Of a stretch of 64,000 nt of DNA, positions 1 through 64,000 are shown piece by piece (the first letter of the stretch is position 1; each line of letters opens with the position of its first letter). The stretch is from Roseicyclus salinarum. GTDB lineage: Bacteria; Pseudomonadota; Alphaproteobacteria; Rhodobacterales; Rhodobacteraceae. The stretch is taken from NCBI RefSeq assembly GCF_029624655.1, contig NZ_JARRSA010000008.1:1-64000 (forward strand), written 5' to 3'. The notes beneath the pieces were generated by a model, which saw only the letters and a list, made by a program, of their open reading frames with translations, was not told the DNA's origin and searched no databases. The translations under genes were made by a program, and so were the position numbers.

Positions 1-23
1 GGGCGCGCCACTTTCCTTGCGAG

Positions 24-45
24 CGGTCCGGAACCGGCCGGACCG
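24..45 (-). terminator. GC-rich hairpin after the DMT exporter gene
   Basis: Perfect inverted repeat CGGTCCGG / CCGGACCG around a 6-base loop, 27 bases past the stop of the minus-strand transporter gene. There is no T-run, so it may be a weak terminator or only a 3' stabilising stem. The rest of bases 1-71 shows no gene. Confidence 0.3.
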
Positions 46-71
46 ACACGCAGGGCCTGCATGGCGATCCC

Positions 72-956
72 TCAGGGGGATGCCGCGCGCGACACGCCCT
101 GCGCCCGCGCGGGGCGGTTCGCCAGCTGGCTTGCCAGGACCGACCCCAGGACGATGGCCGCGCCGAGGATCTGAAGCGGGCTCAGCGCCTGCCCCAGCCA
201 GATCCACCCGAGCACGACGGCGGTGACGGGGCTCATCAGTCCCAGCATGGCGACCGAGCCGGGCTCGATCCGCGCGACGCCGCGGAACCAGATCCAGTAG
301 GTCGCCGCCGCGCCGACAAGGCCCAGCCAGAGCAGTCCGCCGAGGTTCGCCCCCGACAGCGGCGGCAGCGCCGGTTCCAGAAACAGCGACAGCGGCAGCA
401 GGATGAGCCCGCCCGCCGTGAGCTGCCAGGCGGTGAAGCTCAGGGCCGGAACGGACGGTTGCCATTTGCGGCTGAGCACGGTGCCGGCGGCCATGGCGGC
501 GGCCGCGCCGAGGGCGGCTGCGATCCCGGCGGGGTCGGGCGGCGCGCCCGGCCCGAGCAACAGGAGGCCGACGCCTGCGACACCCGTGATGGCCGCAACG
601 ACCGCCGCCGCCCGGACGGGCGCGCCCAGCCACCCGCGGGCCAGCCCGATGACCATGAGCGCCTGCAACGAGGTCACGGTCGCGGCCACGCCGCCCGGAA
701 GCTGATGCGCGGCGACGAAGAGAAGCGTCCAGAACGCCGCGAAGTTCAGCGCCCCGAGCAGCATCACGCGTCCCAGCCAGTTCCGGGGCGGCAGGCTGCG
801 CGTGACGGCAAGAAGCAGAAGGCCCGCGGGAAGGGCCCGCAGGACGGCAAGGGTGATCGGATAGCCTTCGGGCAGGAATTCCGTCGTGACGAGGTAGGTG
901 CTGCCCCAGACGGCGGGGGCGAGGGCGGTGAGGAGGATGTCGGCGGTGCGGGACAT
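72..956 (-). CDS. EamA/DMT-family inner-membrane exporter
   Basis: 294 residues, the usual size for a ten-helix drug/metabolite transporter with two EamA repeats. The N-terminus carries the family start (residues 8-26, ALAPAVWGSTYLVTTEF) followed by alternating hydrophobic helices, with the second repeat beginning about residue 142. The C-terminal helix ends near residue 280 and is followed by a short basic tail. Members export amino acids or small metabolites from the cytoplasm; nothing here fixes the substrate. It is transcribed on the same strand as the redox genes upstream, but the 24-base gap to the next small gene leaves an operon link uncertain. The family call is solid. Confidence 0.9.
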   Translation of the reverse strand: MSRTADILLTALAPAVWGSTYLVTTEFLPEGYPITLAVLRALPAGLLLLAVTRSLPPRNWLGRVMLLGALNFAAFWTLLFVAAHQLPGGVAATVTSLQALMVIGLARGWLGAPVRAAAVVAAITGVAGVGLLLLGPGAPPDPAGIAAALGAAAAMAAGTVLSRKWQPSVPALSFTAWQLTAGGLILLPLSLFLEPALPPLSGANLGGLLWLGLVGAAATYWIWFRGVARIEPGSVAMLGLMSPVTAVVLGWIWLGQALSPLQILGAAIVLGSVLASQLANRPARAQGVSRAASP

Positions 957-980
957 GGCGATGTCTCCTTGCGGGCGCGC

Positions 981-1127
981 TTACCAGAGGGGGTAAAGGG
1001 GAATGCGCGGCCGGTCCGGACGGGGCACGAGGCCGATGTCGCGCTGCATGTGGGGTGATAGCCTGCACGTTGGCCGGGGTGGCCAGCGTGCCGGGGCGCC
1101 GAGGCGCCGGAGACTGCGGAGGATCAT
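981..1127 (-). CDS. 48-residue DUF1127-like small protein
   Basis: A very short basic protein whose centre reads LSPHMQRDIGLVPR, matching the C-terminal signature of DUF1127 proteins (LxxHxLRDIGL). The N-terminal helix typical of the family (residues 1-17 here) is rich in Arg and Pro, and the tail ends IPLYPLW. The chosen ATG has a GGAG seven bases upstream; an ATG two codons earlier lies too close to it. The gene begins 13 bases after the stop of the DsbA-like gene, so it is probably the last gene of the wrbA-dsbA transcript. DUF1127 proteins are implicated in RNA-related and phosphate regulation in alphaproteobacteria; the role here is unknown. Confidence 0.6.
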   Translation of the reverse strand: MILRSLRRLGAPARWPPRPTCRLSPHMQRDIGLVPRPDRPRIPLYPLW

Positions 1128-1140
1128 GGGCATGCTCCGT

Positions 1141-1779
1141 TCACGCGACGGCGCGCAGCGCGGTGCGGATCTGCGCAGCCAGATCCTCGGCCGTGCCGTT
1201 GACGAGCCGTGCGCCTGTCTCGCGGACGACGAGCGCGGGGATCGAGCGGACCTGCAACCTTCGCGCGTGATGCCGGTCGGCCTCGACCGCCGTTCGGGTC
1301 GCGGGATCGTCGAAGATGTCCGCGAAGGCCACGGCTTCGAAGCCCGCGTCCCGTGCGGTGGCGAGGACGAGGGCCGGATCGGCCACGTTCCCGGCGCCGG
1401 ACAGGTGCGCGCGCTGCAGGCGGTCGAACATGTCCCAATGCGCGTCCTGTCCTCCAAGCCGTTCCGCGGCCTTGCATCCAAGCGCGGCCGTCAGCCCGTG
1501 CGGATAGTCGAAGGGCGCGGCGCGCATCGCGTCAATGTCGATGCGAAGGGGTTCGTCGCTTGCCTGCCGGCAGGCCGACCAGTGACCGAGGATCGTTTCG
1601 CGGGCGCAGTCGGGGCTGCCCCAACGTTCCGCCATCTCGGCCGTGCTCGCCTGAAGGACGAAGGTGCGGTGGCGGATGTCGAGGTCGAACGCGGTCGCGA
1701 GCGATCGCATCCGCGAGGAGACGTTGAAGCACCAGCAGCATACGACGTCGTGGAAGAAGTCGATGGTGAGCGCGGGCAT
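1141..1779 (-). CDS. DsbA/FrnE-family thioredoxin-fold oxidoreductase
   Basis: 212 residues with the FrnE-like opening DFFHDVVCCWCFN. The CxxC redox pair is CCWC at about residues 14-17, replacing the more common CPWC. The C-terminal part holds the thioredoxin-fold cis-proline region (VRSIPALVV, about residues 177-185). No signal peptide is visible, so it probably acts in the cytoplasm as a disulfide oxidoreductase or isomerase-like protein. The ATG overlaps the wrbA stop codon (TGATG), so the two are translationally coupled; a GTG one codon upstream is possible. The pairing with a flavodoxin-type quinone reductase suggests a redox-stress role, which is inference. Confidence 0.85.
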   Translation of the reverse strand: MPALTIDFFHDVVCCWCFNVSSRMRSLATAFDLDIRHRTFVLQASTAEMAERWGSPDCARETILGHWSACRQASDEPLRIDIDAMRAAPFDYPHGLTAALGCKAAERLGGQDAHWDMFDRLQRAHLSGAGNVADPALVLATARDAGFEAVAFADIFDDPATRTAVEADRHHARRLQVRSIPALVVRETGARLVNGTAEDLAAQIRTALRAVA

Positions 1780-2402
1780 CACGCGGCCTCCCCGACGAGG
1801 TCCGCGCCGGCGAGCCGGGCGGCGATGCGCGCCACATGCGCGCCCTGGAAGCGCGCGCCGGCGAGGTCGGTCGCGCTTGGCGCGCGGGACCCGTCGGCGC
1901 CCGCGATGGTGCCTGCGCCGTAGGGGGCGCCACCGACAATTGCCTTGGCCGTGGTCTGGCCCGCGAAGGTGTAGGGCATTCCCGCGATCAGCATCCCGAA
2001 GTGCTGAAGCGGGATCTGCGTGGACAGAAGCGTCGCCTCGTGGCCGCCATGCTGCGAGCCGGTCGAGGCGAAGACCGCCGCGACCTTGCCCACGAGCGCG
2101 TTGCGCGCCCAGAGCCCGCCCGCCTGATCGAGGAAGGACTTCATCTGTCCCGCCATCATCCCGAACAGCGTGGGCGTCCCGAAGATCACGGCGTCGTAGG
2201 CCTCGAGGTCGGCGGGGGTGGCGAGCGGCGTGTCGTCATGCACGAAACCCGCCTTCCGCCGCACCTCGTCGGGCACCGTCTCGGGGACACGCCTCAGGTC
2301 GACATGGGTGCCGGGCACGCCGCGCGCGCCTTCGGCCTCGGCCTCGGCGAGCGCGCGGACGTGGCCATAGCTGGAATAGTAGAGAACGAGAACGCGGGTC
2401 AT
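1779..2402 (-). CDS. wrbA: NAD(P)H:quinone oxidoreductase, WrbA type
   Basis: 207 residues, close to the usual 198-200 of WrbA. The FMN phosphate loop is YYSSYGHVRALAEA (residues 8-21). The family motifs GTPTLFGMMAGQMKSFLDQ and ASTGSQHGGHEATLLS (isoalloxazine contact) are intact, as is the C-terminal GSRAPSATDLAGARFQGAHVA. The enzyme carries out two-electron reduction of quinones with NAD(P)H as a cytoplasmic tetramer, avoiding semiquinone radicals. It overlaps the downstream DsbA-like gene. The gene 109 bases upstream on the same strand is a LysR regulator, a plausible controller of this redox group. Confidence 0.93.
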   Translation of the reverse strand: MTRVLVLYYSSYGHVRALAEAEAEGARGVPGTHVDLRRVPETVPDEVRRKAGFVHDDTPLATPADLEAYDAVIFGTPTLFGMMAGQMKSFLDQAGGLWARNALVGKVAAVFASTGSQHGGHEATLLSTQIPLQHFGMLIAGMPYTFAGQTTAKAIVGGAPYGAGTIAGADGSRAPSATDLAGARFQGAHVARIAARLAGADLVGEAA

Positions 2403-2511
2403 GGTGATCCTCTTGCGGTTTGAGCTTGTCGTCGCCCGTGAGGATCGCGGATGCGGCGGGCCGGAATAACCGTCCGTCCGTCACTTCATTCTTTACGCCC
2501 GTTGAAGAATG

Positions 2512-3399
2512 TCAGGGCCCGAGGGCCGCGCGCAGATGATCGAGGAACGCCGTCACGCGCGCGTCCATCCCGAGACGCGAGCCCGTGACGGCGAAGATCT
2601 CGGGCGCGGGAAGCTCCCACTCCGGCAGGATGCGCCTCAACTCGCCCCGTGCCTCGGGGCCGTCGGAGACGAAGTCGGGAAGCGTGCCGATGCCTTCGCC
2701 CGCGATCAGCAGGTCGCGCAGCACAAGGCTGTTGCCGACACGTATCGGCGGATCGACCTCGAGGCTCGCGGTGCCGCCCGGTCCGCTCAGGCGCCACGTC
2801 GTGAGGTGCTCGGCCAGCAGGAAGCCAATCACGCGATGGCCCGCGATGTCGTCCGGCGTCTTCGGCACGCCCGCCCGCGCGAGGTAGGCCGGCGCGGCGA
2901 AGATCCTCTGCCGCATTGTGCCGATGCGCCGCGCCACAAGCGCTGAGTCAGGCATCGCGGGCCGGATGCGGATGGAGACGTCGAAGCCACCTTCGACCAT
3001 GTCGATCACCCGGTCGTCCATCGAGACGGTCAGCCTGAGGTCGGGATGGGCGCGCAGGAAGTCCGGCAGCATCGGCGCGATCACGGTCTGCCCGAAGGAG
3101 CTGGAGGCGTTGACCTTCAGATGGCCGCGAACGGTGCCCGCGCCTTCGCGGATGCGCGCCTCGACCCCCGACACGGCATCGAGGATATGGGCGGTCTCTT
3201 CGTAGTAGGTGCGGCCCGCATCGGTCAGCGACATGGAGCGCGTCGTGCGCGTCAGAAGCGCGCTGCCGAGGCTTTCCTCCAGCAGCCTGATCTCGCGGCT
3301 GAGAAGGGCGGGGGAGACGCCGAGATCCTCGGCCGCGCGGGCGAAGCTTCCGCGCTCGACGATGCGGCGGAACGCGCGCATGACGGACAGCTTGTCCAT
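2512..3399 (-). CDS. LysR-family transcriptional regulator
   Basis: 295 residues with the standard LysR layout. An N-terminal winged helix-turn-helix (residues about 1-60, MRAFRRIVERGSFARAAEDL through LLTRTTRSMSLTDAG) is followed by a substrate-binding domain from about residue 90. The ATG is preceded by GGAGATC. It resembles the subgroup (AaeR/DmlR-like) that often controls neighbouring oxidoreductases. It is unusual for a LysR gene in reading in the same direction as its likely target wrbA rather than diverging from it. The effector is unknown. Confidence 0.92.
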   Translation of the reverse strand: MDKLSVMRAFRRIVERGSFARAAEDLGVSPALLSREIRLLEESLGSALLTRTTRSMSLTDAGRTYYEETAHILDAVSGVEARIREGAGTVRGHLKVNASSSFGQTVIAPMLPDFLRAHPDLRLTVSMDDRVIDMVEGGFDVSIRIRPAMPDSALVARRIGTMRQRIFAAPAYLARAGVPKTPDDIAGHRVIGFLLAEHLTTWRLSGPGGTASLEVDPPIRVGNSLVLRDLLIAGEGIGTLPDFVSDGPEARGELRRILPEWELPAPEIFAVTGSRLGMDARVTAFLDHLRAALGP

Positions 3400-3733
3400 G
3401 ATCTCCGGAACCTCCGTGCTTCATCCCGGCCGCTGGCGGACCTCGGGGCCGAGCGTGGCACGACCGGCATGGATCAACGGGGGCTTCGGGGCAAGCCGCA
3501 GATGCGGACCCGCCCGTCCCGCCGTTCGGGGATGCGGCTACAGCCAGCCAGCGACGACCGCCCCAGGCGACGTCCGAGGCAGGCGTCCCGATCCCGCGTT
3601 CGTCGCAGGACGTGCCGTCGCGGTCGAGGGTGTCGCGGACCCGGCGCCGCGGCCCTCGGAATTCCGAAGCGCGACGGCGACGCAGGCCCTGCGCGCGCTA
3701 CCTGTGCCCGGCCCCGACCGCAGGAGACCGACC
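3400..3733. other. 334-base intergenic region, no gene seen
   Basis: Separates the minus-strand LysR gene from the plus-strand aldolase-like gene, so it must hold both promoters. Open frames here lack family similarity and a ribosome binding site. I see no convincing operator or RNA structure. Confidence 0.5.
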
Positions 3734-4117
3734 GTGACCCGCCGAAGCGCCATCGAACTGAACGACCTCGCTCTCGTGACCGATATCGGGACCTATGGCC
3801 CCGGCGACGTCGTGCCCGAGGCCCATCTTCTCGACCTCGTCCTGGCGATCGATCCGTCCCTTGTTCTGATCGCGCGGGACGGGATGGCGCATGTGTTCGA
3901 CTACGACCCCCTGATCGCCGAGATCGACCGTCTCGCCCGCGACGGCCATTACCAGACGCAGGAGCGGCTCATGACGAGGATCGCGGGCGCGTGCGCGCGG
4001 CATCCCGAGATCGAGGGCGTGGAGATCAGGTTGCGGAAGTCCCCGGTCCTGGCCGGGTCGGGCAGCCTCGGCGTCCGCCTCGTGCTGGACGGCGAGGGGC
4101 TGGCGGCGCTGCGGTAG
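3734..4117 (+). CDS. dihydroneopterin aldolase-like protein (FolB family)
   Basis: 127 residues from a GTG start; FolB proteins are about 120. The N-terminal strand IELNDLALVTDIGTYGPGD resembles the FolB opening, the VPEAHLLDLVLAID stretch holds the conserved Glu that contacts the pterin, and the strand EIRLRKSPVLAGSGSLGVRL carries the Lys proposed as general base. FolB cleaves dihydroneopterin to 6-hydroxymethyl-dihydropterin in cytoplasmic folate synthesis. No folP or folK lies beside it, so it may be a second, specialised copy. Similarity is clear at both ends but weak in the middle. Confidence 0.75.
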   Translation: MTRRSAIELNDLALVTDIGTYGPGDVVPEAHLLDLVLAIDPSLVLIARDGMAHVFDYDPLIAEIDRLARDGHYQTQERLMTRIAGACARHPEIEGVEIRLRKSPVLAGSGSLGVRLVLDGEGLAALR

Positions 4118-4177
4118 GGCGGACGCGCGGTTCGGCCGCGCGTGCCGGACGGATGTGCCCGGCACGCGCGCACCCGG

Positions 4178-4620
4178 TCAGAAGTCGAGTTGCAGCCCCA
4201 GCGTGATACCGTAGGTCGTGAAGAGGTTCGACCCGAGGCCATCGAAGAACACGTCCGCCGACGCGGTTATGCCGCCCTCGTTGCTGAACCTGTAGCCAAC
4301 ATCGACGCGTCCGCGTCCGGCCTCGGTCTCGTCGATGAAAGAGGATGCGACCGCGTCGCCGTCCACGCGCGACCAGATCCCCTGCAGGCCCCAGGTCAGA
4401 AGGTGCCCGCCCCGCTCGAGGTTCTCGCGGTGCCGGTTTTGCCAGCCGCGTCCGTCGCCTCGTAGGTCACGGTCGCCGTCACGGTCGCGTAGGTGACGAC
4501 GGCATTCGCCTCGCCGGGGTCGGTGCTCACGGTGATGTCGGCAGGCACGGCTGAACGGGCTCGTCGTCGACTGGCCCGACAGGCCGATCGTGTATTGATT
4601 GTCGTTCCGCCGGACGTGCC
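4178..4620 (-). pseudogene. remnant of an autotransporter-type surface protein (HYR piece plus beta-barrel end)
   Basis: The last about 75 codons encode a typical C-terminal outer-membrane barrel end: alternating strands including GRGRVDVGYRFSNEGG, ITASADVFFDGLG and the final strand GITLGLQLDF with terminal Phe. Upstream, in a different frame (bases 4560-4396), is a HYR-domain-like stretch, PADITVSTDPGEANAVVTYA, which ends at a stop after ATDAAGKTGT. The two pieces therefore cannot be translated together and no start or signal peptide is present. This is the eroded 3' end of a large secreted adhesin-like gene whose body has been deleted. The barrel end is certain enough; the HYR link is inference from adjacency. 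Confidence 0.7.
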
Positions 4621-4688
4621 GTCGAATTCTTACACTCGAACACTGGCAAAGATGAATGAACCGCCATGCGACACGTCGCAGGCCGCCA

Positions 4689-4723
4689 AGGGTTGACCCA
4701 AAGGGAGCCTTGGGGACAACCCT
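4689..4723. repeat. inverted repeat between the surface-protein remnant and the BKACE gene
   Basis: Arms AGGGTTGACCCAA and TTGGGGACAACCCT pair with one bulge around an 8-base loop. No T-run follows on either strand. It may be a relic regulatory stem of the lost gene. Confidence 0.4.
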
Positions 4724-4829
4724 AAGCCCGGAAAAGAAAATCCTGAATGTCCTCAGGGGCCTTCGTGCCACAAGCCCGTGCGCCGCATCGCCCCGGATGC
4801 ACCCCCGCGTTCGGCAGGCGTGGCAGACG

Positions 4830-5672
4830 TCACGCCGCGCGGTGCGGTCGCAGCCCGAGGATCCTGCGCGCCTCGGCCCATGTCGCAACGGGCCGGCCGT
4901 GCTTGTCGCAGATTTCGGCCGCGCGCCGCACCAGCGCCGCGTTCGACGGGGCGAGCGTGTCGCGGTCGAGGCGCACGTTGTCCTCGAGGCCCGTGCGCGC
5001 ATGGCCTCCGGCGGCGATGGCCCACTCGTTCAGCACGACCTGGGTCGCGCCGATCCCCGCCGCGCACCACGGCGCGTCCTCGCCGAACAGGCGGCGCACG
5101 GTGTGGATGTAGTAGTCGAACACATCGCGATCCGCGGGCATTGCGTTCTTCACGCCCATGACGAACTGGACGTAGGGCGTGCCGGCAAGCTGGCCGCGAC
5201 CGGCCATCTCGGCCGCCTTCAGGATGTGGCTCAGGTCGAACGCCTCGATCTCGGGCTTCACGTCATGGGCGCGCATCTCGGCGGCGAGCCAGTCCACGAG
5301 ATCCGGCGGGTTCTCGTAGACGCGCGTGGGAAAGTTGTTGGAGCCGACGGACAGCGAGGCCATGTCGGGCCTCAAGGGCAGCATTCCGCCCCGCTCCCGG
5401 CCCGCCCCGGACCGGCCGCCGGTCGAGAACTGGACGATCATGCCGGGGCAGTATCTCTCGACGCCCTCCTTCAGGCGCGCGAACTTCTCGGGGTCGGAGG
5501 ACGGGGTCTGATCGTCGTTCCGGACATGGGCGTGGACGATGGAGGCGCCGGCCTCGAACGCCTCGTGGGTGCTTTCGACCTGTTCGGAGACCGTGATCGG
5601 CACGGCGGGATTGTTGGCCTTCGTGGGCAGGGAGCCCGTGATGGCCACGCAGATGATGCAGGGGTTCGTCAT
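4830..5672 (-). CDS. BKACE-family beta-keto acid cleavage enzyme
   Basis: 280 residues, in the normal 270-310 range. The start MTNPCIICVAITGSLPTKANNPAVP and the zinc-binding motif ASIVHAHVRND (two His) define the 3-keto-5-aminohexanoate cleavage family, which condenses a beta-keto acid with acetyl-CoA to give acetoacetate and a CoA ester. Other family blocks present are MIVQFSTGGRSG, FDLSHILKAAEM and GLEDNVRLDRDTLAPSNAALV. The ATG has GGGAGG upstream. The substrate cannot be read from sequence; members act on 3-keto-5-aminohexanoate, dehydrocarnitine and others. No lysine or carnitine genes lie beside it. Confidence 0.88.
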   Translation of the reverse strand: MTNPCIICVAITGSLPTKANNPAVPITVSEQVESTHEAFEAGASIVHAHVRNDDQTPSSDPEKFARLKEGVERYCPGMIVQFSTGGRSGAGRERGGMLPLRPDMASLSVGSNNFPTRVYENPPDLVDWLAAEMRAHDVKPEIEAFDLSHILKAAEMAGRGQLAGTPYVQFVMGVKNAMPADRDVFDYYIHTVRRLFGEDAPWCAAGIGATQVVLNEWAIAAGGHARTGLEDNVRLDRDTLAPSNAALVRRAAEICDKHGRPVATWAEARRILGLRPHRAA

Positions 5673-5927
5673 GGTTTCATGCCTCCCGGCCTTGTCTTGC
5701 AGGTCGCCGATCGCAGGCCCGTCGGGCGCGCGCCTCCGTCACGCCTATCGAGTAACCGGGGATCGCCCCCGCGTCGAGCGGTCCCCGCGTGGCCATGCGC
5801 CGCCGGGCGCGGCAGGCTCGCCATCGGAACGCGCCCGCCGGAACGGAATGCGCGGCCGGATGTTCTTCCTGCGAAGCGGGTGCCGTGCGGGCGGCCCCGG
5901 CCGCCATGACCGAGCGGGAGGACGAAG

Positions 5928-6569
5928 ATGCTGACGCGCCGCCATTTCATCGTGACAAGCGCCGCCCTGTTCTCGGGGCCCATCGCCGGCCCCGCGCTGG
6001 CCAGCGGTCCGCCAAGCGCCGCGCAGAAGGCTGCGTGGGACGCGCAGGTGACGCCGCCGAACTACGACCCGGCGACCTCGAACCCCTGGGGCCTGCATCC
6101 CCGTTTCCTGCCGACCCGCGTCGAGACGCGCGCGGGCCTTGCGCCGGGGGATCTGCACGTCGATGCGGTCGCGCGGTTCCTCTACCACATCGGCCCCGGC
6201 CGGACGGCCATGCGCTACGGCGTCGCCATCGGGCGCGGCGGTCTCTACCAGCCGGGAACCTTCAGGATCGGGCGGAAGGCGGAATGGCCAAGCTGGACGC
6301 CCACCCGCGCGATGATCGAGCGCGAGCCTGACGTCTACGCGCGCTGGGCCGACGGGATGGAGCCCGGCCCCGAGAACGCGCTCGGCTCGCGGGCGTTCTA
6401 CCTCTACCAGGGCGGTCGGGACACCTACCTGCGCATTCATGGCACGCCGCAGCCGTGGTCCATCGGCACGCGCGCAAGCTCGGGCTGCGTGCGCATGGTC
6501 ATGGCGCATATCAACGATCTTTACGACCGTGTGGCTGTCGGCGTGACCGCGCATCTCTACCCGGCCTGA
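5928..6569 (+). CDS. exported L,D-transpeptidase (YkuD domain)
   Basis: 213 residues. The N-terminus MLTRRHFIVTSAALFSGP has a Tat-like RR and a hydrophobic core, with likely cleavage after ALAS at residue 26. The catalytic block RIHGTPQPWSIGTRASSGCVRM contains the conserved His and the nucleophilic Cys of the SxGC(V/I)R motif. The family forms 3-3 cross-links in peptidoglycan or attaches proteins to it in the periplasm, using Cys on meso-diaminopimelate stems. The GGGAGGACGAAG upstream supports the start. It stands alone between minus-strand genes. Alphaproteobacteria carry several paralogues, so its particular role is open. Confidence 0.9.
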   Translation: MLTRRHFIVTSAALFSGPIAGPALASGPPSAAQKAAWDAQVTPPNYDPATSNPWGLHPRFLPTRVETRAGLAPGDLHVDAVARFLYHIGPGRTAMRYGVAIGRGGLYQPGTFRIGRKAEWPSWTPTRAMIEREPDVYARWADGMEPGPENALGSRAFYLYQGGRDTYLRIHGTPQPWSIGTRASSGCVRMVMAHINDLYDRVAVGVTAHLYPA

Positions 6570-6603
6570 CCCGGACCCGCCGCAAGGGGGCGGACGCGCG
6601 GCC

Positions 6604-7248
6604 TCATCCCGCGCCCTGGATCGAGGTCACCCAGCCCGCCGACACGGTAAGCAGCGCCACGAAGGCCGCGAAGGCGGCCAGCGCCAGCACGGTTGGCCCC
6701 GAGCGCCCCGGAAAGCGCCTCGCGAGGGGCGCGAGACGCACGGAGCGCCGGATCGCCGAGACGTAGAGGGGCAGGGCGCTGACCAGCGTGGCATGGAGAT
6801 AGACGCCCGAAATGTTCTCCAGAAACGCGGACCGCGCGAGCGTCGGGGCGACGACGCTCAACGCGGTCGCGGGGTCGCCGCCGAAGGACCCGAACCACCG
6901 CGCCGACAGGACGTAGATGACGCCATGAAGCGCCACGAAGACCGCGAGGCGCAAGGCGATGTCGACCGGGATCGCCAACGCCGCGTCCCGCGTCCCGTCA
7001 CGCGCCTCCCGCGAGGCGTAGAGCACGAAGCCGACCCAGTTCACCGCGAAGACCACGGGCAGCCCGTTTGTCAGGACCTGCCGCAGGAACAGCCACAGTG
7101 CCGGTCCGCCCTCGAGAAGCATTCCCGCGAAGCCCGGCCTGAGCGACACGAACAGCGCCAGCAGCGGCACAAGGGCCGCGAGGCTCACGATCAGCGTGTT
7201 CCGCGCGAAGCGCAGGAACGGCATGTCGAGCGAGAACAGGTGCTGCAT
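6604..7248 (-). CDS. hypothetical multi-pass membrane protein
   Basis: About 214 residues with five likely membrane helices (around TLIVSLAALVPLLALF, LWLFLRQVLTNGLPVVF, VDIALRLAVFVALHGVIYVL, GVYLHATLVSALPLYVSA and TVLALAAFAAFVALLTVS). The start ATG has GGAGG only three bases upstream; a start 16 codons earlier is open but lacks similarity and a binding site. I do not recognise the family. It converges with the L,D-transpeptidase gene and lies 81 bases downstream of the iron alcohol dehydrogenase gene on the same strand, so it could be a distal part of the glycerol transcript. Confidence 0.6.
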   Translation of the reverse strand: MQHLFSLDMPFLRFARNTLIVSLAALVPLLALFVSLRPGFAGMLLEGGPALWLFLRQVLTNGLPVVFAVNWVGFVLYASREARDGTRDAALAIPVDIALRLAVFVALHGVIYVLSARWFGSFGGDPATALSVVAPTLARSAFLENISGVYLHATLVSALPLYVSAIRRSVRLAPLARRFPGRSGPTVLALAAFAAFVALLTVSAGWVTSIQGAG

Positions 7249-7329
7249 CAGCCTCCGGGGCGGGCGGTGGGGCCGGCCTTGGGCCAAGCCAAACACGCCC
7301 CGCCTCCTGTGTCGAGGCGCCGGCGCGCC

Positions 7330-8460
7330 TCAGGCCTCGGCGAGGATCGCCCTCAGCGACGCGTCATCGAGGTCTACCGGGTTCGCGGAATAGGAAGACG
7401 AGGCCTTCGCCTCCTGCGCGACCCGTGCATGGTCGGCGGCGCCGAGGCCCTGGTCGGCAAGCCCTTGCAGGCCATGCGCGGCCGACCATTCCTGGAAGGC
7501 GTCCAGGCTTTCGAACTCCTCCCCGATCCGGTCGAGCACCCAGTCGAGGCGTTCGCCGCCCGGTGTGTCTGGGCCTGCCGCGCGCCGGTTCGCCCGCAGG
7601 ACGTGCGGAAGCAGCGCGCCGCAGATCGCGCCATGCGCGGCGCCCGTAAGGCCGCCGATGACGCCGGCGAAATCGTGGACGGCCCCGAGACCCGCATTCG
7701 CCAGCGCGATGCCCCCGGCAAGGCTGGTCAGCGCCATGTCGTCCCACGCCCCGTCGTCGGGCGCGTCCATGATGCGGCGCAGCGCCGACAATCCGCGCGG
7801 GATCGCGTCCCGGCAGAGCGCGTCGGTGAACGGGTTCGCGCGCCGGCTGACGAAAGGCTCGACGACCTGCGTGACGGCATCGAGGCCCGACGCGAGCGCG
7901 ACGTGCCGCGGGCAGGAGGCGGCAAGGCTCGGGTCCACGATGGCGAGCGCGGGATAGAGGCGCGGGTCGCGCAGGCTGACCTTGCGGGCCGCATCGGGGA
8001 TCTGGATCACGGCGTTGCGCGTGACCTCCGAACCCGTTCCCGCGGTGGTCGGTATCGCGATCACCGGCAGCGGCGCGGTGTCGAGGGGCCGGCCCTCGCC
8101 CACCACCTCGAGATAGCGCAGCGGCCCGTGCGGCGCGGGCAGCAGGGCGGCAAGCGCCTTGCCGTGGTCGATCACCGCGCCGCCGCCGATGGCCACGATC
8201 ATCTCGGGCGCGAAGGGCCGCGCCGTCTCGCAGCCCGCGAGTATGCCCGGCAGGTCGGGCTCGCCCCGCGCCACGATCTCGAGGACATCGCCCCCGGCCC
8301 CGAGCGCCCGGACGAGGTCGTCGGCCGCCGCGACAGAGGCGCTGCGCACCACGAGGATGCGCCTCGCGCGCGCCAGTGCCGAGGGTGCGGCCTCGGCCAG
8401 CGTGCCGCGTCCGAAGCGGATCGCGCCGGCCGTGGCGAAACCGAAGGCGGCGACGCTCAT
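7330..8460 (-). CDS. iron-containing alcohol dehydrogenase
   Basis: 376 residues. The NAD-binding loop [18 protein letters not shown], the family block [21 protein letters not shown] and the metal-ligand region [12 protein letters not shown] followed by [15 protein letters not shown] define group III, Fe(II)-dependent dehydrogenases. The ATG overlaps the glpK stop (ATGA), so it is translationally coupled to glycerol kinase. Members oxidise alcohols such as 1,3-propanediol, butanol or glycerol, or reduce the aldehydes. A role in a second route for glycerol or a related polyol is a reasonable inference from position. The tail is shorter than in typical 380-390 residue members but all blocks are present. 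Confidence 0.9.
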
Positions 8461-9941
8461 ACGCTCAGTACCGCGGTCACGGCCCGCTTCCAGCGTGTGT
8501 AGCGCTGGGCGCGCTGCGCGTCGTCCATCCGGGGCGTGAATTGACGTTCCATGGCCCAGGTCGCCGCGAATTCCTCCATGTCGGGCCATGCGCCGGCGCG
8601 CGTCCCCGCGAGCCATGCAGCGCCGAGGGCCGTCGTCTCCAGGACCTCGGGGCGGTCCACCGGGGCGCCGATGATGTCGGACAGGAACTGCATCGCGTAG
8701 TCGTTGGCCGCCATGCCGCCATCGACCCGCAGCGAGGGCTGCGCGCCCTCGCGCGCCCAGTCCGCCTGCATCGCCTCCAGCAGGTCGCGGGTCTGGTAGC
8801 CCACCGACTCCAGCGCCGCGCGCGCGAATTCGGCCGGGCCCGAATTGCGCGTCATGCCGAAGACCGCGCCGCGCGCCTCGGGGTTCCAGTAGGGCGCGCC
8901 GAGGCCCACGAAGGCGGGTACGAGGATCAGGTCCTGCGAAGTCTCCGCCGTCTCGGCGAGGCCCTGCGTCTCGGCTGCGGCCCGGATCACCTTCAGTCCG
9001 TCCCGCAGCCACTGGACCACGGCGCCGGCAATGAAGATCGACCCCTCGAGCGCATAGGTCGGCCGCCCGTCGAGCTGGTAGGCGATCGTCGTGAGAAGCT
9101 TGTTGGTCGAGGCCACGGGCGTGTCGCCGGTGTTGAGAACGGCGAAGCAGCCGGTTCCGTAGGTCGATTTCAACATGCCGGGCGTGAAGCAGGCCTGCCC
9201 GATGGTGGCGGCCTGCTGATCCCCCGCGACGCCGAGGATCGGGATCTCCCGCCCGAAGAGGTCGGCGCGGGTCATGCCGAAATCGGCGGCGCAGTCGAGC
9301 ACTTCGGGCAGCATCTCGACGGGGATGTCGAAGAGGTCGCAGATCGTCCGGCTCCAGCGGCCCTTGTGGATGTCGTAAAGCATGGTGCGCGCGGCATTCG
9401 TCGCATCGGTCACGTGACGCCCGCCGGTGAGGTTCCAGATCAGCCAGCTGTCGACGGTGCCGAACGCAAGCTCGCCGCGGCGCGCGCGGTCGCGGGCGCC
9501 TTCGACATTGTCGAGCAGCCACTTGACCTTGGTCGCCGAGAAATAGGGGTCGGCCAGAAGGCCGGTCCGCGCGGTGATCATCGGCTCGTGGCCGTCCTCG
9601 CGCAGCTTCGCGCAGAAATCGGCGGTGCGACGGTCCTGCCAGACGATCGCGTTGTGGATCGGGCGGCCCGTGGCGCGGTCCCAGACCAGCGTCGTCTCGC
9701 GCTGGTTGGTGATGCCGATCGCGGCGATGTCGGCGGCATGGAGCCCGGCCTTCTCGATCGCCGCCCTCGCGGTGGCGGCCGTGGTGGCCCAGAGGTCCGA
9801 GGGATCGTGCTCGACCCAGCCCGAGGCCGGGTAGTGCTGCGGGAATTCCTCCTGCGCGACGGCGGCGATGCGCATGGTTCCGTCGAAGACGATGCCGCGA
9901 CTGGATGTCGTGCCCTGATCGAGCGCCAGAATGTAGCCCAT
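8457..9941 (-). CDS. glpK: glycerol kinase
   Basis: 494 residues, the standard length. The ATP-binding start is [20 protein letters not shown]. The FGGY signatures include [26 protein letters not shown] and [19 protein letters not shown]. It phosphorylates glycerol to glycerol-3-phosphate in the cytoplasm, feeding GlpD. The start is fixed by AGGAG seven bases before the ATG. Downstream it overlaps the iron dehydrogenase by 4 bases; upstream lie a terminator-like hairpin and the scar of the deleted transporter, so expression depends on read-through from glpD or on its own promoter. Confidence 0.97.
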
Positions 9942-10011
9942 GACCTTTCTCCTCCAGGCAGGATGCGATGTTGGGTGCGCGGCCGTCCCGCCCGACCGGG
10001 CGGCAGTCATG

Positions 10012-10047
10012 AAAACGGGCGGAGCCGGCCTGCAGCTGCTCCGCCCG
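10012..10047 (-). terminator. rho-independent terminator upstream of glpK
   Basis: On the minus strand, arms CGGGCGGAGC and GCTCCGCCCG are perfect (10 bp) around a 12-base loop and are followed by TTTT. It follows the glpV remnant and precedes glpK, so it probably tuned transcription between the transporter genes and glpK in the intact operon. Confidence 0.7.
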
Positions 10048-10054
10048 TGGAGTG

Positions 10055-10079
10055 CCGGGGCCGCGTCAGGCGGCCCCGG
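10055..10079 (-). repeat. stem-loop after the glpV remnant
   Basis: Perfect 10-bp arms CCGGGGCCGC / GCGGCCCCGG with a 5-base loop, ten bases past the glpV stop. Stable stems after binding-protein genes commonly protect mRNA ends or act with a terminator; the terminator at 10012-10047 follows directly. Confidence 0.55.
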
Positions 10080-10088
10080 AGCGTCGGA

Positions 10089-10168
10089 TCATTCCGTCCA
10101 GCGGCGGATCAGCTCGTCGTAGGCGACGGTCATGGGCTCGCCACGCTCGTCGTCCAGACGCGGCCAGC
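10089..10168 (-). pseudogene. glpV: 3' end of glpV, glycerol ABC transporter binding protein (remnant)
   Basis: About 25 codons ending in TGA read WPRLDDERGEPMTVAYDELI then RRWTE. This pattern (a K/R-L-D/N-E segment, then TVxYDELIxxW) is what I expect at the C-terminus of the periplasmic glycerol-binding protein GlpV. It is out of frame with the glpS start that now lies directly in front of it. In related organisms glpV is the last transporter gene before glpK, which is the position here. The assignment rests on a short segment plus gene order. Confidence 0.65.
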
Positions 10169-10225
10169 ATGGATGTGCGTCTTTCCGTCGACGATCTTAG
10201 ATACGCCGTCCAGCACCAGCGACAT
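10169..10225 (-). pseudogene. glpS: 5' end of glpS, glycerol ABC transporter ATPase (remnant)
   Basis: Nineteen codons from an ATG with GGGAGG upstream read MSLVLDGVSKIVDGKTHIH, the usual GlpS opening, which normally continues into the Walker A region. Here the frame runs into foreign sequence and stops at TGA after 12 more codons. The ATG lies inside the end of glpD. The break near base 10168 joins glpS to the glpV tail, so glpT, glpP, glpQ and glpU as known from rhizobial and Rhodobacteraceae operons are missing. Recognition of the GlpS start is from memory of the family. Confidence 0.7.
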
Positions 10226-11858
10226 GGCCCATCCTCCCTTCGTTCGTCCCCTCTTGCGCCCCGGTGGCGGCGAGGGGCGCTTGTTCGTGCATCCAGTCGT
10301 CGAGCGTTCTTGCCTGTGCCTCGCTCAGCCGCAGGCCCAGCTTGCCCCGGCGCCACAGGACGTCCTGCGCCGTGCGCGCGTATTCGCGCCGCATCAGCCA
10401 GTCGACCTCGGCCTCGGTCAGCGTCGCGCCGAAGTCGCGCCCCAGATCGGCGGCCTCGCGCGCCGTGCCCAGCACCTCGCGCGCCTCGGTCCCGTAGGCC
10501 CGCACGAGGCGCAGCGCCCAGAAGTCGGTCAGGAACGCATAGTCCCGCTTCAGCTCGTCCACGAGGGCGCCGACACGGTCATGGGCGAAATCGCCGCCTG
10601 GCAGCGGCACGCCGGCCGTCCAGGCGCCCTTCCCCAGCGTCAGCTGCCCGCCGATCTTCTCGAGCGCGGATTCCGCGAGCCGCCGGTATGTCGTGATCTT
10701 GCCGCCGAAGACGTTGAGCACGGGCGCCCCGGACGAGCGGTCGACCTTCAGCGTGTAGTCGCGCGTCGCCGCCGTGGCCGAACTTGCCCCGTCGTCATAG
10801 AGCGGGCGCACGCCCGAATAGCTCCAGACGACGTCCTCGGGCGTGACCGGCCGCTTGAAGTAGGCGCTGGCGAAATTGCACAGGTAGTCGCGCTCCGCGT
10901 CCGTGCAGACGGGCGCGCGAGCCGGGTCCTCGTGCTCGGCGTCGGTCGTCCCGATCAGGGTGAAGTCGTATTCGTACGGAATCGCGAAGATGATGCGGCC
11001 GTCCGTGCCCTGGAAGAAGTAGCACTTGTCGTGGTCGAACAGGCGCTTCGTCACGATGTGGCTGCCCCGCACGAGGCGCACGTTCTCGCGGCTGTTGAGC
11101 CTAAGCTTGCCGTGGATCACGTCCCCGACCCAGGGGCCGGCGGCGTTCACGAGCATCTTGGCGCGGATCGTCCGCGCCTCGCCGTCGCGCATGATCGTCA
11201 CCGACCACATGCCGTCCTGCGCCTCGGCCGAGACGACCTCGCTGCGGGTCAGGATCGTGGCGCCGCGCGCCTCGGCGTCGCGGGCGTTCAGCACCACGAG
11301 GCGGCTGTCCTCGACCCAGCAGTCGGAATATTCGTAGGCCTTCTCGAAGCGGTCCTGAAGCGGCGCGCCCTCGGGCGTGCCGACAAGCCTGCGCGTCGAT
11401 GTCGGCGGCAGGATCTTCCGACCGCCGAGGTGGTCGTAGAGAAACAGGCCGAGCCTGATCAGCCAGGCGGGACGACGCCCCTTCATCCAAGGCATCGCGA
11501 AGGACAGAAGCTTCGAGGTCGGCGTGTCGCTCTCGAAGCGCATGTCCTTGTGGTAGGGCAGCACGAAGCGCATCGGCCAGCTGATGTGGGGCATCGCGCG
11601 CAGCAGCGTCTCGCGCTCGATCAGGGCCTCGCGCACCAGCCTGAATTCGAAATACTCGAGGTAGCGCAGGCCGCCGTGAAACAGCTTGGTGGAGGCCGAC
11701 GACGTCGCCCCGGCAAGGTCGCCCTTCTCGGCCAGAACGACCGAAAGCCCCCGTCCGGCCGCGTCACGGGCGATGCCGCAACCGTTGATCCCGCCGCCGA
11801 TCACGAGCAGGTCGAACGGCGCATCGCCGGCATGAAGCTGGTTGTCCTGCAACGCCAT
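10197..11858 (-). CDS. glpD: glycerol-3-phosphate dehydrogenase, FAD-dependent aerobic type
   Basis: 553 residues. The FAD-binding loop is DLLVIGGGINGCGIARDAAG; the family motifs LFHGGLRYLEYFEFRLVREA, LVNAAGPWVGDV, FSAIPYEYDFTLIGTTD-type block (here FAIPYEYDFTLIGTTDAEHE) and VFGGKITTYRRLAE are intact, followed by the helical C-terminal domain. It oxidises glycerol-3-phosphate to dihydroxyacetone phosphate at the inner membrane and passes electrons to quinone. The ATG at 11858 is preceded by GGGAGG; the reading frame is open a few codons further. The 3' end overlaps the glpS start by 29 bases. It heads the operon and diverges from glpR. Confidence 0.96.
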   Translation of the reverse strand: MALQDNQLHAGDAPFDLLVIGGGINGCGIARDAAGRGLSVVLAEKGDLAGATSSASTKLFHGGLRYLEYFEFRLVREALIERETLLRAMPHISWPMRFVLPYHKDMRFESDTPTSKLLSFAMPWMKGRRPAWLIRLGLFLYDHLGGRKILPPTSTRRLVGTPEGAPLQDRFEKAYEYSDCWVEDSRLVVLNARDAEARGATILTRSEVVSAEAQDGMWSVTIMRDGEARTIRAKMLVNAAGPWVGDVIHGKLRLNSRENVRLVRGSHIVTKRLFDHDKCYFFQGTDGRIIFAIPYEYDFTLIGTTDAEHEDPARAPVCTDAERDYLCNFASAYFKRPVTPEDVVWSYSGVRPLYDDGASSATAATRDYTLKVDRSSGAPVLNVFGGKITTYRRLAESALEKIGGQLTLGKGAWTAGVPLPGGDFAHDRVGALVDELKRDYAFLTDFWALRLVRAYGTEAREVLGTAREAADLGRDFGATLTEAEVDWLMRREYARTAQDVLWRRGKLGLRLSEAQARTLDDWMHEQAPLAATGAQEGTNEGRMGHVAGAGRRI

Positions 11859-11905
11859 ACGCCCTCCCAAGCGCCATGGTCATCTCCTCGGCGTCGACCC
11901 TAGTC

Positions 11906-11992
11906 AAAGCGAACAAGATCGCGCAACAGGATAATCATCGCGAACCCGATATGTTCGCTTTTCGCGCAAAGCGAATGACTCAAAGCGCTTTG
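11906..11992. promoter_or_regulatory. candidate GlpR operators in the glpD-glpR divergent promoter
   Basis: The octamer AAAGCGAA occurs at 11906-11913 and again at 11968-11975, where with TTCGCTTT at 11954-11961 it forms a perfect inverted repeat with a 6-base spacer. A perfect 12-bp palindrome CAAAGCGCTTTG lies at 11981-11992. Repeated TTCG-containing boxes fit DeoR-type regulators such as GlpR. They sit between the two divergent start codons, suited to repressing glpD and glpR together. Confidence 0.65.
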
Positions 11993-12101
11993 TTTCATAT
12001 ATGTTCCATATTGCGTGATCGGACGGGCGAAGGCTAGCATCAAAACGAAACCAACATGGCTGGCGGGTCTGCGAATCGTCGACCGTGGCCGGAACGACCG
12101 G

Positions 12102-12866
12102 ATGTCCCAAAGCCTTCGCATTCCCGAAATCCTGAACATCGCGCGCCGCGACGGGCGCGTGTCGGTCGAAGGCCTGGCGGAGCATTTCGGCGTCACCCTC
12201 CAGACCATCCGCCGCGACCTCGCCGAGATGGCCGCGCAGGGCAAGCTGGAGCGCGTGCACGGCGGGGCGGTGCTTCAGTCGAACATCACGAACATCGGCT
12301 ACGAGGACCGGCGCGGCTTGAACGACGAGGCCAAGACGGCCATCGCCCTGCGCATCGTGCGCGACATTCCCAACGGCTGTTCGCTCTTTCTCAACATCGG
12401 GACCACGACCGAGGCGGTGGCCCACGCCCTGATGAAGCACCGCGACATCATGGTTCTGACCAACAACATCAACGTGGCCAACATCCTGGTCGAGAACCCG
12501 GCCTGCGAAATCATCGTCGCGGGCGGGCTCCTGCGCCGGTCGGACGGCGGGCTCGTGGGGACGGTGACGACGCAGGCGATCCAGCAGTTCAAGTTCGATC
12601 TCGCGGTGATCAGCTGCTCCGCGCTCGACGTCGACGGCGACATGCTCGATTACGACATCCAGGAGGTCGGCGTGAGTCAGACGATCCTGCGGCAGGCGCG
12701 CCGGAGCTTCCTCGTCGCGGACAGGTCGAAGTTCCAGCGGCGCGCCCCGGCGCGCATCGGCTCCCTGTCGCAGATCGACAGGTTCTACACCGACGCCGCC
12801 CCGCCCCCCTCGCTGGCGGCCGACTGCCATGACTGGGGCACGGAAATCGTGGTCTGCCGCGGCTGA
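12102..12866 (+). CDS. glpR: DeoR-family repressor of glycerol genes
   Basis: 254 residues from the ATG at MSQSLRIPEILNIARRDGRV. The DeoR helix-turn-helix (VSVEGLAEHFGVTLQTIRRD, residues about 19-38) and the hinge ERVHGGAV are typical. The C-terminal sugar-phosphate sensor domain has LNIGTTTEAVAHAL, VLTNNINVANIL and the VADRSKF block. GlpR proteins bind glycerol-3-phosphate and release the glp operator. It diverges from glpD across a palindrome-rich region, which supports local control. An in-frame start 29 codons upstream is possible but lies inside the promoter. Confidence 0.92.
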   Translation: MSQSLRIPEILNIARRDGRVSVEGLAEHFGVTLQTIRRDLAEMAAQGKLERVHGGAVLQSNITNIGYEDRRGLNDEAKTAIALRIVRDIPNGCSLFLNIGTTTEAVAHALMKHRDIMVLTNNINVANILVENPACEIIVAGGLLRRSDGGLVGTVTTQAIQQFKFDLAVISCSALDVDGDMLDYDIQEVGVSQTILRQARRSFLVADRSKFQRRAPARIGSLSQIDRFYTDAAPPPSLAADCHDWGTEIVVCRG

Positions 12867-12906
12867 AACCGGCGGCCCCGGCAAGGCGCGCACGCCGGGC
12901 GAAGCC

Positions 12907-13554
12907 TCAGGCGCGTGTCTTCCGGGCCTCGGAGCTGGCCAGTTGTTCGTAGAGCTGGGCCTGGTTTTCCACCATGCGGTCGGTGATGAGCCGGGTCAGC
13001 ATCAACCCGAACTCCGGATGCTCCTGGTAGATCCTGAGCACCGTCGGCCGGTCGATCGCGCAGAGCGTCGCGCGTCCCGCGGCGCGCACCGTCGCCGTGC
13101 GCAGCTTGCCGTCAGAGAACAGCCCGATCTCGCCGAAGATCTCGCCCGCATCGAGGAACTTGCCGAATTCGACGATCTCCACGCGGCCCTCCTGAACGTA
13201 ATAGAGCGTGTCGGCCTCGTCGCCCCGGCGGAAGACGACCGCCCCGTCCGCGACGTGCATCTCGGTCATGAAGGGCAGCAGCACCTCGGCCGAGCTTGGC
13301 CCCTGCGTGGCCTTCCGGACGCGCCGGATCAGCGCGACCTGCTCGCCGAGGCGGAACAGGTTCATCGGCAACAGCGCGCTGTGCAGCAGCAGGATGGGAA
13401 ACAGCTGTCCGCCGACTCCGTAGACGATGAAGGCGATGTTCGAGACGACCGCGGCCACCCGCAGCCAGACCAGGGTCTTCATGCAGAACGTGATGAAGAC
13501 GAGGACCGAGGCCAGGTAGCCTACGAGCTCGATGGGGTCTGGAAGCATGTCCAT
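12907..13554 (-). CDS. membrane-anchored cyclic-nucleotide-binding protein
   Basis: 215 residues. The N-terminal half has hydrophobic segments (IELVGYLASVLVFITFCMKT, LRVAAVVSNIAFIVYGVGGQ and LFPILLLHSALLPMNLFRL), probably three helices. From about residue 100 it has a cNMP-binding fold with ADGAVVFRRGDEADTLYYVQ, EIFGEIGLFSDGKLRTATVR (the FGE phosphate-binding region) and a C-terminal helix. There is no DNA-binding domain, so it is not a CRP-type factor; such proteins are thought to sense cAMP or a related nucleotide at the membrane. It lies 58 bases downstream of the Amt-cyclase remnant on the same strand. I know similar proteins in Rhodobacteraceae but no assigned function. Confidence 0.8.
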   Translation of the reverse strand: MDMLPDPIELVGYLASVLVFITFCMKTLVWLRVAAVVSNIAFIVYGVGGQLFPILLLHSALLPMNLFRLGEQVALIRRVRKATQGPSSAEVLLPFMTEMHVADGAVVFRRGDEADTLYYVQEGRVEIVEFGKFLDAGEIFGEIGLFSDGKLRTATVRAAGRATLCAIDRPTVLRIYQEHPEFGLMLTRLITDRMVENQAQLYEQLASSEARKTRA

Positions 13555-13612
13555 GATGCCGTCAAATCCCGTTCTGCTGGATCGGCAGGTCGCCGCGGGC
13601 AATTGGCACGGG

Positions 13613-14620
13613 TCAGGCTCCCGTCAAGGCATCCGGTGCGCGACCGGACTTGCGGGCCACTCCGATGCGGCCGCCTTCGATCGTATGGAGTATCGTCGGA
13701 CGGCCCCCCTTGAGGCACACACGCGCTTGACGCTGGTCAACGAACTCGTCACCGATCCGGCCGATCACAGTGTGGCTCACGCTGATCTTCCCGGTCTTGC
13801 CTGCCTCCTCGATACGCCGGGCGATGTTCACGGTCATTCCCCGCACGTCGTGGATGAAGCGCAGCTCGCCCACCACGCCCGCAACCAGCGGTCCGCTGTG
13901 GATTGCGACCCGCGCCTGCAGATCACGGCTGGTCTGGCGACCAGCCTGCCTTGTCTCGAACAGGAACTCCTGCACCCCGTCAACTGCAATCGCGCCGTGA
14001 TCCCAGACGTTGCGGCCGGTGGTCTCCACATGCCGCGTCAGCGCGCCGAAGCCCGACAGGGCGACCGCAACCAGCACCCGGAGCCCCGCCATGAAATGGA
14101 GCCGCACCGCCCGAACCATGTCGTCGATGCGAAGCCGTTCATGCAGGCGGTCGCCGAACAGCGCGATGCAGCCCGCGACGACGCCGATCACCATCGCCAC
14201 GCGCAGGCCGACGAGACCGCCAGCCGCCGTCACGACGACAAGGACGGCAAGGCCGCCGTTCATGCCGTGGAATATGCTCGCCTCGCGGTCGATCGCCCAG
14301 GCAAGGTCAAGTCCCGTCAGAACGCCGCCCGCCCCGCTGACGACGGTGTTCAGCGACAACTCCAGCACCGCGTCCGTCATTCCCAGCGCGCTGCCGCCGC
14401 CCACGGCATGGACGACGTCCGACCCCGCCCCGAACATCAGCCCGTAGCCGAGGACGCAGAACAGGATCACCGAAAGCGCGAAGTCCGGGATGTTCTTCAT
14501 GGCGACGCTGATGTTGTCCTTGGCGCGGATGATCCCGGCTTCGATGCACGCGAACCTCGCCCGCATCACGAAGACGAGGATCGAGCACAGCAGCACCCAA
14601 GCAAGATCGACCTGGCCCAT
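13613..14620 (-). pseudogene. shortened ammonium transporter-adenylate cyclase fusion
   Basis: An open frame of 335 residues where an intact fusion would be at least twice as long. Residues 1-60 match the Amt start (DLAWVLLCSILVFVMRARF, EAGIIRAKDNISVAMKN). The conserved centre of Amt is gone, and the frame resumes in the C-terminal Amt helices (NTVVSGAGGVLTG, IFHGMNGGLAVLVVVTAA, FGDRLHERLRIDDMVRAVRL). The end is the last third of a class III cyclase (VAIHSGPLVAGVVGELRFIH, then MTVNIARRIEEAGKTGKISV); the metal-binding first half of that domain is missing. Transport and cyclase activity are therefore unlikely. The frame is intact, so a short protein may still be made. Confidence 0.7.
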
Positions 14621-14846
14621 CCGGTGGTTGTCCCTTCGATGCCCATGGCAAGTCCGATAACGGCCGGGACTTGCGAAAACCCGCGTCACGACCGCGCAAA
14701 CTCTTCAACGCATGGATTATGGGACGAAAAGTATGCCAAGCTGACCCAAGGTAACAACCGCTAAACGCAACAGGCGCATCCGGGGCGCATCCGGAGCTTG
14801 GCGGGCATGGTGCGCGAGCTGGGGCGCAAGGTCGCGCGGCGCCGGC

Positions 14847-15461
14847 TCAGACCCTCAGATCCGGCACGATGCTGTTGGCCAGGACGAAGTCGGCGTTCGG
14901 CATGTCGTTGCCGTCGCGGCGGCGGATGGCGTCCTGTTCGGAAAGCCCCTGATCCCGCCAGCGCTGCAGAAGCCGCCGGGCGATGACGTCGCGCCCGGGG
15001 TCCACGAAGACCGTGAAGGACCACAGCGGCAGAAGCCCGTCCCACGGCGGCACGTCGCACAGCAGGTAGTTGCCCTCGAACAGGACGTAATCCGTGTCGG
15101 GCGACAGTTCGGCCGCGCCCGCGATGCTGATGTCCCGGTCGCGGTCGAACACGGGGTAGTAGACGCGCTCGCCCGCCCCGATCCTGCGCACGAGGTTGGC
15201 GAAGCCGTCGCCGTCGAAGGTCTGCGGGGCGCCCTTGCGGGCCAGAAGGCCCTTTTCCGAAAGCACCCGGTTGTCGAGGTGGAAGCCGTCCATCGGCACC
15301 ACCGCCGCGGTCTCGCCCCTGTGGCGCAACTCGGCGTACAGGTCGTGGGCCAGCGTCGACTTGCCCGCGCCAGGCGGCCCGGCGATGGCGACCAGCCGCC
15401 GCCTGCCGTCCGCCGCCGCGAGACCGTCGAGGGCGCGCGCGAGCTCAGGCCGCGACGACAT
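14847..15461 (-). CDS. frcK: sugar-transport-associated kinase (FrcK-like)
   Basis: 204 residues with a P-loop, AIAGPPGAGKSTLAHDLYAE, and the uridine-kinase/phosphoribulokinase-like blocks VVPMDGFHLDNRVL and VLFEGNYLLCD, where Asp and Glu line the active site. In the fructose transport operon of rhizobia the frcK product is a P-loop kinase-like protein encoded after frcA; its phosphate acceptor is not firmly known. It starts 17 bases inside the end of frcA and has no transporter features. The name follows the operon order rather than a diagnostic motif, so pantothenate- or nucleoside-kinase-like activity is not excluded. Confidence 0.8.
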   Translation of the reverse strand: MSSRPELARALDGLAAADGRRRLVAIAGPPGAGKSTLAHDLYAELRHRGETAAVVPMDGFHLDNRVLSEKGLLARKGAPQTFDGDGFANLVRRIGAGERVYYPVFDRDRDISIAGAAELSPDTDYVLFEGNYLLCDVPPWDGLLPLWSFTVFVDPGRDVIARRLLQRWRDQGLSEQDAIRRRDGNDMPNADFVLANSIVPDLRV

Positions 15462-16221
15462 CTTCGGGCTTCACCGCCCCCGTCATCAGTGCCACGGCGT
15501 CCGACATCGCGATCTGCCGGGGATCGGCGATGCACAGGCGCTGGCCGAGGCGATGGATGTGGATGCGGTCGGCCAGTTCGAAGACGTGGGGCATGTTGTG
15601 GCTGATCAGGATGATCGGGATGCCGCGCGCCTTCACGTCCTGGATCAGCTCCAGCACCCTGCGGCTTTCCTTGACGCCGAGGGCCGCCGTCGGTTCGTCG
15701 AGGATGATCACCTTCGAGCCAAAGGCCGCGGCACGCGCGACGGCCACGCCCTGACGCTGCCCGCCCGACAGGGTCTCGACCGCCTGGTTGATGTTCTGGA
15801 TGGTCATGAGCCCCAGTTCCGAAAGCCTGTCGCGGGCGAACTTCTCCATCGCCGCGCGGTCGAGCTGGCGCAGGATGGTGCCGCGGATGCCGGGCTTTCG
15901 CAGTTCGCGGCCCATGAACATGTTGTCCGCGATCGACAGGGCGGGAGACATCGCGAGGGTCTGGTAGACCGTCTCGATGCCGGCCTCGCGCGCCTCGATG
16001 GGCGAGCTGAAGCGGTAGGGCTTGCCGTCGAGGAACATCTCGCCCTCGTCGACCTGGATCGCGCCGGAGAGCGCCTTGATCATGACCGACTTGCCGGCGC
16101 CGTTGTCGCCGATGACGGCGAGGATCTCGCCCGGCATGAGGTCGAAGTCGCAATGGTTGAGCGCCGTCACCTTGCCGAAACGCTTCACCATGCCGCGCGC
16201 CTTGAGAATGGGCTGTGTCAT
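15445..16221 (-). CDS. frcA: sugar ABC transporter ATP-binding protein
   Basis: 258 residues, a single-domain ABC ATPase; most CUT2 sugar transporters use a 500-residue double one, so the half-size form supports the FrcA assignment. Walker A is GDNGAGKS (about residues 37-44), the signature is ETLSGGQRQGVAVARA, and Walker B VIILDEPTAALG is followed by the switch His in ILISHNM. It drives import through FrcC using the FrcB-delivered sugar. The ATG overlaps the frcC stop (ATGA) and the 3' end overlaps frcK. Confidence 0.92.
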   Translation of the reverse strand: MTQPILKARGMVKRFGKVTALNHCDFDLMPGEILAVIGDNGAGKSVMIKALSGAIQVDEGEMFLDGKPYRFSSPIEAREAGIETVYQTLAMSPALSIADNMFMGRELRKPGIRGTILRQLDRAAMEKFARDRLSELGLMTIQNINQAVETLSGGQRQGVAVARAAAFGSKVIILDEPTAALGVKESRRVLELIQDVKARGIPIILISHNMPHVFELADRIHIHRLGQRLCIADPRQIAMSDAVALMTGAVKPEDVVAA

Positions 16222-17270
16222 GCGGAAATCCTCCGGATCCACTGGTCGACCGCGACGGCCGCGATGATGAGGATGCCGATCAGCAGGTTCGTCCATTGCG
16301 GATCGGCCCCCGCCAGCCGCAGCCCGAGGGTGAACACCCCCACGATGAGCGCCCCGAAGAGCGCGCCTAGGATCGAGCCGCGCCCGCCGAAAAGCGAGAT
16401 CCCCCCGATCACCACGGCGGTGATGCTTTCGATGTTGGCCATCTGGCCCGAGGTGGGCGACACCGATCCGATCCGCCCGATCAGCGCCCAGCCGGCGAAG
16501 GCGCAGATCAGCCCGGCCAGGACGTAGACCGAGATCAGCGTTCCGCGCACGTTGACGCCCGCGAGGCCCGCGGCCTCGGGGTCGTCGCCGACGGCATAGA
16601 CGTGGCGGCCCCACGCGGTGTGGCGCAGCGCGTAGGCCAGCACGAAGGCAAGCGCCAGCATGAAGATGACGCCGTAGGTGAAGATCGCGCCACCGAGCTC
16701 CACCCGCGTTCCGAAGAACTGCAACAACGGCGCGTCCGCCTGTATGTCCTGGCTTCGGATGGTCTCGTTGCGCGAATATAGGAAGTTCGTCGCCAGCACG
16801 ATCTGCCACATGCCGAGCGTCACGATAAAGGGCGGCAGTCTGACGTAGGCCACGAGGATGCCGCTGATGAGCCCGCAGGTCGCGCCGCAGATCAGCCCGC
16901 AGAAGACCGCGACTTCGGCCGGCAGGCCGTAGCGGAAGGTGAACTGTCCCATCACGACCGACGACAGGACCATGACCGCGCCGACCGACAAATCGATGCC
17001 CGCCGTCAGGATGACGATCGACTGCGCCAGCGCCACGATCCCGACGATCTGCACCTGCTGCAGGATCAGCGTCAGCGCGAAGGGCGACAGGAAGCGCTCG
17101 CCCAGCGTGATCCCGAACACGATGACCGCGCCGATCAGCACCAGAAGCGGCACCAGCGATGGGGTCAGGTGCAGACGGTTCTGGACCCGGTAGGCGAAGG
17201 TCGGGGCCGGCTGCTGGAATTCGGCGAGCGTGGTGTCGCGGCTTGCGGCGGCTTCGTAGTTGTCGGTCAT
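16218..17270 (-). CDS. frcC: sugar ABC transporter permease, CUT2 family
   Basis: 350 residues with about ten hydrophobic helices and the branched-chain/CUT2 permease motif: ILTAGIDLSVGAVMVLSSVV near residue 90 and GGISLFGGRGSILGALFGAL (about residues 290-310). The N-terminal 30 residues are polar and cytoplasmic. It is the inner-membrane channel for the sugar bound by FrcB, energised by FrcA, with which it overlaps by 4 bases. The 96-base gap to frcB is common in binding-protein operons, where the binding protein is made in excess. Confidence 0.93.
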   Translation of the reverse strand: MTDNYEAAASRDTTLAEFQQPAPTFAYRVQNRLHLTPSLVPLLVLIGAVIVFGITLGERFLSPFALTLILQQVQIVGIVALAQSIVILTAGIDLSVGAVMVLSSVVMGQFTFRYGLPAEVAVFCGLICGATCGLISGILVAYVRLPPFIVTLGMWQIVLATNFLYSRNETIRSQDIQADAPLLQFFGTRVELGGAIFTYGVIFMLALAFVLAYALRHTAWGRHVYAVGDDPEAAGLAGVNVRGTLISVYVLAGLICAFAGWALIGRIGSVSPTSGQMANIESITAVVIGGISLFGGRGSILGALFGALIVGVFTLGLRLAGADPQWTNLLIGILIIAAVAVDQWIRRISA

Positions 17271-17366
17271 GTGCGGGCGCCCGGTTCGAATGCTGGAACG
17301 AAGGTCCCGCCCTCCGACAGACCGGAGGGCGGGATCGCGGTTATGACATCTTGCGTGCCGGAGCGA

Positions 17367-18395
17367 TCAGCCCCAGCAGAGCTCGAGGCCCTCTTCGGAC
17401 GAGATCGAGGGCACGCCCTCGACCGGCTCGTCGGTGATCAGCGAAACGCCGGTGTTGAAGAAGTCGAGGCCGGGCGAGGTCTCGGGCAGGGTGCCGTCGG
17501 CCGCATACTGCACGATGGCCTCGATGCCGAGACGCGCCATGTCCAGCGGATACTGCTGCGACGTCGCGCCGATCACGCCTTCGGCGACGTTCTGCACGCC
17601 GGGGCAGCCGCCGTCGACCGACACGATCAGGACGTCGTTCTCGCGGCCGATGGCCCGGATCGCCTCGTAGGCGCCGGCGGCGGCGGGCTCGTTGATCGTG
17701 TAGACGACGTTGATCATCGGATCGATGGCCAGCAGGTTCTCCATGCCCTCGCGGCCGCCCTGCTCGGCGCCGCTCGAGACGTCGTGGCCGACGATGCGCG
17801 GATCGTCCTCGTCACCCCAGCGGTTGGGATCGCCAAGGTCGATGCCGAAGCCCTCGAGGAAGCCCTGGTTGCGCAGGACGCCGACCGTCGGCTGGCTCTC
17901 GTTGATGTTCAGCAGGCCGATGCGCGCGTCTGCGGCGGCATCGCCAAGCTGGCCCGCGGCCCATGCGCCGATCAGGCGCCCGGCCTCGTAGTTGTCCGTC
18001 GCGAAGGTCGCGTCGGCGGCATCGGCCGGCGACAGCGGCGTGTCGAGCGCGATCACGATAAGGCCCGCCTCGCGCGCCTGCGTCACTGCGGGCGTGATGG
18101 AGGACGTGTCGGACGCCGTCAGCAGGATGCCCGAGGCGCCGCTTGCGATGCAGGTCTCGATCGCTGCGACCTGCGTTTCGTGATCTCCGTCGAACTGCCC
18201 GGCGAAGGTCATCAGCTCGACGCCGAGCTCTTCCGCGGCCGCGGTCGCGCCTTCGCGCATCTTGACGAAGAACGGATTGGTGTCGGTCTTGGTGATCAGG
18301 CACGCCGAGACGTCGCCGTGGGCATCGGCAAGGGCCGTGCCGCCGGTCGTCAGCGCCAGCGCCCCGCCCATGAGTGCGAGTTTGGCGAATTTCAT
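17367..18395 (-). CDS. frcB: periplasmic sugar-binding protein
   Basis: 342 residues. The signal peptide [20 protein letters not shown] ends at ALADA, followed by a mature ribose-binding-like fold (Peripla_BP_4): [51 protein letters not shown] and [18 protein letters not shown]. The Asp and Asn residues in these stretches are typical sugar contacts. GAGGAGGAAAC precedes the ATG. In FrcB proteins the ligand is fructose, with ribose or mannose in some; specificity here is inferred from the gene set frcBCAK plus a ROK regulator. Confidence 0.92.
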
Positions 18396-18463
18396 GGTTG
18401 TTTCCTCCTCTGAGTGCGGCCCTCCCGGCCGGACCATCGCACTGTCCACCTAGGGGACGGGAC

Positions 18464-18500
18464 TGTCAATATATAACTTCCAGAGAGTTATTTATTGACA
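18464..18500. promoter_or_regulatory. FrcR operator overlapping divergent -35 boxes
   Basis: Arms TGTCAATATATAACT (18464-18478) and AGTTATTTATTGACA (18486-18500) are complementary with one mismatch, with a 7-base spacer. The outer ends read TTGACA outward on each strand, so the repeat appears to cover the -35 elements of both the frcB and frcR promoters. It is AT-rich in otherwise GC-rich DNA. ROK repressors bind such long palindromes. Confidence 0.75.
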
Positions 18501-18548
18501 GCGCGATCCCTTCCGCGCGATTTTTCCTGCAGAAACGGGTTATGCGGG

Positions 18549-19754
18549 ATGCCAATGACCAAGCTTGATCGCCGCGACGTCAAAAGCCCTGCCCAGCATG
18601 GTGCGAACCAGCAGGGCATGCGCGAGCGCAACGAGAGGCTGGCCCTCACTCTCCTGCGCCGTTCGCCCGGACTGGCGAAGGCCGAGCTTGCGCGGCGCAC
18701 CGGCCTTTCGGCGCAAACCGTCTCGAGGCTGATCGGGGCGCTCGAGGCGGACGGCCTGATCCTGCGCGGGGACCCGCAGCGGGGGCGCGTCGGACAGCCG
18801 TCGATCCCGCTCGCTCTCGATCCTGAGGGCGCGTTCTTCCTGGGGCTGAAGGTGGGACGCCGCTCGGTCGAGCTGGTGGCCACCGATTTCCTCGGCCGGA
18901 TCGTGGATCGTGAGAAGCGTATCTACGAATACCCCGCCTTCGACGACGTCCTGCAATTCTCGCGGCAGGCCATCGACACGATTCGCGCGCGTCTCGGGCC
19001 GGATCGGTCCGGGCGCATCTCGGGCCTCGGCATCGCGATGCCCTTTCACCTCTGGGGCTGGGCGCAGCGCATCGGGGTGTCGCCCGACCGCATGGCCGAC
19101 TGGAAGGTCCGCGACCTCGAGGCCGAGCTAGCGAAGCATGTCGCGCTTCCGATCTTCCTGCAAAACGACGCCACCGCCGCCTGCAGCGCCGAACTGGTGT
19201 TCGGAGGGGTTGCTCTTCCGGCCAATTTCGCAAGCTTCTACGTCGCCTTCTTCATCGGCGGCGGCCTCGTGCTGCGTGGCTCGCTGTTCACCGGGCCGCA
19301 TGGCAACGCGGCCGGCCTCGGTCCGCTTACCGTGCCGGACCGGAACGGCACGGTGCGCCACCTCATCGACCTCGCCTCGCTGTCCACGCTGGAGGCGAGC
19401 CTGATCGCGCAAGGCATCGACCCACAGCAGATCTGGATCGAGCCCGAAGGCTGGGACATCCCCGAGGACGTGATCGAGGATTGGTTGGCCGAAGCCGCCC
19501 ACGCGCTGGCGCAGGCGGTCCGTTCGGCGCAGACGATCCTCGACCTCGACGCATTCCTGATCGACGGCTGGCTTCCCGCGCGCCTGCGGGCCGATCTTGT
19601 GACGCGGATACGCGCCGAGCTGGAAAGTCTCGACATGACGGGCATCTACACGCCCGAGATCCTCGTGGGCACGACCGGCGCGGACGCCCGGTCGCTTGGC
19701 GCGGCCAGCCTGCCACTCAGCGCCCGTTTCCTCGTCGAGGCCTCCAAGCAGTAG
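18549..19754 (+). CDS. frcR: ROK-family transcriptional regulator of the frc operon
   Basis: About 401 residues. An N-terminal winged helix (residues about 25-85, LAKAELARRTGLSAQTVSRL) is joined to a sugar-kinase-like ROK domain, including FLQNDATAACSAELVFGG and the GGGLVLRGSLFTGPHGNAAG region. The zinc-binding CxCGxxGC motif of true ROK kinases is absent and the ATP loop is not conserved, as in regulator-only members. It diverges from frcB across the 37-bp palindrome. Two ATGs (18549, 18555) are equally placed; neither has a strong binding site. Confidence 0.88.
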   Translation: MPMTKLDRRDVKSPAQHGANQQGMRERNERLALTLLRRSPGLAKAELARRTGLSAQTVSRLIGALEADGLILRGDPQRGRVGQPSIPLALDPEGAFFLGLKVGRRSVELVATDFLGRIVDREKRIYEYPAFDDVLQFSRQAIDTIRARLGPDRSGRISGLGIAMPFHLWGWAQRIGVSPDRMADWKVRDLEAELAKHVALPIFLQNDATAACSAELVFGGVALPANFASFYVAFFIGGGLVLRGSLFTGPHGNAAGLGPLTVPDRNGTVRHLIDLASLSTLEASLIAQGIDPQQIWIEPEGWDIPEDVIEDWLAEAAHALAQAVRSAQTILDLDAFLIDGWLPARLRADLVTRIRAELESLDMTGIYTPEILVGTTGADARSLGAASLPLSARFLVEASKQ

Positions 19755-19876
19755 ATCGCCGAAGCCGTCCGCGCGCGCGGGCTTGCGGCGGGCCTGCAAT
19801 TGCGCGTCGTCAATGCGGTGGGCGCAGCGCCCGCTAGGGTGGCCTTCGAGGACCGAACCCACCTGCCGGAGCCCGC

Positions 19877-21373
19877 ATGGAGACCGTAACCGTCGAGATC
19901 GCATCGGGACGGGTGAGGGGCGAAAGCTCGGGCGGGATGATCGTGTTCCGGGGCATTCCCTACGCCGCGCCGCCGGTGGGCGAGGCCCGCCTCCGCCCGC
20001 CGCGCCCGGTGCGGCGCTGGGAGGGGACGCGCGACGCGCTCGCGTTCGGCCCGAAGCCGCCGCAGACCGACTACCCCGATTTCGTCCGGATGCTCCTTCC
20101 GGAATTCGTCGGGCCGGGGGACGACTGCCTGACGCTGAACGTATTCACCTCGGGCCTCGAGCCTGCGCGACGGCCCGTCATGGTCTGGGTGCCCGGCGGC
20201 CTGTTCGAGTTCCACGGCACCGGCGCATCGCCGCTCTACGACGGCAGCGCTTTCGCCGAGGACGGCATCGTCTGCGTCACGATCAACTACCGCGTCGGGG
20301 CCGAGGGGTTCCTCCATCTCGGCGACGGGCAGTCGAACATCGGCCTTCTCGACCAGATCGCCGCGCTGGCGTGGGTCCGCGACAACATCGCGGCCTTCGG
20401 CGGCGATCCCGGCTGCGTCACGGTGTTCGGCGAATCCGCGGGCGCGCTGGCCATCGGGACGCTTCTCGCGATGCCGCGGGCGAAGGGGCTTTTCCGGCGC
20501 GCGATCATCCAGAGCGGCGGGGGCCATCACGTCAGCGCGCCCGAGACGGCGCTGCGCATCGGCAGGCGGCTCGCCGGGAAGATGGGCGTCGCGCCGACGC
20601 GCGAGGCCATCGCCGCCGCCCCACGCGAGGCGCTTCTCGCCGCGCAGGCCGAGCTCCGGCAGGACCTCGAGGCCGCGCCTGATCCGGCCGTCTGGGGCGA
20701 GGCCGCCCTGACCATGCTGCCCTGGCAGCCGGTCCTCGACGGCGACACGCTGCCCCGGCGCCCGGTGGACGCGGTTCGGGACGGCAGCGCCTCGGAGATC
20801 GACCTGATGGTGGGCACGAACCTTGACGAGACGCGCCTGTTCCTCGCCGAAGGGGACGCGCTTGGACGGATCACGGACGAGGCCGCGGCGGGCATGGCCG
20901 CCGCCTACGGCCTGCCGCCTCAGGAGGCGCTCGCGGCTTACCGCCGGCTTCTGCCCGGCGCGTCGCCGGGCGACCTGTTCTCTGCGCTGCAGACGGATTG
21001 GTACTGGCGCCTCCCCGCGCTGCGCCTCTCCGAGGCCCATGCGGGCGGCGGCCCCGGCCGCACCTACTTCTACGAATTCGGCTGGCGCGGGTCGCCGGCG
21101 TTCGGCGGCAGGCTCGGGGCCGCGCACTCGATGGAAATCCCCTTCGTCTTCAAGTCCTTCGGCCCGGCGACGGAGGCGGTTCTGGGCCCCGAGCCGCCGC
21201 AGGGCCTCGCGGATGCGATGCACCGTGCGTGGACGGCCTTCGCGTGGTCGGGCGATCCGGGATGGCCGGAGTTCGACCCTCTCGCGCGGTCGACCATGCA
21301 TTTCGACGAGACGCCGCGCGTCCTGGACGATCCCATGGGCGGGATCCGGCGGATCTGGCACGGGATCAGGTAG
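19877..21373 (+). CDS. type-B carboxylesterase
   Basis: 498 residues. The family start VRGESSGGMIVFRGIPYAAP, the oxyanion-hole region MVWVPGGLFEFHG (replacing the usual GGG-F) and the nucleophile elbow VFGESAGALAIGTLL with Ser at about 187 are present. Glu lies in MVGTNLDETRLF and the catalytic His in LGAAHSMEIPFVF. It hydrolyses carboxylic esters in the cytoplasm; no signal peptide is visible. It lies 122 bases after frcR on the same strand but has no evident link to sugar transport. Substrate unknown. Confidence 0.9.
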   Translation: METVTVEIASGRVRGESSGGMIVFRGIPYAAPPVGEARLRPPRPVRRWEGTRDALAFGPKPPQTDYPDFVRMLLPEFVGPGDDCLTLNVFTSGLEPARRPVMVWVPGGLFEFHGTGASPLYDGSAFAEDGIVCVTINYRVGAEGFLHLGDGQSNIGLLDQIAALAWVRDNIAAFGGDPGCVTVFGESAGALAIGTLLAMPRAKGLFRRAIIQSGGGHHVSAPETALRIGRRLAGKMGVAPTREAIAAAPREALLAAQAELRQDLEAAPDPAVWGEAALTMLPWQPVLDGDTLPRRPVDAVRDGSASEIDLMVGTNLDETRLFLAEGDALGRITDEAAAGMAAAYGLPPQEALAAYRRLLPGASPGDLFSALQTDWYWRLPALRLSEAHAGGGPGRTYFYEFGWRGSPAFGGRLGAAHSMEIPFVFKSFGPATEAVLGPEPPQGLADAMHRAWTAFAWSGDPGWPEFDPLARSTMHFDETPRVLDDPMGGIRRIWHGIR

Positions 21374-21631
21374 GCGCGGCGGCGCGCGGGCCGAGGCACG
21401 CGGCTAGGCCGGATCCGCCGCGCCCAGCTTCCACCGCCAAGGTCTCCCCGGGGGCGCTCAGCCGGTTCGCGACGGACCCGCCCGACGGGACTCCACGCAG
21501 GTCCGGTCCGTAGAGTGGCCGCTCCGCGCCCAAGGACGCTCCCGCGGCCGTCCGTCTCCGTTCCCGCTCCTCCTGCCGGGCCTCGATCATGAGCCGTTCG
21601 CCCCGCCGCGTCATTGACGGGTCGCAACGGT

Positions 21632-22069
21632 TCAGATCGACCGCCCCTCCCAATCGGTGCAATCCCGTCCGATGGCCTCCAGCCCGGACGCGAGGTAATC
21701 GGCGAGCATAGGCGTGCCGAGAAGGTAGCGGTGCGTCTCGCCCGTCCTTTCCTCGCTCGCCAGCGCGCGCAGCGCGTCAAGGTCCTCGTCGTCGCCGCGT
21801 CCGAGCCACATCAGCGCGACGAGGTCGGTCTGCGCGTCCTCCGACAGGTCCGAGACAAGCGTCTCGAACTCCAGCGCGGCGGGATCCGACCCCCGGTCCT
21901 CGAAGATGTCCGCCTCCAGCTCGTCCGGGTCGGCGCGCTCGTCGTCGTAAAGCGTGCTCTCCGACTTGCCCTGCAGATCTCGGGCAAGCTCGATGATGGC
22001 GCATACCGTATCGAGCGGCACCGACAGCTCGATCTCCGCCCCGGGCGCGTTCGCGTTTTCGTCTGCCAT
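21632..22069 (-). CDS. DUF3775 protein
   Basis: 145 residues. The hydrophobic-polar pattern LSVPLDTVCAIIELARDLQG followed by a stretch rich in Asp and Glu, then VSDLSEDAQTDLVALMWLGR and a C-terminal TPMLADYLASGLEAIG, matches the DUF3775 family, common in Rhodobacteraceae. The protein is very acidic (many Asp/Glu between residues 40 and 75). Function is unknown. The ATG at 22069 fits the conserved start. It diverges from the universal stress protein gene across two FNR-type boxes, so it may be oxygen-regulated. Confidence 0.82.
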   Translation of the reverse strand: MADENANAPGAEIELSVPLDTVCAIIELARDLQGKSESTLYDDERADPDELEADIFEDRGSDPAALEFETLVSDLSEDAQTDLVALMWLGRGDDEDLDALRALASEERTGETHRYLLGTPMLADYLASGLEAIGRDCTDWEGRSI

Positions 22070-22142
22070 GGTCGTGTCCCCCCGGGCCTGTCTGGGTCGC
22101 CCTCGGATGACGGCATGGTTCCGCGCCGCCAGCGTCGGCGCA

Positions 22143-22176
22143 TTGACGGCTGTCATCGGATCTTGACCGCCGTCAA
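22143..22176. promoter_or_regulatory. tandem FNR/CRP-type boxes
   Basis: A perfect palindrome TTGACCGCCGTCAA at 22163-22176 and a near copy TTGACGGCTGTCAT at 22143-22156 have centres exactly 20 bp apart. TTGAC-N4-GTCAA is the form bound by FNR-family regulators such as FnrL or Dnr in Rhodobacteraceae. If the downstream box is centred at -41.5, transcription of the stress-protein gene would begin near 22211, in front of its ATG at 22239. Confidence 0.7.
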
Positions 22177-22238
22177 TGACGTGCCGGCCGCGCGGCGGAC
22201 AGAAGAGGGCATCCATGGTCCGGCCGGGAGCGCCAGCA

Positions 22239-23075
22239 ATGAACGCAAGAAGCCTTTGCCTCGTCATCTTCGACGCCTCCGAGGCGCGGTGGCTGGTGCC
22301 GCGCGCCTCGGAACTCGCCGCAGGGCTCGATGCGCATCTGACGGCGATCCACCCCTTCACGCCGATCCTCTTCGCCAATGCCGTGGGATCGGAGCCGATG
22401 CTTTTCTCCAGCATGATCGAATGGGAAGAAACCGAATCCGCACGCATCCGCGCCCTCCTCGAGGAGACGTTGCGCCGCGACGGCATCCAGGGGGAATACC
22501 GCGCGCAAGCCGGGCTTCACGGGACCGATGCCTTCCTGCTTGCGGGCGGCCGCGGCGCGGACCTGGTAATCGTGGGCACGAACGGCACCGAGGCCCGCTC
22601 TCCCGACGACCGCGTGACGGTCCATCGCATGATCCGCGATCTCGGCCGTCCCGTCCTCGTGCTGCCCGAGGAGGCGGGCGGCCTTCGCGGCCCGGCCAGC
22701 CGCATCGTCATCGGCTGGACCGAGACGCGGGAGGCGGCGCGCGCCGCCCATGACGCGAGGCTTCTCGCCGCGCCGGGCGCGGAGATCGAACTGGTTTCGG
22801 TGCTCCGCCGCGCCGAGGAGGCGGCGCCGGGCATCTCGTCGCGCGAGGATCTCGCCGCCGCGCTGGACCGGCACGGGTTCCGGGTCACGCTGAGCGACCG
22901 CAGCGGCACGGCGGACGACCGGGCCGAGACCCTCCTGCGCGCCGCCCGCGAGGCGGGTGCCGACCTTCTGGTCACCGGCGCCTTCGGGCATTCGCAGGTC
23001 TACGACATGCTCATCGGCGCCGTGACGCGCGACCTGCTGGAGAACGCGAAGCTGCCCGTGCTCCTGTCACGCTGA
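22239..23075 (+). CDS. tandem universal stress protein
   Basis: 278 residues made of two UspA-like folds. The first ends in a nucleotide-binding type loop (LVIVGTNGTEARSPDDRVTV), the second in LLVTGAFGHSQVYDMLIGAV followed by VLLS, the usual C-terminal strand. Such tandem Usp proteins bind ATP or adenylates and rise under starvation, oxygen limitation or nitric oxide. GGGAG upstream favours the ATG at 22239; one at 22215 is possible. The FNR-type boxes in front indicate control by oxygen or NO. It is cytoplasmic, with no membrane segment. Confidence 0.88.
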   Translation: MNARSLCLVIFDASEARWLVPRASELAAGLDAHLTAIHPFTPILFANAVGSEPMLFSSMIEWEETESARIRALLEETLRRDGIQGEYRAQAGLHGTDAFLLAGGRGADLVIVGTNGTEARSPDDRVTVHRMIRDLGRPVLVLPEEAGGLRGPASRIVIGWTETREAARAAHDARLLAAPGAEIELVSVLRRAEEAAPGISSREDLAAALDRHGFRVTLSDRSGTADDRAETLLRAAREAGADLLVTGAFGHSQVYDMLIGAVTRDLLENAKLPVLLSR

Positions 23076-23155
23076 GGCCGGACCCGCGGCGGTCGGGGGC
23101 ACGAACCCGGCGCGCGCGGCGTCCCGGCGGGTCCCGCCGAACACTGGAAACCGTC

Positions 23156-24430
23156 ATGCAGCAACGGCAGACACCCGGCCGGTTCCACGACTCCACCCTC
23201 AGCCTCATGGCGGCGGTGTTCCTGTTGGAGATCGGAAGCGGCCTGCAAGGCGTGCTCCTGCCAGTGCGGGCCGAGATCGTCGGCTTCGAGACCGAGGCGA
23301 TCGGGCTTCTGGGGACGATGTATTACGCGGGCTTCGTGCTGGGGTGCCTGCGGTTGCCCGGCACGGTCAGGCGCATCGGGCACGTCCGGTGCTACGCGTC
23401 GCTTTCGGCGGCGGCCGCGAGCCTCGCGCTCGTCCATGCGCTGACCGCGGCGCCGGTCGTGTGGATGGGCCTGAGGCTTCTGGCGGGCTTCTGCTTCGCG
23501 GGTCTTTTCATGGTCGCGGAAAGCTGGATCAACGACCGGGCCACGCCGCAGACGCGGGGCAGCATCCTCGGGCAATACATGCTTGCGACGTGGATCGGCG
23601 TGATCGTGGGCAAACTGGTCTACCCGCTCGCGGCCCCAGACACGTTCGAGCTCTTCGCGCTCGCCTCCATCGCGATCGCCCTGTCCATGATCCCGCTCAC
23701 CGTCACGAACGGCGCCGTGCCAACGATCCCGCGCCCCGCGCGGCTGGGGCTGCGGGATGTCTACGCGACCGCGCCGCTGGCCGTCATCGGCTGTCTCGCG
23801 GCCGGACTTGCCAACAGCGCATTCTGGACCTTCGCGCCCCTCTATGCGCGCAACGAGATCGGCCCGGGCGCCCCGGTGGCGCTGTTCGTGGCCGTCTGCG
23901 TCCTTGGCGGGGCGCTGGCGCAATGGCCGCTCGGCCGGTTCTCGGACCGGATCGACCGGCGCTGGGTGATCGGCGGGCTTTCCGTCTCGGCCGCGGCGGC
24001 GGGCTCGGGCCTCGCCGTCGCGCCCTCGCTTTCGATGCCGCAGGTCTACGCCCTCGGGGCCACGTTCGGCGCGTCGGCGCTGACGCTCTATTCCATCTGC
24101 ATCGCCTACGCCAACGACCGCGCGCAGCCCGAGGGATACGTCGACGTGAGCAGCCATCTTCTGATGGTCTTCGGCGCAGGTGCGATCGCGGGGCCGTTCC
24201 TGTGCGGTCTCCTGATCTCGGCCGTCGACTACGGGGGCCTCTTCCTGTTCGCGGCCGCCATCGAGCTTGGGCTCGCCTGTCTCGTGGCGGTGGTCGGCCT
24301 GAAACGGTCCCCGGCGCCAGCGGCCGAGCGCGTGGCATTCGCGGTCCAGCCGCCAGTCAGTCACGGGACGCAGGCCGTCATACCGCTCCAGCAGGGGCCG
24401 GAAGAAGAAGGCGCCGGGGGCAGGGCGTGA
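23156..24430 (+). CDS. MFS transporter, YcaD-like (UMF) subgroup
   Basis: 424 residues with twelve likely helices. The N-terminal region has FRHD-type start (here TLSLMAAVFLLEIGSGLQGV), the loop RRIGHVRCYASLSAA and the conserved FMVAESWINDRATPQTRGSI block characteristic of the YcaD subgroup; LGRFSDRIDRRWVIGG is the second-half MFS motif. The substrate of this subgroup is unknown. The last 40 residues are polar and overlap nothing. It converges with the CapA gene 16 bases away. Confidence 0.88.
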   Translation: MQQRQTPGRFHDSTLSLMAAVFLLEIGSGLQGVLLPVRAEIVGFETEAIGLLGTMYYAGFVLGCLRLPGTVRRIGHVRCYASLSAAAASLALVHALTAAPVVWMGLRLLAGFCFAGLFMVAESWINDRATPQTRGSILGQYMLATWIGVIVGKLVYPLAAPDTFELFALASIAIALSMIPLTVTNGAVPTIPRPARLGLRDVYATAPLAVIGCLAAGLANSAFWTFAPLYARNEIGPGAPVALFVAVCVLGGALAQWPLGRFSDRIDRRWVIGGLSVSAAAAGSGLAVAPSLSMPQVYALGATFGASALTLYSICIAYANDRAQPEGYVDVSSHLLMVFGAGAIAGPFLCGLLISAVDYGGLFLFAAAIELGLACLVAVVGLKRSPAPAAERVAFAVQPPVSHGTQAVIPLQQGPEEEGAGGRA

Positions 24431-24446
24431 CCGGGGCCGCGCGCGT

Positions 24447-25250
24447 TCAACTGCTGCGCGGATCGTCCCATTCGAGCCGCAGCGGCCCCTGCGGCGTCTC
24501 CGCCACCCGTCCGCCGAAGCGGCCCGCCTCGCGGTCCATCCGCCACGCGAGCCGGCCGCGTGCCTCGTCGTTGGCGCGCTGCAGGCGGAACCGGCGGAGC
24601 TCCGCGAGAAGCGAGGCCGCGCGGGCCGCCGCCTCGCCCGGCGGGGTCCGGGCCAAGCCCGGCCGGTCCGGACCCTCGGCCCATGACGGCGGCACGCCGC
24701 TGTCGCCAAGCGCGAGGCCCACCAGCAGGAGCCGCCCGCCATCCGCGAGCGGCAGCTCGCGCGGGGCGAAGGCCCGGGCCTGGTTCCGGCCCGCCCCGCA
24801 GACGGCGATCCCGGCAGCCTCGAGTGTGGTGAGCGTCTCTGCCAGCCCGTCCGCACCCCAGTCGAGCGCATGGTTGTTGGCCAGCGACACCGCGTCGATC
24901 CGCGCGGCCCCAAGCAGCGCCACGTTGCCGGGGTGCATCCGGTAATGGGTCCCCCTGGAAGGATCGTGCGCGCCGTGCGAGGTGATCGCGGTCTGGAGGT
25001 TCACCAGCCGCAGGTCGACCTCCCGCCGGGCGATGTCCTCCAGAAGATCGCCCCAGACGTAGTCCGGCCCGACCGCGCGCGGGATCGCTCCGCTCACCCG
25101 CTCGGAGAGCGCGACGTAGCCGCGGGCGGACGTCATGCAGTCCTCGAAAAGCGCCGGGTCGCAGGACTGCGGGAGGATCTGGTCGATGCCCCGGCCCGTC
25201 ATGACGTCGCCGCCGAGAAACAGCCGCAGACGGTCGCCGGGGCGCGTCAC
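24447..25250 (-). CDS. CapA/PGA_cap-family metallophosphoesterase-like protein
   Basis: 267 residues from a GTG start, LRLFLGGDVMTGRGIDQILP. Family blocks LRLVNLQTAITSHGAHDPS (normally NLE; Glu replaced by Gln), VSLANNHALDWGADGLAETL and GRNQARAFAP are present, as expected for the calcineurin-like fold with metal ligands Asp, Asn and His. Founding member CapA takes part in poly-gamma-glutamate export in Bacillus; most members are uncharacterised. The signal peptide of the founding type is absent here. An ATG 23 codons upstream opens the same frame but lacks similarity. It diverges from the photolyase-like gene. Confidence 0.85.
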   Translation of the reverse strand: MTRPGDRLRLFLGGDVMTGRGIDQILPQSCDPALFEDCMTSARGYVALSERVSGAIPRAVGPDYVWGDLLEDIARREVDLRLVNLQTAITSHGAHDPSRGTHYRMHPGNVALLGAARIDAVSLANNHALDWGADGLAETLTTLEAAGIAVCGAGRNQARAFAPRELPLADGGRLLLVGLALGDSGVPPSWAEGPDRPGLARTPPGEAAARAASLLAELRRFRLQRANDEARGRLAWRMDREAGRFGGRVAETPQGPLRLEWDDPRSS

Positions 25251-25508
25251 CGCGCGCACCCGCACGGCGCGCCGCGCAAGGCCGCGGCCCTGATCGTCAC
25301 GGAATGCCCGATGCTCACACGGCATGCCTGCCACGATGGCCCGGCCGCCGTGATGATCGCGGTCAATCCCGAGCGCGCGCCCCCCAAGCCTTGGGCGCGG
25401 ATCGAGAAGGCGCCCTGAGCGGTCGGCGAACTGCATCCCTCGCCAAGGGTGTCGACGCGGCGTCCGGCCCGATTATCTTTGGTTCCCGAAGACAAGCCGG
25501 AGCGCACC

Positions 25509-26747
25509 ATGTCCCTCGACGACGCCAGGACCTTCAAGCCCGACCCGACCCGACAGGAGGGTGAGGCGCGGCTTGCGGCGTTCATCCCGGGCATGGGCAG
25601 GCGCTACGCGAACGGTCGCAACTTCGACCGCGGACCGGGGCGGCATGGCGACGTCTCGCAGCTTTCGCCCTATCTGCGCAGGCGGCTGGTCCTCGAGAGC
25701 GAGGCCGTGGCCGCGGCGCTCGGGACCCATGGGCCCGAGGCGTCCGAGAAGTTCGTGCAGGAGGTCGTCTGGCGCGGCTATTTCAAGGGCTGGCTGGAGC
25801 GGCGGCCGCAGGTCTGGACCGCATTCCGCGACGGCCTCGCGCGCGATCTCGACGCGATGGAGCGCGACCGCCGGCTGAGGCGCGCGGTCGAGGCCGCCGA
25901 GGCCGGGGCGACCGGAATCGAATGCTTCGACGCGTGGGCGGCCGAGCTGGTCGAGACGGGCTACCTGCACAATCATGCCCGGATGTGGTTCGCCTCGATC
26001 TGGATCTTCACGCTCGAGCTTCCGTGGCGTCTGGGGGCCGATTTCTTCTACAGGCATCTGCTGGACGGCGATCCGGCCTCGAACACGCTGGGCTGGCGCT
26101 GGGTGGCGGGCCTGCACACGCGCGGCAGGCCCTACCATGCGCAGGCGTGGAACATCGCCAAGTTCACCGAGCGCCGCTTCGAGCCGCGCGACGCCGATCT
26201 CGCCGAGGTGGTCGGCGGCCTCGAGGCCGAGGAGCCCGAGGGCCTGCCGCCCGTCCAGCCCCTGCGCGCGCCGCGCCCGCCCGATCCCGCCGCGCCGTCC
26301 GTCCTTCTGATCACCGAGGAGGATTGCAGGCCCGAGGACTTCGATCCCGGCCGCCATGACATCAGGGGCGCGGCGCGGCTTTCGGCAAGCCACCTGCGCT
26401 CGCCCCGCCCGGTCTCCGAGGCCGTCGCGGCCTTCGAGGCGGGCGCGCTCGAGGATGCCGCGAGGCGTTCGGGCCTCGAAACCGAGCCGATGCGGGCCGG
26501 CGTTCCCTCGGACCTCGCGCGCTGGGCGGTCCGGGCGGGGGCCACGCAGATCCTGACGCCCTACGTCCCCGAGGGCCCCTTGCGCGACTGGCTGGCCGAG
26601 GCCGGACCCGCGCTGGGGGAGGCGGGCGTCACGCTGTGCGAATGGCGGCGCGACTGGGACGCGCTGATCTGGCCCCATGCCACGGCGGGGTTCTTCAAGG
26701 TGAAGAAGAAGATCCCCGACATCCTCCAAGACGCGGGCCTGTCGTGA
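25509..26747 (+). CDS. photolyase/cryptochrome-like FAD-binding protein, FAD domain first
   Basis: 412 residues. Residues about 25-240 are the helical FAD domain of the photolyase/cryptochrome family: SQLSPYLRRRLV, FVQEVVWRGYFKGWL, TGYLHNHARMWFASIWIFTL and DPASNTLGWRWVAGLHTRGR. The antenna domain that normally precedes it is absent; instead a second alpha/beta domain follows (residues about 265-412, VLLITEEDCRPEDFD through ATQILTPYVPEGPLRDWL). The order is thus reversed. Photorepair or light sensing is possible but unproven. Its stop overlaps the next gene (GTGA), a FAD-dependent oxidase. Confidence 0.8.
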   Translation: MSLDDARTFKPDPTRQEGEARLAAFIPGMGRRYANGRNFDRGPGRHGDVSQLSPYLRRRLVLESEAVAAALGTHGPEASEKFVQEVVWRGYFKGWLERRPQVWTAFRDGLARDLDAMERDRRLRRAVEAAEAGATGIECFDAWAAELVETGYLHNHARMWFASIWIFTLELPWRLGADFFYRHLLDGDPASNTLGWRWVAGLHTRGRPYHAQAWNIAKFTERRFEPRDADLAEVVGGLEAEEPEGLPPVQPLRAPRPPDPAAPSVLLITEEDCRPEDFDPGRHDIRGAARLSASHLRSPRPVSEAVAAFEAGALEDAARRSGLETEPMRAGVPSDLARWAVRAGATQILTPYVPEGPLRDWLAEAGPALGEAGVTLCEWRRDWDALIWPHATAGFFKVKKKIPDILQDAGLS

Positions 26748-27694
26748 CACGTGTCCTGATCGTCGGCGCGGGACTGGCAGGGATCGCCTGCGCCCGCCGC
26801 CTGCGCGCGGCGGGCATTGGCGTGACTCTGATCGACAAGGGCCGCGGCATCGGCGGCCGGATGGCGTCGCGGCGGGTGGAATTGGGAACAGGCCGGGTTT
26901 ATTTCGATCACGGTGCGCAATACCTGCCCGACGCGCCGGAGATCGACGCGATGGCCGCCGCCGCGCCGGAGGCGGTGGCGTCGTGGGACGTCGGTGACGG
27001 GCAGACGTGCCGTGTCGGCGTGCCGCGCATGTCGGCCCTGCCGGGCGCGCTGGCGGCCGGTCTCGACGTCCGCCAGCAGATCCGCGTCACGGGGCTTGTC
27101 CATGACGGCGCAGGCTTCGCTGTCGAGACGGACGGCGGGGCCTATTCGGCCACACATGTGGTGCTGACCGTGCCCGCACCGCAGGTCGCTGCGCTGGTCG
27201 GCGCGGCGAGCGCGGTGGCGCAAGCGGCCGCCGCGGCCGAGATGCGGCCCTGCCTCACGCTGATGGCGGCCTTTCCGCGGTCCTCGCCCGCGCCCTTCGT
27301 CACGCGGCGCGACGCGGGCCGCCCGCTTGCGTGGATCGCGCAGGACGCAACCAAGCCGGGACGCACGGCTGCCCTGCGCACATGGGTCGCGCAGGCCGGC
27401 CCGGACTGGAGCGCGGCGCGCATCGACATGGACCGGGCGCGGGCCCGCGACGCGATGCTCGGCCTGCTCTGCGAGGAGATCGGCGCGGACCCCGCCGACG
27501 CGCTTCATGCCGACGTGCAGGGCTGGCGCTACGGACTTGTCGCGACGCCGCTCGGCCACCCGTTCGTCCGCGACGGTGCGCTCTATGCGGGAGGCGACTG
27601 GTGCCTCGGCGCAAGGGCGTCGGACGCGTGGCGCTCGGGCGAGGCGATTGCGGACGACATGCTCGCGCGCGGACTGGCACGGGCCGGGGCGTGA
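26744..27694 (+). CDS. FAD-dependent amine-oxidase/renalase-like protein
   Basis: 316 residues from a GTG that overlaps the previous stop. The Rossmann start VLIVGAGLAGIACARRLRAA and the second glycine-rich element DKGRGIGGRMASRR are those of the renalase/NAD(P)-FAD oxidase family; YFDHGAQYL follows. The C-terminal FAD contact is ALYAGGDWCLGARASDAWRSG. Members oxidise small NAD(P)H isomers or unknown substrates in the cytoplasm. The tight coupling to the photolyase-like gene suggests a shared flavin-based task; no substrate can be named. Confidence 0.87.
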   Translation: MTRVLIVGAGLAGIACARRLRAAGIGVTLIDKGRGIGGRMASRRVELGTGRVYFDHGAQYLPDAPEIDAMAAAAPEAVASWDVGDGQTCRVGVPRMSALPGALAAGLDVRQQIRVTGLVHDGAGFAVETDGGAYSATHVVLTVPAPQVAALVGAASAVAQAAAAAEMRPCLTLMAAFPRSSPAPFVTRRDAGRPLAWIAQDATKPGRTAALRTWVAQAGPDWSAARIDMDRARARDAMLGLLCEEIGADPADALHADVQGWRYGLVATPLGHPFVRDGALYAGGDWCLGARASDAWRSGEAIADDMLARGLARAGA

Positions 27695-27788
27695 TGGCGC
27701 AGGCCCCGGCCCGTGCCGGCCGCCCGACACCGCTGGACACGCCGGGACGCGAGGCTACCCTCGCCGTCTGCGGCACGGGAGCATTGCC

Positions 27789-28679
27789 TTGAACATCACG
27801 ATACTCGACGGCGGCATGGGGCAGGAACTTGTGCGCCGGGCGGGGCGTGCGACCCCGCTCTGGGCGATGCAGGCCCTTCTCGACCAGCCCGGCCTCGTGG
27901 CGGAGGTGCACCGCGACTTCTTCGCAGCGGGCGCTGAGGTCGCGACCGCGAACACCTACGCGGTCCTGCCCGACCGGCTGGAGACCTTCGGGCTGTCGGA
28001 CCGTCTGGAGGAGCTGATCGGGGCGGCCTGCGCGATCGCGGCGCGGGCGCGCGACGAGGCGGGCGGCGGCATCGTGGCGGGCTCGCTCGGGCCGCTCGGT
28101 TTCTCCTACCAGCCGCAGAACGCGCCCCCCGCCGACGAGGCGGCCGAGGTCTACGACCGCGTGGCCCGGCTGCAGGCCCGGACCGTCGATGTCCTGCTCC
28201 TCGAGACGATGTCCTCGGTCGATCAGGCCTGCGGCGCCTTGATGGGGGCCGCGGGGGCGGGCAAGCCCGTCTGGCTGGCGCTGAGCGTGGACGATGCGGA
28301 CGGCACGCGCCTGCGCTCGGGCGAGGCACTGGACGCGGTCGTGCCGCTTCTGCGCGCCTTCGGCCCCGAGCGCGTCCTGTTGAACTGCTCGCGTCCCGAG
28401 GCGGTGTCGCAGGGTCTGCCGATCCTTGCGGGGCTGCACCCGCATGTCGGCGCCTACGCAAACGGTTTCGCCGCGATCGACCCGCGCTTCGACCGGATCG
28501 GCGCGACCACGGATCTACTGAGCGCGCGCAAGGACATCACGCCCGCGGTCTATGCGGAGTTCGCCCTTGCGTGGGTGGCGGCGGGCGCGCGCACTGTCGG
28601 CGGCTGCTGCGAGGTGGGCCCGGCCCATATCGCCGAACTTGCCCGGCATGTCGCCGAACGGGACGTTCCCGCAGGCTGA
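27789..28679 (+). CDS. homocysteine S-methyltransferase family protein
   Basis: 296 residues from a TTG start at LNITILDGGMGQELVRRAG. The zinc-binding Cys residues of the pfam02574 fold are present: LLNCSRPEAVSQG and the C-terminal GGCCEVGPAHIAEL; the N-terminal DGGMGQ and GSLGPLG loops are also conserved. It transfers a methyl group to homocysteine, from S-methylmethionine, betaine or a dimethylsulfonio compound (DMSP is likely in marine Rhodobacteraceae, inference only). An upstream start in the same frame is open for 154 codons but that stretch overlaps the oxidase gene. It ends 25 bases before the convergent arsenic operon. Confidence 0.88.
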   Translation: MNITILDGGMGQELVRRAGRATPLWAMQALLDQPGLVAEVHRDFFAAGAEVATANTYAVLPDRLETFGLSDRLEELIGAACAIAARARDEAGGGIVAGSLGPLGFSYQPQNAPPADEAAEVYDRVARLQARTVDVLLLETMSSVDQACGALMGAAGAGKPVWLALSVDDADGTRLRSGEALDAVVPLLRAFGPERVLLNCSRPEAVSQGLPILAGLHPHVGAYANGFAAIDPRFDRIGATTDLLSARKDITPAVYAEFALAWVAAGARTVGGCCEVGPAHIAELARHVAERDVPAG

Positions 28680-28704
28680 CGCGCGGCGGCCGCCGGGGCG
28701 CCGC

Positions 28705-29708
<1,004 letters not shown>

Positions 29709-29712
<4 letters not shown>

Positions 29713-30983
29713 GCCGGTGTCACCTGTGCTTCGTCCGCCTCCAGCCTGCCCGAGGCGAGCGCCGAGGCGGCGACCATCGCCGTCGCCGTCCCGAGCATCA
29801 GGGCGAGGCCGCCGGCCTGGTAGGTCAGACCCGAGAGGACGGTGCCCGCGAGACGCCCGCCGGCATTCGCCATGTAATAGAAACCGACGTCCATCGTCAC
29901 CCGCTCGGCCCTCGTGAACGCGAGGATCAGGTAGGAATGGAGCGACGAGTTGACCGCGAAGATCGCACCGAAGACGAGCAGTCCGGCCACCAGCGTCGCG
30001 GTCAGCCACGGCTGCGGCCCGGACGGCACGAGGGCGGCGAGCGTCAGGGCGGCTGGCACCGCGGCCAGCGCCCAGGCCCAGCGGCGCGCCGCGCCGACCA
30101 GCTCGGCCTCGGGGCGGGTCGCGGCGCGCAGGATCCGCGGCGCGAAGGCCTGCACCGCGCCGTAGAGGATGATCCACGCCGCCATGAACGTGCCGATCAT
30201 GAAGAACGCCGCGCGGTTGCCTTCGGTCGTGCCGTCCGAGAGGACGGCGTAGAAATAGATCGGGATGCCCACGACGAACCACACGTCACGCGCCCCGAAC
30301 AGGAACACCCGCGCGGCGCTGAGCCGGTTCACGTTCGCCGACTTCGAGAAGACCTCGGAGAATTTCGCGCCCTTGCGCCCCTTCGGAAGACCCGCAGGCA
30401 TCGCCACCAGCACCGCCGCGAGGATCATGGCGAGGACGGCCGCCATCGACAGGACGGCGGTCGTGAAACCCGCCGTCGCCAGAAGCCCCGCGCCAAGCAG
30501 GAAGCCCAGGCCCTTCACCGCGTTCTTCGACCCCGTCAGCAGCGCGACCCAGCGAAAGAGGCCGCCCTTCGCGGTCGGCGCGAGCACCTTGACGGCCGAT
30601 TTCGCGGACATCTTGGCAAGGTCCTTGGCGACGCCCGACGCGCCCTGCACGAGCATGACGAAGGCCACCGACAGCCCGACCGTCCAGCCGGGGTCCAGCT
30701 GCGCCAGCGCGACCAGCGCCGCCACCTGGATCGCAAGCCCGGCGTGAAGCGTCGCCGTCAGCCCGAAGCGCGCGGCGATCCAGCCCGCGCAAAGGTTCGT
30801 GGCCATCCCCGCGATCTCGTAGAGGACGAACAGATAGGCAAGCTGCACCGGCGTGAAGCCGAGCGTGTGGAAGTGCAGCAGGACCAGCATCCTCAGCGCG
30901 CCGTCGGTCAGCATGAACGCCCAGTAGGCGGCGGTCACGGCGGCATAGGCCGCAAGACCCTCGGGACGCGGGGACGCGCTCAC
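29709..30983 (-). CDS. arsJ: ArsJ, organoarsenical MFS exporter
   Basis: 424 residues, twelve helices. The ArsJ-specific blocks are [60 protein letters not shown] and the helix [18 protein letters not shown]. ArsJ exports 1-arseno-3-phosphoglycerate, the product made by the GAPDH encoded just upstream. It overlaps the genes on both sides by 4 bases. Confidence 0.95.
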
Positions 30984-31978
30984 GGCGACGCCCCGACCAT
31001 CAGCGCCACATCCACGAGGCGGTGGGCATAGCCCATCTCGTTGTCGTACCAGGCGTAGACCTTCAGCTGGGTCCCGTTGACGACCATCGTCGAGGGGGCG
31101 TCCACGATCGCGGACCGCGTGTCGTCGGTATAGTCGGCCGAGACGAGCGGGCGCTCTTCGTAGCCGAGGATGCCCTTCAGCGGGCCTTCGGCGGCCGCCC
31201 TGAACAGGGCGTTGACCTCCTCGACGCTGGTGGCGCGCTCCAGCTCGAAGACGCAGTCGGTGAGCGAGGCGTTCAGAAGCGGCACCCGAACGGCGTGGCC
31301 GTTCAACCGGCCTGCGAGCTCGGGATAGATCAGCGTGATCGCCGTGGCGCTGCCCGTCGTCGTGGGGATAAGCGAGTTCAGCGCCGAGCGCGCGCGGCGC
31401 AGGTCCTTCGCCGGGCGGTCCACGATGGTCTGCGTGTTCGTCACGTCATGGATCGTGGTGATCGAGCCGTGGCGGATGCCGATGGCCTCGTGCACGACCT
31501 TCACCACCGGGGCGAGGCAGTTCGTGGTGCACGATGCCGCCGTGACGATGCGGTGCCGGGCGGGGTCGTAGACGTCGTGGTTTACGCCGTAGACGATGTT
31601 CGCGGCCCCGCCGTCCTTGACCGGGGCCGAGACCACGACCTTCCTGACGCCCGCCTCGAAGTACGGGGCGAGCGCGGCCTCGGACTTGAAGGCGCCGGTG
31701 CAGTCGATGACCACGTCCACGCCCTCGAGCGGAAGCGACGCGAGGTCCCGCGCCCCCGCGAAGCGAATGCGGCGGCCGTCGATGGTCACGCTATCCGCGT
31801 CATGTGTGATGTCCGCGTCCCAACGTCCGTGCACGGTATCGAATTCAAGGAGATGCGCGTGCATCGCCGGGCCGCCCACGGCGTCGTTGATCCAGGCGAT
31901 CCGAGCCCCGCGCTCGAGCAGAGGCTTCAGCGCAAGCTTGCCGATCCGGCCAAGTCCGTTCAGCGCGTAGACGGTCAT
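30980..31978 (-). CDS. ArsJ-associated glyceraldehyde-3-phosphate dehydrogenase
   Basis: 332 residues. NAD-binding start [20 protein letters not shown] and the catalytic segment [20 protein letters not shown] with the active Cys; [13 protein letters not shown], normally HSYT in glycolytic forms, is the variant seen in ars operons. With arsenate in place of phosphate it turns glyceraldehyde-3-phosphate into 1-arseno-3-phosphoglycerate, which ArsJ exports. The partner gene order is diagnostic. It overlaps the ArsR-ArsC gene and arsJ by 4 bases each. Confidence 0.93.
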
Positions 31979-32820
31979 GCGGGCTCTCCCCTGGTGGCGC
32001 GGCCGATGTCGTCCACCGCCTGTTGCAGCGAAATCCGGTCAAGCGCGTCGAGCGGCAGGGCCGCGAAGGACAGGATGCGGTTGCGCATCGCGCCGTAGGC
32101 CTGCCGGAAGGCCAGGGCCTTCTCGGCGTCGGTGCCTTCGGCTTTCACCGGGTCGGGCAATCCCCAATGCGCGCTGACGGGCTGTCCGGTCCATGTCGGA
32201 CATTCCTCGTTCGCGGCCTGGTTGCAGACCGTGAACACGAAGTCGAACGCGGGCGCGCCGGGCGTCTGGAACTCCGCCACCGTCTTGGTGCGCAGCGCCG
32301 AGGTGTCGTGGCCCTGCCGTTCCAGCACCGCGAGGGCGAAGGGGTTCACCTCGGGCGCGGGGCGGGTGCCCGCCGAGAAGGCCTCGAACCGCGCGCCCGC
32401 CTCCGTGCGCAGGATGGCCTCGGCAAAGATCGAGCGGGCGGAGTTGCCGGTGCAGATGAACAGGACCCTGAACTTCCCGCGCGGCGCGATGCGCGGCTCC
32501 GGCCTGCGGGGCGTGGCAAGGGGCGAACACAGCTCGGGCCGGCCGCGGCAGCAGTCGTTGAGGAGGTAGTCGAAGGTGCGTCGCACCTCCGGCATCGCGA
32601 TGGAGTATCGCAGCGAGGTGCCCGCCCGCTCCTGCGTGACGAGCCCTGCCTGCATCAGCGCGGAGAGGTAGGCCGAGAGCGTGGAGGCCTTGATGCCGAG
32701 CGCATCGGACAACTCCCCGGCGGGAACGCGGTCTGGAAACCGGCGCATCAGCAGGCGGAAGACCGCCAGTCTCTGCGGATGGCCAAGCGCGACGAGGCGG
32801 GAGGGAATCTCATTTTCCAT
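31975..32820 (-). CDS. ArsR-ArsC fusion: arsenic regulator plus arsenate reductase
   Basis: 281 residues in two domains. Residues 1-105 are an ArsR winged helix ([40 protein letters not shown]) with a cysteine cluster [13 protein letters not shown], a likely As(III) site. Residues 117-281 are a low-molecular-weight-phosphatase-type arsenate reductase: active site [10 protein letters not shown] (Cys 123), the second and third redox Cys in [15 protein letters not shown], and the Asp in [10 protein letters not shown] single protein therefore senses arsenite and reduces arsenate. It heads the operon; its start codon lies inside the operator candidate. Confidence 0.93.
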
Positions 32821-32833
32821 ATTTCACGAATAT
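32819..32833. promoter_or_regulatory. candidate ArsR operator
   Basis: AT-rich inverted repeat ATATT-N5-AATAT, with ATTCG-type repeats just upstream, overlaps the start codon of the ArsR-ArsC gene. ArsR proteins commonly bind such AT-rich palindromes to block their own promoter. The short distance suggests a very short or absent leader. Confidence 0.5.
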
Positions 32834-32980
32834 ACGAATAATGTCGGATGGAAAAGGGTTTTTCGCATCCCCAGCGATACGGGAAGCGCGCAAGAAGGTG
32901 TGCGGCGTGGTGCCCGCCTCCCGCCGGGCGTGGCGGTGCCCGGACTTGAAACGGGGGCCCGCTTGGATAAGTGTCCCCTC

Positions 32981-33445
32981 ATGACGATTGCCTGCGCCAT
33001 AAACGGCCCGCGTCCCGTCCTGCGGCCCGCCCCCCTTGCCGTCTGGGCGCGCCGCGCGATCGACCGTCTGCCTGCGCGTGGCGGCGTGCTGGCAGCCGCG
33101 ATCGTCCTGATGGCGACCGTCACCGTCCGCGCCGAAGAGCACATACAGGACTGGATACCGGACGCGCTCACGTTCCCCGAAGACACCGAGGTGATCTCGG
33201 ACCGCGTCATCGGATCGACCGTGCGGATGTTCTCGATCGCGACCGGGGCGGATGTCGATGCGCTTTTCGCGGACTGGCAGGACAGCCTCGAGACCAGCGG
33301 CTACCCGGTGTCGGCGGGTGGCCCCGAGCTCCTTGAGCGGTCGATCGAATTCTCCGGTCCCGGCATCGCGAACGCGAAGATCATCCTCGCCCCCGCGACG
33401 GAGGACGGCCGGAGCCTGATCGAGTTCGACGCGACGCTCGACTGA
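32981..33445 (+). CDS. small exported protein of unknown function
   Basis: 154 residues. Residues 35-50 form a hydrophobic stretch (GGVLAAAIVLMATVTVRA) that fits a signal peptide with a long basic n-region, cleaved before EEHIQDW. The rest is mixed alpha/beta and acidic, starting with DALTFPEDTEVISDRVIGST. I do not recognise a family. It diverges from the arsenic operon over 160 bases and converges with the antiporter gene. There is no strong binding site (GGATAAG 10 bases before the ATG). Confidence 0.65.
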   Translation: MTIACAINGPRPVLRPAPLAVWARRAIDRLPARGGVLAAAIVLMATVTVRAEEHIQDWIPDALTFPEDTEVISDRVIGSTVRMFSIATGADVDALFADWQDSLETSGYPVSAGGPELLERSIEFSGPGIANAKIILAPATEDGRSLIEFDATLD

Positions 33446-33472
33446 TCGCCTCGCCGCCGCGAACGCCGCCGT

Positions 33473-35980
33473 CTATCGGGCCCGCTCGGGCAGAAGGCCC
33501 TCCGAGGCGATGCCGCGTTTCTCGGCGCTCGCCCGCACCGCCTCGCGAAGCGTCGCGCTGCGCTTCAGAAGGCGGCGGAACCGCGCCTCGTCGAGGACCA
33601 GCAGCGTCGAAGGCGCGATCGCGCGCACCTCGGCCCGGCGCGGCCGCCGCATGAGGATCGCGAGCTGCCCGAACATCTCGCCCCGGCCCAACCGCCACGT
33701 CTGGCCCGCGCTTTCCAGCTCCACCGCGCCCGAGGCGATGAAGAACACGCTGGAGGCGGGGGCATCCCTGTCGATGACCAACTCGCCCGCATTGACGTAG
33801 CGGGTCTGAAGCGTGCGCCCCAGCCGCCTCAGGGCGGAGGCGTCGAGATCGGCGAACAGCGGGAACTGGCGCACCAGCTCGGCCCGCTGAATCGCGATGT
33901 CGAGGCGCGGGCGACCCTCGGCGATGGCGCGGCGCAGGGCGATGTCCTGCATCAGCGCGGTGTGAACCTCGGCGCCGATCAGGCCATCCTCGCGCATCGC
34001 GGCGTATTCGCGCTCCTCCAGCCGCAGGGCGGTGCGCCGGATGAAGCGCCGCTCCAGCTCCTCGGCATAGCCCGGATACTGCAGCCGGAGCCCCTCCAGC
34101 GCGGTCTCCAGCGCCTCGACCCTCCGCGCGAGCAGGTCGCGCAGAAGCTCGGCCACGCGCCGCCCGTGGATGCGCCTTATGCGTCCATCGATGAAGGCGC
34201 CGAGGTCACGCAGGATCAACCGCTGCGACAGCAGAAGCTCGAACCGGTCCGCCGTCATCCTCGCAAGCGGCGCGGACAGGCCGAGCCGCCGTTGCAGGAC
34301 GACCGCCGCCTGGAAGGGGCTGCCATAGGCGATGCTGCGCCGCGCCGCGCGCTGATAGCCGCTGCGCCCGTTCGACCGCGCGCCCTCGATCAGGCGGTCG
34401 GCGTCCGACAGGATCCGCTCCGCCATCCTCGCCGAGATCGTCCGGTCGCGCACGCGGGCGAGGATCTGGTCGCGTTCGTGACCCGCCAGGGCGATCAGGC
34501 CCAGTGTGATGCGATCGCGGTCGAGGATGTCGGCGCTGGCCTCGGCCGTCTTGACCGCGGCGTCCAGCCGCTCGCCGAAGTCCTTGGCCTCGGAGCGGAC
34601 GATGTCGTGGGTCAGCTCGTAGTTCTCGTTGGTGCGGGCGAGGTCCTCGCGCACCGTCTGCAGGGACACCGCCACCACCTGCCGCGACAGCGCCTCGTCG
34701 ATGGGCGACAGGCGGTCGAGGCCAAGCCGCGCGATGACCCAGCGCAGCGTGGTGCCCTGCACGATCAGCGTGAACAGCGTGAAGCCGGTGGCGAGGATGC
34801 CGACGATGCGCTTGGTTTCGGCGGGAACCCTGAAGCTTTCGGTCACGGCCAGCGCCAGCGCGAGCGTGACGGCGCCGCGCAGCCCGCCCCACAGGATCGC
34901 GGCGCGGTACGGCGTCTCGACCGGAGGCGACAGGCGCAGCGCCGTCAGCAGCGGCAGAAGCCCGAAGAGCATCACGGCGCGCGCGGCGACCGCGGCCACG
35001 ATCACCACGACGATCAGGCCGAAATCGCCCGGCCGCGCGCCTTCCAGCAGACGCGGGATCAGCAGCGCCGCCAGGATGAAGATCAGCGCCCCGGCCCAGT
35101 AGGCCAGCAGGTCCCAGACCTCGCGCAGATTGGCCCATGCCTGCGGCGGAAGGCGTCCGGGCCCGCCGAGGTTCAGCGTCAGGCCCGCCGCGACCACGGC
35201 GATGACGCCCGACGCCCCCACCAGCTGCTCGGCGCCGATGTAGGCGAGGTAGGGCAGGGCGACCGAGATCGAGATCTGCGCCCGTTCGTGCCGCGAGAAC
35301 ATGGCCATGACCCAGACCGCGAGCCGGGCCGAAAGCCAGCCGGTCAGCGCACCCCCGGCCACGAGGACGGGAAAGCGCGCGATCGCCTCGCCAAGGTCGG
35401 GATCCGGCACGCCCAGCATCACGAAGCCCATGAACAGGCCGAAGAGCGCGATGGCGGCGGCGTCGTTGAGAAGGCTCTCGCCCTCGATGATGCGCGCCAG
35501 CCTGCGCGGCGCCGAGATCGAGCGGAAGATCGAGACCACGGCCGAGGGATCCGTGGTCGAGACGATGGCGCCGATCAGAAGACAGGCGACGAGGGGCAGG
35601 GCGCTGGCCCATGACAGCGCGACGCCGACGGCCATCGTCGCCACGAAGACCGCGACGATGGCCAGCACGAGGATCGGCACCCAGTCGTCGAGCATCCGGC
35701 GCAGGTTCATCCCGAGCGTCGCCTGAAACAGGAGCGTCGGAAGGAAGACGTAGAGAAACACGTTGGAGCGGATCGGAAGCCCGAGGATCGCCTCGGCCAC
35801 GGGGTTCAGCGCGTCGGTCAGTTCGGTGCGCAGGAAGAAGATCGCGCCGACCCCGATCAGGACTCCGAGGACGGCGAGGATCACGCTGTGCGGCAGCCGC
35901 AGCCGCGCCGCGAGCGGCTCGGCCGCGCCGATCACGAGGAACAGGCAGGCGATCACGGTGGTCAGAAGAACGATGTCCAT
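33473..35980 (-). CDS. CPA1-type Na+(K+)/H+ antiporter with C-terminal cNMP-binding domain
   Basis: 835 residues. The first about 420 are twelve helices of the NhaP/CPA1 type, with SVILAVLGVLIGVG, the ion-site block LIGAIVSTTDPSAVVSIFRS and EGESLLNDAAAIALFGLFMG, and ILWGGLRGAVTLALAL. A long alpha-helical linker follows, and residues about 690-835 form a cNMP-binding fold (LVIDRDAPASSVFFIASGAV, RGEMFGQLAILMRRPRRAEV). Such proteins exchange Na+ or K+ for H+ at the inner membrane, gated by cyclic nucleotides. The start is the ATG at MDIVLL. Confidence 0.92.
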   Translation of the reverse strand: MDIVLLTTVIACLFLVIGAAEPLAARLRLPHSVILAVLGVLIGVGAIFFLRTELTDALNPVAEAILGLPIRSNVFLYVFLPTLLFQATLGMNLRRMLDDWVPILVLAIVAVFVATMAVGVALSWASALPLVACLLIGAIVSTTDPSAVVSIFRSISAPRRLARIIEGESLLNDAAAIALFGLFMGFVMLGVPDPDLGEAIARFPVLVAGGALTGWLSARLAVWVMAMFSRHERAQISISVALPYLAYIGAEQLVGASGVIAVVAAGLTLNLGGPGRLPPQAWANLREVWDLLAYWAGALIFILAALLIPRLLEGARPGDFGLIVVVIVAAVAARAVMLFGLLPLLTALRLSPPVETPYRAAILWGGLRGAVTLALALAVTESFRVPAETKRIVGILATGFTLFTLIVQGTTLRWVIARLGLDRLSPIDEALSRQVVAVSLQTVREDLARTNENYELTHDIVRSEAKDFGERLDAAVKTAEASADILDRDRITLGLIALAGHERDQILARVRDRTISARMAERILSDADRLIEGARSNGRSGYQRAARRSIAYGSPFQAAVVLQRRLGLSAPLARMTADRFELLLSQRLILRDLGAFIDGRIRRIHGRRVAELLRDLLARRVEALETALEGLRLQYPGYAEELERRFIRRTALRLEEREYAAMREDGLIGAEVHTALMQDIALRRAIAEGRPRLDIAIQRAELVRQFPLFADLDASALRRLGRTLQTRYVNAGELVIDRDAPASSVFFIASGAVELESAGQTWRLGRGEMFGQLAILMRRPRRAEVRAIAPSTLLVLDEARFRRLLKRSATLREAVRASAEKRGIASEGLLPERAR

Positions 35981-36080
35981 GACCCGGTCATAGCATCCGC
36001 GCGGTGCCGCGCGCATGTCGAATACGCTGCCCGAAAGCTCCCTGCGCGCCGCGCGGGGGCATGGGGCGCCGGATGGCCCC

Positions 36081-39000
36081 TCAGGCCTTGGCGGCGCCGT
36101 CCTGCGAGGAGGCCGCGTCGAGCTCGCGGGCGAGGCGCGATTCCTCCTCGGCCTTGGGCGTCGAGAACCGCGCCAGCAGGAGGTAGGCCACCGGCGTGAG
36201 GTAGAGCGTCGAGACCGTGGCGAGGCCGAGGCCGCCCACGATCACCCAGCCAAGCGCCTCGCGCGCCTCGGCGCCCGCGCCGAAGGACAGGATCAGGGGC
36301 ACGCCGCCTAGCACCGTTGAGATCATCGTCATCATCACCGGGCGCAGGCGGATCGTGCTGGCGTTCAGGATCGCCTCGCCGATCTCTTCGCCCCGATCGC
36401 GGAGCTGGTTGGCGAATTCCACGATCAGGATGCCGTTCTTGGCCATGATCCCGATCAGCATCACGAGGCCGATCTGGCTGTAGATGTTGAGGCTGAGGCC
36501 GGTCAGCACCAGCGCGAAGACCGCGCAGGCCAGCCCCAGGGGCACCGTCGCCATGACGACGACCGCCGAGACGAAGCTTTCGAATTGGGCCGACAGGACG
36601 AGGAACACGACGAGGATTGCGAAGCCGAAGGTCAGAAGCAGGCCCGACGACGTCTCGTCGAGCGTCGCGGCCTCGGCGAGGGGGACGATGCGGTTCTGCG
36701 GCGCGAGGATCTCGTCCGCGATCTCCTCGACCTGCTGGAGCGCCGAGCCAAGCGGCAGGGCGGGGGTGAGGCCCGCCGAGATCTCGACCGACCGGTTCTG
36801 GCCCTCGCGTTCCAGCTCGGGCGCGACGGCGCGTTCCTGCCGCGTCACGAAGGTCGACATGGGGATCATCTCTCCGTCGCCGGCCTGCACGAAGACGTTT
36901 TCGAGGTCGCCGGGATCGTTCACCGGGTCGGACGTCGAAAGCATCTGGATGTCGTAGCTGGTGTCGTTGACGAAGACGCTTCCCACGCTGCGCCCGTCCA
37001 GGACGGCGCGCAACGCCTCCCCCAGGCCCGCGATCTCGATGCCCAGATCCGACGCGCGGGTCCGGTCGATCTCGATGAAGAGCTGCGGCTGCGTCGTTTC
37101 GTATTCCAGCCGGACCTGTCCGAAGGCCGGGTTTTCCTGCATGCGGGCGACCAGCGCGCCGGCCACCTCCTCGAGCTGGGCGTAGTCGTTTCCGGTCACG
37201 GCGAAGGTCAGCCCCCGCCCGGCGCCCCGTATGCCCAGCGAATTGGGCTGGATGGCGAAGGCGCGCACGCCCACGACGCCGCGCAAGGCGCCGTTGATCT
37301 GGCCCACGATCTCCTGCTGGCTGCGCTCGCGCGCGTCCCACGCTGCCAGGGTCATCACCATGAAGCCGCGCGAATTCGATCCGATGCCCGAGATCGAGAA
37401 CAGGTTGGTGATCTCGCCGCTGTCGCGCAGCGGCTGCATCAGCGCCTCGATCTCGCGCATCTTCGACACGGTGTAGTCGAGGGACACGCCCTGCGGCGCG
37501 GAGACCGACAAAAGCGCCACGGCCCGGTCCTCGGGCGGGGTCAGCTCCTGCCGGAGGCCCGTCCCCATCATCGCCGCCGTCGCCGCGAAAAGCCCCGCAA
37601 CGAGGACGACGACGAAGGGATTGGCAAGCGCGCCGCGCAGCGTCCAGGCATAGAAGGCGGCCAGCTTGTCGCCCAGCCAGCCGAAGAACCCGCCCGAGCC
37701 GCGTCCGGTGTCCTCGGCCGTCAGCAGGCGGCTTGCCAGAACCGGGCAGAGCGACAGGGCGACCACCGACGACAGCGCGACGGCCATGGCCAGCGTGAAG
37801 CCGAATTCCCGGAACAGCCCCCCCGCCTGACCCGGCAGGAACGACAGCGGCACGAAGACGGCGGCAAGCGTTGCGGTGGTCGTGACGACGGCAAAGAAGA
37901 CCTGCTGCGTGCCCAGAACGGCGGCCGCCCTCGGGCCCATCCCCTCGGACCTGCGCCGCACGATGTTCTCCAGCACGACGATGGCGTCGTCCACGACCAT
38001 GCCCGTGGCCAGCACCAGCGCCAGCAGCGTCAGGATGTTGACCGAGAAGCCGACGAGGTAGATCGCGGCCAGCGTCCCGATGAGGGCCACGGGCATCGTC
38101 AGCGCGGGGATCATCGTGGCGCGGAGGTCGCGCAGGAACAGGAAGATCACGACGACCACGATCGCGACCGCGAGGGCGAGCGTTTTCAGAACCTCCTCGA
38201 TCGAGCCGCGGATGAAGATCGCGTCGTCGGAGGTGACGAAGATGTTGACGTCGTCGGGCAGCGACTGCTGCAGCTCGGCCACCGCGGCGCGCACGCCGTC
38301 CGAGATCGCCAGCGTGTTGCTCGTGGCCTGCCGCAGGACGCCGAGGCCGAGGCCGGTCTCGCCGTTGGCGCGCAGCACCGTCTCGTCGGGCGCGGGGCCC
38401 AGCGACACGCGGGCCACGTCGCGCACGCGCACGTTCTCGCGGATCACGAGGTCCTCGAACGCGTCCGGGGAGGCCACGGTGGCGGTCGTGCGCACGTTGA
38501 TCGACTGGCGGTCCCCGCTGAGGTCGCCCGCCGGCGCGTCGTAGGCGACGTCGGCCAGCGTCCGGCGCAGGTCGGCCAGCGTCAGGCCCCGGCTCGCAAG
38601 CTCCATCAGGTCGATGTCGATGCGGAAGATCGGCTCGCGGTCGCCGTAGACCTGCAGGTCGGCGACCCCGTCGATCGAGATCAGGCGGTCGGACACTTCC
38701 TCGTCCACCAGCCGCGTCAGGTCCTGCGCGCTGCGCGTGGCCGACGTGACGGCGATGCGCACCACGGGCTGCGCGTCGGCGTCCGCCTTCACGATGCGCG
38801 GCGTTTCCGCGTCGTCGGGAAGCGCGTTCGCGATGCGCGCCACCGCGTCGCGGGTGTCGGTGGCGGCCACGTCGATGTCTGCGTCCTCGGCGAATTCCAG
38901 CGTCACGCGGCTGCGCCCGAAGCGGGAATTGGACGAGATCGACCTGACGCCCGCGACGCGTCCCACCGCGCCCTCGATCCGGCTCGTCACTTCCTGATCG

Positions 39001-39206
39001 ACGGTCTCGGGCGCGGCGCCGGGGAACTGGGTGGTCACGGTGATGACGGGGCGGTCGACGTTGGGCAGCTCGCGCACCTCGACGCCCAGAAGGCTCGCCA
39101 GCCCCGCGATCACGATCAGCGCGCTCAGCACGAGGGCGAGGATGGGGCGGCGCACGAACAGCGCGGTTCCCGAGGCCGAGGCCGCCTTGGCCGTTTTCTG
39201 CGTCAT
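36081..39206 (-). CDS. RND efflux pump, inner-membrane component
   Basis: 1041 residues, the standard length for HAE1-type RND pumps. The start is FVRRPILALVLSALIVIAGL. The TM4 block GMVVDDAIVVLENIVRRRSE has the paired Asp needed for proton transfer; the second half repeats the fold (SQIGLVMLIGIMAKNGILIV). Two large periplasmic loops carry the porter domain. It exports hydrophobic drugs, bile salts or metabolites with the adaptor encoded just upstream (14 bases). No outer-membrane channel gene lies in the cluster, so a TolC-type partner must be shared. Confidence 0.95.
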   Translation of the reverse strand: MTQKTAKAASASGTALFVRRPILALVLSALIVIAGLASLLGVEVRELPNVDRPVITVTTQFPGAAPETVDQEVTSRIEGAVGRVAGVRSISSNSRFGRSRVTLEFAEDADIDVAATDTRDAVARIANALPDDAETPRIVKADADAQPVVRIAVTSATRSAQDLTRLVDEEVSDRLISIDGVADLQVYGDREPIFRIDIDLMELASRGLTLADLRRTLADVAYDAPAGDLSGDRQSINVRTTATVASPDAFEDLVIRENVRVRDVARVSLGPAPDETVLRANGETGLGLGVLRQATSNTLAISDGVRAAVAELQQSLPDDVNIFVTSDDAIFIRGSIEEVLKTLALAVAIVVVVIFLFLRDLRATMIPALTMPVALIGTLAAIYLVGFSVNILTLLALVLATGMVVDDAIVVLENIVRRRSEGMGPRAAAVLGTQQVFFAVVTTTATLAAVFVPLSFLPGQAGGLFREFGFTLAMAVALSSVVALSLCPVLASRLLTAEDTGRGSGGFFGWLGDKLAAFYAWTLRGALANPFVVVLVAGLFAATAAMMGTGLRQELTPPEDRAVALLSVSAPQGVSLDYTVSKMREIEALMQPLRDSGEITNLFSISGIGSNSRGFMVMTLAAWDARERSQQEIVGQINGALRGVVGVRAFAIQPNSLGIRGAGRGLTFAVTGNDYAQLEEVAGALVARMQENPAFGQVRLEYETTQPQLFIEIDRTRASDLGIEIAGLGEALRAVLDGRSVGSVFVNDTSYDIQMLSTSDPVNDPGDLENVFVQAGDGEMIPMSTFVTRQERAVAPELEREGQNRSVEISAGLTPALPLGSALQQVEEIADEILAPQNRIVPLAEAATLDETSSGLLLTFGFAILVVFLVLSAQFESFVSAVVVMATVPLGLACAVFALVLTGLSLNIYSQIGLVMLIGIMAKNGILIVEFANQLRDRGEEIGEAILNASTIRLRPVMMTMISTVLGGVPLILSFGAGAEAREALGWVIVGGLGLATVSTLYLTPVAYLLLARFSTPKAEEESRLARELDAASSQDGAAKA

Positions 39207-39220
39207 GCCCGGCCCCGCCT

Positions 39221-40390
39221 TCAGATGTCGCTGGACGCCGCGACGGCGGCGGTGTCGCCCTCGGCCGCCGACGCGCCGGTGACGATCTCGATCGCGCCGC
39301 CCGAACGCAGGGTCTGCACCCCCTCGATCACGACGAGGTCGCCCGCGCTCAATGCCGCCTCGACGAGGACGCTGTCGCTGTTGCGCTGGCGGATCACGAC
39401 CGGGACACGCACCGCCTCTCCGTCCCGGGCGGCCCAGACGAACGCGCCGTCGCCGGACCACTGGATCGCCAGCGGATCGACGGACGGCAGGCTGTCGCCG
39501 GGAAACGACAGCGCCACCTCGAAGGCCTGTCCCGCACGCAGCGTGTCGTCCGCGTTCTCGACCCGGCCCTGGACGCGCAGGGTGCGGCTCGCGCGTTCCA
39601 CCACGTTGTCGAGGGCCACGATCTCGCCCTGCAGCACCTCGTCCGGCCGCGCGAGCGGGATCACCTCCAGCGGCATCCCCACGGACAGTTGGGCGATGTG
39701 GCGCTCGGGGACGCGAAAGTCGATCTGGATGGTCGAGCGGTCGGTGATGACGGCGATGGCGTCCTGCGCGCCGATGCGGTCGCCCTCCTCGACCTCGAGC
39801 AGGCCGACCCATCCCGAGATGGGCGCGACGATGCGGCGCTGCGCGAGGTCGAACTCGGCCTGCGCCACCTCCAGCTCTGCCGAGCGGAACGCGAGCTCGG
39901 CCGAGCGCAGCTGCACCGCCGACACCGCGCCGGACGCGCTGAGCTGTTGCAGGCGCTCCACGTCGCCCTCGGTGTCGGCAACGCTCAGACGCGCGCGCTC
40001 CAGCGCGATCCGCTCGGCGTCGTCGTCGAGAAGCGCGATCACCGCGCCCTCCTCGACGTAGCGTCCCGGCATCACGGACAGCTCGCGGATCAGGCCCGTC
40101 GCCTCCGAGCGCACCGTGACGGACCGCGCCGCGCGCCCGTCGCCGATGGCCGAGACGCGGGCGTTGACCTGCCCGGTCGCGACCTCGGCCACGACCACCT
40201 GCGAAGCGCCGCCTCCGAACCGGCGTCCGCCGCCTTCGTCGCCGGCGCCGGCGGGGGCGTCTATGCCCATAATGTCGTAGATGCCCGCCCGTTCCAGGTA
40301 GGGGGCGGCGGAAGGAACATAGAACGCCCAGATGGCGACAGCGGCGGCGACGGCCAGAAGTCCGAGGAAGGTCTGCCTGAGGAAGTTCAT
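39221..40390 (-). CDS. RND efflux periplasmic adaptor (membrane fusion protein)
   Basis: 389 residues. An N-terminal membrane anchor (FLGLLAVAAAVAIWAFYV) is followed by barrel-sandwich halves (SVTVRSEATGLIRELSVMPG and RRIVAPISGWVGLLEVEEGD) around a coiled hairpin (residues about 130-165). It has no lipobox Cys, so it is anchored by the helix. It bridges the pump to an outer-membrane channel. It is the first gene of the pair, 14 bases before the pump gene. The ATG used is the one just in front of NFLRQ. Confidence 0.93.
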   Translation of the reverse strand: MNFLRQTFLGLLAVAAAVAIWAFYVPSAAPYLERAGIYDIMGIDAPAGAGDEGGGRRFGGGASQVVVAEVATGQVNARVSAIGDGRAARSVTVRSEATGLIRELSVMPGRYVEEGAVIALLDDDAERIALERARLSVADTEGDVERLQQLSASGAVSAVQLRSAELAFRSAELEVAQAEFDLAQRRIVAPISGWVGLLEVEEGDRIGAQDAIAVITDRSTIQIDFRVPERHIAQLSVGMPLEVIPLARPDEVLQGEIVALDNVVERASRTLRVQGRVENADDTLRAGQAFEVALSFPGDSLPSVDPLAIQWSGDGAFVWAARDGEAVRVPVVIRQRNSDSVLVEAALSAGDLVVIEGVQTLRSGGAIEIVTGASAAEGDTAAVAASSDI

Positions 40391-40446
40391 GTGCCTGTCC
40401 GATGCGGTGGCGGCGCGCAAACGCGGGCCATTGCTGCGTTAAACTA

Positions 40447-40464
40447 GCATTGCGGCGGCAATGC
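40447..40464. promoter_or_regulatory. palindrome upstream of the RND pump operon
   Basis: Perfect 7-bp arms GCATTGC / GCAATGC with a 4-base spacer, 57 bases before the adaptor ATG and in front of the divergent FkbM gene. It looks like a repressor operator, although no regulator gene lies beside it. Confidence 0.4.
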
Positions 40465-40588
40465 CCAACAAAGAATTCGTGAGGTCCATGGGCGCCGGAC
40501 CGGGCGGTTGCCCGGCGGCGGCGCATGGCAAGGATGGAAAGCCGCGCCGTCGATCTATCTGATGGGCGAAATGAAGGGGAGTGGCGTC

Positions 40589-41314
40589 ATGGATCGATGG
40601 CTGGGGCTTCTGCGCTCGGTGGTGATCTACCATAACCCCGCGACGCTGCGTGCGTGGCGGCGGTTCTATCGCGGGATCCTCGGGGAAGGCACGCTGGCCT
40701 TCGACGTGGGTGCGCATGTCGGCACGCGGGCGCGGGCCATGCGCGCGGCCGGTGCGACCGTCGTGGCGCTGGAGCCGCAGGCGATGTTCGCGGGGTTCCT
40801 GCGCCGCACGATGCCGCGCGACGTGGTCCTGATCGAGGCCGCCGCCGGCCGCTCCGAGGCCGTGGCCGAGATGGCGGTCTCGTCCCGCCACCCCACGGTA
40901 TCGTCGCTTCAGGCCGAATTCGTCTCGGGCGCGGCCTCGGCGCCGGGCTTCGATCATGTCCGCTGGGAAAGCCGCCAGAGCGTGCGCGTGGTGACGCTGG
41001 ATGGGCTGATCGCGCGCTTCGGGACGCCCGATTACGTCAAGATCGACGTGGAGGGCTACGAGCTGGAGGTGCTGGGCGGGCTGTCGGTGCCGGTCCCAAT
41101 GGTCTCGGTCGAGTATCTGCCGGGGTTTCCGCAACTGACGCGCGATGTCGTTCGGCGGCTGGCGGAGCTTGGGTCCTACCGCTTCAACGTCATCGTGGGC
41201 GAGGACGCGCGCTTCCTCTGGTCCGACTGGCGCGACGGGGACGAGGCGCTGTCGTGGCTGGCCGCGCTTCCGCCCGATGCGAAGTCCGGCGACCTCTTCG
41301 CGCGGCTTTCCTGA
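40589..41314 (+). CDS. FkbM-family methyltransferase
   Basis: 241 residues. The SAM-binding block is TLAFDVGAHVGTRARAMRAA, followed by VVALEPQAMFAGFLRR and the family signature VVTLDGLIARFGTPDYVKID then VEGYELEVLGGL. GGGGAG before the ATG at 40589 supports this start. FkbM proteins are O- or N-methyltransferases of polyketides, sugars and lipids; no biosynthetic cluster surrounds this one. It diverges from the RND operon. Confidence 0.88.
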   Translation: MDRWLGLLRSVVIYHNPATLRAWRRFYRGILGEGTLAFDVGAHVGTRARAMRAAGATVVALEPQAMFAGFLRRTMPRDVVLIEAAAGRSEAVAEMAVSSRHPTVSSLQAEFVSGAASAPGFDHVRWESRQSVRVVTLDGLIARFGTPDYVKIDVEGYELEVLGGLSVPVPMVSVEYLPGFPQLTRDVVRRLAELGSYRFNVIVGEDARFLWSDWRDGDEALSWLAALPPDAKSGDLFARLS

Positions 41315-41337
41315 GCTCGCGCGGACTGCCGCGAGGG

Positions 41338-41363
41338 GGCCGCGCGGGCGTTGCCGCGCGGCC
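41338..41363. terminator. hairpin between two convergent genes
   Basis: Perfect 10-bp arms GGCCGCGCGG / CCGCGCGGCC around 6 bases, lying between the FkbM and metallo-hydrolase stops. There is no T-run, as in many terminators of GC-rich genomes. Confidence 0.4.
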
Positions 41364-41379
41364 AAAACTCGTCTCGGCC

Positions 41380-42306
41380 TCAGCCCATCAGCTGCCCGGC
41401 CTCGGGCACCCAGCGGAACTCGGCGCCGTCCGAGGAGGCAGTATCGACGTAGCCCACGGCCGGAAACGGCATGTGGTAGCCGATGGCGGGGATCCTGTCG
41501 GCGGCGATCATGCCCAGGACGTTGCGCCGGCTTGCGGCCGCCTGCGCCTTGTCCGCGTCGAAGCGCACCTCCCAGTCGGGGCGGGCCAGCGACCAGACCG
41601 GGTGGTTGGCGAGGTCGGCGAAGATCACGAGGCCCTGTCCCTCGCTTTCGAGGCGGAAGACCATGTGGCCGGGCGTGTGGCCGAAGGCGGCCATGCCGGT
41701 GATGCCGGGAACCACGTCGTCGCCATCCCCCAGGAAGCTGGTCATGTCGGCCATCGGGCGCACGTTGGCGTCGAACCCCTCGTTGCCGGCTGCGGCCCAG
41801 TGGTCCCATTCGACCTGGCCGGCCGCGTAGCGCGCGTTGGCGAAGGTCGGCGCGCCCTCGTTCATCATGCCGCCGATATGATCGCCGTGCATGTGCGTCA
41901 GGACGACGACATCGACCTGATCGGCCGTGTAGCCCGCGCTTTCCAGCGCGCCGACGGTCGCGGCGGCGTTCAGGCCGGTGTCGAACAGGACCAGCTCTGC
42001 GCCGGTGTTGACGAGCGTGGGCGTGAAGAAGAACTGGGAGGTCTCGCTCGAGAGGAAGTTCTCGCGGCTGACCTCGGCGAAGGTCTCGGCCGACACGTTC
42101 ATGCCGAAGATGCCCTGTGGCTCGTCGCGCGGGGTCGTGCCCGCAAGGATCGTCGTGACCTCGAAGCCGCCGATCATGAAGCGGCGGTGACGCGCGAAGC
42201 TTGCCCCCATCATCTGCGCCTCGGCGCGGGCCGATCCGGCCGCAAGCCCCGTGAGGGGCAAGGCGGCTCCGGCGGACAGAAGGTTGCGGCGTGTGAGCTG
42301 CGTCAT
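41380..42306 (-). CDS. exported MBL-fold metallo-hydrolase
   Basis: 308 residues. Tat-type signal TRRNLLSAGAALPLTGLAAG with cleavage after SARA. Zinc ligands lie in VVLTHMHGDHIGG (HxHxDH), in FGHTPGHMVFRL (His) and ending LANHPVWSL. The Asp that bridges the metals is in LVLFDTGL. The fold covers lactonases, sulfatases and dioxygenases; the substrate is unknown, though the YVGHxL-type end of quorum-sensing lactonases is not seen. It is periplasmic. Confidence 0.9.
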   Translation of the reverse strand: MTQLTRRNLLSAGAALPLTGLAAGSARAEAQMMGASFARHRRFMIGGFEVTTILAGTTPRDEPQGIFGMNVSAETFAEVSRENFLSSETSQFFFTPTLVNTGAELVLFDTGLNAAATVGALESAGYTADQVDVVVLTHMHGDHIGGMMNEGAPTFANARYAAGQVEWDHWAAAGNEGFDANVRPMADMTSFLGDGDDVVPGITGMAAFGHTPGHMVFRLESEGQGLVIFADLANHPVWSLARPDWEVRFDADKAQAAASRRNVLGMIAADRIPAIGYHMPFPAVGYVDTASSDGAEFRWVPEAGQLMG

Positions 42307-42558
42307 CTCTTACTCCCGTTGGATTAAAACCGGGACAAAGGTAAGGCTGCTGTGGCGGGCGCCCGTCACGCCTGCGTGATCGGGCGTGCTCCGGCGAACA
42401 GGACGCCTGCGAAAATGCGCGGAGCCGCGCAACGGGTGCGGGGGCCGGGCCAAACGTGCCGCCTCGGCGAATCACTGTCTTCACAGGGCGAATCACCCGT
42501 GGTAGCCTTGGCGGATAACGCCGGTTAACGGCGATGTCTTGCAACCTGAGGCGGGGCA

Positions 42559-43647
42559 ATGGGTACGTGCGATCGGGGGGCGTTCATGATTTCATGGGCG
42601 CAGACCCTGCTGGAGGGATCACCGGCAGAACCAGAAACAGAACTGGCGGAAGGGATGAGCTGGAGCTGGCATGGCCGCGCGCTCGCCCTCGAGACGCGCG
42701 GCCCCGCGTCCGCCCCGACCGCCAGCCGGGATCACGACGAACTGCGCGCCCGTGCGGCGCGGGCCGTGCGCAGCCTGCTGCAGCGACCCGCGACCTGCCC
42801 CGCCGGCCTTCCCCAGGACCGGCCCTTGCCGGAAGACGGCGGCCCGACCCTGACGGGCGGTTTCGTGGTGTCGGACGGCGCGCGCTTTCACACGGTCGTG
42901 CCGATCGCGGTGGAGGAGGGAGCGCCGCCCGTCCTGCTTTTCCCCGACAGCCTGCCGCGCGCGCGGCAGCGTCACACCGTCGTCGCCTGTTCCGACCGCC
43001 CGCCCGCCCGCGCCGTCCGCGAGCGTCCGGCGGTCATCTGCTTCACGCCGGGCACGCGCCTGAGCACCCTTCGCGGCGAGGTCGCGATCGAGGACCTCGA
43101 CGCCGGCGATCGCCTGCTGACGCGCGACGACGGCCCGCAGAAGGTGCTGTGGCGCGGGCACCGGCGCATGTCGGGCGCGCGGCTTTTCGCGTTGCCCGAC
43201 CAGAGGCCGGTGCGGCTGAGGGCCGGGTCGCTGGGCGTAAACCGTCCCGGCGGCGACCTTGTCGTCAGCCCTGAACACCGCGTCCTCGTCACCGGCCGCG
43301 CCCCGCGTGAGCTGTGGGGCGAGGCCGAGGTCTTCGTGCGCGCGGGCGACCTTGTCGGGGGGGCCGGCGTCACGGTCGACCATTCGCTGCGCGAGACGGT
43401 CTACATCCACCTGATGCTCGAGCGCCACCAGGTGATCCGGGCCAACGGCCTCGAGGTCGAAAGCTTCCATCCCGGCTTCATGGGTCTCGACACGCTCTCG
43501 CACGAGCAGCGCGAGGCGCTGGCGGGCGCGCGGCCCGATCTCGCCGCCGACCCGTTCTCCTACGGCGCGCCGGCGCGGCGGATGCTCGACCGCGCCGAGG
43601 CCGCGATCCTGTTCGGCGGCCCCGCCGCGCCGCCCCGCGCCGCCTGA
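42559..43647 (+). CDS. Hint-domain protein
   Basis: 362 residues. From about residue 158 it carries the Hint (hedgehog/intein) fold: VICFTPGTRLSTLRGEVAIE with the catalytic-type Cys 161, DLDAGDRLLTRDDGPQKVLW, GDLVVSPEHRVLVTGRAP (His of block B) and, later, VDHSLRETVYIHLMLERHQV. The N-terminal part (1-155) has no recognised domain. There is no splice junction at the C-terminus, so it does not act as an intein. Many Roseobacter genomes carry such proteins; their role is not established. An ATG at 42586 with GGGGGG upstream is an alternative start. Confidence 0.82.
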   Translation: MGTCDRGAFMISWAQTLLEGSPAEPETELAEGMSWSWHGRALALETRGPASAPTASRDHDELRARAARAVRSLLQRPATCPAGLPQDRPLPEDGGPTLTGGFVVSDGARFHTVVPIAVEEGAPPVLLFPDSLPRARQRHTVVACSDRPPARAVRERPAVICFTPGTRLSTLRGEVAIEDLDAGDRLLTRDDGPQKVLWRGHRRMSGARLFALPDQRPVRLRAGSLGVNRPGGDLVVSPEHRVLVTGRAPRELWGEAEVFVRAGDLVGGAGVTVDHSLRETVYIHLMLERHQVIRANGLEVESFHPGFMGLDTLSHEQREALAGARPDLAADPFSYGAPARRMLDRAEAAILFGGPAAPPRAA

Positions 43648-43666
43648 GGCCGGGCCCGACGCGCCA

Positions 43667-43694
43667 TTGACAGCGGGGCGACATCGTGTAGAAG
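43667..43694 (+). promoter_or_regulatory. promoter of rpsD
   Basis: TTGACA at 43667 is a consensus -35 box, with TAGAAG 16 bases later as the -10. The start point would be near 43700, 140 bases before the rpsD GTG, making room for the structured leader. Confidence 0.6.
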
Positions 43695-43703
43695 CCGCCC
43701 ATC

Positions 43704-43840
43704 CCGGCGGTCTGCGCCGGTTTTTCATTTGGTGTTGGCGGACCCCGCAAGGGGAAGCCTGTCGCCCCGAAGCGGTCCCGAGGGACCGGGGAGGGGAAAG
43801 GACAACGCCCTCTTGACCACGCTGAAGAGGAGATCAGACG
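43704..43840 (+). promoter_or_regulatory. structured leader of rpsD mRNA
   Basis: Three stems follow one another: CCGGCG / CGCCGG followed by TTTTT (43704-43725), which looks like a terminator; CCCC-GCAA-GGGG (43743-43754), a GNRA tetraloop; and GGTCCCGAGGGACC (43774-43787). Then comes AGAGGAG before the GTG. In other bacteria S4 regulates its own operon through an mRNA leader; this arrangement suggests the same, by attenuation or by blocking translation. Confidence 0.55.
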
Positions 43841-44461
43841 GTGACCAAACGCACCTCTGCCAAGTACAAGATCGACCGCCGCATGGGCGAGAACATCTGG
43901 GGCCGCCCCAAGTCGCCCGTGAACAAGCGCGAATACGGCCCCGGCCAGCACGGCCAGCGCCGCAAGGGCAAGCTCAGCGACTTCGGCCTGCAGCTTCGCG
44001 CCAAGCAGAAGCTCAAGGGCTATTACGGCGACCTGACGGAAAAGCAGTTCCGCCGCATCTACGCCGACGCCGAGCGTCAGCGCGGCGATACCGGTGAGCT
44101 TCTCATCGGCCTGCTGGAGCGCCGTCTCGACGCGGTGGTCTACCGCGCCAAGTTCGTTCCGACCGTCTTCGCAGCCCGCCAGTTCGTCAATCACGGCCAC
44201 GTGCTGGTGAACGGCAAGCGCGTCAACATCCCCTCCTACCGGGTGAAGGAAGGCGACGTGATCGAGGTGCGCGAGAAGTCCAAGCAACTCGCCATCGTGC
44301 TCGAGGCCGTCCAGCTGGCCGAGCGTGACGTCCCCGACTACCTCGAGGTCGACCACTCCAAGATGACCGCGACCTTCGTGCGCACGCCCGGCCTGTCGGA
44401 CGTGCCCTACGCGGTGCAGATGGAACCGAACCTCGTCATCGAATACTACGCGCAGAACTGA
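43841..44461 (+). CDS. rpsD: 30S ribosomal protein S4
   Basis: 206 residues, GTG start with GAGGAG upstream. The N-terminal Zn-less form [20 protein letters not shown] is typical of alphaproteobacteria. The S4 RNA-binding domain spans about residues 93-155 ([39 protein letters not shown]). S4 is an assembly-initiating protein binding 16S rRNA near the 5' domain. Here it is monocistronic with a leader and a terminator, unlike the alpha operon of E. coli. Confidence 0.98.
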
Positions 44462-44499
44462 CGCGAGCCGCGCCGTCACGGCGCAGCGTTCCGACTTCG

Positions 44500-44527
44500 A
44501 AAGGCCGCGCACCTCGCGCGGCCTTTT
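44500..44527 (+). terminator. rho-independent terminator of rpsD
   Basis: AAAGGCCGCGC and GCGCGGCCTTTT pair perfectly around a 5-base loop, 38 bases past the rpsD stop, ending in a short T-run. Confidence 0.8.
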
Positions 44528-44594
44528 GGCGTTTCGGGCCGGGATCAACGCGAGGTCGCCACCCGTCCGTCCGCAGGAACTCGCGCCGGAGCTT

Positions 44595-44616
44595 CCGAGG
44601 GTTCGGGAACCCTCGG
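44595..44616. repeat. 22-bp palindrome in front of hss
   Basis: CCGAGGGTTC-GG-GAACCCTCGG, arms perfect over 10 bp with a 2-base spacer, between the rpsD terminator and the hss start. No T-run, so a protein-binding site is more likely than a terminator. Confidence 0.5.
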
Positions 44617-44748
44617 TCGCACCCGACGATCGCCCCGAGGACGCCTGGCCGCGCCCGGCCCCGGGGCGGCGCGTGCCCCGCCCAAGGTTCACATGCGCGG
44701 CGCGGTGGTCTACTGAGGGCCTTCAGCTGACTTGAAGGAACCCGCGTC

Positions 44749-46170
44749 TTGACCACGACCCACCCAGTCTACGGCCGCATCGACGGCCCAATCGTGATCA
44801 TCGGCTTCGGATCGATCGGCAAGGGAACATGGCCCCTGATCGAGCGGCACTTCGACTACGACGCCGAGAAGCTCGTCGTGATCGAGCCCGACCCGGCCAA
44901 GGCGAACTTCCTGCGCCAGCACCGGATCGCCCACGTGCAGGAAAGGCTGACGCCCGAGAACCACCGCGAGGTCTTGGGCCGGTTGCTGGAACCGGGCAAG
45001 GGTTTTTGCGTGAACCTTTCGGTCGATACATCCTCGCTCGACCTGATGAGGTTCTGCCGCGAGCTGGGCGTGCCCTACATCGACACCGTGGTGGAGCCAT
45101 GGGCGGGCTACTATTTCGGCACGACAGATAACGCCGCGCGCACCAACTACGCGCTGCGGCAGGCGGTGCGCGACGAGAAGGCGCGAAATCCGGGCGGCTC
45201 GACGGCGGTGTCGTGCTGCGGCGCGAACCCCGGCATGGTGTCGTGGTTCGTGAAGGAGGCGCTTCTGACGCTGGCGCGCGACACCGGCCGCGAGGTGCCG
45301 TCGCCCGCGGACCGCGAGGGTTGGGCGCGTCTGATGCAGGGTCTGGGCGTCAAGGGCGTCCACATCGCCGAGCGCGACACGCAGGCCCGGCGCCAGCCGC
45401 GTCCGCGCGGTGTCTTCGTCAACACGTGGTCGGTCGAGGGCTTCATCGCCGAGGGCTTCCAGCCCGCCGAGCTGGGCTGGGGCACGCACGAGCCCTGGTT
45501 CCCCGAGAATGGCCACCGCCACGCGACAGGATGCCAGGCGGGCATCTGGCTGGAGCGGCCGGGCGCGATCACGCGCGTGCATACCTGGTGCCCGACGCCG
45601 GGTCCGCAGTTCGGGTTCCTCGTGACCCACAACGAGGCGATCTCGGTGTCGGACTACTACACCGTGGGGCAGGGCGCGGAGCCCGACTACCGTCCGACCT
45701 GCCACTATGCCTATCACCCCTGCGACGACGCGGTGCTGTCGCTGCACGAGATGTTCGGCTCGGGGAGACAGCAGGAGAAGCACCACATCCTGGGCGAGGA
45801 CGAGATCGTCGAGGGGATCGACGAGCTGGGCGTGCTTCTTTACGGCCACGAGAAGAACGCGCTCTGGTACGGCTCGCGGCTGTCGAACGCCGAGGCGATG
45901 GAGCTGGCGCCGTTCCAGAACGCCACGGGCCTTCAGGTGACGTCGGCGGTTCTGGCCGGCATGGTCTGGGCGCTGGAGAACCCGGGCGCGGGCATCGTGG
46001 AGACCGACGAGATGGACCACGCGCGGTGCCTCGAGGTGCAGCGGCCCTACCTCGGTCCGGTCGAGGCGCACTACACGGACTGGACCCCGCTGCAGGACCG
46101 GTGGGAGCACTTCCCCGAGGACATCGACCCCGAGGAGCCCTGGGCCTTCCGCAACGTGCTGGCGAGCTGA
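44749..46170 (+). CDS. hss: homospermidine synthase
   Basis: 473 residues from a TTG start with GAAGGA upstream. The Rossmann start VYGRIDGPIVIIGFGSIGKG and the family blocks VNLSVDTSSLDLMRFCRELG, NPGMVSWFVKEALL and WGTHEPWFPENGHRHATG are present. It joins two putrescines, or spermidine and putrescine, with NAD+ as prosthetic redox group, producing homospermidine in the cytoplasm. Homospermidine is a main polyamine of many alphaproteobacteria. It stands alone on the plus strand, followed by an MFS gene after 145 bases. Confidence 0.95.
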   Translation: MTTTHPVYGRIDGPIVIIGFGSIGKGTWPLIERHFDYDAEKLVVIEPDPAKANFLRQHRIAHVQERLTPENHREVLGRLLEPGKGFCVNLSVDTSSLDLMRFCRELGVPYIDTVVEPWAGYYFGTTDNAARTNYALRQAVRDEKARNPGGSTAVSCCGANPGMVSWFVKEALLTLARDTGREVPSPADREGWARLMQGLGVKGVHIAERDTQARRQPRPRGVFVNTWSVEGFIAEGFQPAELGWGTHEPWFPENGHRHATGCQAGIWLERPGAITRVHTWCPTPGPQFGFLVTHNEAISVSDYYTVGQGAEPDYRPTCHYAYHPCDDAVLSLHEMFGSGRQQEKHHILGEDEIVEGIDELGVLLYGHEKNALWYGSRLSNAEAMELAPFQNATGLQVTSAVLAGMVWALENPGAGIVETDEMDHARCLEVQRPYLGPVEAHYTDWTPLQDRWEHFPEDIDPEEPWAFRNVLAS

Positions 46171-46210
46171 GGCCGCCCGGGCCGCGCGACCCGGGGCGGC
46201 GGCGCGCGCC

Positions 46211-46257
46211 GGGGGCGCCGCCCCCGGACCCCCGGGCGTATTTGGGGAAAGATGAAG
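46211..46257 (+). repeat. Rhodobacteraceae-type intergenic repeat
   Basis: A run starting GGGGGCGCCGCCCCC, with CCCCCGGACCCCCGGG next, then TATTTGGGGAAAGATGAAG. I know closely similar sequences from intergenic regions of many Rhodobacteraceae genomes, where they form a hairpin followed by the constant tail. It appears once in this window. Confidence 0.6.
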
Positions 46258-46315
46258 GGCAGGCCTGTGCGGATCCGCACGTTCGGTGCGATGGACGCCG
46301 CGCGGAAAGCGTCGT

Positions 46316-47581
46316 ATGGGCAAGCGGATGGCACTTGGCGACACCCTGAGGACGATCCCCCTCGCGGAGGCGGAACGGCTGCCGCTCTGGCGGCGGCCGG
46401 TGGCGCTTCTGGCGCTGATGGCGTTCGGGATGCCGATCGCCTTCGCCACCTGGTCGGCGCTTCTGAACAACTTCGTCATCGAGATGGCGGGCTTCGACGG
46501 AGCCGACATCGGCTGGCTTCACACCGTGCGCGAGATCCCGGGCTTCCTCGCCGTCGGGGTCATCTTGCTGATCATGTTCATCCGCGAGCAGGTGCTGGCG
46601 CTGGTGTCGCTGGTCCTTCTGGGGGTGGCGACGGCGCTCACGGCGCAGTTCCCGTCGCTGGGCGGGCTTCTGTTCGTGACGCTGCTGAGTTCTATCGGAT
46701 TCCACTATTACGAGACGGTGAACCAGTCGCTCCAGCTGCAGTGGATCGACAAGAAGCGCGCGCCGCAGACGCTGGGATGGCTCTTGTCGGTGGGCTCGGG
46801 CGCGACGCTTCTGGCCTACCTGCTGATCGTCCTGACGTGGCGCGCCTACGATCTGAGCTACGACCTCGTCTACTGGGTGGCGGGCGGCGCGACGGCGGCC
46901 ATCGCGCTGGCCTGCTTCGCCGTCTTCCCCCAGTTCGAGAGCCCGAACCCGCAGACCCGCAGGATGGTGCTGCGGCGGCGCTACTGGCTTTACTACGCGC
47001 TGCAGTTCATGTCGGGCGCCCGCCGGCAGATCTTCGTGGTCTTCGCGGGCTTCATGATGGTGGAGCGCTACGGCTTCGAGGTGCACCAGATCACCGCGCT
47101 GTTCATGGGGACGCTTCTGGCGAACATGATCGCGGCGCCGCTTCTGGGCAGGGTCGTCGCGCGGTTCGGCGAAAGGCTCGCGCTGATCGTCGAATATGCC
47201 GGGCTCGGGGCGATCTTCGTGCTCTATGCCGGCCTCTACGTCTACGACTGGGGCGCGGGGATGGCGGCGGCGCTTTACGTGCTGAACCACATCTTCTTCG
47301 CGCTGGCGCTGGCGATAAAGACCTATTTCCAGAAGATCGCGATGCCGGGCGACATCGCGCCGACCGCCGCCGTCGCCTTCACGATCAACCATGTCGCGGC
47401 CGTGTTCCTGCCTGCGGGGCTGGGCTATCTGTGGCTGACCTCGCCGGTGTCGGTGTTCCTGCTGGCGGCGGGGATGGCGGCGGTCTCGCTGGCGCTGTCG
47501 TGCCTGGTCCCACGCCACCCCGAGCCCGGCCGCGAGACGGTGCTGGCGCGGGTCGGCGTCGCGCCCACCCCTGCGGAGTGA
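46316..47581 (+). CDS. MFS transporter
   Basis: 421 residues with twelve likely helices, starting VALLALMAFGMPIAFATWSA. The loop TVREIPGFLAVGVIL and the later blocks FHYYETVNQSLQLQWIDKKR and SGARRQIFVVFAGFMMVERY are characteristic of a Rhodobacteraceae group of unknown substrate. The ATG with GGAAAG upstream was chosen; one four codons later is possible. It ends 7 bases before prmA and may share a transcript with it. Confidence 0.87.
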   Translation: MGKRMALGDTLRTIPLAEAERLPLWRRPVALLALMAFGMPIAFATWSALLNNFVIEMAGFDGADIGWLHTVREIPGFLAVGVILLIMFIREQVLALVSLVLLGVATALTAQFPSLGGLLFVTLLSSIGFHYYETVNQSLQLQWIDKKRAPQTLGWLLSVGSGATLLAYLLIVLTWRAYDLSYDLVYWVAGGATAAIALACFAVFPQFESPNPQTRRMVLRRRYWLYYALQFMSGARRQIFVVFAGFMMVERYGFEVHQITALFMGTLLANMIAAPLLGRVVARFGERLALIVEYAGLGAIFVLYAGLYVYDWGAGMAAALYVLNHIFFALALAIKTYFQKIAMPGDIAPTAAVAFTINHVAAVFLPAGLGYLWLTSPVSVFLLAAGMAAVSLALSCLVPRHPEPGRETVLARVGVAPTPAE

Positions 47582-47588
47582 TCCCCCG

Positions 47589-48455
47589 ATGCCGACCTGG
47601 ACCGCCCTGACGACACTGCGAGAGAGGGACAGCGCCGAGGCGCTGGGCGAGGCGCTTGAGGAGATCGACCTCGCGCCCGTGGGCGTCGGCGTCTTCGAGA
47701 TGGAGGACGGCTCGGGGCTTTGGGAGGTGGGAGCCTACTTCACCGAGGCGCCCGACGAGATCGCGCTGGCGCTTCTGGCCGCGGCCTACGGCGCCCAGCC
47801 CTTTGCGGTGTCGCTGCTGCCCGAGACGGACTGGGTCGCGCATGTCCGCCGCGAGCTTCACCCCGTCGAGGCCGGACGCTTCTTCCTCTACGGGTCCCAC
47901 GACGCGGACAAGGTTCCGGAGGGATGCGTGCCGCTTCTGATCGAGGCGGCGATGGCCTTCGGCACGGGGCACCACGGCACGACAAAGGGTTGCCTCGAAG
48001 CCTACGACCTGGTTCTGGCCGAGGGCATGGTGCCGCAGCGCGTCGCCGATATCGGGGCCGGCACCGCGGTCCTTGCGATCGCGGCGGCGCTGACGTCGCC
48101 GAACCCGGTCCTCGCTTCCGACATCGATCCCGTGGCCGTCGAGGTGGCCGAGGCCAACGCCGCGGCGAATGGCGTGTCGGGACGGGTGCGCTGCATCGAG
48201 GCGGCGGGGTTCGACCATCCCGAGATCGCGGCAGGAGCCCCCTACGACCTGATCTTCGCCAACATCCTGAAGGGGCCGCTTCTGGACCTCGCGGCGCCCA
48301 TGAAGGCCCATGTCGCGCCCGGGGGCCGCATCATCCTTTCGGGGATCCTGAACGAGCAGGCCGACGAGGTGATCGCCGCCTACGCGGGCGAGGGCCTGCG
48401 CTGTCTGCGGCGGGCCGAGATCGGCGAATGGACGACCCTCACAATTTCAACATAA
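47589..48455 (+). CDS. prmA: ribosomal protein L11 methyltransferase
   Basis: 288 residues. SAM-binding block RVADIGAGTAVLAIAAAL, preceded by AAMAFGTGHHGTTKGCLEAY (the PrmA-specific GTGxH motif) and followed by the catalytic-type NILKGPLLDLAAPM (the N-I-L variant of NPPY). It trimethylates L11 in the cytoplasm. The N-terminal substrate domain is residues 1-100. Seven bases separate it from the MFS stop. Confidence 0.94.
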   Translation: MPTWTALTTLRERDSAEALGEALEEIDLAPVGVGVFEMEDGSGLWEVGAYFTEAPDEIALALLAAAYGAQPFAVSLLPETDWVAHVRRELHPVEAGRFFLYGSHDADKVPEGCVPLLIEAAMAFGTGHHGTTKGCLEAYDLVLAEGMVPQRVADIGAGTAVLAIAAALTSPNPVLASDIDPVAVEVAEANAAANGVSGRVRCIEAAGFDHPEIAAGAPYDLIFANILKGPLLDLAAPMKAHVAPGGRIILSGILNEQADEVIAAYAGEGLRCLRRAEIGEWTTLTIST

Positions 48456-48530
48456 TTTTGTCCAAATGCGCCGCGAACTGTGGTAAAAGAGTGTTCGGTG
48501 GGGGCGCCTGGTTTGAAGTAGGTTGCCCTA

Positions 48531-48962
48531 ATGGCACAGGATCATACGTCTTTTTCGGATCGCTTGCAGCGAATCGAAGGCGCGCGGCGTGGCGGTAATT
48601 TCGGCCGTCGTCGCACTCGTGTCGAAGAGCCTTTCGTGGTCGTGCACCCGGACGGCTTCGCCCGACCCTTCGCAACCCGGTCCAGGAGGCTCCGCTTCGG
48701 GTTCCCGATCAAGGGCCTCATTCTCGCGACCGTCGTCACCATCCTGGTCAAGGCCTACCTGATCTGGACGCTCGGCGACGACGTCTACGGCGCGGCCGTG
48801 TCGCAGCTTCTGGCCGGAAACCAGTTCGAGCGGGCGGCGGGCCTCGTCCTTGCGCCCGACCAGGTCTCGGTCCTTGTCGTGGACCTTTTCCAGTACGTGT
48901 ACCGCCTGCTTGGCGTGGTCGCGACCGCCCTTATGGAGGGCACGCTTCCCGACCTCGCCTGA
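48531..48962 (+). CDS. small membrane protein conserved near prmA, function unknown
   Basis: 143 residues. A basic N-terminal half (RRGGNFGRRRTRVEEPFVVV) precedes two likely helices, GLILATVVTILVKAYLIWTL and VVDLFQYVYRLLGVVATALM. I recall similar proteins in Rhodobacteraceae but no function. An AT-rich 75-base gap before the gene contains the promoter (48456-48530). Confidence 0.75.
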   Translation: MAQDHTSFSDRLQRIEGARRGGNFGRRRTRVEEPFVVVHPDGFARPFATRSRRLRFGFPIKGLILATVVTILVKAYLIWTLGDDVYGAAVSQLLAGNQFERAAGLVLAPDQVSVLVVDLFQYVYRLLGVVATALMEGTLPDLA

Positions 48963-49000
48963 ACGTCGCAATTTCCGCGATCGGCTTGTGTTTTCATGAA

Positions 49001-49034
49001 GAAAAGGGCGCTCCGGGGTTTCCCGCGAGCGCCC
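49001..49034 (-). terminator. terminator of the DUF1127 gene
   Basis: GGGCGCTC and GAGCGCCC form the base of a stem with an inner CGGG / CCCG extension; on the minus strand it ends in TTTTC. It lies 41 bases past the DUF1127 stop and may also end the plus-strand gene. Confidence 0.7.
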
Positions 49035-49074
49035 TCATTCATTCCGGAGGCCTGTGCCTTCGCTGCGCGGCGTC

Positions 49075-49272
49075 TCAGTGACGGCCCTGCGCGATGTCCT
49101 CGATGTCGCCGCGGGTCAGGCCCAGATCGTCAAGCTCACGGTCCGAAAGCTGCCAAAGCGCCCTGCGGGTCACGCGGGCGTCGTTCCAGGCGACGATCCG
49201 GCCGACGACGGCGGCAAGGAGGCGGGTGGCGCGAAACCCTGCGCCAAGGGGGCGGTTGGTCATGACGGCCAT
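49075..49272 (-). CDS. DUF1127 protein
   Basis: 65 residues. The start MAVMTNRPLGAGFRATRLLA is followed by the signature ALWQLSDRELDDLGLTRGDI and ends EDIAQGRH. GGAAGGA eight bases before the ATG decides the start; an internal ATG is three codons later. DUF1127 proteins of alphaproteobacteria (e.g. CcaF1 in Rhodobacter) influence RNA turnover and stress adaptation. It is monocistronic with its own terminator. Confidence 0.9.
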   Translation of the reverse strand: MAVMTNRPLGAGFRATRLLAAVVGRIVAWNDARVTRRALWQLSDRELDDLGLTRGDIEDIAQGRH

Positions 49273-49674
49273 TGATGCAATCCTTCCAGGCGTCGGTGGC
49301 GGTGGTCGAGTGGGTGGTGTCGGTGGTGGCGGTGTCGCGCAACGTCGTGTTGCCCGTGAGGCGCACTTAGTCGTGCGGCGGGTCGCGCACAAATGTCATT
49401 TTTGCATGGGTTCCTTGCTTCGGCGGCATAGCTCGTGGTCCGTGTAACTTTATGAAAATAAGGCGAAAATCCGCTCATCAGAGGTCGCTTTCAGGCGCTC
49501 GGATGACGCATTTCGCCGACCTCGAAGCCGGTAGGCGTCTGCGGGCGGGCATCGGCGTGCGTCCGGTGCCGGACTTGGCAGATGTTCGCGTTTCGTGCTA
49601 ATGACGCGAAAACGCCGCTGCGGACCGGCGGACGGGCAGAGAACGCCGCGCGGGCGGCCGGGACGGGCAGGGAC
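49273..49674. other. 402-base intergenic region between the DUF1127 gene and ruvC
   Basis: Divergent promoter region. It holds a run of GGTGGCGGTG-like direct repeats (49307-49345) and a stretch of low GC (49386-49470), probably the DUF1127 promoter. A degenerate LexA-like box, GTTC-N7-GTGC, lies at 49584-49598. No gene or RNA is supported. Confidence 0.45.
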
Positions 49675-50187
49675 ATGCGCATCATCGGGATCGATCCGGG
49701 CCTCAGGTGTCTCGGCTGGGGCATCATCGACGCCGAGGCGGGGCGCCTGCGCCATGTCGCCAACGGCCAGTGCCGCTCAGAGGGGGAAGATCTCGCCGGC
49801 CGCCTTCTGTCGCTCTTCCGCCAGTTGACCGGGGTGATCGCCGATCACGCACCGCAATCGGCCGCGGTCGAGATGACCTTCGTGAACCGCGACGGGGCGG
49901 GCACGCTGAAGCTGGGGCAGGCGCGCGGCGTGGCGATGCTGGTGCCGGCGGTGGCGGGCATCCCGGTGGCGGAATATGCGCCGAACGCGGTCAAGAAGGC
50001 CGTCGTGGGCGCGGGCCATGCCGAGAAGCGGCAGATCGACCACATGGTGCGGATGCAGCTGCCCGGCTGCGATCCCGCGGGCCCGGATGCCGCCGACGCG
50101 CTGGCGATCGCGCTGTGCCACGCATTCCACGCCCGCGCGACCGACCGGCTGGCGCGCGCCATGGCCGCGGGGAGCGCGGCGCGATGA
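49675..50187 (+). CDS. ruvC: Holliday junction endonuclease RuvC
   Basis: 170 residues. The active-site Asp is in [16 protein letters not shown], Glu in [16 protein letters not shown] and the last acidic pair in [16 protein letters not shown]. It cuts four-way junctions as a dimer with RuvAB. The stop overlaps the ruvA ATG by 4 bases. The ATG of MRIIGID is taken over upstream in-frame codons because conservation begins here; GCAGGGAC precedes it. Confidence 0.97.
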
Positions 50188-50840
50188 TCGGCAAGCTGTC
50201 CGGCCGCCTCGACTACGCGGGACCCGACCATGTGATGATCGACGTGGGCGGTGTGGGGTATGTCGTCCATTGTTCCGACCGCACCCGGATGTCGCTGCCG
50301 CCGGCGGGCGAGGCCGTCTCGCTATATACCGAGCTTCTGGTGCGCGAGGATCTTCTGCAGCTTTTCGGCTTTCTCAGCCCCTACGAGCGCGAGTGGCACC
50401 GGCTTCTGGTGTCGGTGCAGGGGGTGGGTGCGAAGGCTTCGATGGCGATCCTCGGCACGCTGGGACCCGAGGGCGTCGCGCGGGCCGTGGCGCTTGCGGA
50501 CTGGGGCGCGGTGCGCGCCGCGCCGGGCGTCGGGCCGAAGCTTGCGCAGCGCGTGGTGAACGAGCTGAAGGACAAGGCGCCTGCCGCGATGGCGCTGGCG
50601 GGCGCGGGTGCCGGACCCCGTGTCGGTCCCGACGAGGGGGGTGCGTCCGCGGCCGCGCCGACGCCGGCCGCGCCCATGCGCGGCGCCGCCGAGGCCGAGG
50701 CGCTTTCGGCGCTTCAGAACCTCGGCTACGCGCCGGGCGACGCCGCGCGCGCCGTGGCCGAGGCCGCGGGAGCCACCCCCGAGGCCGACACGCCCGCGCT
50801 GATCCGCGCGGCGCTGCGGCTGCTTGCTCCGCGTGACTGA
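50184..50840 (+). CDS. ruvA: Holliday junction branch migration protein RuvA
   Basis: 218 residues. N-terminal OB fold [20 protein letters not shown], HhH region [20 protein letters not shown] and [17 protein letters not shown], and the C-terminal RuvB-binding domain [20 protein letters not shown]. The linker of about 40 Ala/Gly/Pro residues is longer than in E. coli. RuvA tetramers hold the junction open for RuvB. Overlaps ruvC. Confidence 0.97.
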
Positions 50841-50900
50841 GCTGCGGCTGGCCGCGCCGGCGCCGCCGCGCCATAAGGGGCGTGCGCAGAAGGAACCGAG

Positions 50901-51923
50901 ATGACCGATCCCGACCCCACGCTCAGGCCCGACCGCCTGCCCGAGGACACCGACCGCGCCCTGCGGCCGCAAACCCTCGACGACTTCATCGGCCAGGAAG
51001 AGGCGCGCGCGAACCTTCGGGTTTTCACCGAAAGCGCCAAGCGCAGGGGCGAGGCGATGGACCACGTCCTGTTCCACGGGCCGCCCGGACTGGGCAAGAC
51101 GACGCTGGCGCAGATCATGGCGCGCGAACTGGGCGTGAACTTCCGCATGACGAGCGGGCCGGTGCTGGCCAAGGCGGGCGATCTCGCCGCGATCCTGACC
51201 AACCTCGACGCGCGCGACGTCCTGTTCATCGACGAGATCCACCGCCTGAACCCGGTGGTGGAAGAGGTCCTTTATCCCGCGCTCGAGGATTTCGAGCTGG
51301 ACCTCGTGATCGGCGAGGGGCCGGCCGCGCGCACCGTTCGCATCGAGTTGCAGCCCTTTACGCTGATCGGCGCGACGACGCGGCTGGGCCTTCTGACGAC
51401 GCCGCTGCGGGACCGGTTCGGCATTCCCACGCGGCTGAATTTCTACACCGTGGACGAGCTTGACCATATCGTGGGGCGGGGCGCGCGCCTTGCCGGGATC
51501 GAGGCCGAGCCCGAGGGCACGCGCGAGATCGCCGGGCGCGCGCGGGGCACCCCGCGGATCGCCGGGCGGCTTCTGCGCCGGGTGATCGACTTCGCGCTGG
51601 TCGAGGGCGACGGGCGGCTCACGCGCATGGTCGCCGACGGCGCCCTGACGCGGCTGGGCGTGGACAAGCTGGGCCTCGACGCGGCGGACCGGCGCTATCT
51701 GACGCTGATCGCCGAGAATTACGGCGGCGGGCCCGTCGGGATCGAGACGATCGCCGCGGCCCTCGCCGAGCCCCGCGACGCGCTGGAGGAGGTGATCGAG
51801 CCCTATCTCCTTCAACAGGGGTTGATCGCGCGCACGCCGCGGGGCCGAATGCTCGCGCAGAAGGGTTGGGCGCATCTGGGCCTGCCGGCGCCGGGGCAAC
51901 CCGAGCAGGGCGGCCTGTTCTGA
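50901..51923 (+). CDS. ruvB: Holliday junction DNA helicase RuvB
   Basis: 340 residues. Walker A is [17 protein letters not shown] (Lys near 66), Walker [18 protein letters not shown], sensor 1 [20 protein letters not shown]; the C-terminal winged helix runs from about residue 260 ([20 protein letters not shown]). Motor of branch migration in recombinational repair. It lies 60 bases after ruvA in the same unit. Confidence 0.98.
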
Positions 51924-52030
51924 CACGGCGCGCGACCGGTCCGGCAGGGCGGGCCCATGCGGCTGGCCGGCCTGTCTCCGCGCCAAGGTGCCCTTGACCG
52001 TCGTGCCGCCGCGGGCCAGATGAGCGGCCC

Positions 52031-52684
52031 ATGACCGATAGCTCCCTCGCCCCGCTCGACGCCGACCAGATCGCAGCACTTTTCACGCGTGCCGACGGAC
52101 AGGTCCTGTTCGCGCGCTGGGGCCGGCCGATCGCGCCCGTCGTCTTCGGCGTCGAGGACGCCACGGTTTCCGTCCTGAAGGGGGCGATCGAGGCGGTGGT
52201 CGCGCTGGCCGGCCACACGATGACCGAGACGGATCCCGAACTTGGCGCGAACCTGATGGTCTTCTTCATCCGCGACTGGGAAGAACTGGCGCAGACGCCG
52301 GGCCTCGACCGGCTCTTGCCCGATCTGCCCGACACGGTGGCGCGGCTGCGGAAGGCCGACGCGAACCAGTATCGCGCGTTCCGGTTCGACGCGCAGGGCG
52401 GGATCAAGGCGGCCTTCGTCTTCGTGCGCATGGACGACGACCTCGCGGCCGTCTCCGCCGAGACGATCGCGCTGAGCCAGGCGGTGCAGACGATCCTGCT
52501 GTGGTCGGACACCGCGTTTCTTGGCTCCTCGCCGCTGGCGGTCCTGTCCGAGGGCGGTCCCGCGATCCTCAAGCCGCAGATCGCCGACCTCATCCGCGCG
52601 GCCTACGACCCGGTGCTTCCCGTCGCGGCCACCGACCGCGCGCACGCGCTGCGCCTCGCTGCGCGCCTGCCGCGCCCGCAGTAG
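52031..52684 (+). CDS. conserved hypothetical protein between ruvB and ybgC
   Basis: 217 residues, soluble, no signal or membrane segment. Central stretches LFARWGRPIAPVVFGVEDAT, DPELGANLMVFFIRDWEELA and GGIKAAFVFVRMDDDLAAVS suggest a mixed alpha/beta fold. I know of similar proteins at the same position in Rhodobacteraceae but no function. Separate from ruvB by 107 bases and 39 bases before ybgC. Confidence 0.78.
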   Translation: MTDSSLAPLDADQIAALFTRADGQVLFARWGRPIAPVVFGVEDATVSVLKGAIEAVVALAGHTMTETDPELGANLMVFFIRDWEELAQTPGLDRLLPDLPDTVARLRKADANQYRAFRFDAQGGIKAAFVFVRMDDDLAAVSAETIALSQAVQTILLWSDTAFLGSSPLAVLSEGGPAILKPQIADLIRAAYDPVLPVAATDRAHALRLAARLPRPQ

Positions 52685-52723
52685 CGCCTTGACGCCCGGC
52701 GGGGGCGCCCCGATGGTCCAGTC

Positions 52724-53137
52724 ATGACCCTCCATCGCCATCCCGTCCGCGTCTACTACGAGGACACCGACCTCGCCGGCATCGTCTATTACGCGAACTA
52801 CCTTCGGTTTCTCGAACGGGGCCGCTCGGAGATGGTGCGGACGGCGGGCATCAGCCAGCTCGACATGAAGGCGCGCGGCTTCGTCTTCGCGGTGCGCAGG
52901 GTCGAGGCGGACTACCTCGGGCCCGCCCGCTTCGAGGATGAGCTGATCGTCGAGACGCGGGCATCAGTCCTCAAGGGCGCGAGCTTCGACATGGCCCAGC
53001 GGGTCCTGCGCGGCGACGAGGTGCTTCTCGAGGCGCTGGTGCGGATCGTGGTGCTGAACGATCAGGGCCGCGCCACGCGGCTTCCGGCGGATATTCGCGC
53101 AAAACTCGCGGCGATCACGTCAGATGTCTGCATGTGA
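52724..53137 (+). CDS. ybgC: tol-pal-associated acyl-CoA thioesterase
   Basis: 137 residues, hotdog fold. The start VRVYYEDTDLAGIVYYANYL RFLERGRSE region carries the catalytic Asp in YEDTDLAG, typical of the YbgC group. The family hydrolyses short acyl-CoA or acyl-ACP and is linked with phospholipid enzymes in Gram-negative bacteria. It opens the tol-pal cluster, 108 bases before tolQ. Confidence 0.93.
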   Translation: MTLHRHPVRVYYEDTDLAGIVYYANYLRFLERGRSEMVRTAGISQLDMKARGFVFAVRRVEADYLGPARFEDELIVETRASVLKGASFDMAQRVLRGDEVLLEALVRIVVLNDQGRATRLPADIRAKLAAITSDVCM

Positions 53138-53245
53138 CGGAGAAGTGTTCGCCAAGCCCATTGGAAGCTGATATTCTTCCGCATAATGAGGCGCGACGAA
53201 CAAGCGCCCGTCACCGAGGCCGGGCCAGAGGACTGCAGTAAAAGT

Positions 53246-53938
53246 ATGGAAACCGAAACGCTCGCGTTGGCGCAGGAGGCGGATTACACCGTCATTGCGC
53301 TTTTCTTCCGTGCGTCGTTCATCGTGCAGCTCGTGATGATCGCCCTGATCGTCGCGTCCGTGTATGTCTGGGCGATCACCTTCTCGAAATACGCCATGTA
53401 CCGCAGGGCCCGCGCCAACGCGCAGGCCTTCGACGCCGCGTTCTGGTCGGGCGAGCCGCTGGACGAGCTCTACGATCAGGTGGCGGCCGCGCCGTCCAGC
53501 GCGTCCGAGCGCGTGTTCGTGGCCGGCATGACGGAATGGCGGCGGTCGCTGCGCGACGACGGCGTGCTGATCCCCGGCGTGCAGCAGCGCGTCGACCGTT
53601 CGATGGACGTGGCGATCGCGCGCGAGAGCGAGCGGCTGACCAAGGGACTGAACTTCCTCGCGACCACCGGCGCCACGGCGCCCTTCGTGGGGCTTTTCGG
53701 CACGGTCTGGGGCATCATGCGCTCCTTCCAGGAGATCGCGATCTCGGGCAACACCTCGCTCGCCGTGGTCGCGCCCGGCATCGCCGAGGCGCTTCTGGCG
53801 ACGGGGCTGGGCCTTCTGGCGGCAATCCCGGCCGTCATATTCTACAACAAGCTGTCGAGCGACTCCGACAGCCTCGTGGCAAATTATGAAGGCTTCGCCG
53901 ACGAGTTCTCGACGCTTCTGTCGCGGCAGCTGGACTGA
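53246..53938 (+). CDS. tolQ: Tol-Pal system motor protein TolQ
   Basis: 230 residues. Three helices: VQLVMIALIVASVYVWAITF, then LNFLATTGATAPFVGLFGTV and NTSLAVVAPGIAEALLATGL, the MotA/ExbB signature. It forms the proton channel with TolR, energising TolA at the inner membrane for outer-membrane constriction at division. The ATG at METETLALAQEAD matches the family start; an in-frame start 20 codons earlier is unlikely. The stop overlaps tolR by one base. Confidence 0.95.
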   Translation: METETLALAQEADYTVIALFFRASFIVQLVMIALIVASVYVWAITFSKYAMYRRARANAQAFDAAFWSGEPLDELYDQVAAAPSSASERVFVAGMTEWRRSLRDDGVLIPGVQQRVDRSMDVAIARESERLTKGLNFLATTGATAPFVGLFGTVWGIMRSFQEIAISGNTSLAVVAPGIAEALLATGLGLLAAIPAVIFYNKLSSDSDSLVANYEGFADEFSTLLSRQLD

Positions 53939-54426
53939 TGGGGGCTTCCGTCGCTCAGAAGGGCGGCCCGCGCCGCCGCAGGGGGCGGGGGACGCGCGGC
54001 GCCCGGCCGATGTCGGAGATTAACGTCACGCCCTTCGTGGACGTGATGCTGTGTCTTCTGATCATCTTCATGGTGGCCGCGCCCCTGATGACGGTCGGCG
54101 TTCCCATCGACCTGCCCGACACCTCGGCCGAGGCGCTGCCCTCGGAGGAGGAAGAACCGCTTACCGTGACGCTCGCGCCCGACGGGCGGATCCTCGTGCA
54201 GACCTCGGAAGTGCCCGCCGACCAGCTGGTCGCGCGGCTTCAGGCCGTGGCGGCCGAGCGTGACAGCACGCGCATCTTCCTGCGCGCGGACGGATCCATT
54301 CCCTACGAGCGCGTGATGACCGTGATGGGCGCGCTGAACGCCGGGGGGTTCCGCGAGATCGGGCTCGTCACCGACTCGGGCGGGCCGCGGCTCGACGGAT
54401 CGGACCCCGACAGGCCCGGAGAGTGA
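53938..54426 (+). CDS. tolR: Tol-Pal system protein TolR
   Basis: 162 residues. A basic N-terminus leads to MSEINVTPFVDVMLCLLIIF, with the proton-carrying Asp of the ExbD/TolR family, and a periplasmic domain ending LNAGGFREIGLVTD. The start shares a base with the tolQ stop. With TolQ it drives conformational cycling of TolA. Seven bases separate it from tolA. Confidence 0.95.
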   Translation: MGASVAQKGGPRRRRGRGTRGARPMSEINVTPFVDVMLCLLIIFMVAAPLMTVGVPIDLPDTSAEALPSEEEEPLTVTLAPDGRILVQTSEVPADQLVARLQAVAAERDSTRIFLRADGSIPYERVMTVMGALNAGGFREIGLVTDSGGPRLDGSDPDRPGE

Positions 54427-54433
54427 GGGCGGG

Positions 54434-55549
54434 ATGCGCCGGTCGCTCTACGCATCCACGGCGATCCATGCCGCGATCCTGCTTTGGGTCGCGGTGGGCG
54501 ACTTCCTTTGGCGCGACAGTCCCGAGACGGAATTCCAGGTGACCGGCGTCACCATCCTGTCGGTCGCCGAGTTCGAGGCGATGACATCGGGGGTGGAAAC
54601 GACGCCCGCGGTGATGGAAACGCCCGTCGCGCCGCCGCCGGTCGAGGAAAGCGCGGCGCCCGCGCCGCCCTCGGCCGAGGAGGCGCCGCCGCCGGCCGAG
54701 CGTCCCGAGCCGACGCCCGAGCCCGAGGCCGACGCCCGGCCCGAGCCGGTTCCGCCCGCTCCGCAGGCCGAGGTCACGGACCAGATCGCCGCACTTCCGA
54801 CGCCCGCGGGCGCGCCCGACCTGCCCCCGTCAGAACGCCCCACGCCGCGCGAGGCGCCGCGCGTCGCCCCGGTTCCCGCGCCCGCGCCCGAGCCAGACAT
54901 GGAGACCGCGCCAGAAGTGCTGGATCAGCCGGTCAGCCCCGAGATCAGCGATGCGCCCGCGGAAGAGGCGCCGCAGACCGCGCCCGAGGAAGCCAGCACC
55001 GAGATCGTGACCGAGGCCGAGACGCCGTCTGGCGGGCCGGTCACGGCGTCGATGCGCCCGCCGGCCCGGCCCGCCCGGCCGGCCCCGGCAGAGACCGCCG
55101 CCGCGACGCCCGATCCGGCGCCCGAGCCCGAACCCGAACCCGCGCCCGAGAACGATGTCGCCGACGCCATCGCCAGCGCCGTCGCCGAAGCGGTCACGGC
55201 CGCGCCCCCTGCCGCGCCTTCCGGGCCGCCGCTGGGTCAGGGTGCGCGCGACGGCTTCCGCATCGCGGTGCAGGCGTGCTGGAACGTGGGCGCGCTGTCC
55301 ACCGAGGCACTGCAGACCACGGTTGTCGTCGCCTTCGACATGGCCCGCGACGGCCGCCCCGAGGCGGGGTCCCTGCGTCTTCTGGAGTTCACGGGCGGAT
55401 CCGAGGCGGCGGCCCAGCAGGCCTACGAGGCGGCGCGCCGCGCGATCATCCGTTGCGGCGCAAATGGATACGATCTGCCCGACGAGAGTTACGATTACTG
55501 GAGACAGGTGGAACTTGTCTTCAACCCCGAGGGGATGCGCCTGCGATGA
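54434..55549 (+). CDS. tolA: Tol-Pal system protein TolA
   Basis: 371 residues. One N-terminal helix ([17 protein letters not shown]) is followed by about 230 residues rich in Pro, Glu and Ala, the periplasm-spanning domain, and a C-terminal domain (residues about 265-371, [40 protein letters not shown]). In E. coli this domain binds TolB and Pal. The Pro-rich, not helical, linker is the alphaproteobacterial form. Low complexity makes the middle unreliable in searches. Confidence 0.9.
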
Positions 55550-55610
55550 TCCGCGTGCCGCGCCCCGTCCACCTATCGACCGACGCCGCGCCCGCGGCAG
55601 GAGGCTAGCT

Positions 55611-56936
55611 GTGCTGAAACGTGTCGCAATCCTGATCGCCGCCGCCTTCGCGGTCGTCCCAATGCCGGCGAGCGCGCAGTCGCCCGGCCCGCTGCGCCTG
55701 GAGATCACCGAGGGCGTGATCGAGCCGCTGCCCTTCGCGTTGCCGACCTTCATCGCGGCCGACGGACCGGCGGGCGAGGTCGCGCAGGACATCACCCGCG
55801 TCATCGCCGCCGACCTGCGCGGCACCGGGCTGTTCCGGCAGATCCCGCCCGACGCCTACATCTCGAACGTCACCAGCTTCGACAGCCCGATCCAGTATGC
55901 CGACTGGCAGGCGATCAACGCGCAGGCCCTGATCACCGGCGAGGTAGAGACCCGCGGCGACCAGATCGTCGTGCGCTTCCGGCTGTTCGACGTCTTCTCG
56001 AACGCGCCCCTCGGCGAGGGCCTGCAATTCGTGGGCGACGCCGACAGCTGGCGGCGCATGGCCCACACCGTCGCCGACGAGGTCTACGAGCGGATCACGG
56101 GCGAGGCGGGCTATTTCGACACGCGCGTCGTCTTCATCCACGAGGAGGGTCCGAAGAACGCCCGCCTCAAGCGCCTCGCGATCATGGATTACGACGGCGC
56201 GAACGTGCAGTTCCTGACGGACTCGCGCGCGCTGGTGCTTGCGCCGCGCTTCAGCCCGCAGGGCGACCGCGTCCTCTACACCAGCTACGAGAGCGGCTTT
56301 CCGCAGGTCTACCTGATGGACGTGGCCACCGTGACCCGCCGGCCGCTAGAGGCGATCCCGGCGGGCAACATGACCTTCGCGCCGCGCTTCTCCCCCGATG
56401 GCGGCCGCGTGGTCTTTTCGCTGGAGCAGGGCGGGAACACCGACATCTACGTGCTCGATCTGGCCACCGGCGAGCGCACGCAGCTGACCAACGCGCCCTC
56501 GATCGAGACGGCGCCGAGCTTTTCGCCGGACGGCCGCCAGATCGTCTTCGAAAGCGACCGCACCGGGAACCAGCAGATCTACGTCATGCCCGCCAGCGGC
56601 GGAGAGGCGACGCGGATCAGCCGCGGCACGGGCCGGTACGGCACCCCCGTCTGGAGCCCGCGCGGCGACTACATCGCCTTCACCAAGCAGGAGGCAGGCC
56701 GCTTCCACATCGGCGTGATGCGCACGGACGGCTCGGAGGAACGCCTGCTGACGGCCTCATTCCTCGACGAGGGTCCGACATGGGCGCCGAATGGCCGCGT
56801 GATCATGTTCACCCGCGAGACGGCGGGCACGGATGGCGCGCCGGCGGTCTATTCCGTCGACCTGACGGGCCGGAACCTGCAGCGGGTGGCGACGCCCGGC
56901 ATGGCCTCGGACCCGGCGTGGTCGCCGCTGCAATGA
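55611..56936 (+). CDS. tolB: Tol-Pal system beta-propeller TolB
   Basis: 441 residues from a GTG with GGAGG upstream. Signal peptide [20 protein letters not shown] cleaved after SA. The N-terminal domain holds [20 protein letters not shown], and the six-blade propeller repeats [46 protein letters not shown]. TolB binds Pal and TolA in the periplasm. It follows tolA by 61 bases. Confidence 0.96.
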
Positions 56937-57014
56937 GCCCCGCGCGGGCCGTGGACGTGGCGGCGCTCCGCGTGATAGCTTCCTTCAAAACCTGAACCCG
57001 AGGATACCGAGCGA

Positions 57015-57518
57015 ATGTTCAACTCCAGCATCTCGAAGACCGGCGTGATCGTGCTGTGCGCCGCGCTGGCCCTGACCGGCTGTTCCCGCGGCATGATGGC
57101 GGGCGCGGGCGGCGCCGGGGCCGGCCTCGACGGCGCGGCCTCCGATCCCACCAGCCCGGCCTACTTCAACACCGTCGTCGGCGACCGCGTCCTGTTCCTT
57201 GTCGACCAGTCCACGCTCACGCCCGCCGCGATGGCGACGCTGGACCAGCAGGCCCGCTGGCTGATGTCGAACCCCGAATACACCGCCCTCATCGAAGGCC
57301 ACGCCGACGAGCAGGGCACGCGGGAATACAACCTCGCGCTGGGCGCGCGCCGCGCCTCGGCCGTGCGCGACTACCTCGTGAGCGAAGGCGTCCCCGGCAC
57401 CCGCCTGAGGACGATCAGCTACGGCAAGGAACGCCCGATCGAGATCTGCTCGGACGAGACCTGCTACATGCAGAACCGCCGCGCGGTCACGGTCATCTCG
57501 GCCGGTCCGGGGGTCTGA
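57015..57518 (+). CDS. pal: peptidoglycan-associated lipoprotein Pal
   Basis: 167 residues. Lipobox LTGC at residues 20-23 of the precursor; residues about 60-165 are an OmpA-type domain, with LIEGHADEQGTREYNLALGA and RRASAVRDYLV, binding diaminopimelate. Outer-membrane anchored; with TolB it links the envelope layers. Four bases before cpoB. Confidence 0.96.
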   Translation: MFNSSISKTGVIVLCAALALTGCSRGMMAGAGGAGAGLDGAASDPTSPAYFNTVVGDRVLFLVDQSTLTPAAMATLDQQARWLMSNPEYTALIEGHADEQGTREYNLALGARRASAVRDYLVSEGVPGTRLRTISYGKERPIEICSDETCYMQNRRAVTVISAGPGV

Positions 57519-57522
57519 TCCC

Positions 57523-58356
57523 ATGCGCCGTCTCGCTTCGCTGGCGCTGTGCGCGGCGCTCGTGCTTCCGGGCGCCGCGTCCGCGCAGGACCGCACCCAG
57601 ACGCTTGCCGACATCCGGCAGGAGCTGTCGGTCCTGTTCGTCGAGCTGCAACGGCTGGGCCGCGAGCTGAACACGACGGGCGGCGCGGGCGGCAGCGGCG
57701 CGAGCGGCTCGGCGCTTCAGCGCATGGACGCGATCGAGGCGGAGCTTCGGCGGCTGACCGCGCTGACCGAAGAGCTTCAGATCCGCATCGACCGCGTGGT
57801 GCGCGACGGCACGACCCGTGTCGGCGACCTCGAGTTCCGGCTTTGCGAGCTGGAGTCCGACTGCGATATCGCGACCCTCGGCGAGACGTCCAACCTCGGC
57901 GGCGTGGAGCCTTCGGGCGCGGCCCCGGTCCTGCCTCAGGGACCCGTCGCCGGCGACGGCGCCCCGCAGCTCGCCGTGGCCGAACAGGACGATTTCGACC
58001 GTGCGCGCGAGGCCTTCGAGGCCGGCGATTATGCCTCCGCCGCGTCGCTTCTCGAGGCCTTCACCCAGACCTATCCGGGCGGCCCCCTGAGCGCCGAGGC
58101 GCATTATCTGCGCGGCGAGGCCGAGGGGCAGCAGGGGTCGTGGAGCCGCGCGGCGCGCGCCTACCTCGACAGCTTCAGCGCCGCGCCCGACGGCGAGCGC
58201 GCGCCCTGGGCGCTGACCAAGCTCGGCCTTTCGCTGGGACGGCTGGGCCAGCTCGAGGAGGCCTGCGTGACACTTGACGAGGTGGGCTTGCGCTATCCCG
58301 GCAGCCCCGCCGTGCAGGAGGCCGAGGCCGGTCGCTTCAACCTCGGCTGTTCGTGA
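57523..58356 (+). CDS. cpoB: cell division coordinator CpoB (YbgF)
   Basis: 277 residues. Signal peptide ends at ASAQD; a coiled coil at residues about 25-90 (LADIRQELSVLFVELQRLGR); TPR repeats from about residue 160 (DFDRAREAFEAGDYASAASL, AHYLRGEAEGQQGSWSRAAR). CpoB coordinates Tol-Pal with PBP1B during division. The stop overlaps the tilS GTG by 4 bases. Confidence 0.93.
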   Translation: MRRLASLALCAALVLPGAASAQDRTQTLADIRQELSVLFVELQRLGRELNTTGGAGGSGASGSALQRMDAIEAELRRLTALTEELQIRIDRVVRDGTTRVGDLEFRLCELESDCDIATLGETSNLGGVEPSGAAPVLPQGPVAGDGAPQLAVAEQDDFDRAREAFEAGDYASAASLLEAFTQTYPGGPLSAEAHYLRGEAEGQQGSWSRAARAYLDSFSAAPDGERAPWALTKLGLSLGRLGQLEEACVTLDEVGLRYPGSPAVQEAEAGRFNLGCS

Positions 58357-59630
58357 ACGAAGCCGCCCTGCCGGACCGCTTCGCGGCCCGCATGGGCCAG
58401 CTTCTGGGCCCCGGATTTCCCGGCAGGATCGCGCTCGCCGTCTCGGGTGGGGGCGATTCCATGGCGATGCTGGCGCTTTGCCACGGCTGGGCGCGTCACA
58501 TGGGCATCGCGATGGAGGTCGTGACGGTCGATCACGGCCTCCGCGAGGGGAGCGCGGACGAGGCCGCGATGGTGGCGCGGGAATGCGCCGCGCTCGGCCA
58601 TCCGCACCGGACGCTTCGCTGGCATTGGGACGGGCAGGGCAACCTGCAGGACGCGGCGCGGCGCGCCCGCCTTGGGCTGATCGGCGACTGGGCGGGCGAC
58701 GCGGTGGACCATGTCCTGTTCGCTCACTCCCGCGACGACGTGGCCGAGACGCTCCTGATGCGGCTCGAGCGCGGTTCGGGCGTCGACGGACTGTCCGCCA
58801 TGGCGCCCCTGCGCCGCGTAAGCGTGGGCGGCGGCAGCTTCTGGCAGGTCCGCCCGCTGCTCGACGAACGGAGGTCCGACCTGCGCCGCCATGCCGAAAC
58901 GCTCGGGATGCCGATCGCCGACGATCCCTCGAACGCGGACCCCCGTTTCGGCCGGGTCCGCGTCCGCAAGGCGATGGAGGCGCTGGGGCTGGATGTCGAT
59001 GCTCTGGCCGAGACGGCCGCGCGGATGACCCGCGCGCGCGCCGCGCTCGAGGCGCGCACGGACGACGTCGCGTCGCGCATCGCGCGCGAGGGAACGGCCC
59101 TCGGACTTCCCACGGGGATCGTCGAGATCGACCGTGACGGCCTCTCGCAGGTCGAGCGGGAGACGCAGCTGAGGCTGCTTGCCCGCGCCATCGGCTGGGT
59201 GGGCGGCGCGGAATACCGCCCCCGCGCCTCGGCGCTGGAGGAGGTGCTCGACCGCGCGCTCGGGGGGGCGGGCGCGACGCTTCAGGGCGCGCAGGTCATC
59301 GTGCTGCGCGACGTGCTGTGCGTCCTGCGCGAGGCGCGGGCGGTCGCGGGCCATGACTGCGTCGCGGGGCGCGGGGCCTGGGACGGGCGCTGGCACCTCC
59401 GGGGTGCGCTGATCGAGGGGTTGAGCGTGCGCGCGCTGGGCGAGGGCGGCTGGCGGCAGGTCGGCGAAAGGCCCCAGGGCGCGCCGCCCCATGCCCTCGC
59501 CCTTTCGCTTCCGGCGGTCTTCGAAGGCGACCGCCTCGTGGCGTGCCGGCATCTCGGCCACGGGCCCGCACACGAAATCCGGCTCGTGCCGCCCCGAGGC
59601 CCTTTCGTCGCAGGGCCGAATCCGCATTGA
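58353..59630 (+). CDS. tilS: tRNA(Ile)-lysidine synthetase
   Basis: 425 residues from a GTG. P-loop SGGGDS at residues 31-36; HSRDDVAETLLMRLERGSGV carries the family HxxDDxxET block. It attaches lysine to C34 of tRNA-Ile(CAU) in the cytoplasm. The C-terminal half, residues 250-425, is variable. The stop lies in the ftsH promoter. Confidence 0.94.
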   Translation: MNEAALPDRFAARMGQLLGPGFPGRIALAVSGGGDSMAMLALCHGWARHMGIAMEVVTVDHGLREGSADEAAMVARECAALGHPHRTLRWHWDGQGNLQDAARRARLGLIGDWAGDAVDHVLFAHSRDDVAETLLMRLERGSGVDGLSAMAPLRRVSVGGGSFWQVRPLLDERRSDLRRHAETLGMPIADDPSNADPRFGRVRVRKAMEALGLDVDALAETAARMTRARAALEARTDDVASRIAREGTALGLPTGIVEIDRDGLSQVERETQLRLLARAIGWVGGAEYRPRASALEEVLDRALGGAGATLQGAQVIVLRDVLCVLREARAVAGHDCVAGRGAWDGRWHLRGALIEGLSVRALGEGGWRQVGERPQGAPPHALALSLPAVFEGDRLVACRHLGHGPAHEIRLVPPRGPFVAGPNPH

Positions 59631-59654
59631 AGTCGCGGCCCTCATGTCTATCTT
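59627..59654 (+). promoter_or_regulatory. candidate heat-shock (RpoH) promoter of ftsH
   Basis: TTGAA at 59627-59631 and CTATCTT at 59648-59654 with 16 bases between fit the alphaproteobacterial RpoH pattern (TTGAA then CTATNTT). Transcription would start near 59662, 47 bases before the TTG start. FtsH is a heat-shock gene in many bacteria. Confidence 0.5.
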
Positions 59655-59708
59655 TACAGGCAACGCAGGCGTCGTGGCGCCCGCTCACGGTTTTTGAGGA
59701 GACTTCCC

Positions 59709-61625
<1,917 letters not shown>

Positions 61626-61652
61626 GGCGACCGGCACGACAACAGGAACAAG

Positions 61653-61675
61653 GCCCCGCTTCGGCGGGGCTTTTT
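61653..61675 (+). terminator. terminator of ftsH
   Basis: GCCCCGC-TTCG-GCGGGGC with a stable UUCG-type loop followed by TTTTT. Confidence 0.9.
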
Positions 61676-61734
61676 CTTGCCCTGCGCCGCGCTTGACGGT
61701 TTCATGAACGCGACCGTGCCGCAGGAGGCTGCCG

Positions 61735-62217
61735 ATGGATCTTTCCGTTCTGGGCGACATCGCCGACGTCATCGCGGCGCTCGCGATCATCCTTTCGCTG
61801 GTGTTCGTCGGCTACGAACTTCACCAGAACCGGACGCAGGCCGAACTGTCGAACTGGCGCGAGATCCTGCAGACGCTGGTCGACTACAAGGGGCTGACGA
61901 ACGACCCCGAATTCGCCGAATTCGTGACCCGCGCCCACGCCGACTACGGCGACCTGAGCGAGGCCGAAAGGCTGCGCTTCGGCATGTATCTGGAGCAGGG
62001 GGTGCACATCATCGGCAACTTCCTGAAACACAATCAGGCGTTGCCCAAGAAGCTGGAAGGCCTCGAGGCGGCGGTCGCGAGCATGTTCATCGACATGCTG
62101 ACCACGCCTGGCGGTGCGGCGTGGTGGGCCGAAAGCCGGTCGCGCGGGCGCTTCATGCCGGCGACCTACCGGACGGTGGACGACATCCTCGAGAAGGGCC
62201 GCCCGCCCGCCCGGTAG
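61735..62217 (+). CDS. small membrane-associated protein, unknown function
   Basis: 160 residues. An N-terminal hydrophobic segment VIAALAIILSLVFVGYELHQ and a helical remainder with NRTQAELSNWREILQTLVDY, a pattern common to a broad group of bacterial hypotheticals with one anchor. GCAGGAGG before the ATG is strong. It converges with the coiled-coil gene. No function known. Confidence 0.8.
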   Translation: MDLSVLGDIADVIAALAIILSLVFVGYELHQNRTQAELSNWREILQTLVDYKGLTNDPEFAEFVTRAHADYGDLSEAERLRFGMYLEQGVHIIGNFLKHNQALPKKLEGLEAAVASMFIDMLTTPGGAAWWAESRSRGRFMPATYRTVDDILEKGRPPAR

Positions 62218-62225
62218 CTGCGCCG

Positions 62226-62519
62226 TCAGTCGCGGGTGTAGTGCTTGCGGGCCTCGCTCATGCCCTTCTCGAGGCTCTTCCACGCATCCTGGAAGTGCTT
62301 CTGCATGTCCTGCATCGCCGACATGTTGGCGCTGTTGATCTTCTCGAGATTGGCCTGCGCTTCCTGCCGCTGCTTCTCCATCGCTTCGAGATGGGACTTG
62401 AACTGCTTCTGCCCCTCGGCCGTCATCTTCTCGGCCTCGGCCTGCATCTTCTTCAGCTCGGCATTCCACTTGTCGAGTTGCGCCTTGGCTTCCTTGACGA
62501 AATCATCCTGTGCGCTCAT
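62226..62519 (-). CDS. small coiled-coil protein
   Basis: 97 residues, almost entirely charged helix (KAQLDKWNAELKKMQAEAEK, RQEAQANLEKINSANMSAMQ), like phasin-type or coiled-coil domain proteins of Rhodobacteraceae. GGAGCAGCC precedes the ATG. No membrane segment or Cys. Possible granule-surface or scaffold role, which is inference. Confidence 0.75.
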   Translation of the reverse strand: MSAQDDFVKEAKAQLDKWNAELKKMQAEAEKMTAEGQKQFKSHLEAMEKQRQEAQANLEKINSANMSAMQDMQKHFQDAWKSLEKGMSEARKHYTRD

Positions 62520-62676
62520 GGCTGCTCCTTCGCATTGCACTGTTGCGTTCGGGGCCACTCTAGCACGTCGCGGTTGCAAAGGTGGCGACGAAAGCGCGCG
62601 GGGCGGCTCGCGCTTGCGGGCACGGGCGGCCTGAGGTCAATTGCGCCCGACCCGAAGCGCGAACGGAGACGACGCA

Positions 62677-63273
62677 ATGCCCGCCCTGATCCCAACCGAC
62701 CATGTCGCCGAAGTGACCTGGCTCGGCCTGAACGCCGACCGGAAGGCGAAGCTTTGCAGCGGGCCGGTCGAGGCGCTGCGCCTGACATTCGCGGGGCCCG
62801 AGGGAGAAAGCCACGCGGGCCTTACCCGCCCCTCCGACAGCCGGGTCGTCGCGCAGTATGCCAAGGGGACGGAAATCCGGAACGTGCGCCAGATCTCGAT
62901 CCTGTCCGACGAGGACATCGCCGCGATCGCGGCGGCGATGGGCCTTGCGCGGCTCGACCCCGCGTGGTTCGGCGCGACGATGATCCTGCGCGGCATTCCC
63001 GATTTCACGCTGATCCCGCCTTCCTCGCGCCTGCAGGACGAGACCAGCGGCGCGACGCTGACGGTGGACATGGAGAACCTGCCCTGCCACCTCGTCTCGC
63101 GCGAGATCGAGGCCGTGCATCCCGGCTTCGGCAATGCGTTCAAGGCGGCGGCCCGGCATCGGCGCGGCGTCACCGCCTGGGTCGAGCGCGAAGGCGGGAT
63201 CGCCCTTGGCGCGCGCTTGCGCCTTCACGTCCCCGCACAGCCGGCCTGGCCGCATTCCGCGACGCGCGCATAG
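62677..63273 (+). CDS. MOSC-domain-containing protein
   Basis: 198 residues. The block EIRNVRQISILSDEDIAAIA and the C-terminal HPGFGNAFKAAARHRRGVTA are those of MOSC proteins (molybdenum cofactor sulfurase C-terminal domain). The conserved Cys of the domain is present in ENLPCHLVSREIEA. Such proteins handle sulfur or Moco-bound ligands; this one has no partner gene here. It diverges from the coiled-coil gene. Confidence 0.82.
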   Translation: MPALIPTDHVAEVTWLGLNADRKAKLCSGPVEALRLTFAGPEGESHAGLTRPSDSRVVAQYAKGTEIRNVRQISILSDEDIAAIAAAMGLARLDPAWFGATMILRGIPDFTLIPPSSRLQDETSGATLTVDMENLPCHLVSREIEAVHPGFGNAFKAAARHRRGVTAWVEREGGIALGARLRLHVPAQPAWPHSATRA

Positions 63274-63323
63274 GCCGCGCAGGCCGGGGACCGGCATAGG
63301 GGCGTACCCCGCCCCTTCGCGCG

Positions 63324-63410
63324 TCAGACGAGGCTGACGAAGGCGATGGCGGCTGACATTCCCATGACGACACCCCAGAAGACGAGCAGACCTGCGGCGG
63401 TCTTTACCAT
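63324..63410 (-). CDS. 28-residue membrane peptide
   Basis: MVKTAAGLLVFWGVVMGMSA then AIAFVSLV: one helix with a short basic start. GGAAGGA seven bases before the ATG is a strong binding site, which is the main reason to call it. It lies between the MOSC gene and fhs, divergent from fhs. Single-helix peptides of this size often modulate membrane complexes; no family known to me. Confidence 0.5.
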   Translation of the reverse strand: MVKTAAGLLVFWGVVMGMSAAIAFVSLV

Positions 63411-63712
63411 TGCGCTATCCTTCCATCCCCGTGACGTGCCCAGTGGCCTGCCTTGCAGTGGCCTGCCTTTCCGTGGCCTGACGTGTGACCCGGCACCGTG
63501 TCGGATGTCCCACGGAATTCTTAACGGTAGCTTTCGAGCGCGGCGGGAGTTCCCCTTCTCCACCGAAATTCCTGTGGACGACCCGGTCTGCGTGAAGTTG
63601 ACGCGTTTGACGGGAAGTCGGGGGGAAGTGTCGCAATCGATCCTGTCGCCGCGCGCTGCGGCCGGTATAGGCCAATGGACAAGCACGACCTCGCGGAGGG
63701 GAGCCGCAGACC
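63411..63712. other. 302-base region between the small peptide gene and fhs
   Basis: Divergent promoter region. It contains the 15-bp tandem repeat at 63441-63485 and a stretch with TTGACG near 63598. GGAGGGGAG precedes the fhs ATG. No other gene is supported. Confidence 0.5.
63441..63485. repeat. three 15-bp tandem units
   Basis: CAGTGGCCTGCCTTG, CAGTGGCCTGCCTTT and CCGTGGCCTGACGTG follow head to tail (63441, 63456, 63471). The first two differ at one base, the third at four. They lie just upstream of the 28-residue gene. Confidence 0.85.
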
Positions 63713-64000
63713 ATGGCCTTCAAGACCGACATCGAAATCGCACGCGCTGCGCGGAAGAGACCGATCCAGGAGATTGGCGCGAAGCTGGGAATTCCGGCCG
63801 ACGCGCTCCTGCCCTACGGCCACGACAAGGCCAAGGTCGGCCAGGACTTCATCGCGGGCCTCGCCGGCCGTCCCGACGGCAAGCTGATCCTCGTGACGGC
63901 GATCAACCCGACCCCCGCCGGCGAAGGCAAGACCACGACGACCGTCGGGCTTGGCGACGGCCTGAACCGGATCGGCAAGAAGGCCGCGATCTGCATCCGC
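63713..64000 (+). CDS. fhs: formate-tetrahydrofolate ligase, N-terminal part (cut by the window end)
   Basis: The first 96 codons of a protein usually about 555 residues long. The start [20 protein letters not shown] and the nucleotide-binding loop [20 protein letters not shown] (residues about 67-86) are those of Fhs. It forms 10-formyl-THF from formate, THF and ATP in the cytoplasm; in marine Rhodobacteraceae it is important for C1 and DMSP-derived methyl groups. The rest lies outside the window. Confidence 0.95.

Follow-up and report, generated by a model that had tools for sequence, protein, structure and literature searches.

Probable decay of an ammonium-sensing adenylyl cyclase gene beside an intact cyclic-nucleotide receptor gene in Roseicyclus salinarum

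Introduction

The stretch of DNA analyzed here (the window, 64,000 nucleotides of the genome of Roseicyclus salinarum) holds an open reading frame that joins parts of an ammonium transporter (Amt) to part of a class III nucleotide cyclase, next to a gene for a membrane protein with a cyclic-nucleotide (cNMP) binding domain. The locus raises the question of whether so compacted a gene is the remnant of a lost sensor or a protein with a role of its own in the short form. A sequence-only reading had argued that multiple deletions that all keep the frame are unusual for simple decay, and had proposed that an ammonium-linked nucleotide signal pair may once have existed here or that a non-catalytic scaffold may remain. 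Our analysis suggested that the gene is most probably a decayed ammonium-sensing adenylyl cyclase, the sensor having been lost through four deletions and relaxed selection, with the receptor gene left intact.

Domain content of the shortened gene and its neighbor

The 335-codon frame is real and open on the minus strand, from an ATG at 14620 to the stop codon at 13613-13615, and lies on a source contig of 173 kb. The use of an upstream GTG as an alternative start would give a product of 358 aa. Pfam analysis, combined with alignment to eight intact relatives, identified the feature at 13613..14620 (minus) as the remnant of an Amt-class III cyclase gene. As had been read from the letters, the ammonium transporter is partial, with Ammonium_transp matched only in two stretches (profile positions 1-61 and 209-328 of 399). 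The cyclase had been described as the last third of a class III enzyme; what is kept is instead the last half of the catalytic domain (Guanylate_cyc profile 91-181 of 183), without the first ~90 of the 183 domain positions but with the specificity Asp and a TVN..R motif. The window copy therefore holds neither a complete Amt domain nor a complete class III domain with both metal-binding Asp residues.

The neighboring membrane protein with a cNMP-binding domain was also found, on the same strand and 58 nt downstream of the remnant. Its frame extends over 12907-13602, with a likely start at 13554, and the resulting 215-aa protein (12907..13554, minus; Pfam, alignments and hydropathy) combines three hydrophobic segments with a cNMP_binding domain (E 9e-18). 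With a 17-residue window all three segments were detected in 10 of 10 receptors, and at a stricter cut-off two of the three were detected in the window receptor. It retains 34 of the 36 positions invariant in five homologues, and the two changes are conservative; this control is small, the five homologues themselves changing at 0-6 of 34-40 positions. The alignment also contains GEIGLF...RTATV, which we take to be the canonical phosphate-binding cassette. By these measures of its sequence, the receptor gene is intact.

Intact relatives and common descent

Among 394 sampled genomes of the family, with up to 5 candidates per genome scored, at least two full-length Amt-cyclase genes were found (genomes G740 and G571). 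The linker and cyclase of the first intact gene were then used as a query against 390 genomes of the order, with up to 6 candidates per genome scored; 77 genomes matched, and at least three more genes were added (G1000, G811 and G830). A scan of named genomes, for which two intact relatives supplied the linker-cyclase alignment, matched 23 stretches, seven of them relatives, of which four were already known. Eight intact genes of 656-687 aa were assembled, from Roseivivax lentus (locus L129), Yoonia sediminilitoris (L156), Marivita geojedonensis (L157), genome G830 (L158), a Roseobacter MAG nearly identical to the latter (L162), two further Rhodobacteraceae MAGs (L163 and L130) and a Silicimonas MAG (L165). 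All eight have a full Amt domain (Pfam 1-397 or 2-397 of 399) and a full class III cyclase (profile 5-182 of 183), and from their sequences the intact form consists of an 11-helix Amt, a conserved linker of ~90 residues and a complete class III cyclase domain.

In these samples the fusion has a sparse, patchy distribution. In the order search, apart from the window's genome and three fusions, 17 other matched loci were checked and none carried Amt; nor was any Amt-cyclase fusion seen among the first 60 relatives. Nine long frames scanned among those relatives, some of them plasmid-borne, encoded Amt alone, Amt with other outputs, or a PAS-cyclase. A contig scan with the short protein returned 43 pattern matches and no relative.

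The remnant shares 48-64% identity with the eight intact genes over 317 retained columns in the same order, which establishes their common descent, and its placement in the tree of relatives has 83-87% support. No gene sharing its junctions was seen among the best candidates per genome in the searches of family, order and class, so the same short form in relatives, which would have spoken for a genuine new family, was not encountered in the genomes searched. In the four genomes of the window's genus, matches were confined to the Amt portion of the query, and a search for close homologues of the receptor found none (best E 5e-6). Because the locus is absent from these four congeners, it would have been acquired by transfer. 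A plasmid protein search with the remnant gave 125 matching records; none of them reached 80% cover, and those among the 30 listed matched only the Amt part or the cyclase part. The intact form matched 11 plasmid protein records, none past query residue 485, where the cyclase starts, and a plasmid DNA search of the locus found neighboring genes only among the 8 matches listed.

Four in-frame deletions

Alignment with the eight relatives divided the remnant into five pieces separated by four gaps. The supposed deletions could thus be mapped on full-length genes as four in-frame events, A to D, of 93, 50, 41 and 164 codons when counted against the Roseivivax gene. The first segment (14429..14620, minus) corresponds to Amt TM1-TM2 (residues 1-64) and carries M-R-A-R-F where the eight relatives carry M-Q-(A/V)-G-F. 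Deletion A separates it from an 11-residue piece of TM5, AGSDVVHAVGG (14396..14428, minus), which is followed by deletion B, located at an imperfect direct repeat, and then by TM7-TM10 (residues 76-194; 14039..14395, minus). Deletion C, which measures 36-43 codons across the relatives, took TM11, the strongest of the 11 hydrophobic segments in the intact Roseivivax protein by hydropathy. The fourth segment comprises 15 residues of the Amt-to-cyclase linker (13994..14038, minus); beyond it, deletion D removed linker and the cyclase half with the Asp residues that we take to be both metal-binding, catalytic ones. The last segment is the C-terminal half of the class III cyclase domain (13613..13993, minus; Pfam and alignment).

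In sum, the four deletions removed TM3-4, most of TM5, TM6, TM11, linker and the metal-binding half of the cyclase. Judged from the alignment, the pore helices of Amt are among the deleted parts and, with an N-out start, the loss of TM11 would leave the cyclase part facing the wrong side of the membrane. An AlphaFold model of the remnant had a mean pLDDT of 46.9 and a pTM of 0.32, versus 60.5 and 0.48 for the intact Roseivivax protein, with eight sequences in each alignment.

Constraint on the remnant

The remnant deviates at 29 of the 130 columns that are invariant in all eight relatives. The mean BLOSUM62 score of these changes is -0.90; 18 of the 29 are negative and five are to Arg, and Arg residues in TM1 are among the radical changes. 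When each relative was left out in turn, the three most divergent ones changed at 12/142, 18/148 and 16/146 columns, their mean scores being +0.92, +1.33 and +0.50; the remaining five changed at 0-2 columns.

A test of dN/dS, which had been proposed with the sequence-only reading, was run across the relatives and gave a divided result. The ratio is raised on the window branch, at 0.162 versus a background of 0.036 (2dlnL 10.8 against equal rates and 9.6 against 1), and none of six other tips tested in the codon model deviates (2dlnL at most 1.8); it is nonetheless still below 1, and the cyclase piece taken alone is not distinguishable from the background. Relaxation of selection is clear in the Amt part (omega 0.268; 2dlnL 12.5 against background, 3.75 against 1). 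For the cyclase part (omega 0.088; 2dlnL 1.9 against background, 7.1 against 1), a ratio below 1 leaves formal room for selection or a residual role. The codon model was purpose-written with a single omega per branch, and some branch lengths reached the upper bound. Synonymous sites are near saturation and the window branch includes time before the deletions, so dN/dS does not date the loss; if the excess on this branch represents neutral time, it would amount to ~13% of the branch, or ~0.13 substitutions per site.

In-frame deletions and the open frame

If every deletion had a one-third chance of keeping the frame, four in-frame events would occur with a chance of 1 in 81. Direct repeats of 6-10 bases spaced 60-650 bases apart, however, are mostly in-frame: 59% (6-mers) to 67% (10-mers) in the eight intact genes, 70-100% in the Roseivivax gene, which has a GC3 like that of the window gene (8/8 at 10 bases), and 63-85% in 11 hand-picked control genes within window positions 8457-36016. 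Codon shuffling retained the in-frame excess (56-83% over both gene sets) and nucleotide shuffling abolished it (16-32% for the window genes, 0-34% for the eight relatives); the excess is an effect of codon composition. With an in-frame chance of 60-85% per event, four in-frame deletions have a probability of ~0.13-0.5.

Some of the junctions lie at such repeats. In 15-base windows, the imperfect direct repeat at junction B gave p values of 0.001-0.071, below 0.05 with seven of the eight relatives. Junction D lies at a direct repeat in three of the eight and junction A in one, the nearest relative being among them, and junction C in none; the eight relatives are not independent in these tests. 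The argument that several in-frame deletions speak against simple decay thus finds no support here: most of the repeats are in-frame, and such repeats occur at junction B and, more weakly, at D and A. For GC-rich genes in general, the lesson is that a run of in-frame deletions is poor evidence of selection.

The open frame can be viewed in the same way. In neutral simulations of 0.1-0.15 substitutions per site, the chance of no stop codon was 0.22-0.55 at a GC of 0.67-0.84 and 0.10-0.22 at an equilibrium GC of 0.5; the GC of the window is 0.70. One antisense frame over the remnant stretch is likewise free of stops, and for each of the six frames 7-18% of all 335-codon stretches of the window, counting those within real genes, contain no stop, for which reasons the openness of the remnant is weak evidence. 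Together, the in-frame bias of repeats and GC-rich composition mean that an open frame is often expected from ordinary decay.

Pairing of cyclases and receptors

A gene for a 3-helix cNMP-binding protein adjoins the Amt-cyclase in five of the eight intact loci (L129, L156, L157 with two, L163 and L165). At a sixth, L130, a CRP-type gene stands beside the Amt-cyclase; L158 has one weak cNMP-binding match (E 4e-4) in a 91-codon frame, and no cNMP-binding neighbor was found at L162. Since five of eight intact loci, all with complete fusions, pair a similar receptor with the Amt-cyclase, the lost ammonium-cNMP pair supposed from the window alone is well supported and very likely existed. More generally, a set of 21 selected genomes, of which five were included for their Amt-cyclases, contains 31 such receptor genes; 14 of these have a class III cyclase within 6 kb, versus 0.5 expected under uniform placement. 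Without the five receptors at Amt-cyclase loci, 9 of 26 are paired; they fall into seven loci, and the window's genus accounts for six of these.

In the intact form, ammonium binding in the Amt domain would change the linker and thereby set the activity of a cyclase homodimer. The product would be cAMP, the Lys/Asp specificity residues of the intact cyclase presumably marking it as an adenylyl cyclase, and this cyclic nucleotide would be read by the neighboring 3-helix cNMP-binding protein in the same membrane. In the window, the sensor would have been lost by four deletions, at least some of them between short in-frame direct repeats, and relaxed selection would have accompanied or come after them. 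We would guess that the receptor now answers to other cyclases of the cell.

Several other arrangements of these domains were observed. In the window's genome, two CHASE2-cyclase genes each stand beside 3-helix cNMP-binding genes, one on contig C23 (L167:4015-4800 +, 4799-5515 -, 5527-7902 +) and one on contig C33 (L166:4255-4983 +, 6209-8593 +), and in four species of the window's genus a class III cyclase match lies beside a 3-helix cNMP-binding gene. Within the window itself, positions 33473-36016 encode a Na+/H+ exchanger (PF00999) with a C-terminal cNMP-binding domain (PF00027), which by its domain content is likely under cyclic-nucleotide control.

Alternative explanations

The short form could instead be a functional protein, either a non-catalytic scaffold or a dominant-negative partner that contributes only the Asn/Arg side of the active site. 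Its open frame, the four in-frame junctions, the retained specificity Asp and TVN..R motif and the dN/dS of 0.088 in the cyclase half would be accounted for, and a compacted Amt-cyclase also exists in another alphaproteobacterial family. This second frame, of 262 codons (L083:1177-1965 minus, on G401:C10; also L170:7970-8755), came to light when 385 genomes of the class were searched with the cyclase tail, which as a query favors the C-terminal half, and up to 10 candidates per genome were scored; at least 29 foreign loci were recovered, L083 being the one with Amt. It runs from Amt 294-331 (38 residues, TM10) straight into cyclase 58-182 and is 41-44% identical to the eight relatives over 167 columns. 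L083 shows that Amt-cyclases reach beyond Rhodobacteraceae and, to judge from the alignment, have shrunk in frame more than once; it possibly hints at convergent use of a short form.

L083 nevertheless has junctions unlike those of the window gene. Its tail extends over the following gene, which is convergent, so that the frame runs into that gene's antisense; none of seven other genomes of its family has a frame of this type, and no receptor-like gene was found near it in 18 kb. We take it for another private remnant or for a fusion that arose separately, which does not sustain the idea of a genuine new family, and neither does the lack of a same-junction gene among the best candidates of each genome searched. 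The window gene itself also fits a working scaffold poorly, since the first ~90 positions of the 183-position cyclase domain, with the metal-binding aspartates, are missing along with linker and TM11, the last of which would place the cyclase part on the wrong side given an N-out start. Arg residues in TM1, other radical changes at invariant positions and the poor structural model (mean pLDDT 46.9, pTM 0.32) add to this, and we consider a functional short form unlikely.

Another explanation holds that the frame no longer serves as a protein and stays open in the role of a leader, since frameshifts in it would have a polar effect on the receptor gene, which begins 58 nt downstream. It would fit the shared strand, the short distance and the intact receptor, and it accounts jointly for the open frame and the radical changes. 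The in-frame bias of repeats and the GC-rich composition suffice for the open frame, however, and a leader role appears about as doubtful as a scaffold.

The cyclase-receptor pair might also be a Pycsar-type anti-phage system rather than a nutrient signal, as both follow a two-gene logic of a cyclase and a cNMP-binding effector. The PADLOC models PycC and PycTIR do match the intact cyclase and the cNMP-binding domains, but through shared domains only (best E 5e-14 for the intact cyclase and 7e-11 for the receptors), and the remnant has no PADLOC match at E 0.01. The sensor domain is moreover an Amt, and the Lys/Asp residues fit an adenylyl cyclase. The likeness of the intact pair to Pycsar is a generic one between domains. 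With matches at the domain level only (compare the available part of PMC9117128), this assignment was not favored and seems quite improbable. That the gap pattern, carried by a single genome, is an assembly or sequencing artefact is barely credible given four clean junctions, a 173-kb contig and many substitutions relative to every relative.

Relation to known systems

As a decayed sensor, the remnant would be a case of ordinary gene decay; of greater interest are the intact pairs found in related marine bacteria. Should such a pair work as proposed, it would couple external ammonium directly to cyclic AMP in these organisms. The Amt domain of an intact relative is similar (E 3e-102) to PDB 6EU6, which we take to be Ks-Amt5. 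The best matches to the intact Amt-cyclase are 8QJ3, 8QJ4 and 8QPF ('Ammonium transporter', 644 or 661 aa), over query residues 7-438; they cover the Amt and part of the linker and end before the cyclase domain, and no paper on them was found by entry code. The catalytic domain of the intact relatives resembles those of class III adenylyl cyclases (7YZI 'Adenylate cyclase'; mammalian AC5, AC8 and AC9), from which the intact form differs by its Amt sensor and the window copy by having the C-terminal half only.

According to the part of PMC5764959 available to us, combinations of Amt modules with further domains are on record, and a fusion to a histidine kinase has been characterized. Ks-Amt5 resembles the Amt-cyclase family in using Amt as a sensor with a C-terminal fusion to a signaling enzyme; its output is a histidine kinase, whereas that of the Amt-cyclase family is a class III cyclase. 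Regulation of the Amt-cyclase by ammonium is inferred here from this Amt sensor kinase as an analogue (PMC5764959, same part). In the open-licence PMC literature, no paper on an Amt-class III cyclase fusion was found by title or abstract start, and the word 'cyclase' is absent from the main text, as available, of the review PMC10433425 and of the Ks-Amt5 paper PMC5764959. The family in which Amt is fused to an adenylyl-type cyclase of class III, often with a membrane cNMP receptor encoded next to it, is to that extent undescribed.

On the receptor side, the available parts of PMC5872366 and PMC6562197 describe Popeye (POPDC) cAMP receptors with three hydrophobic helices and a cNMP-binding domain, like the bacterial receptors. 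Six bacterial receptors scored 16.0-25.7 bits against the animal Popeye model PF04831, all below the Pfam cut-off of 28.1, and no match to this model was obtained for the window receptor, the two receptors of L157, that of L163, or L167:4799-5515. From their sequences, the bacterial 3-helix cNMP-binding proteins are possibly POPDC relatives or look-alikes. The stretches matched at 23.6-25.7 bits in L169:3677-4369 +, L166:4255-4983 + and L165:5056-5883 - include the membrane region.

A wider reading, which we put forward tentatively and regard as somewhat less than even in its chances, is that Rhodobacteraceae share a two-gene design in which an Amt- or CHASE2-sensor cyclase and a Popeye-like 3-helix receptor form a membrane-confined cAMP relay. 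The Amt version would report ammonium; the window receptor would have persisted after the loss of its sensor and may have come to respond to the CHASE2 cyclases that remain.

Amt fusions of other kinds were also observed in Alphaproteobacteria, where Amt is joined to methyl-accepting chemotaxis, histidine kinase and PAS-GGDEF-EAL domains (L054, L056, L057, L058 and L059). From their domain content, these proteins are presumed to belong to a wider set of ammonium sensors.
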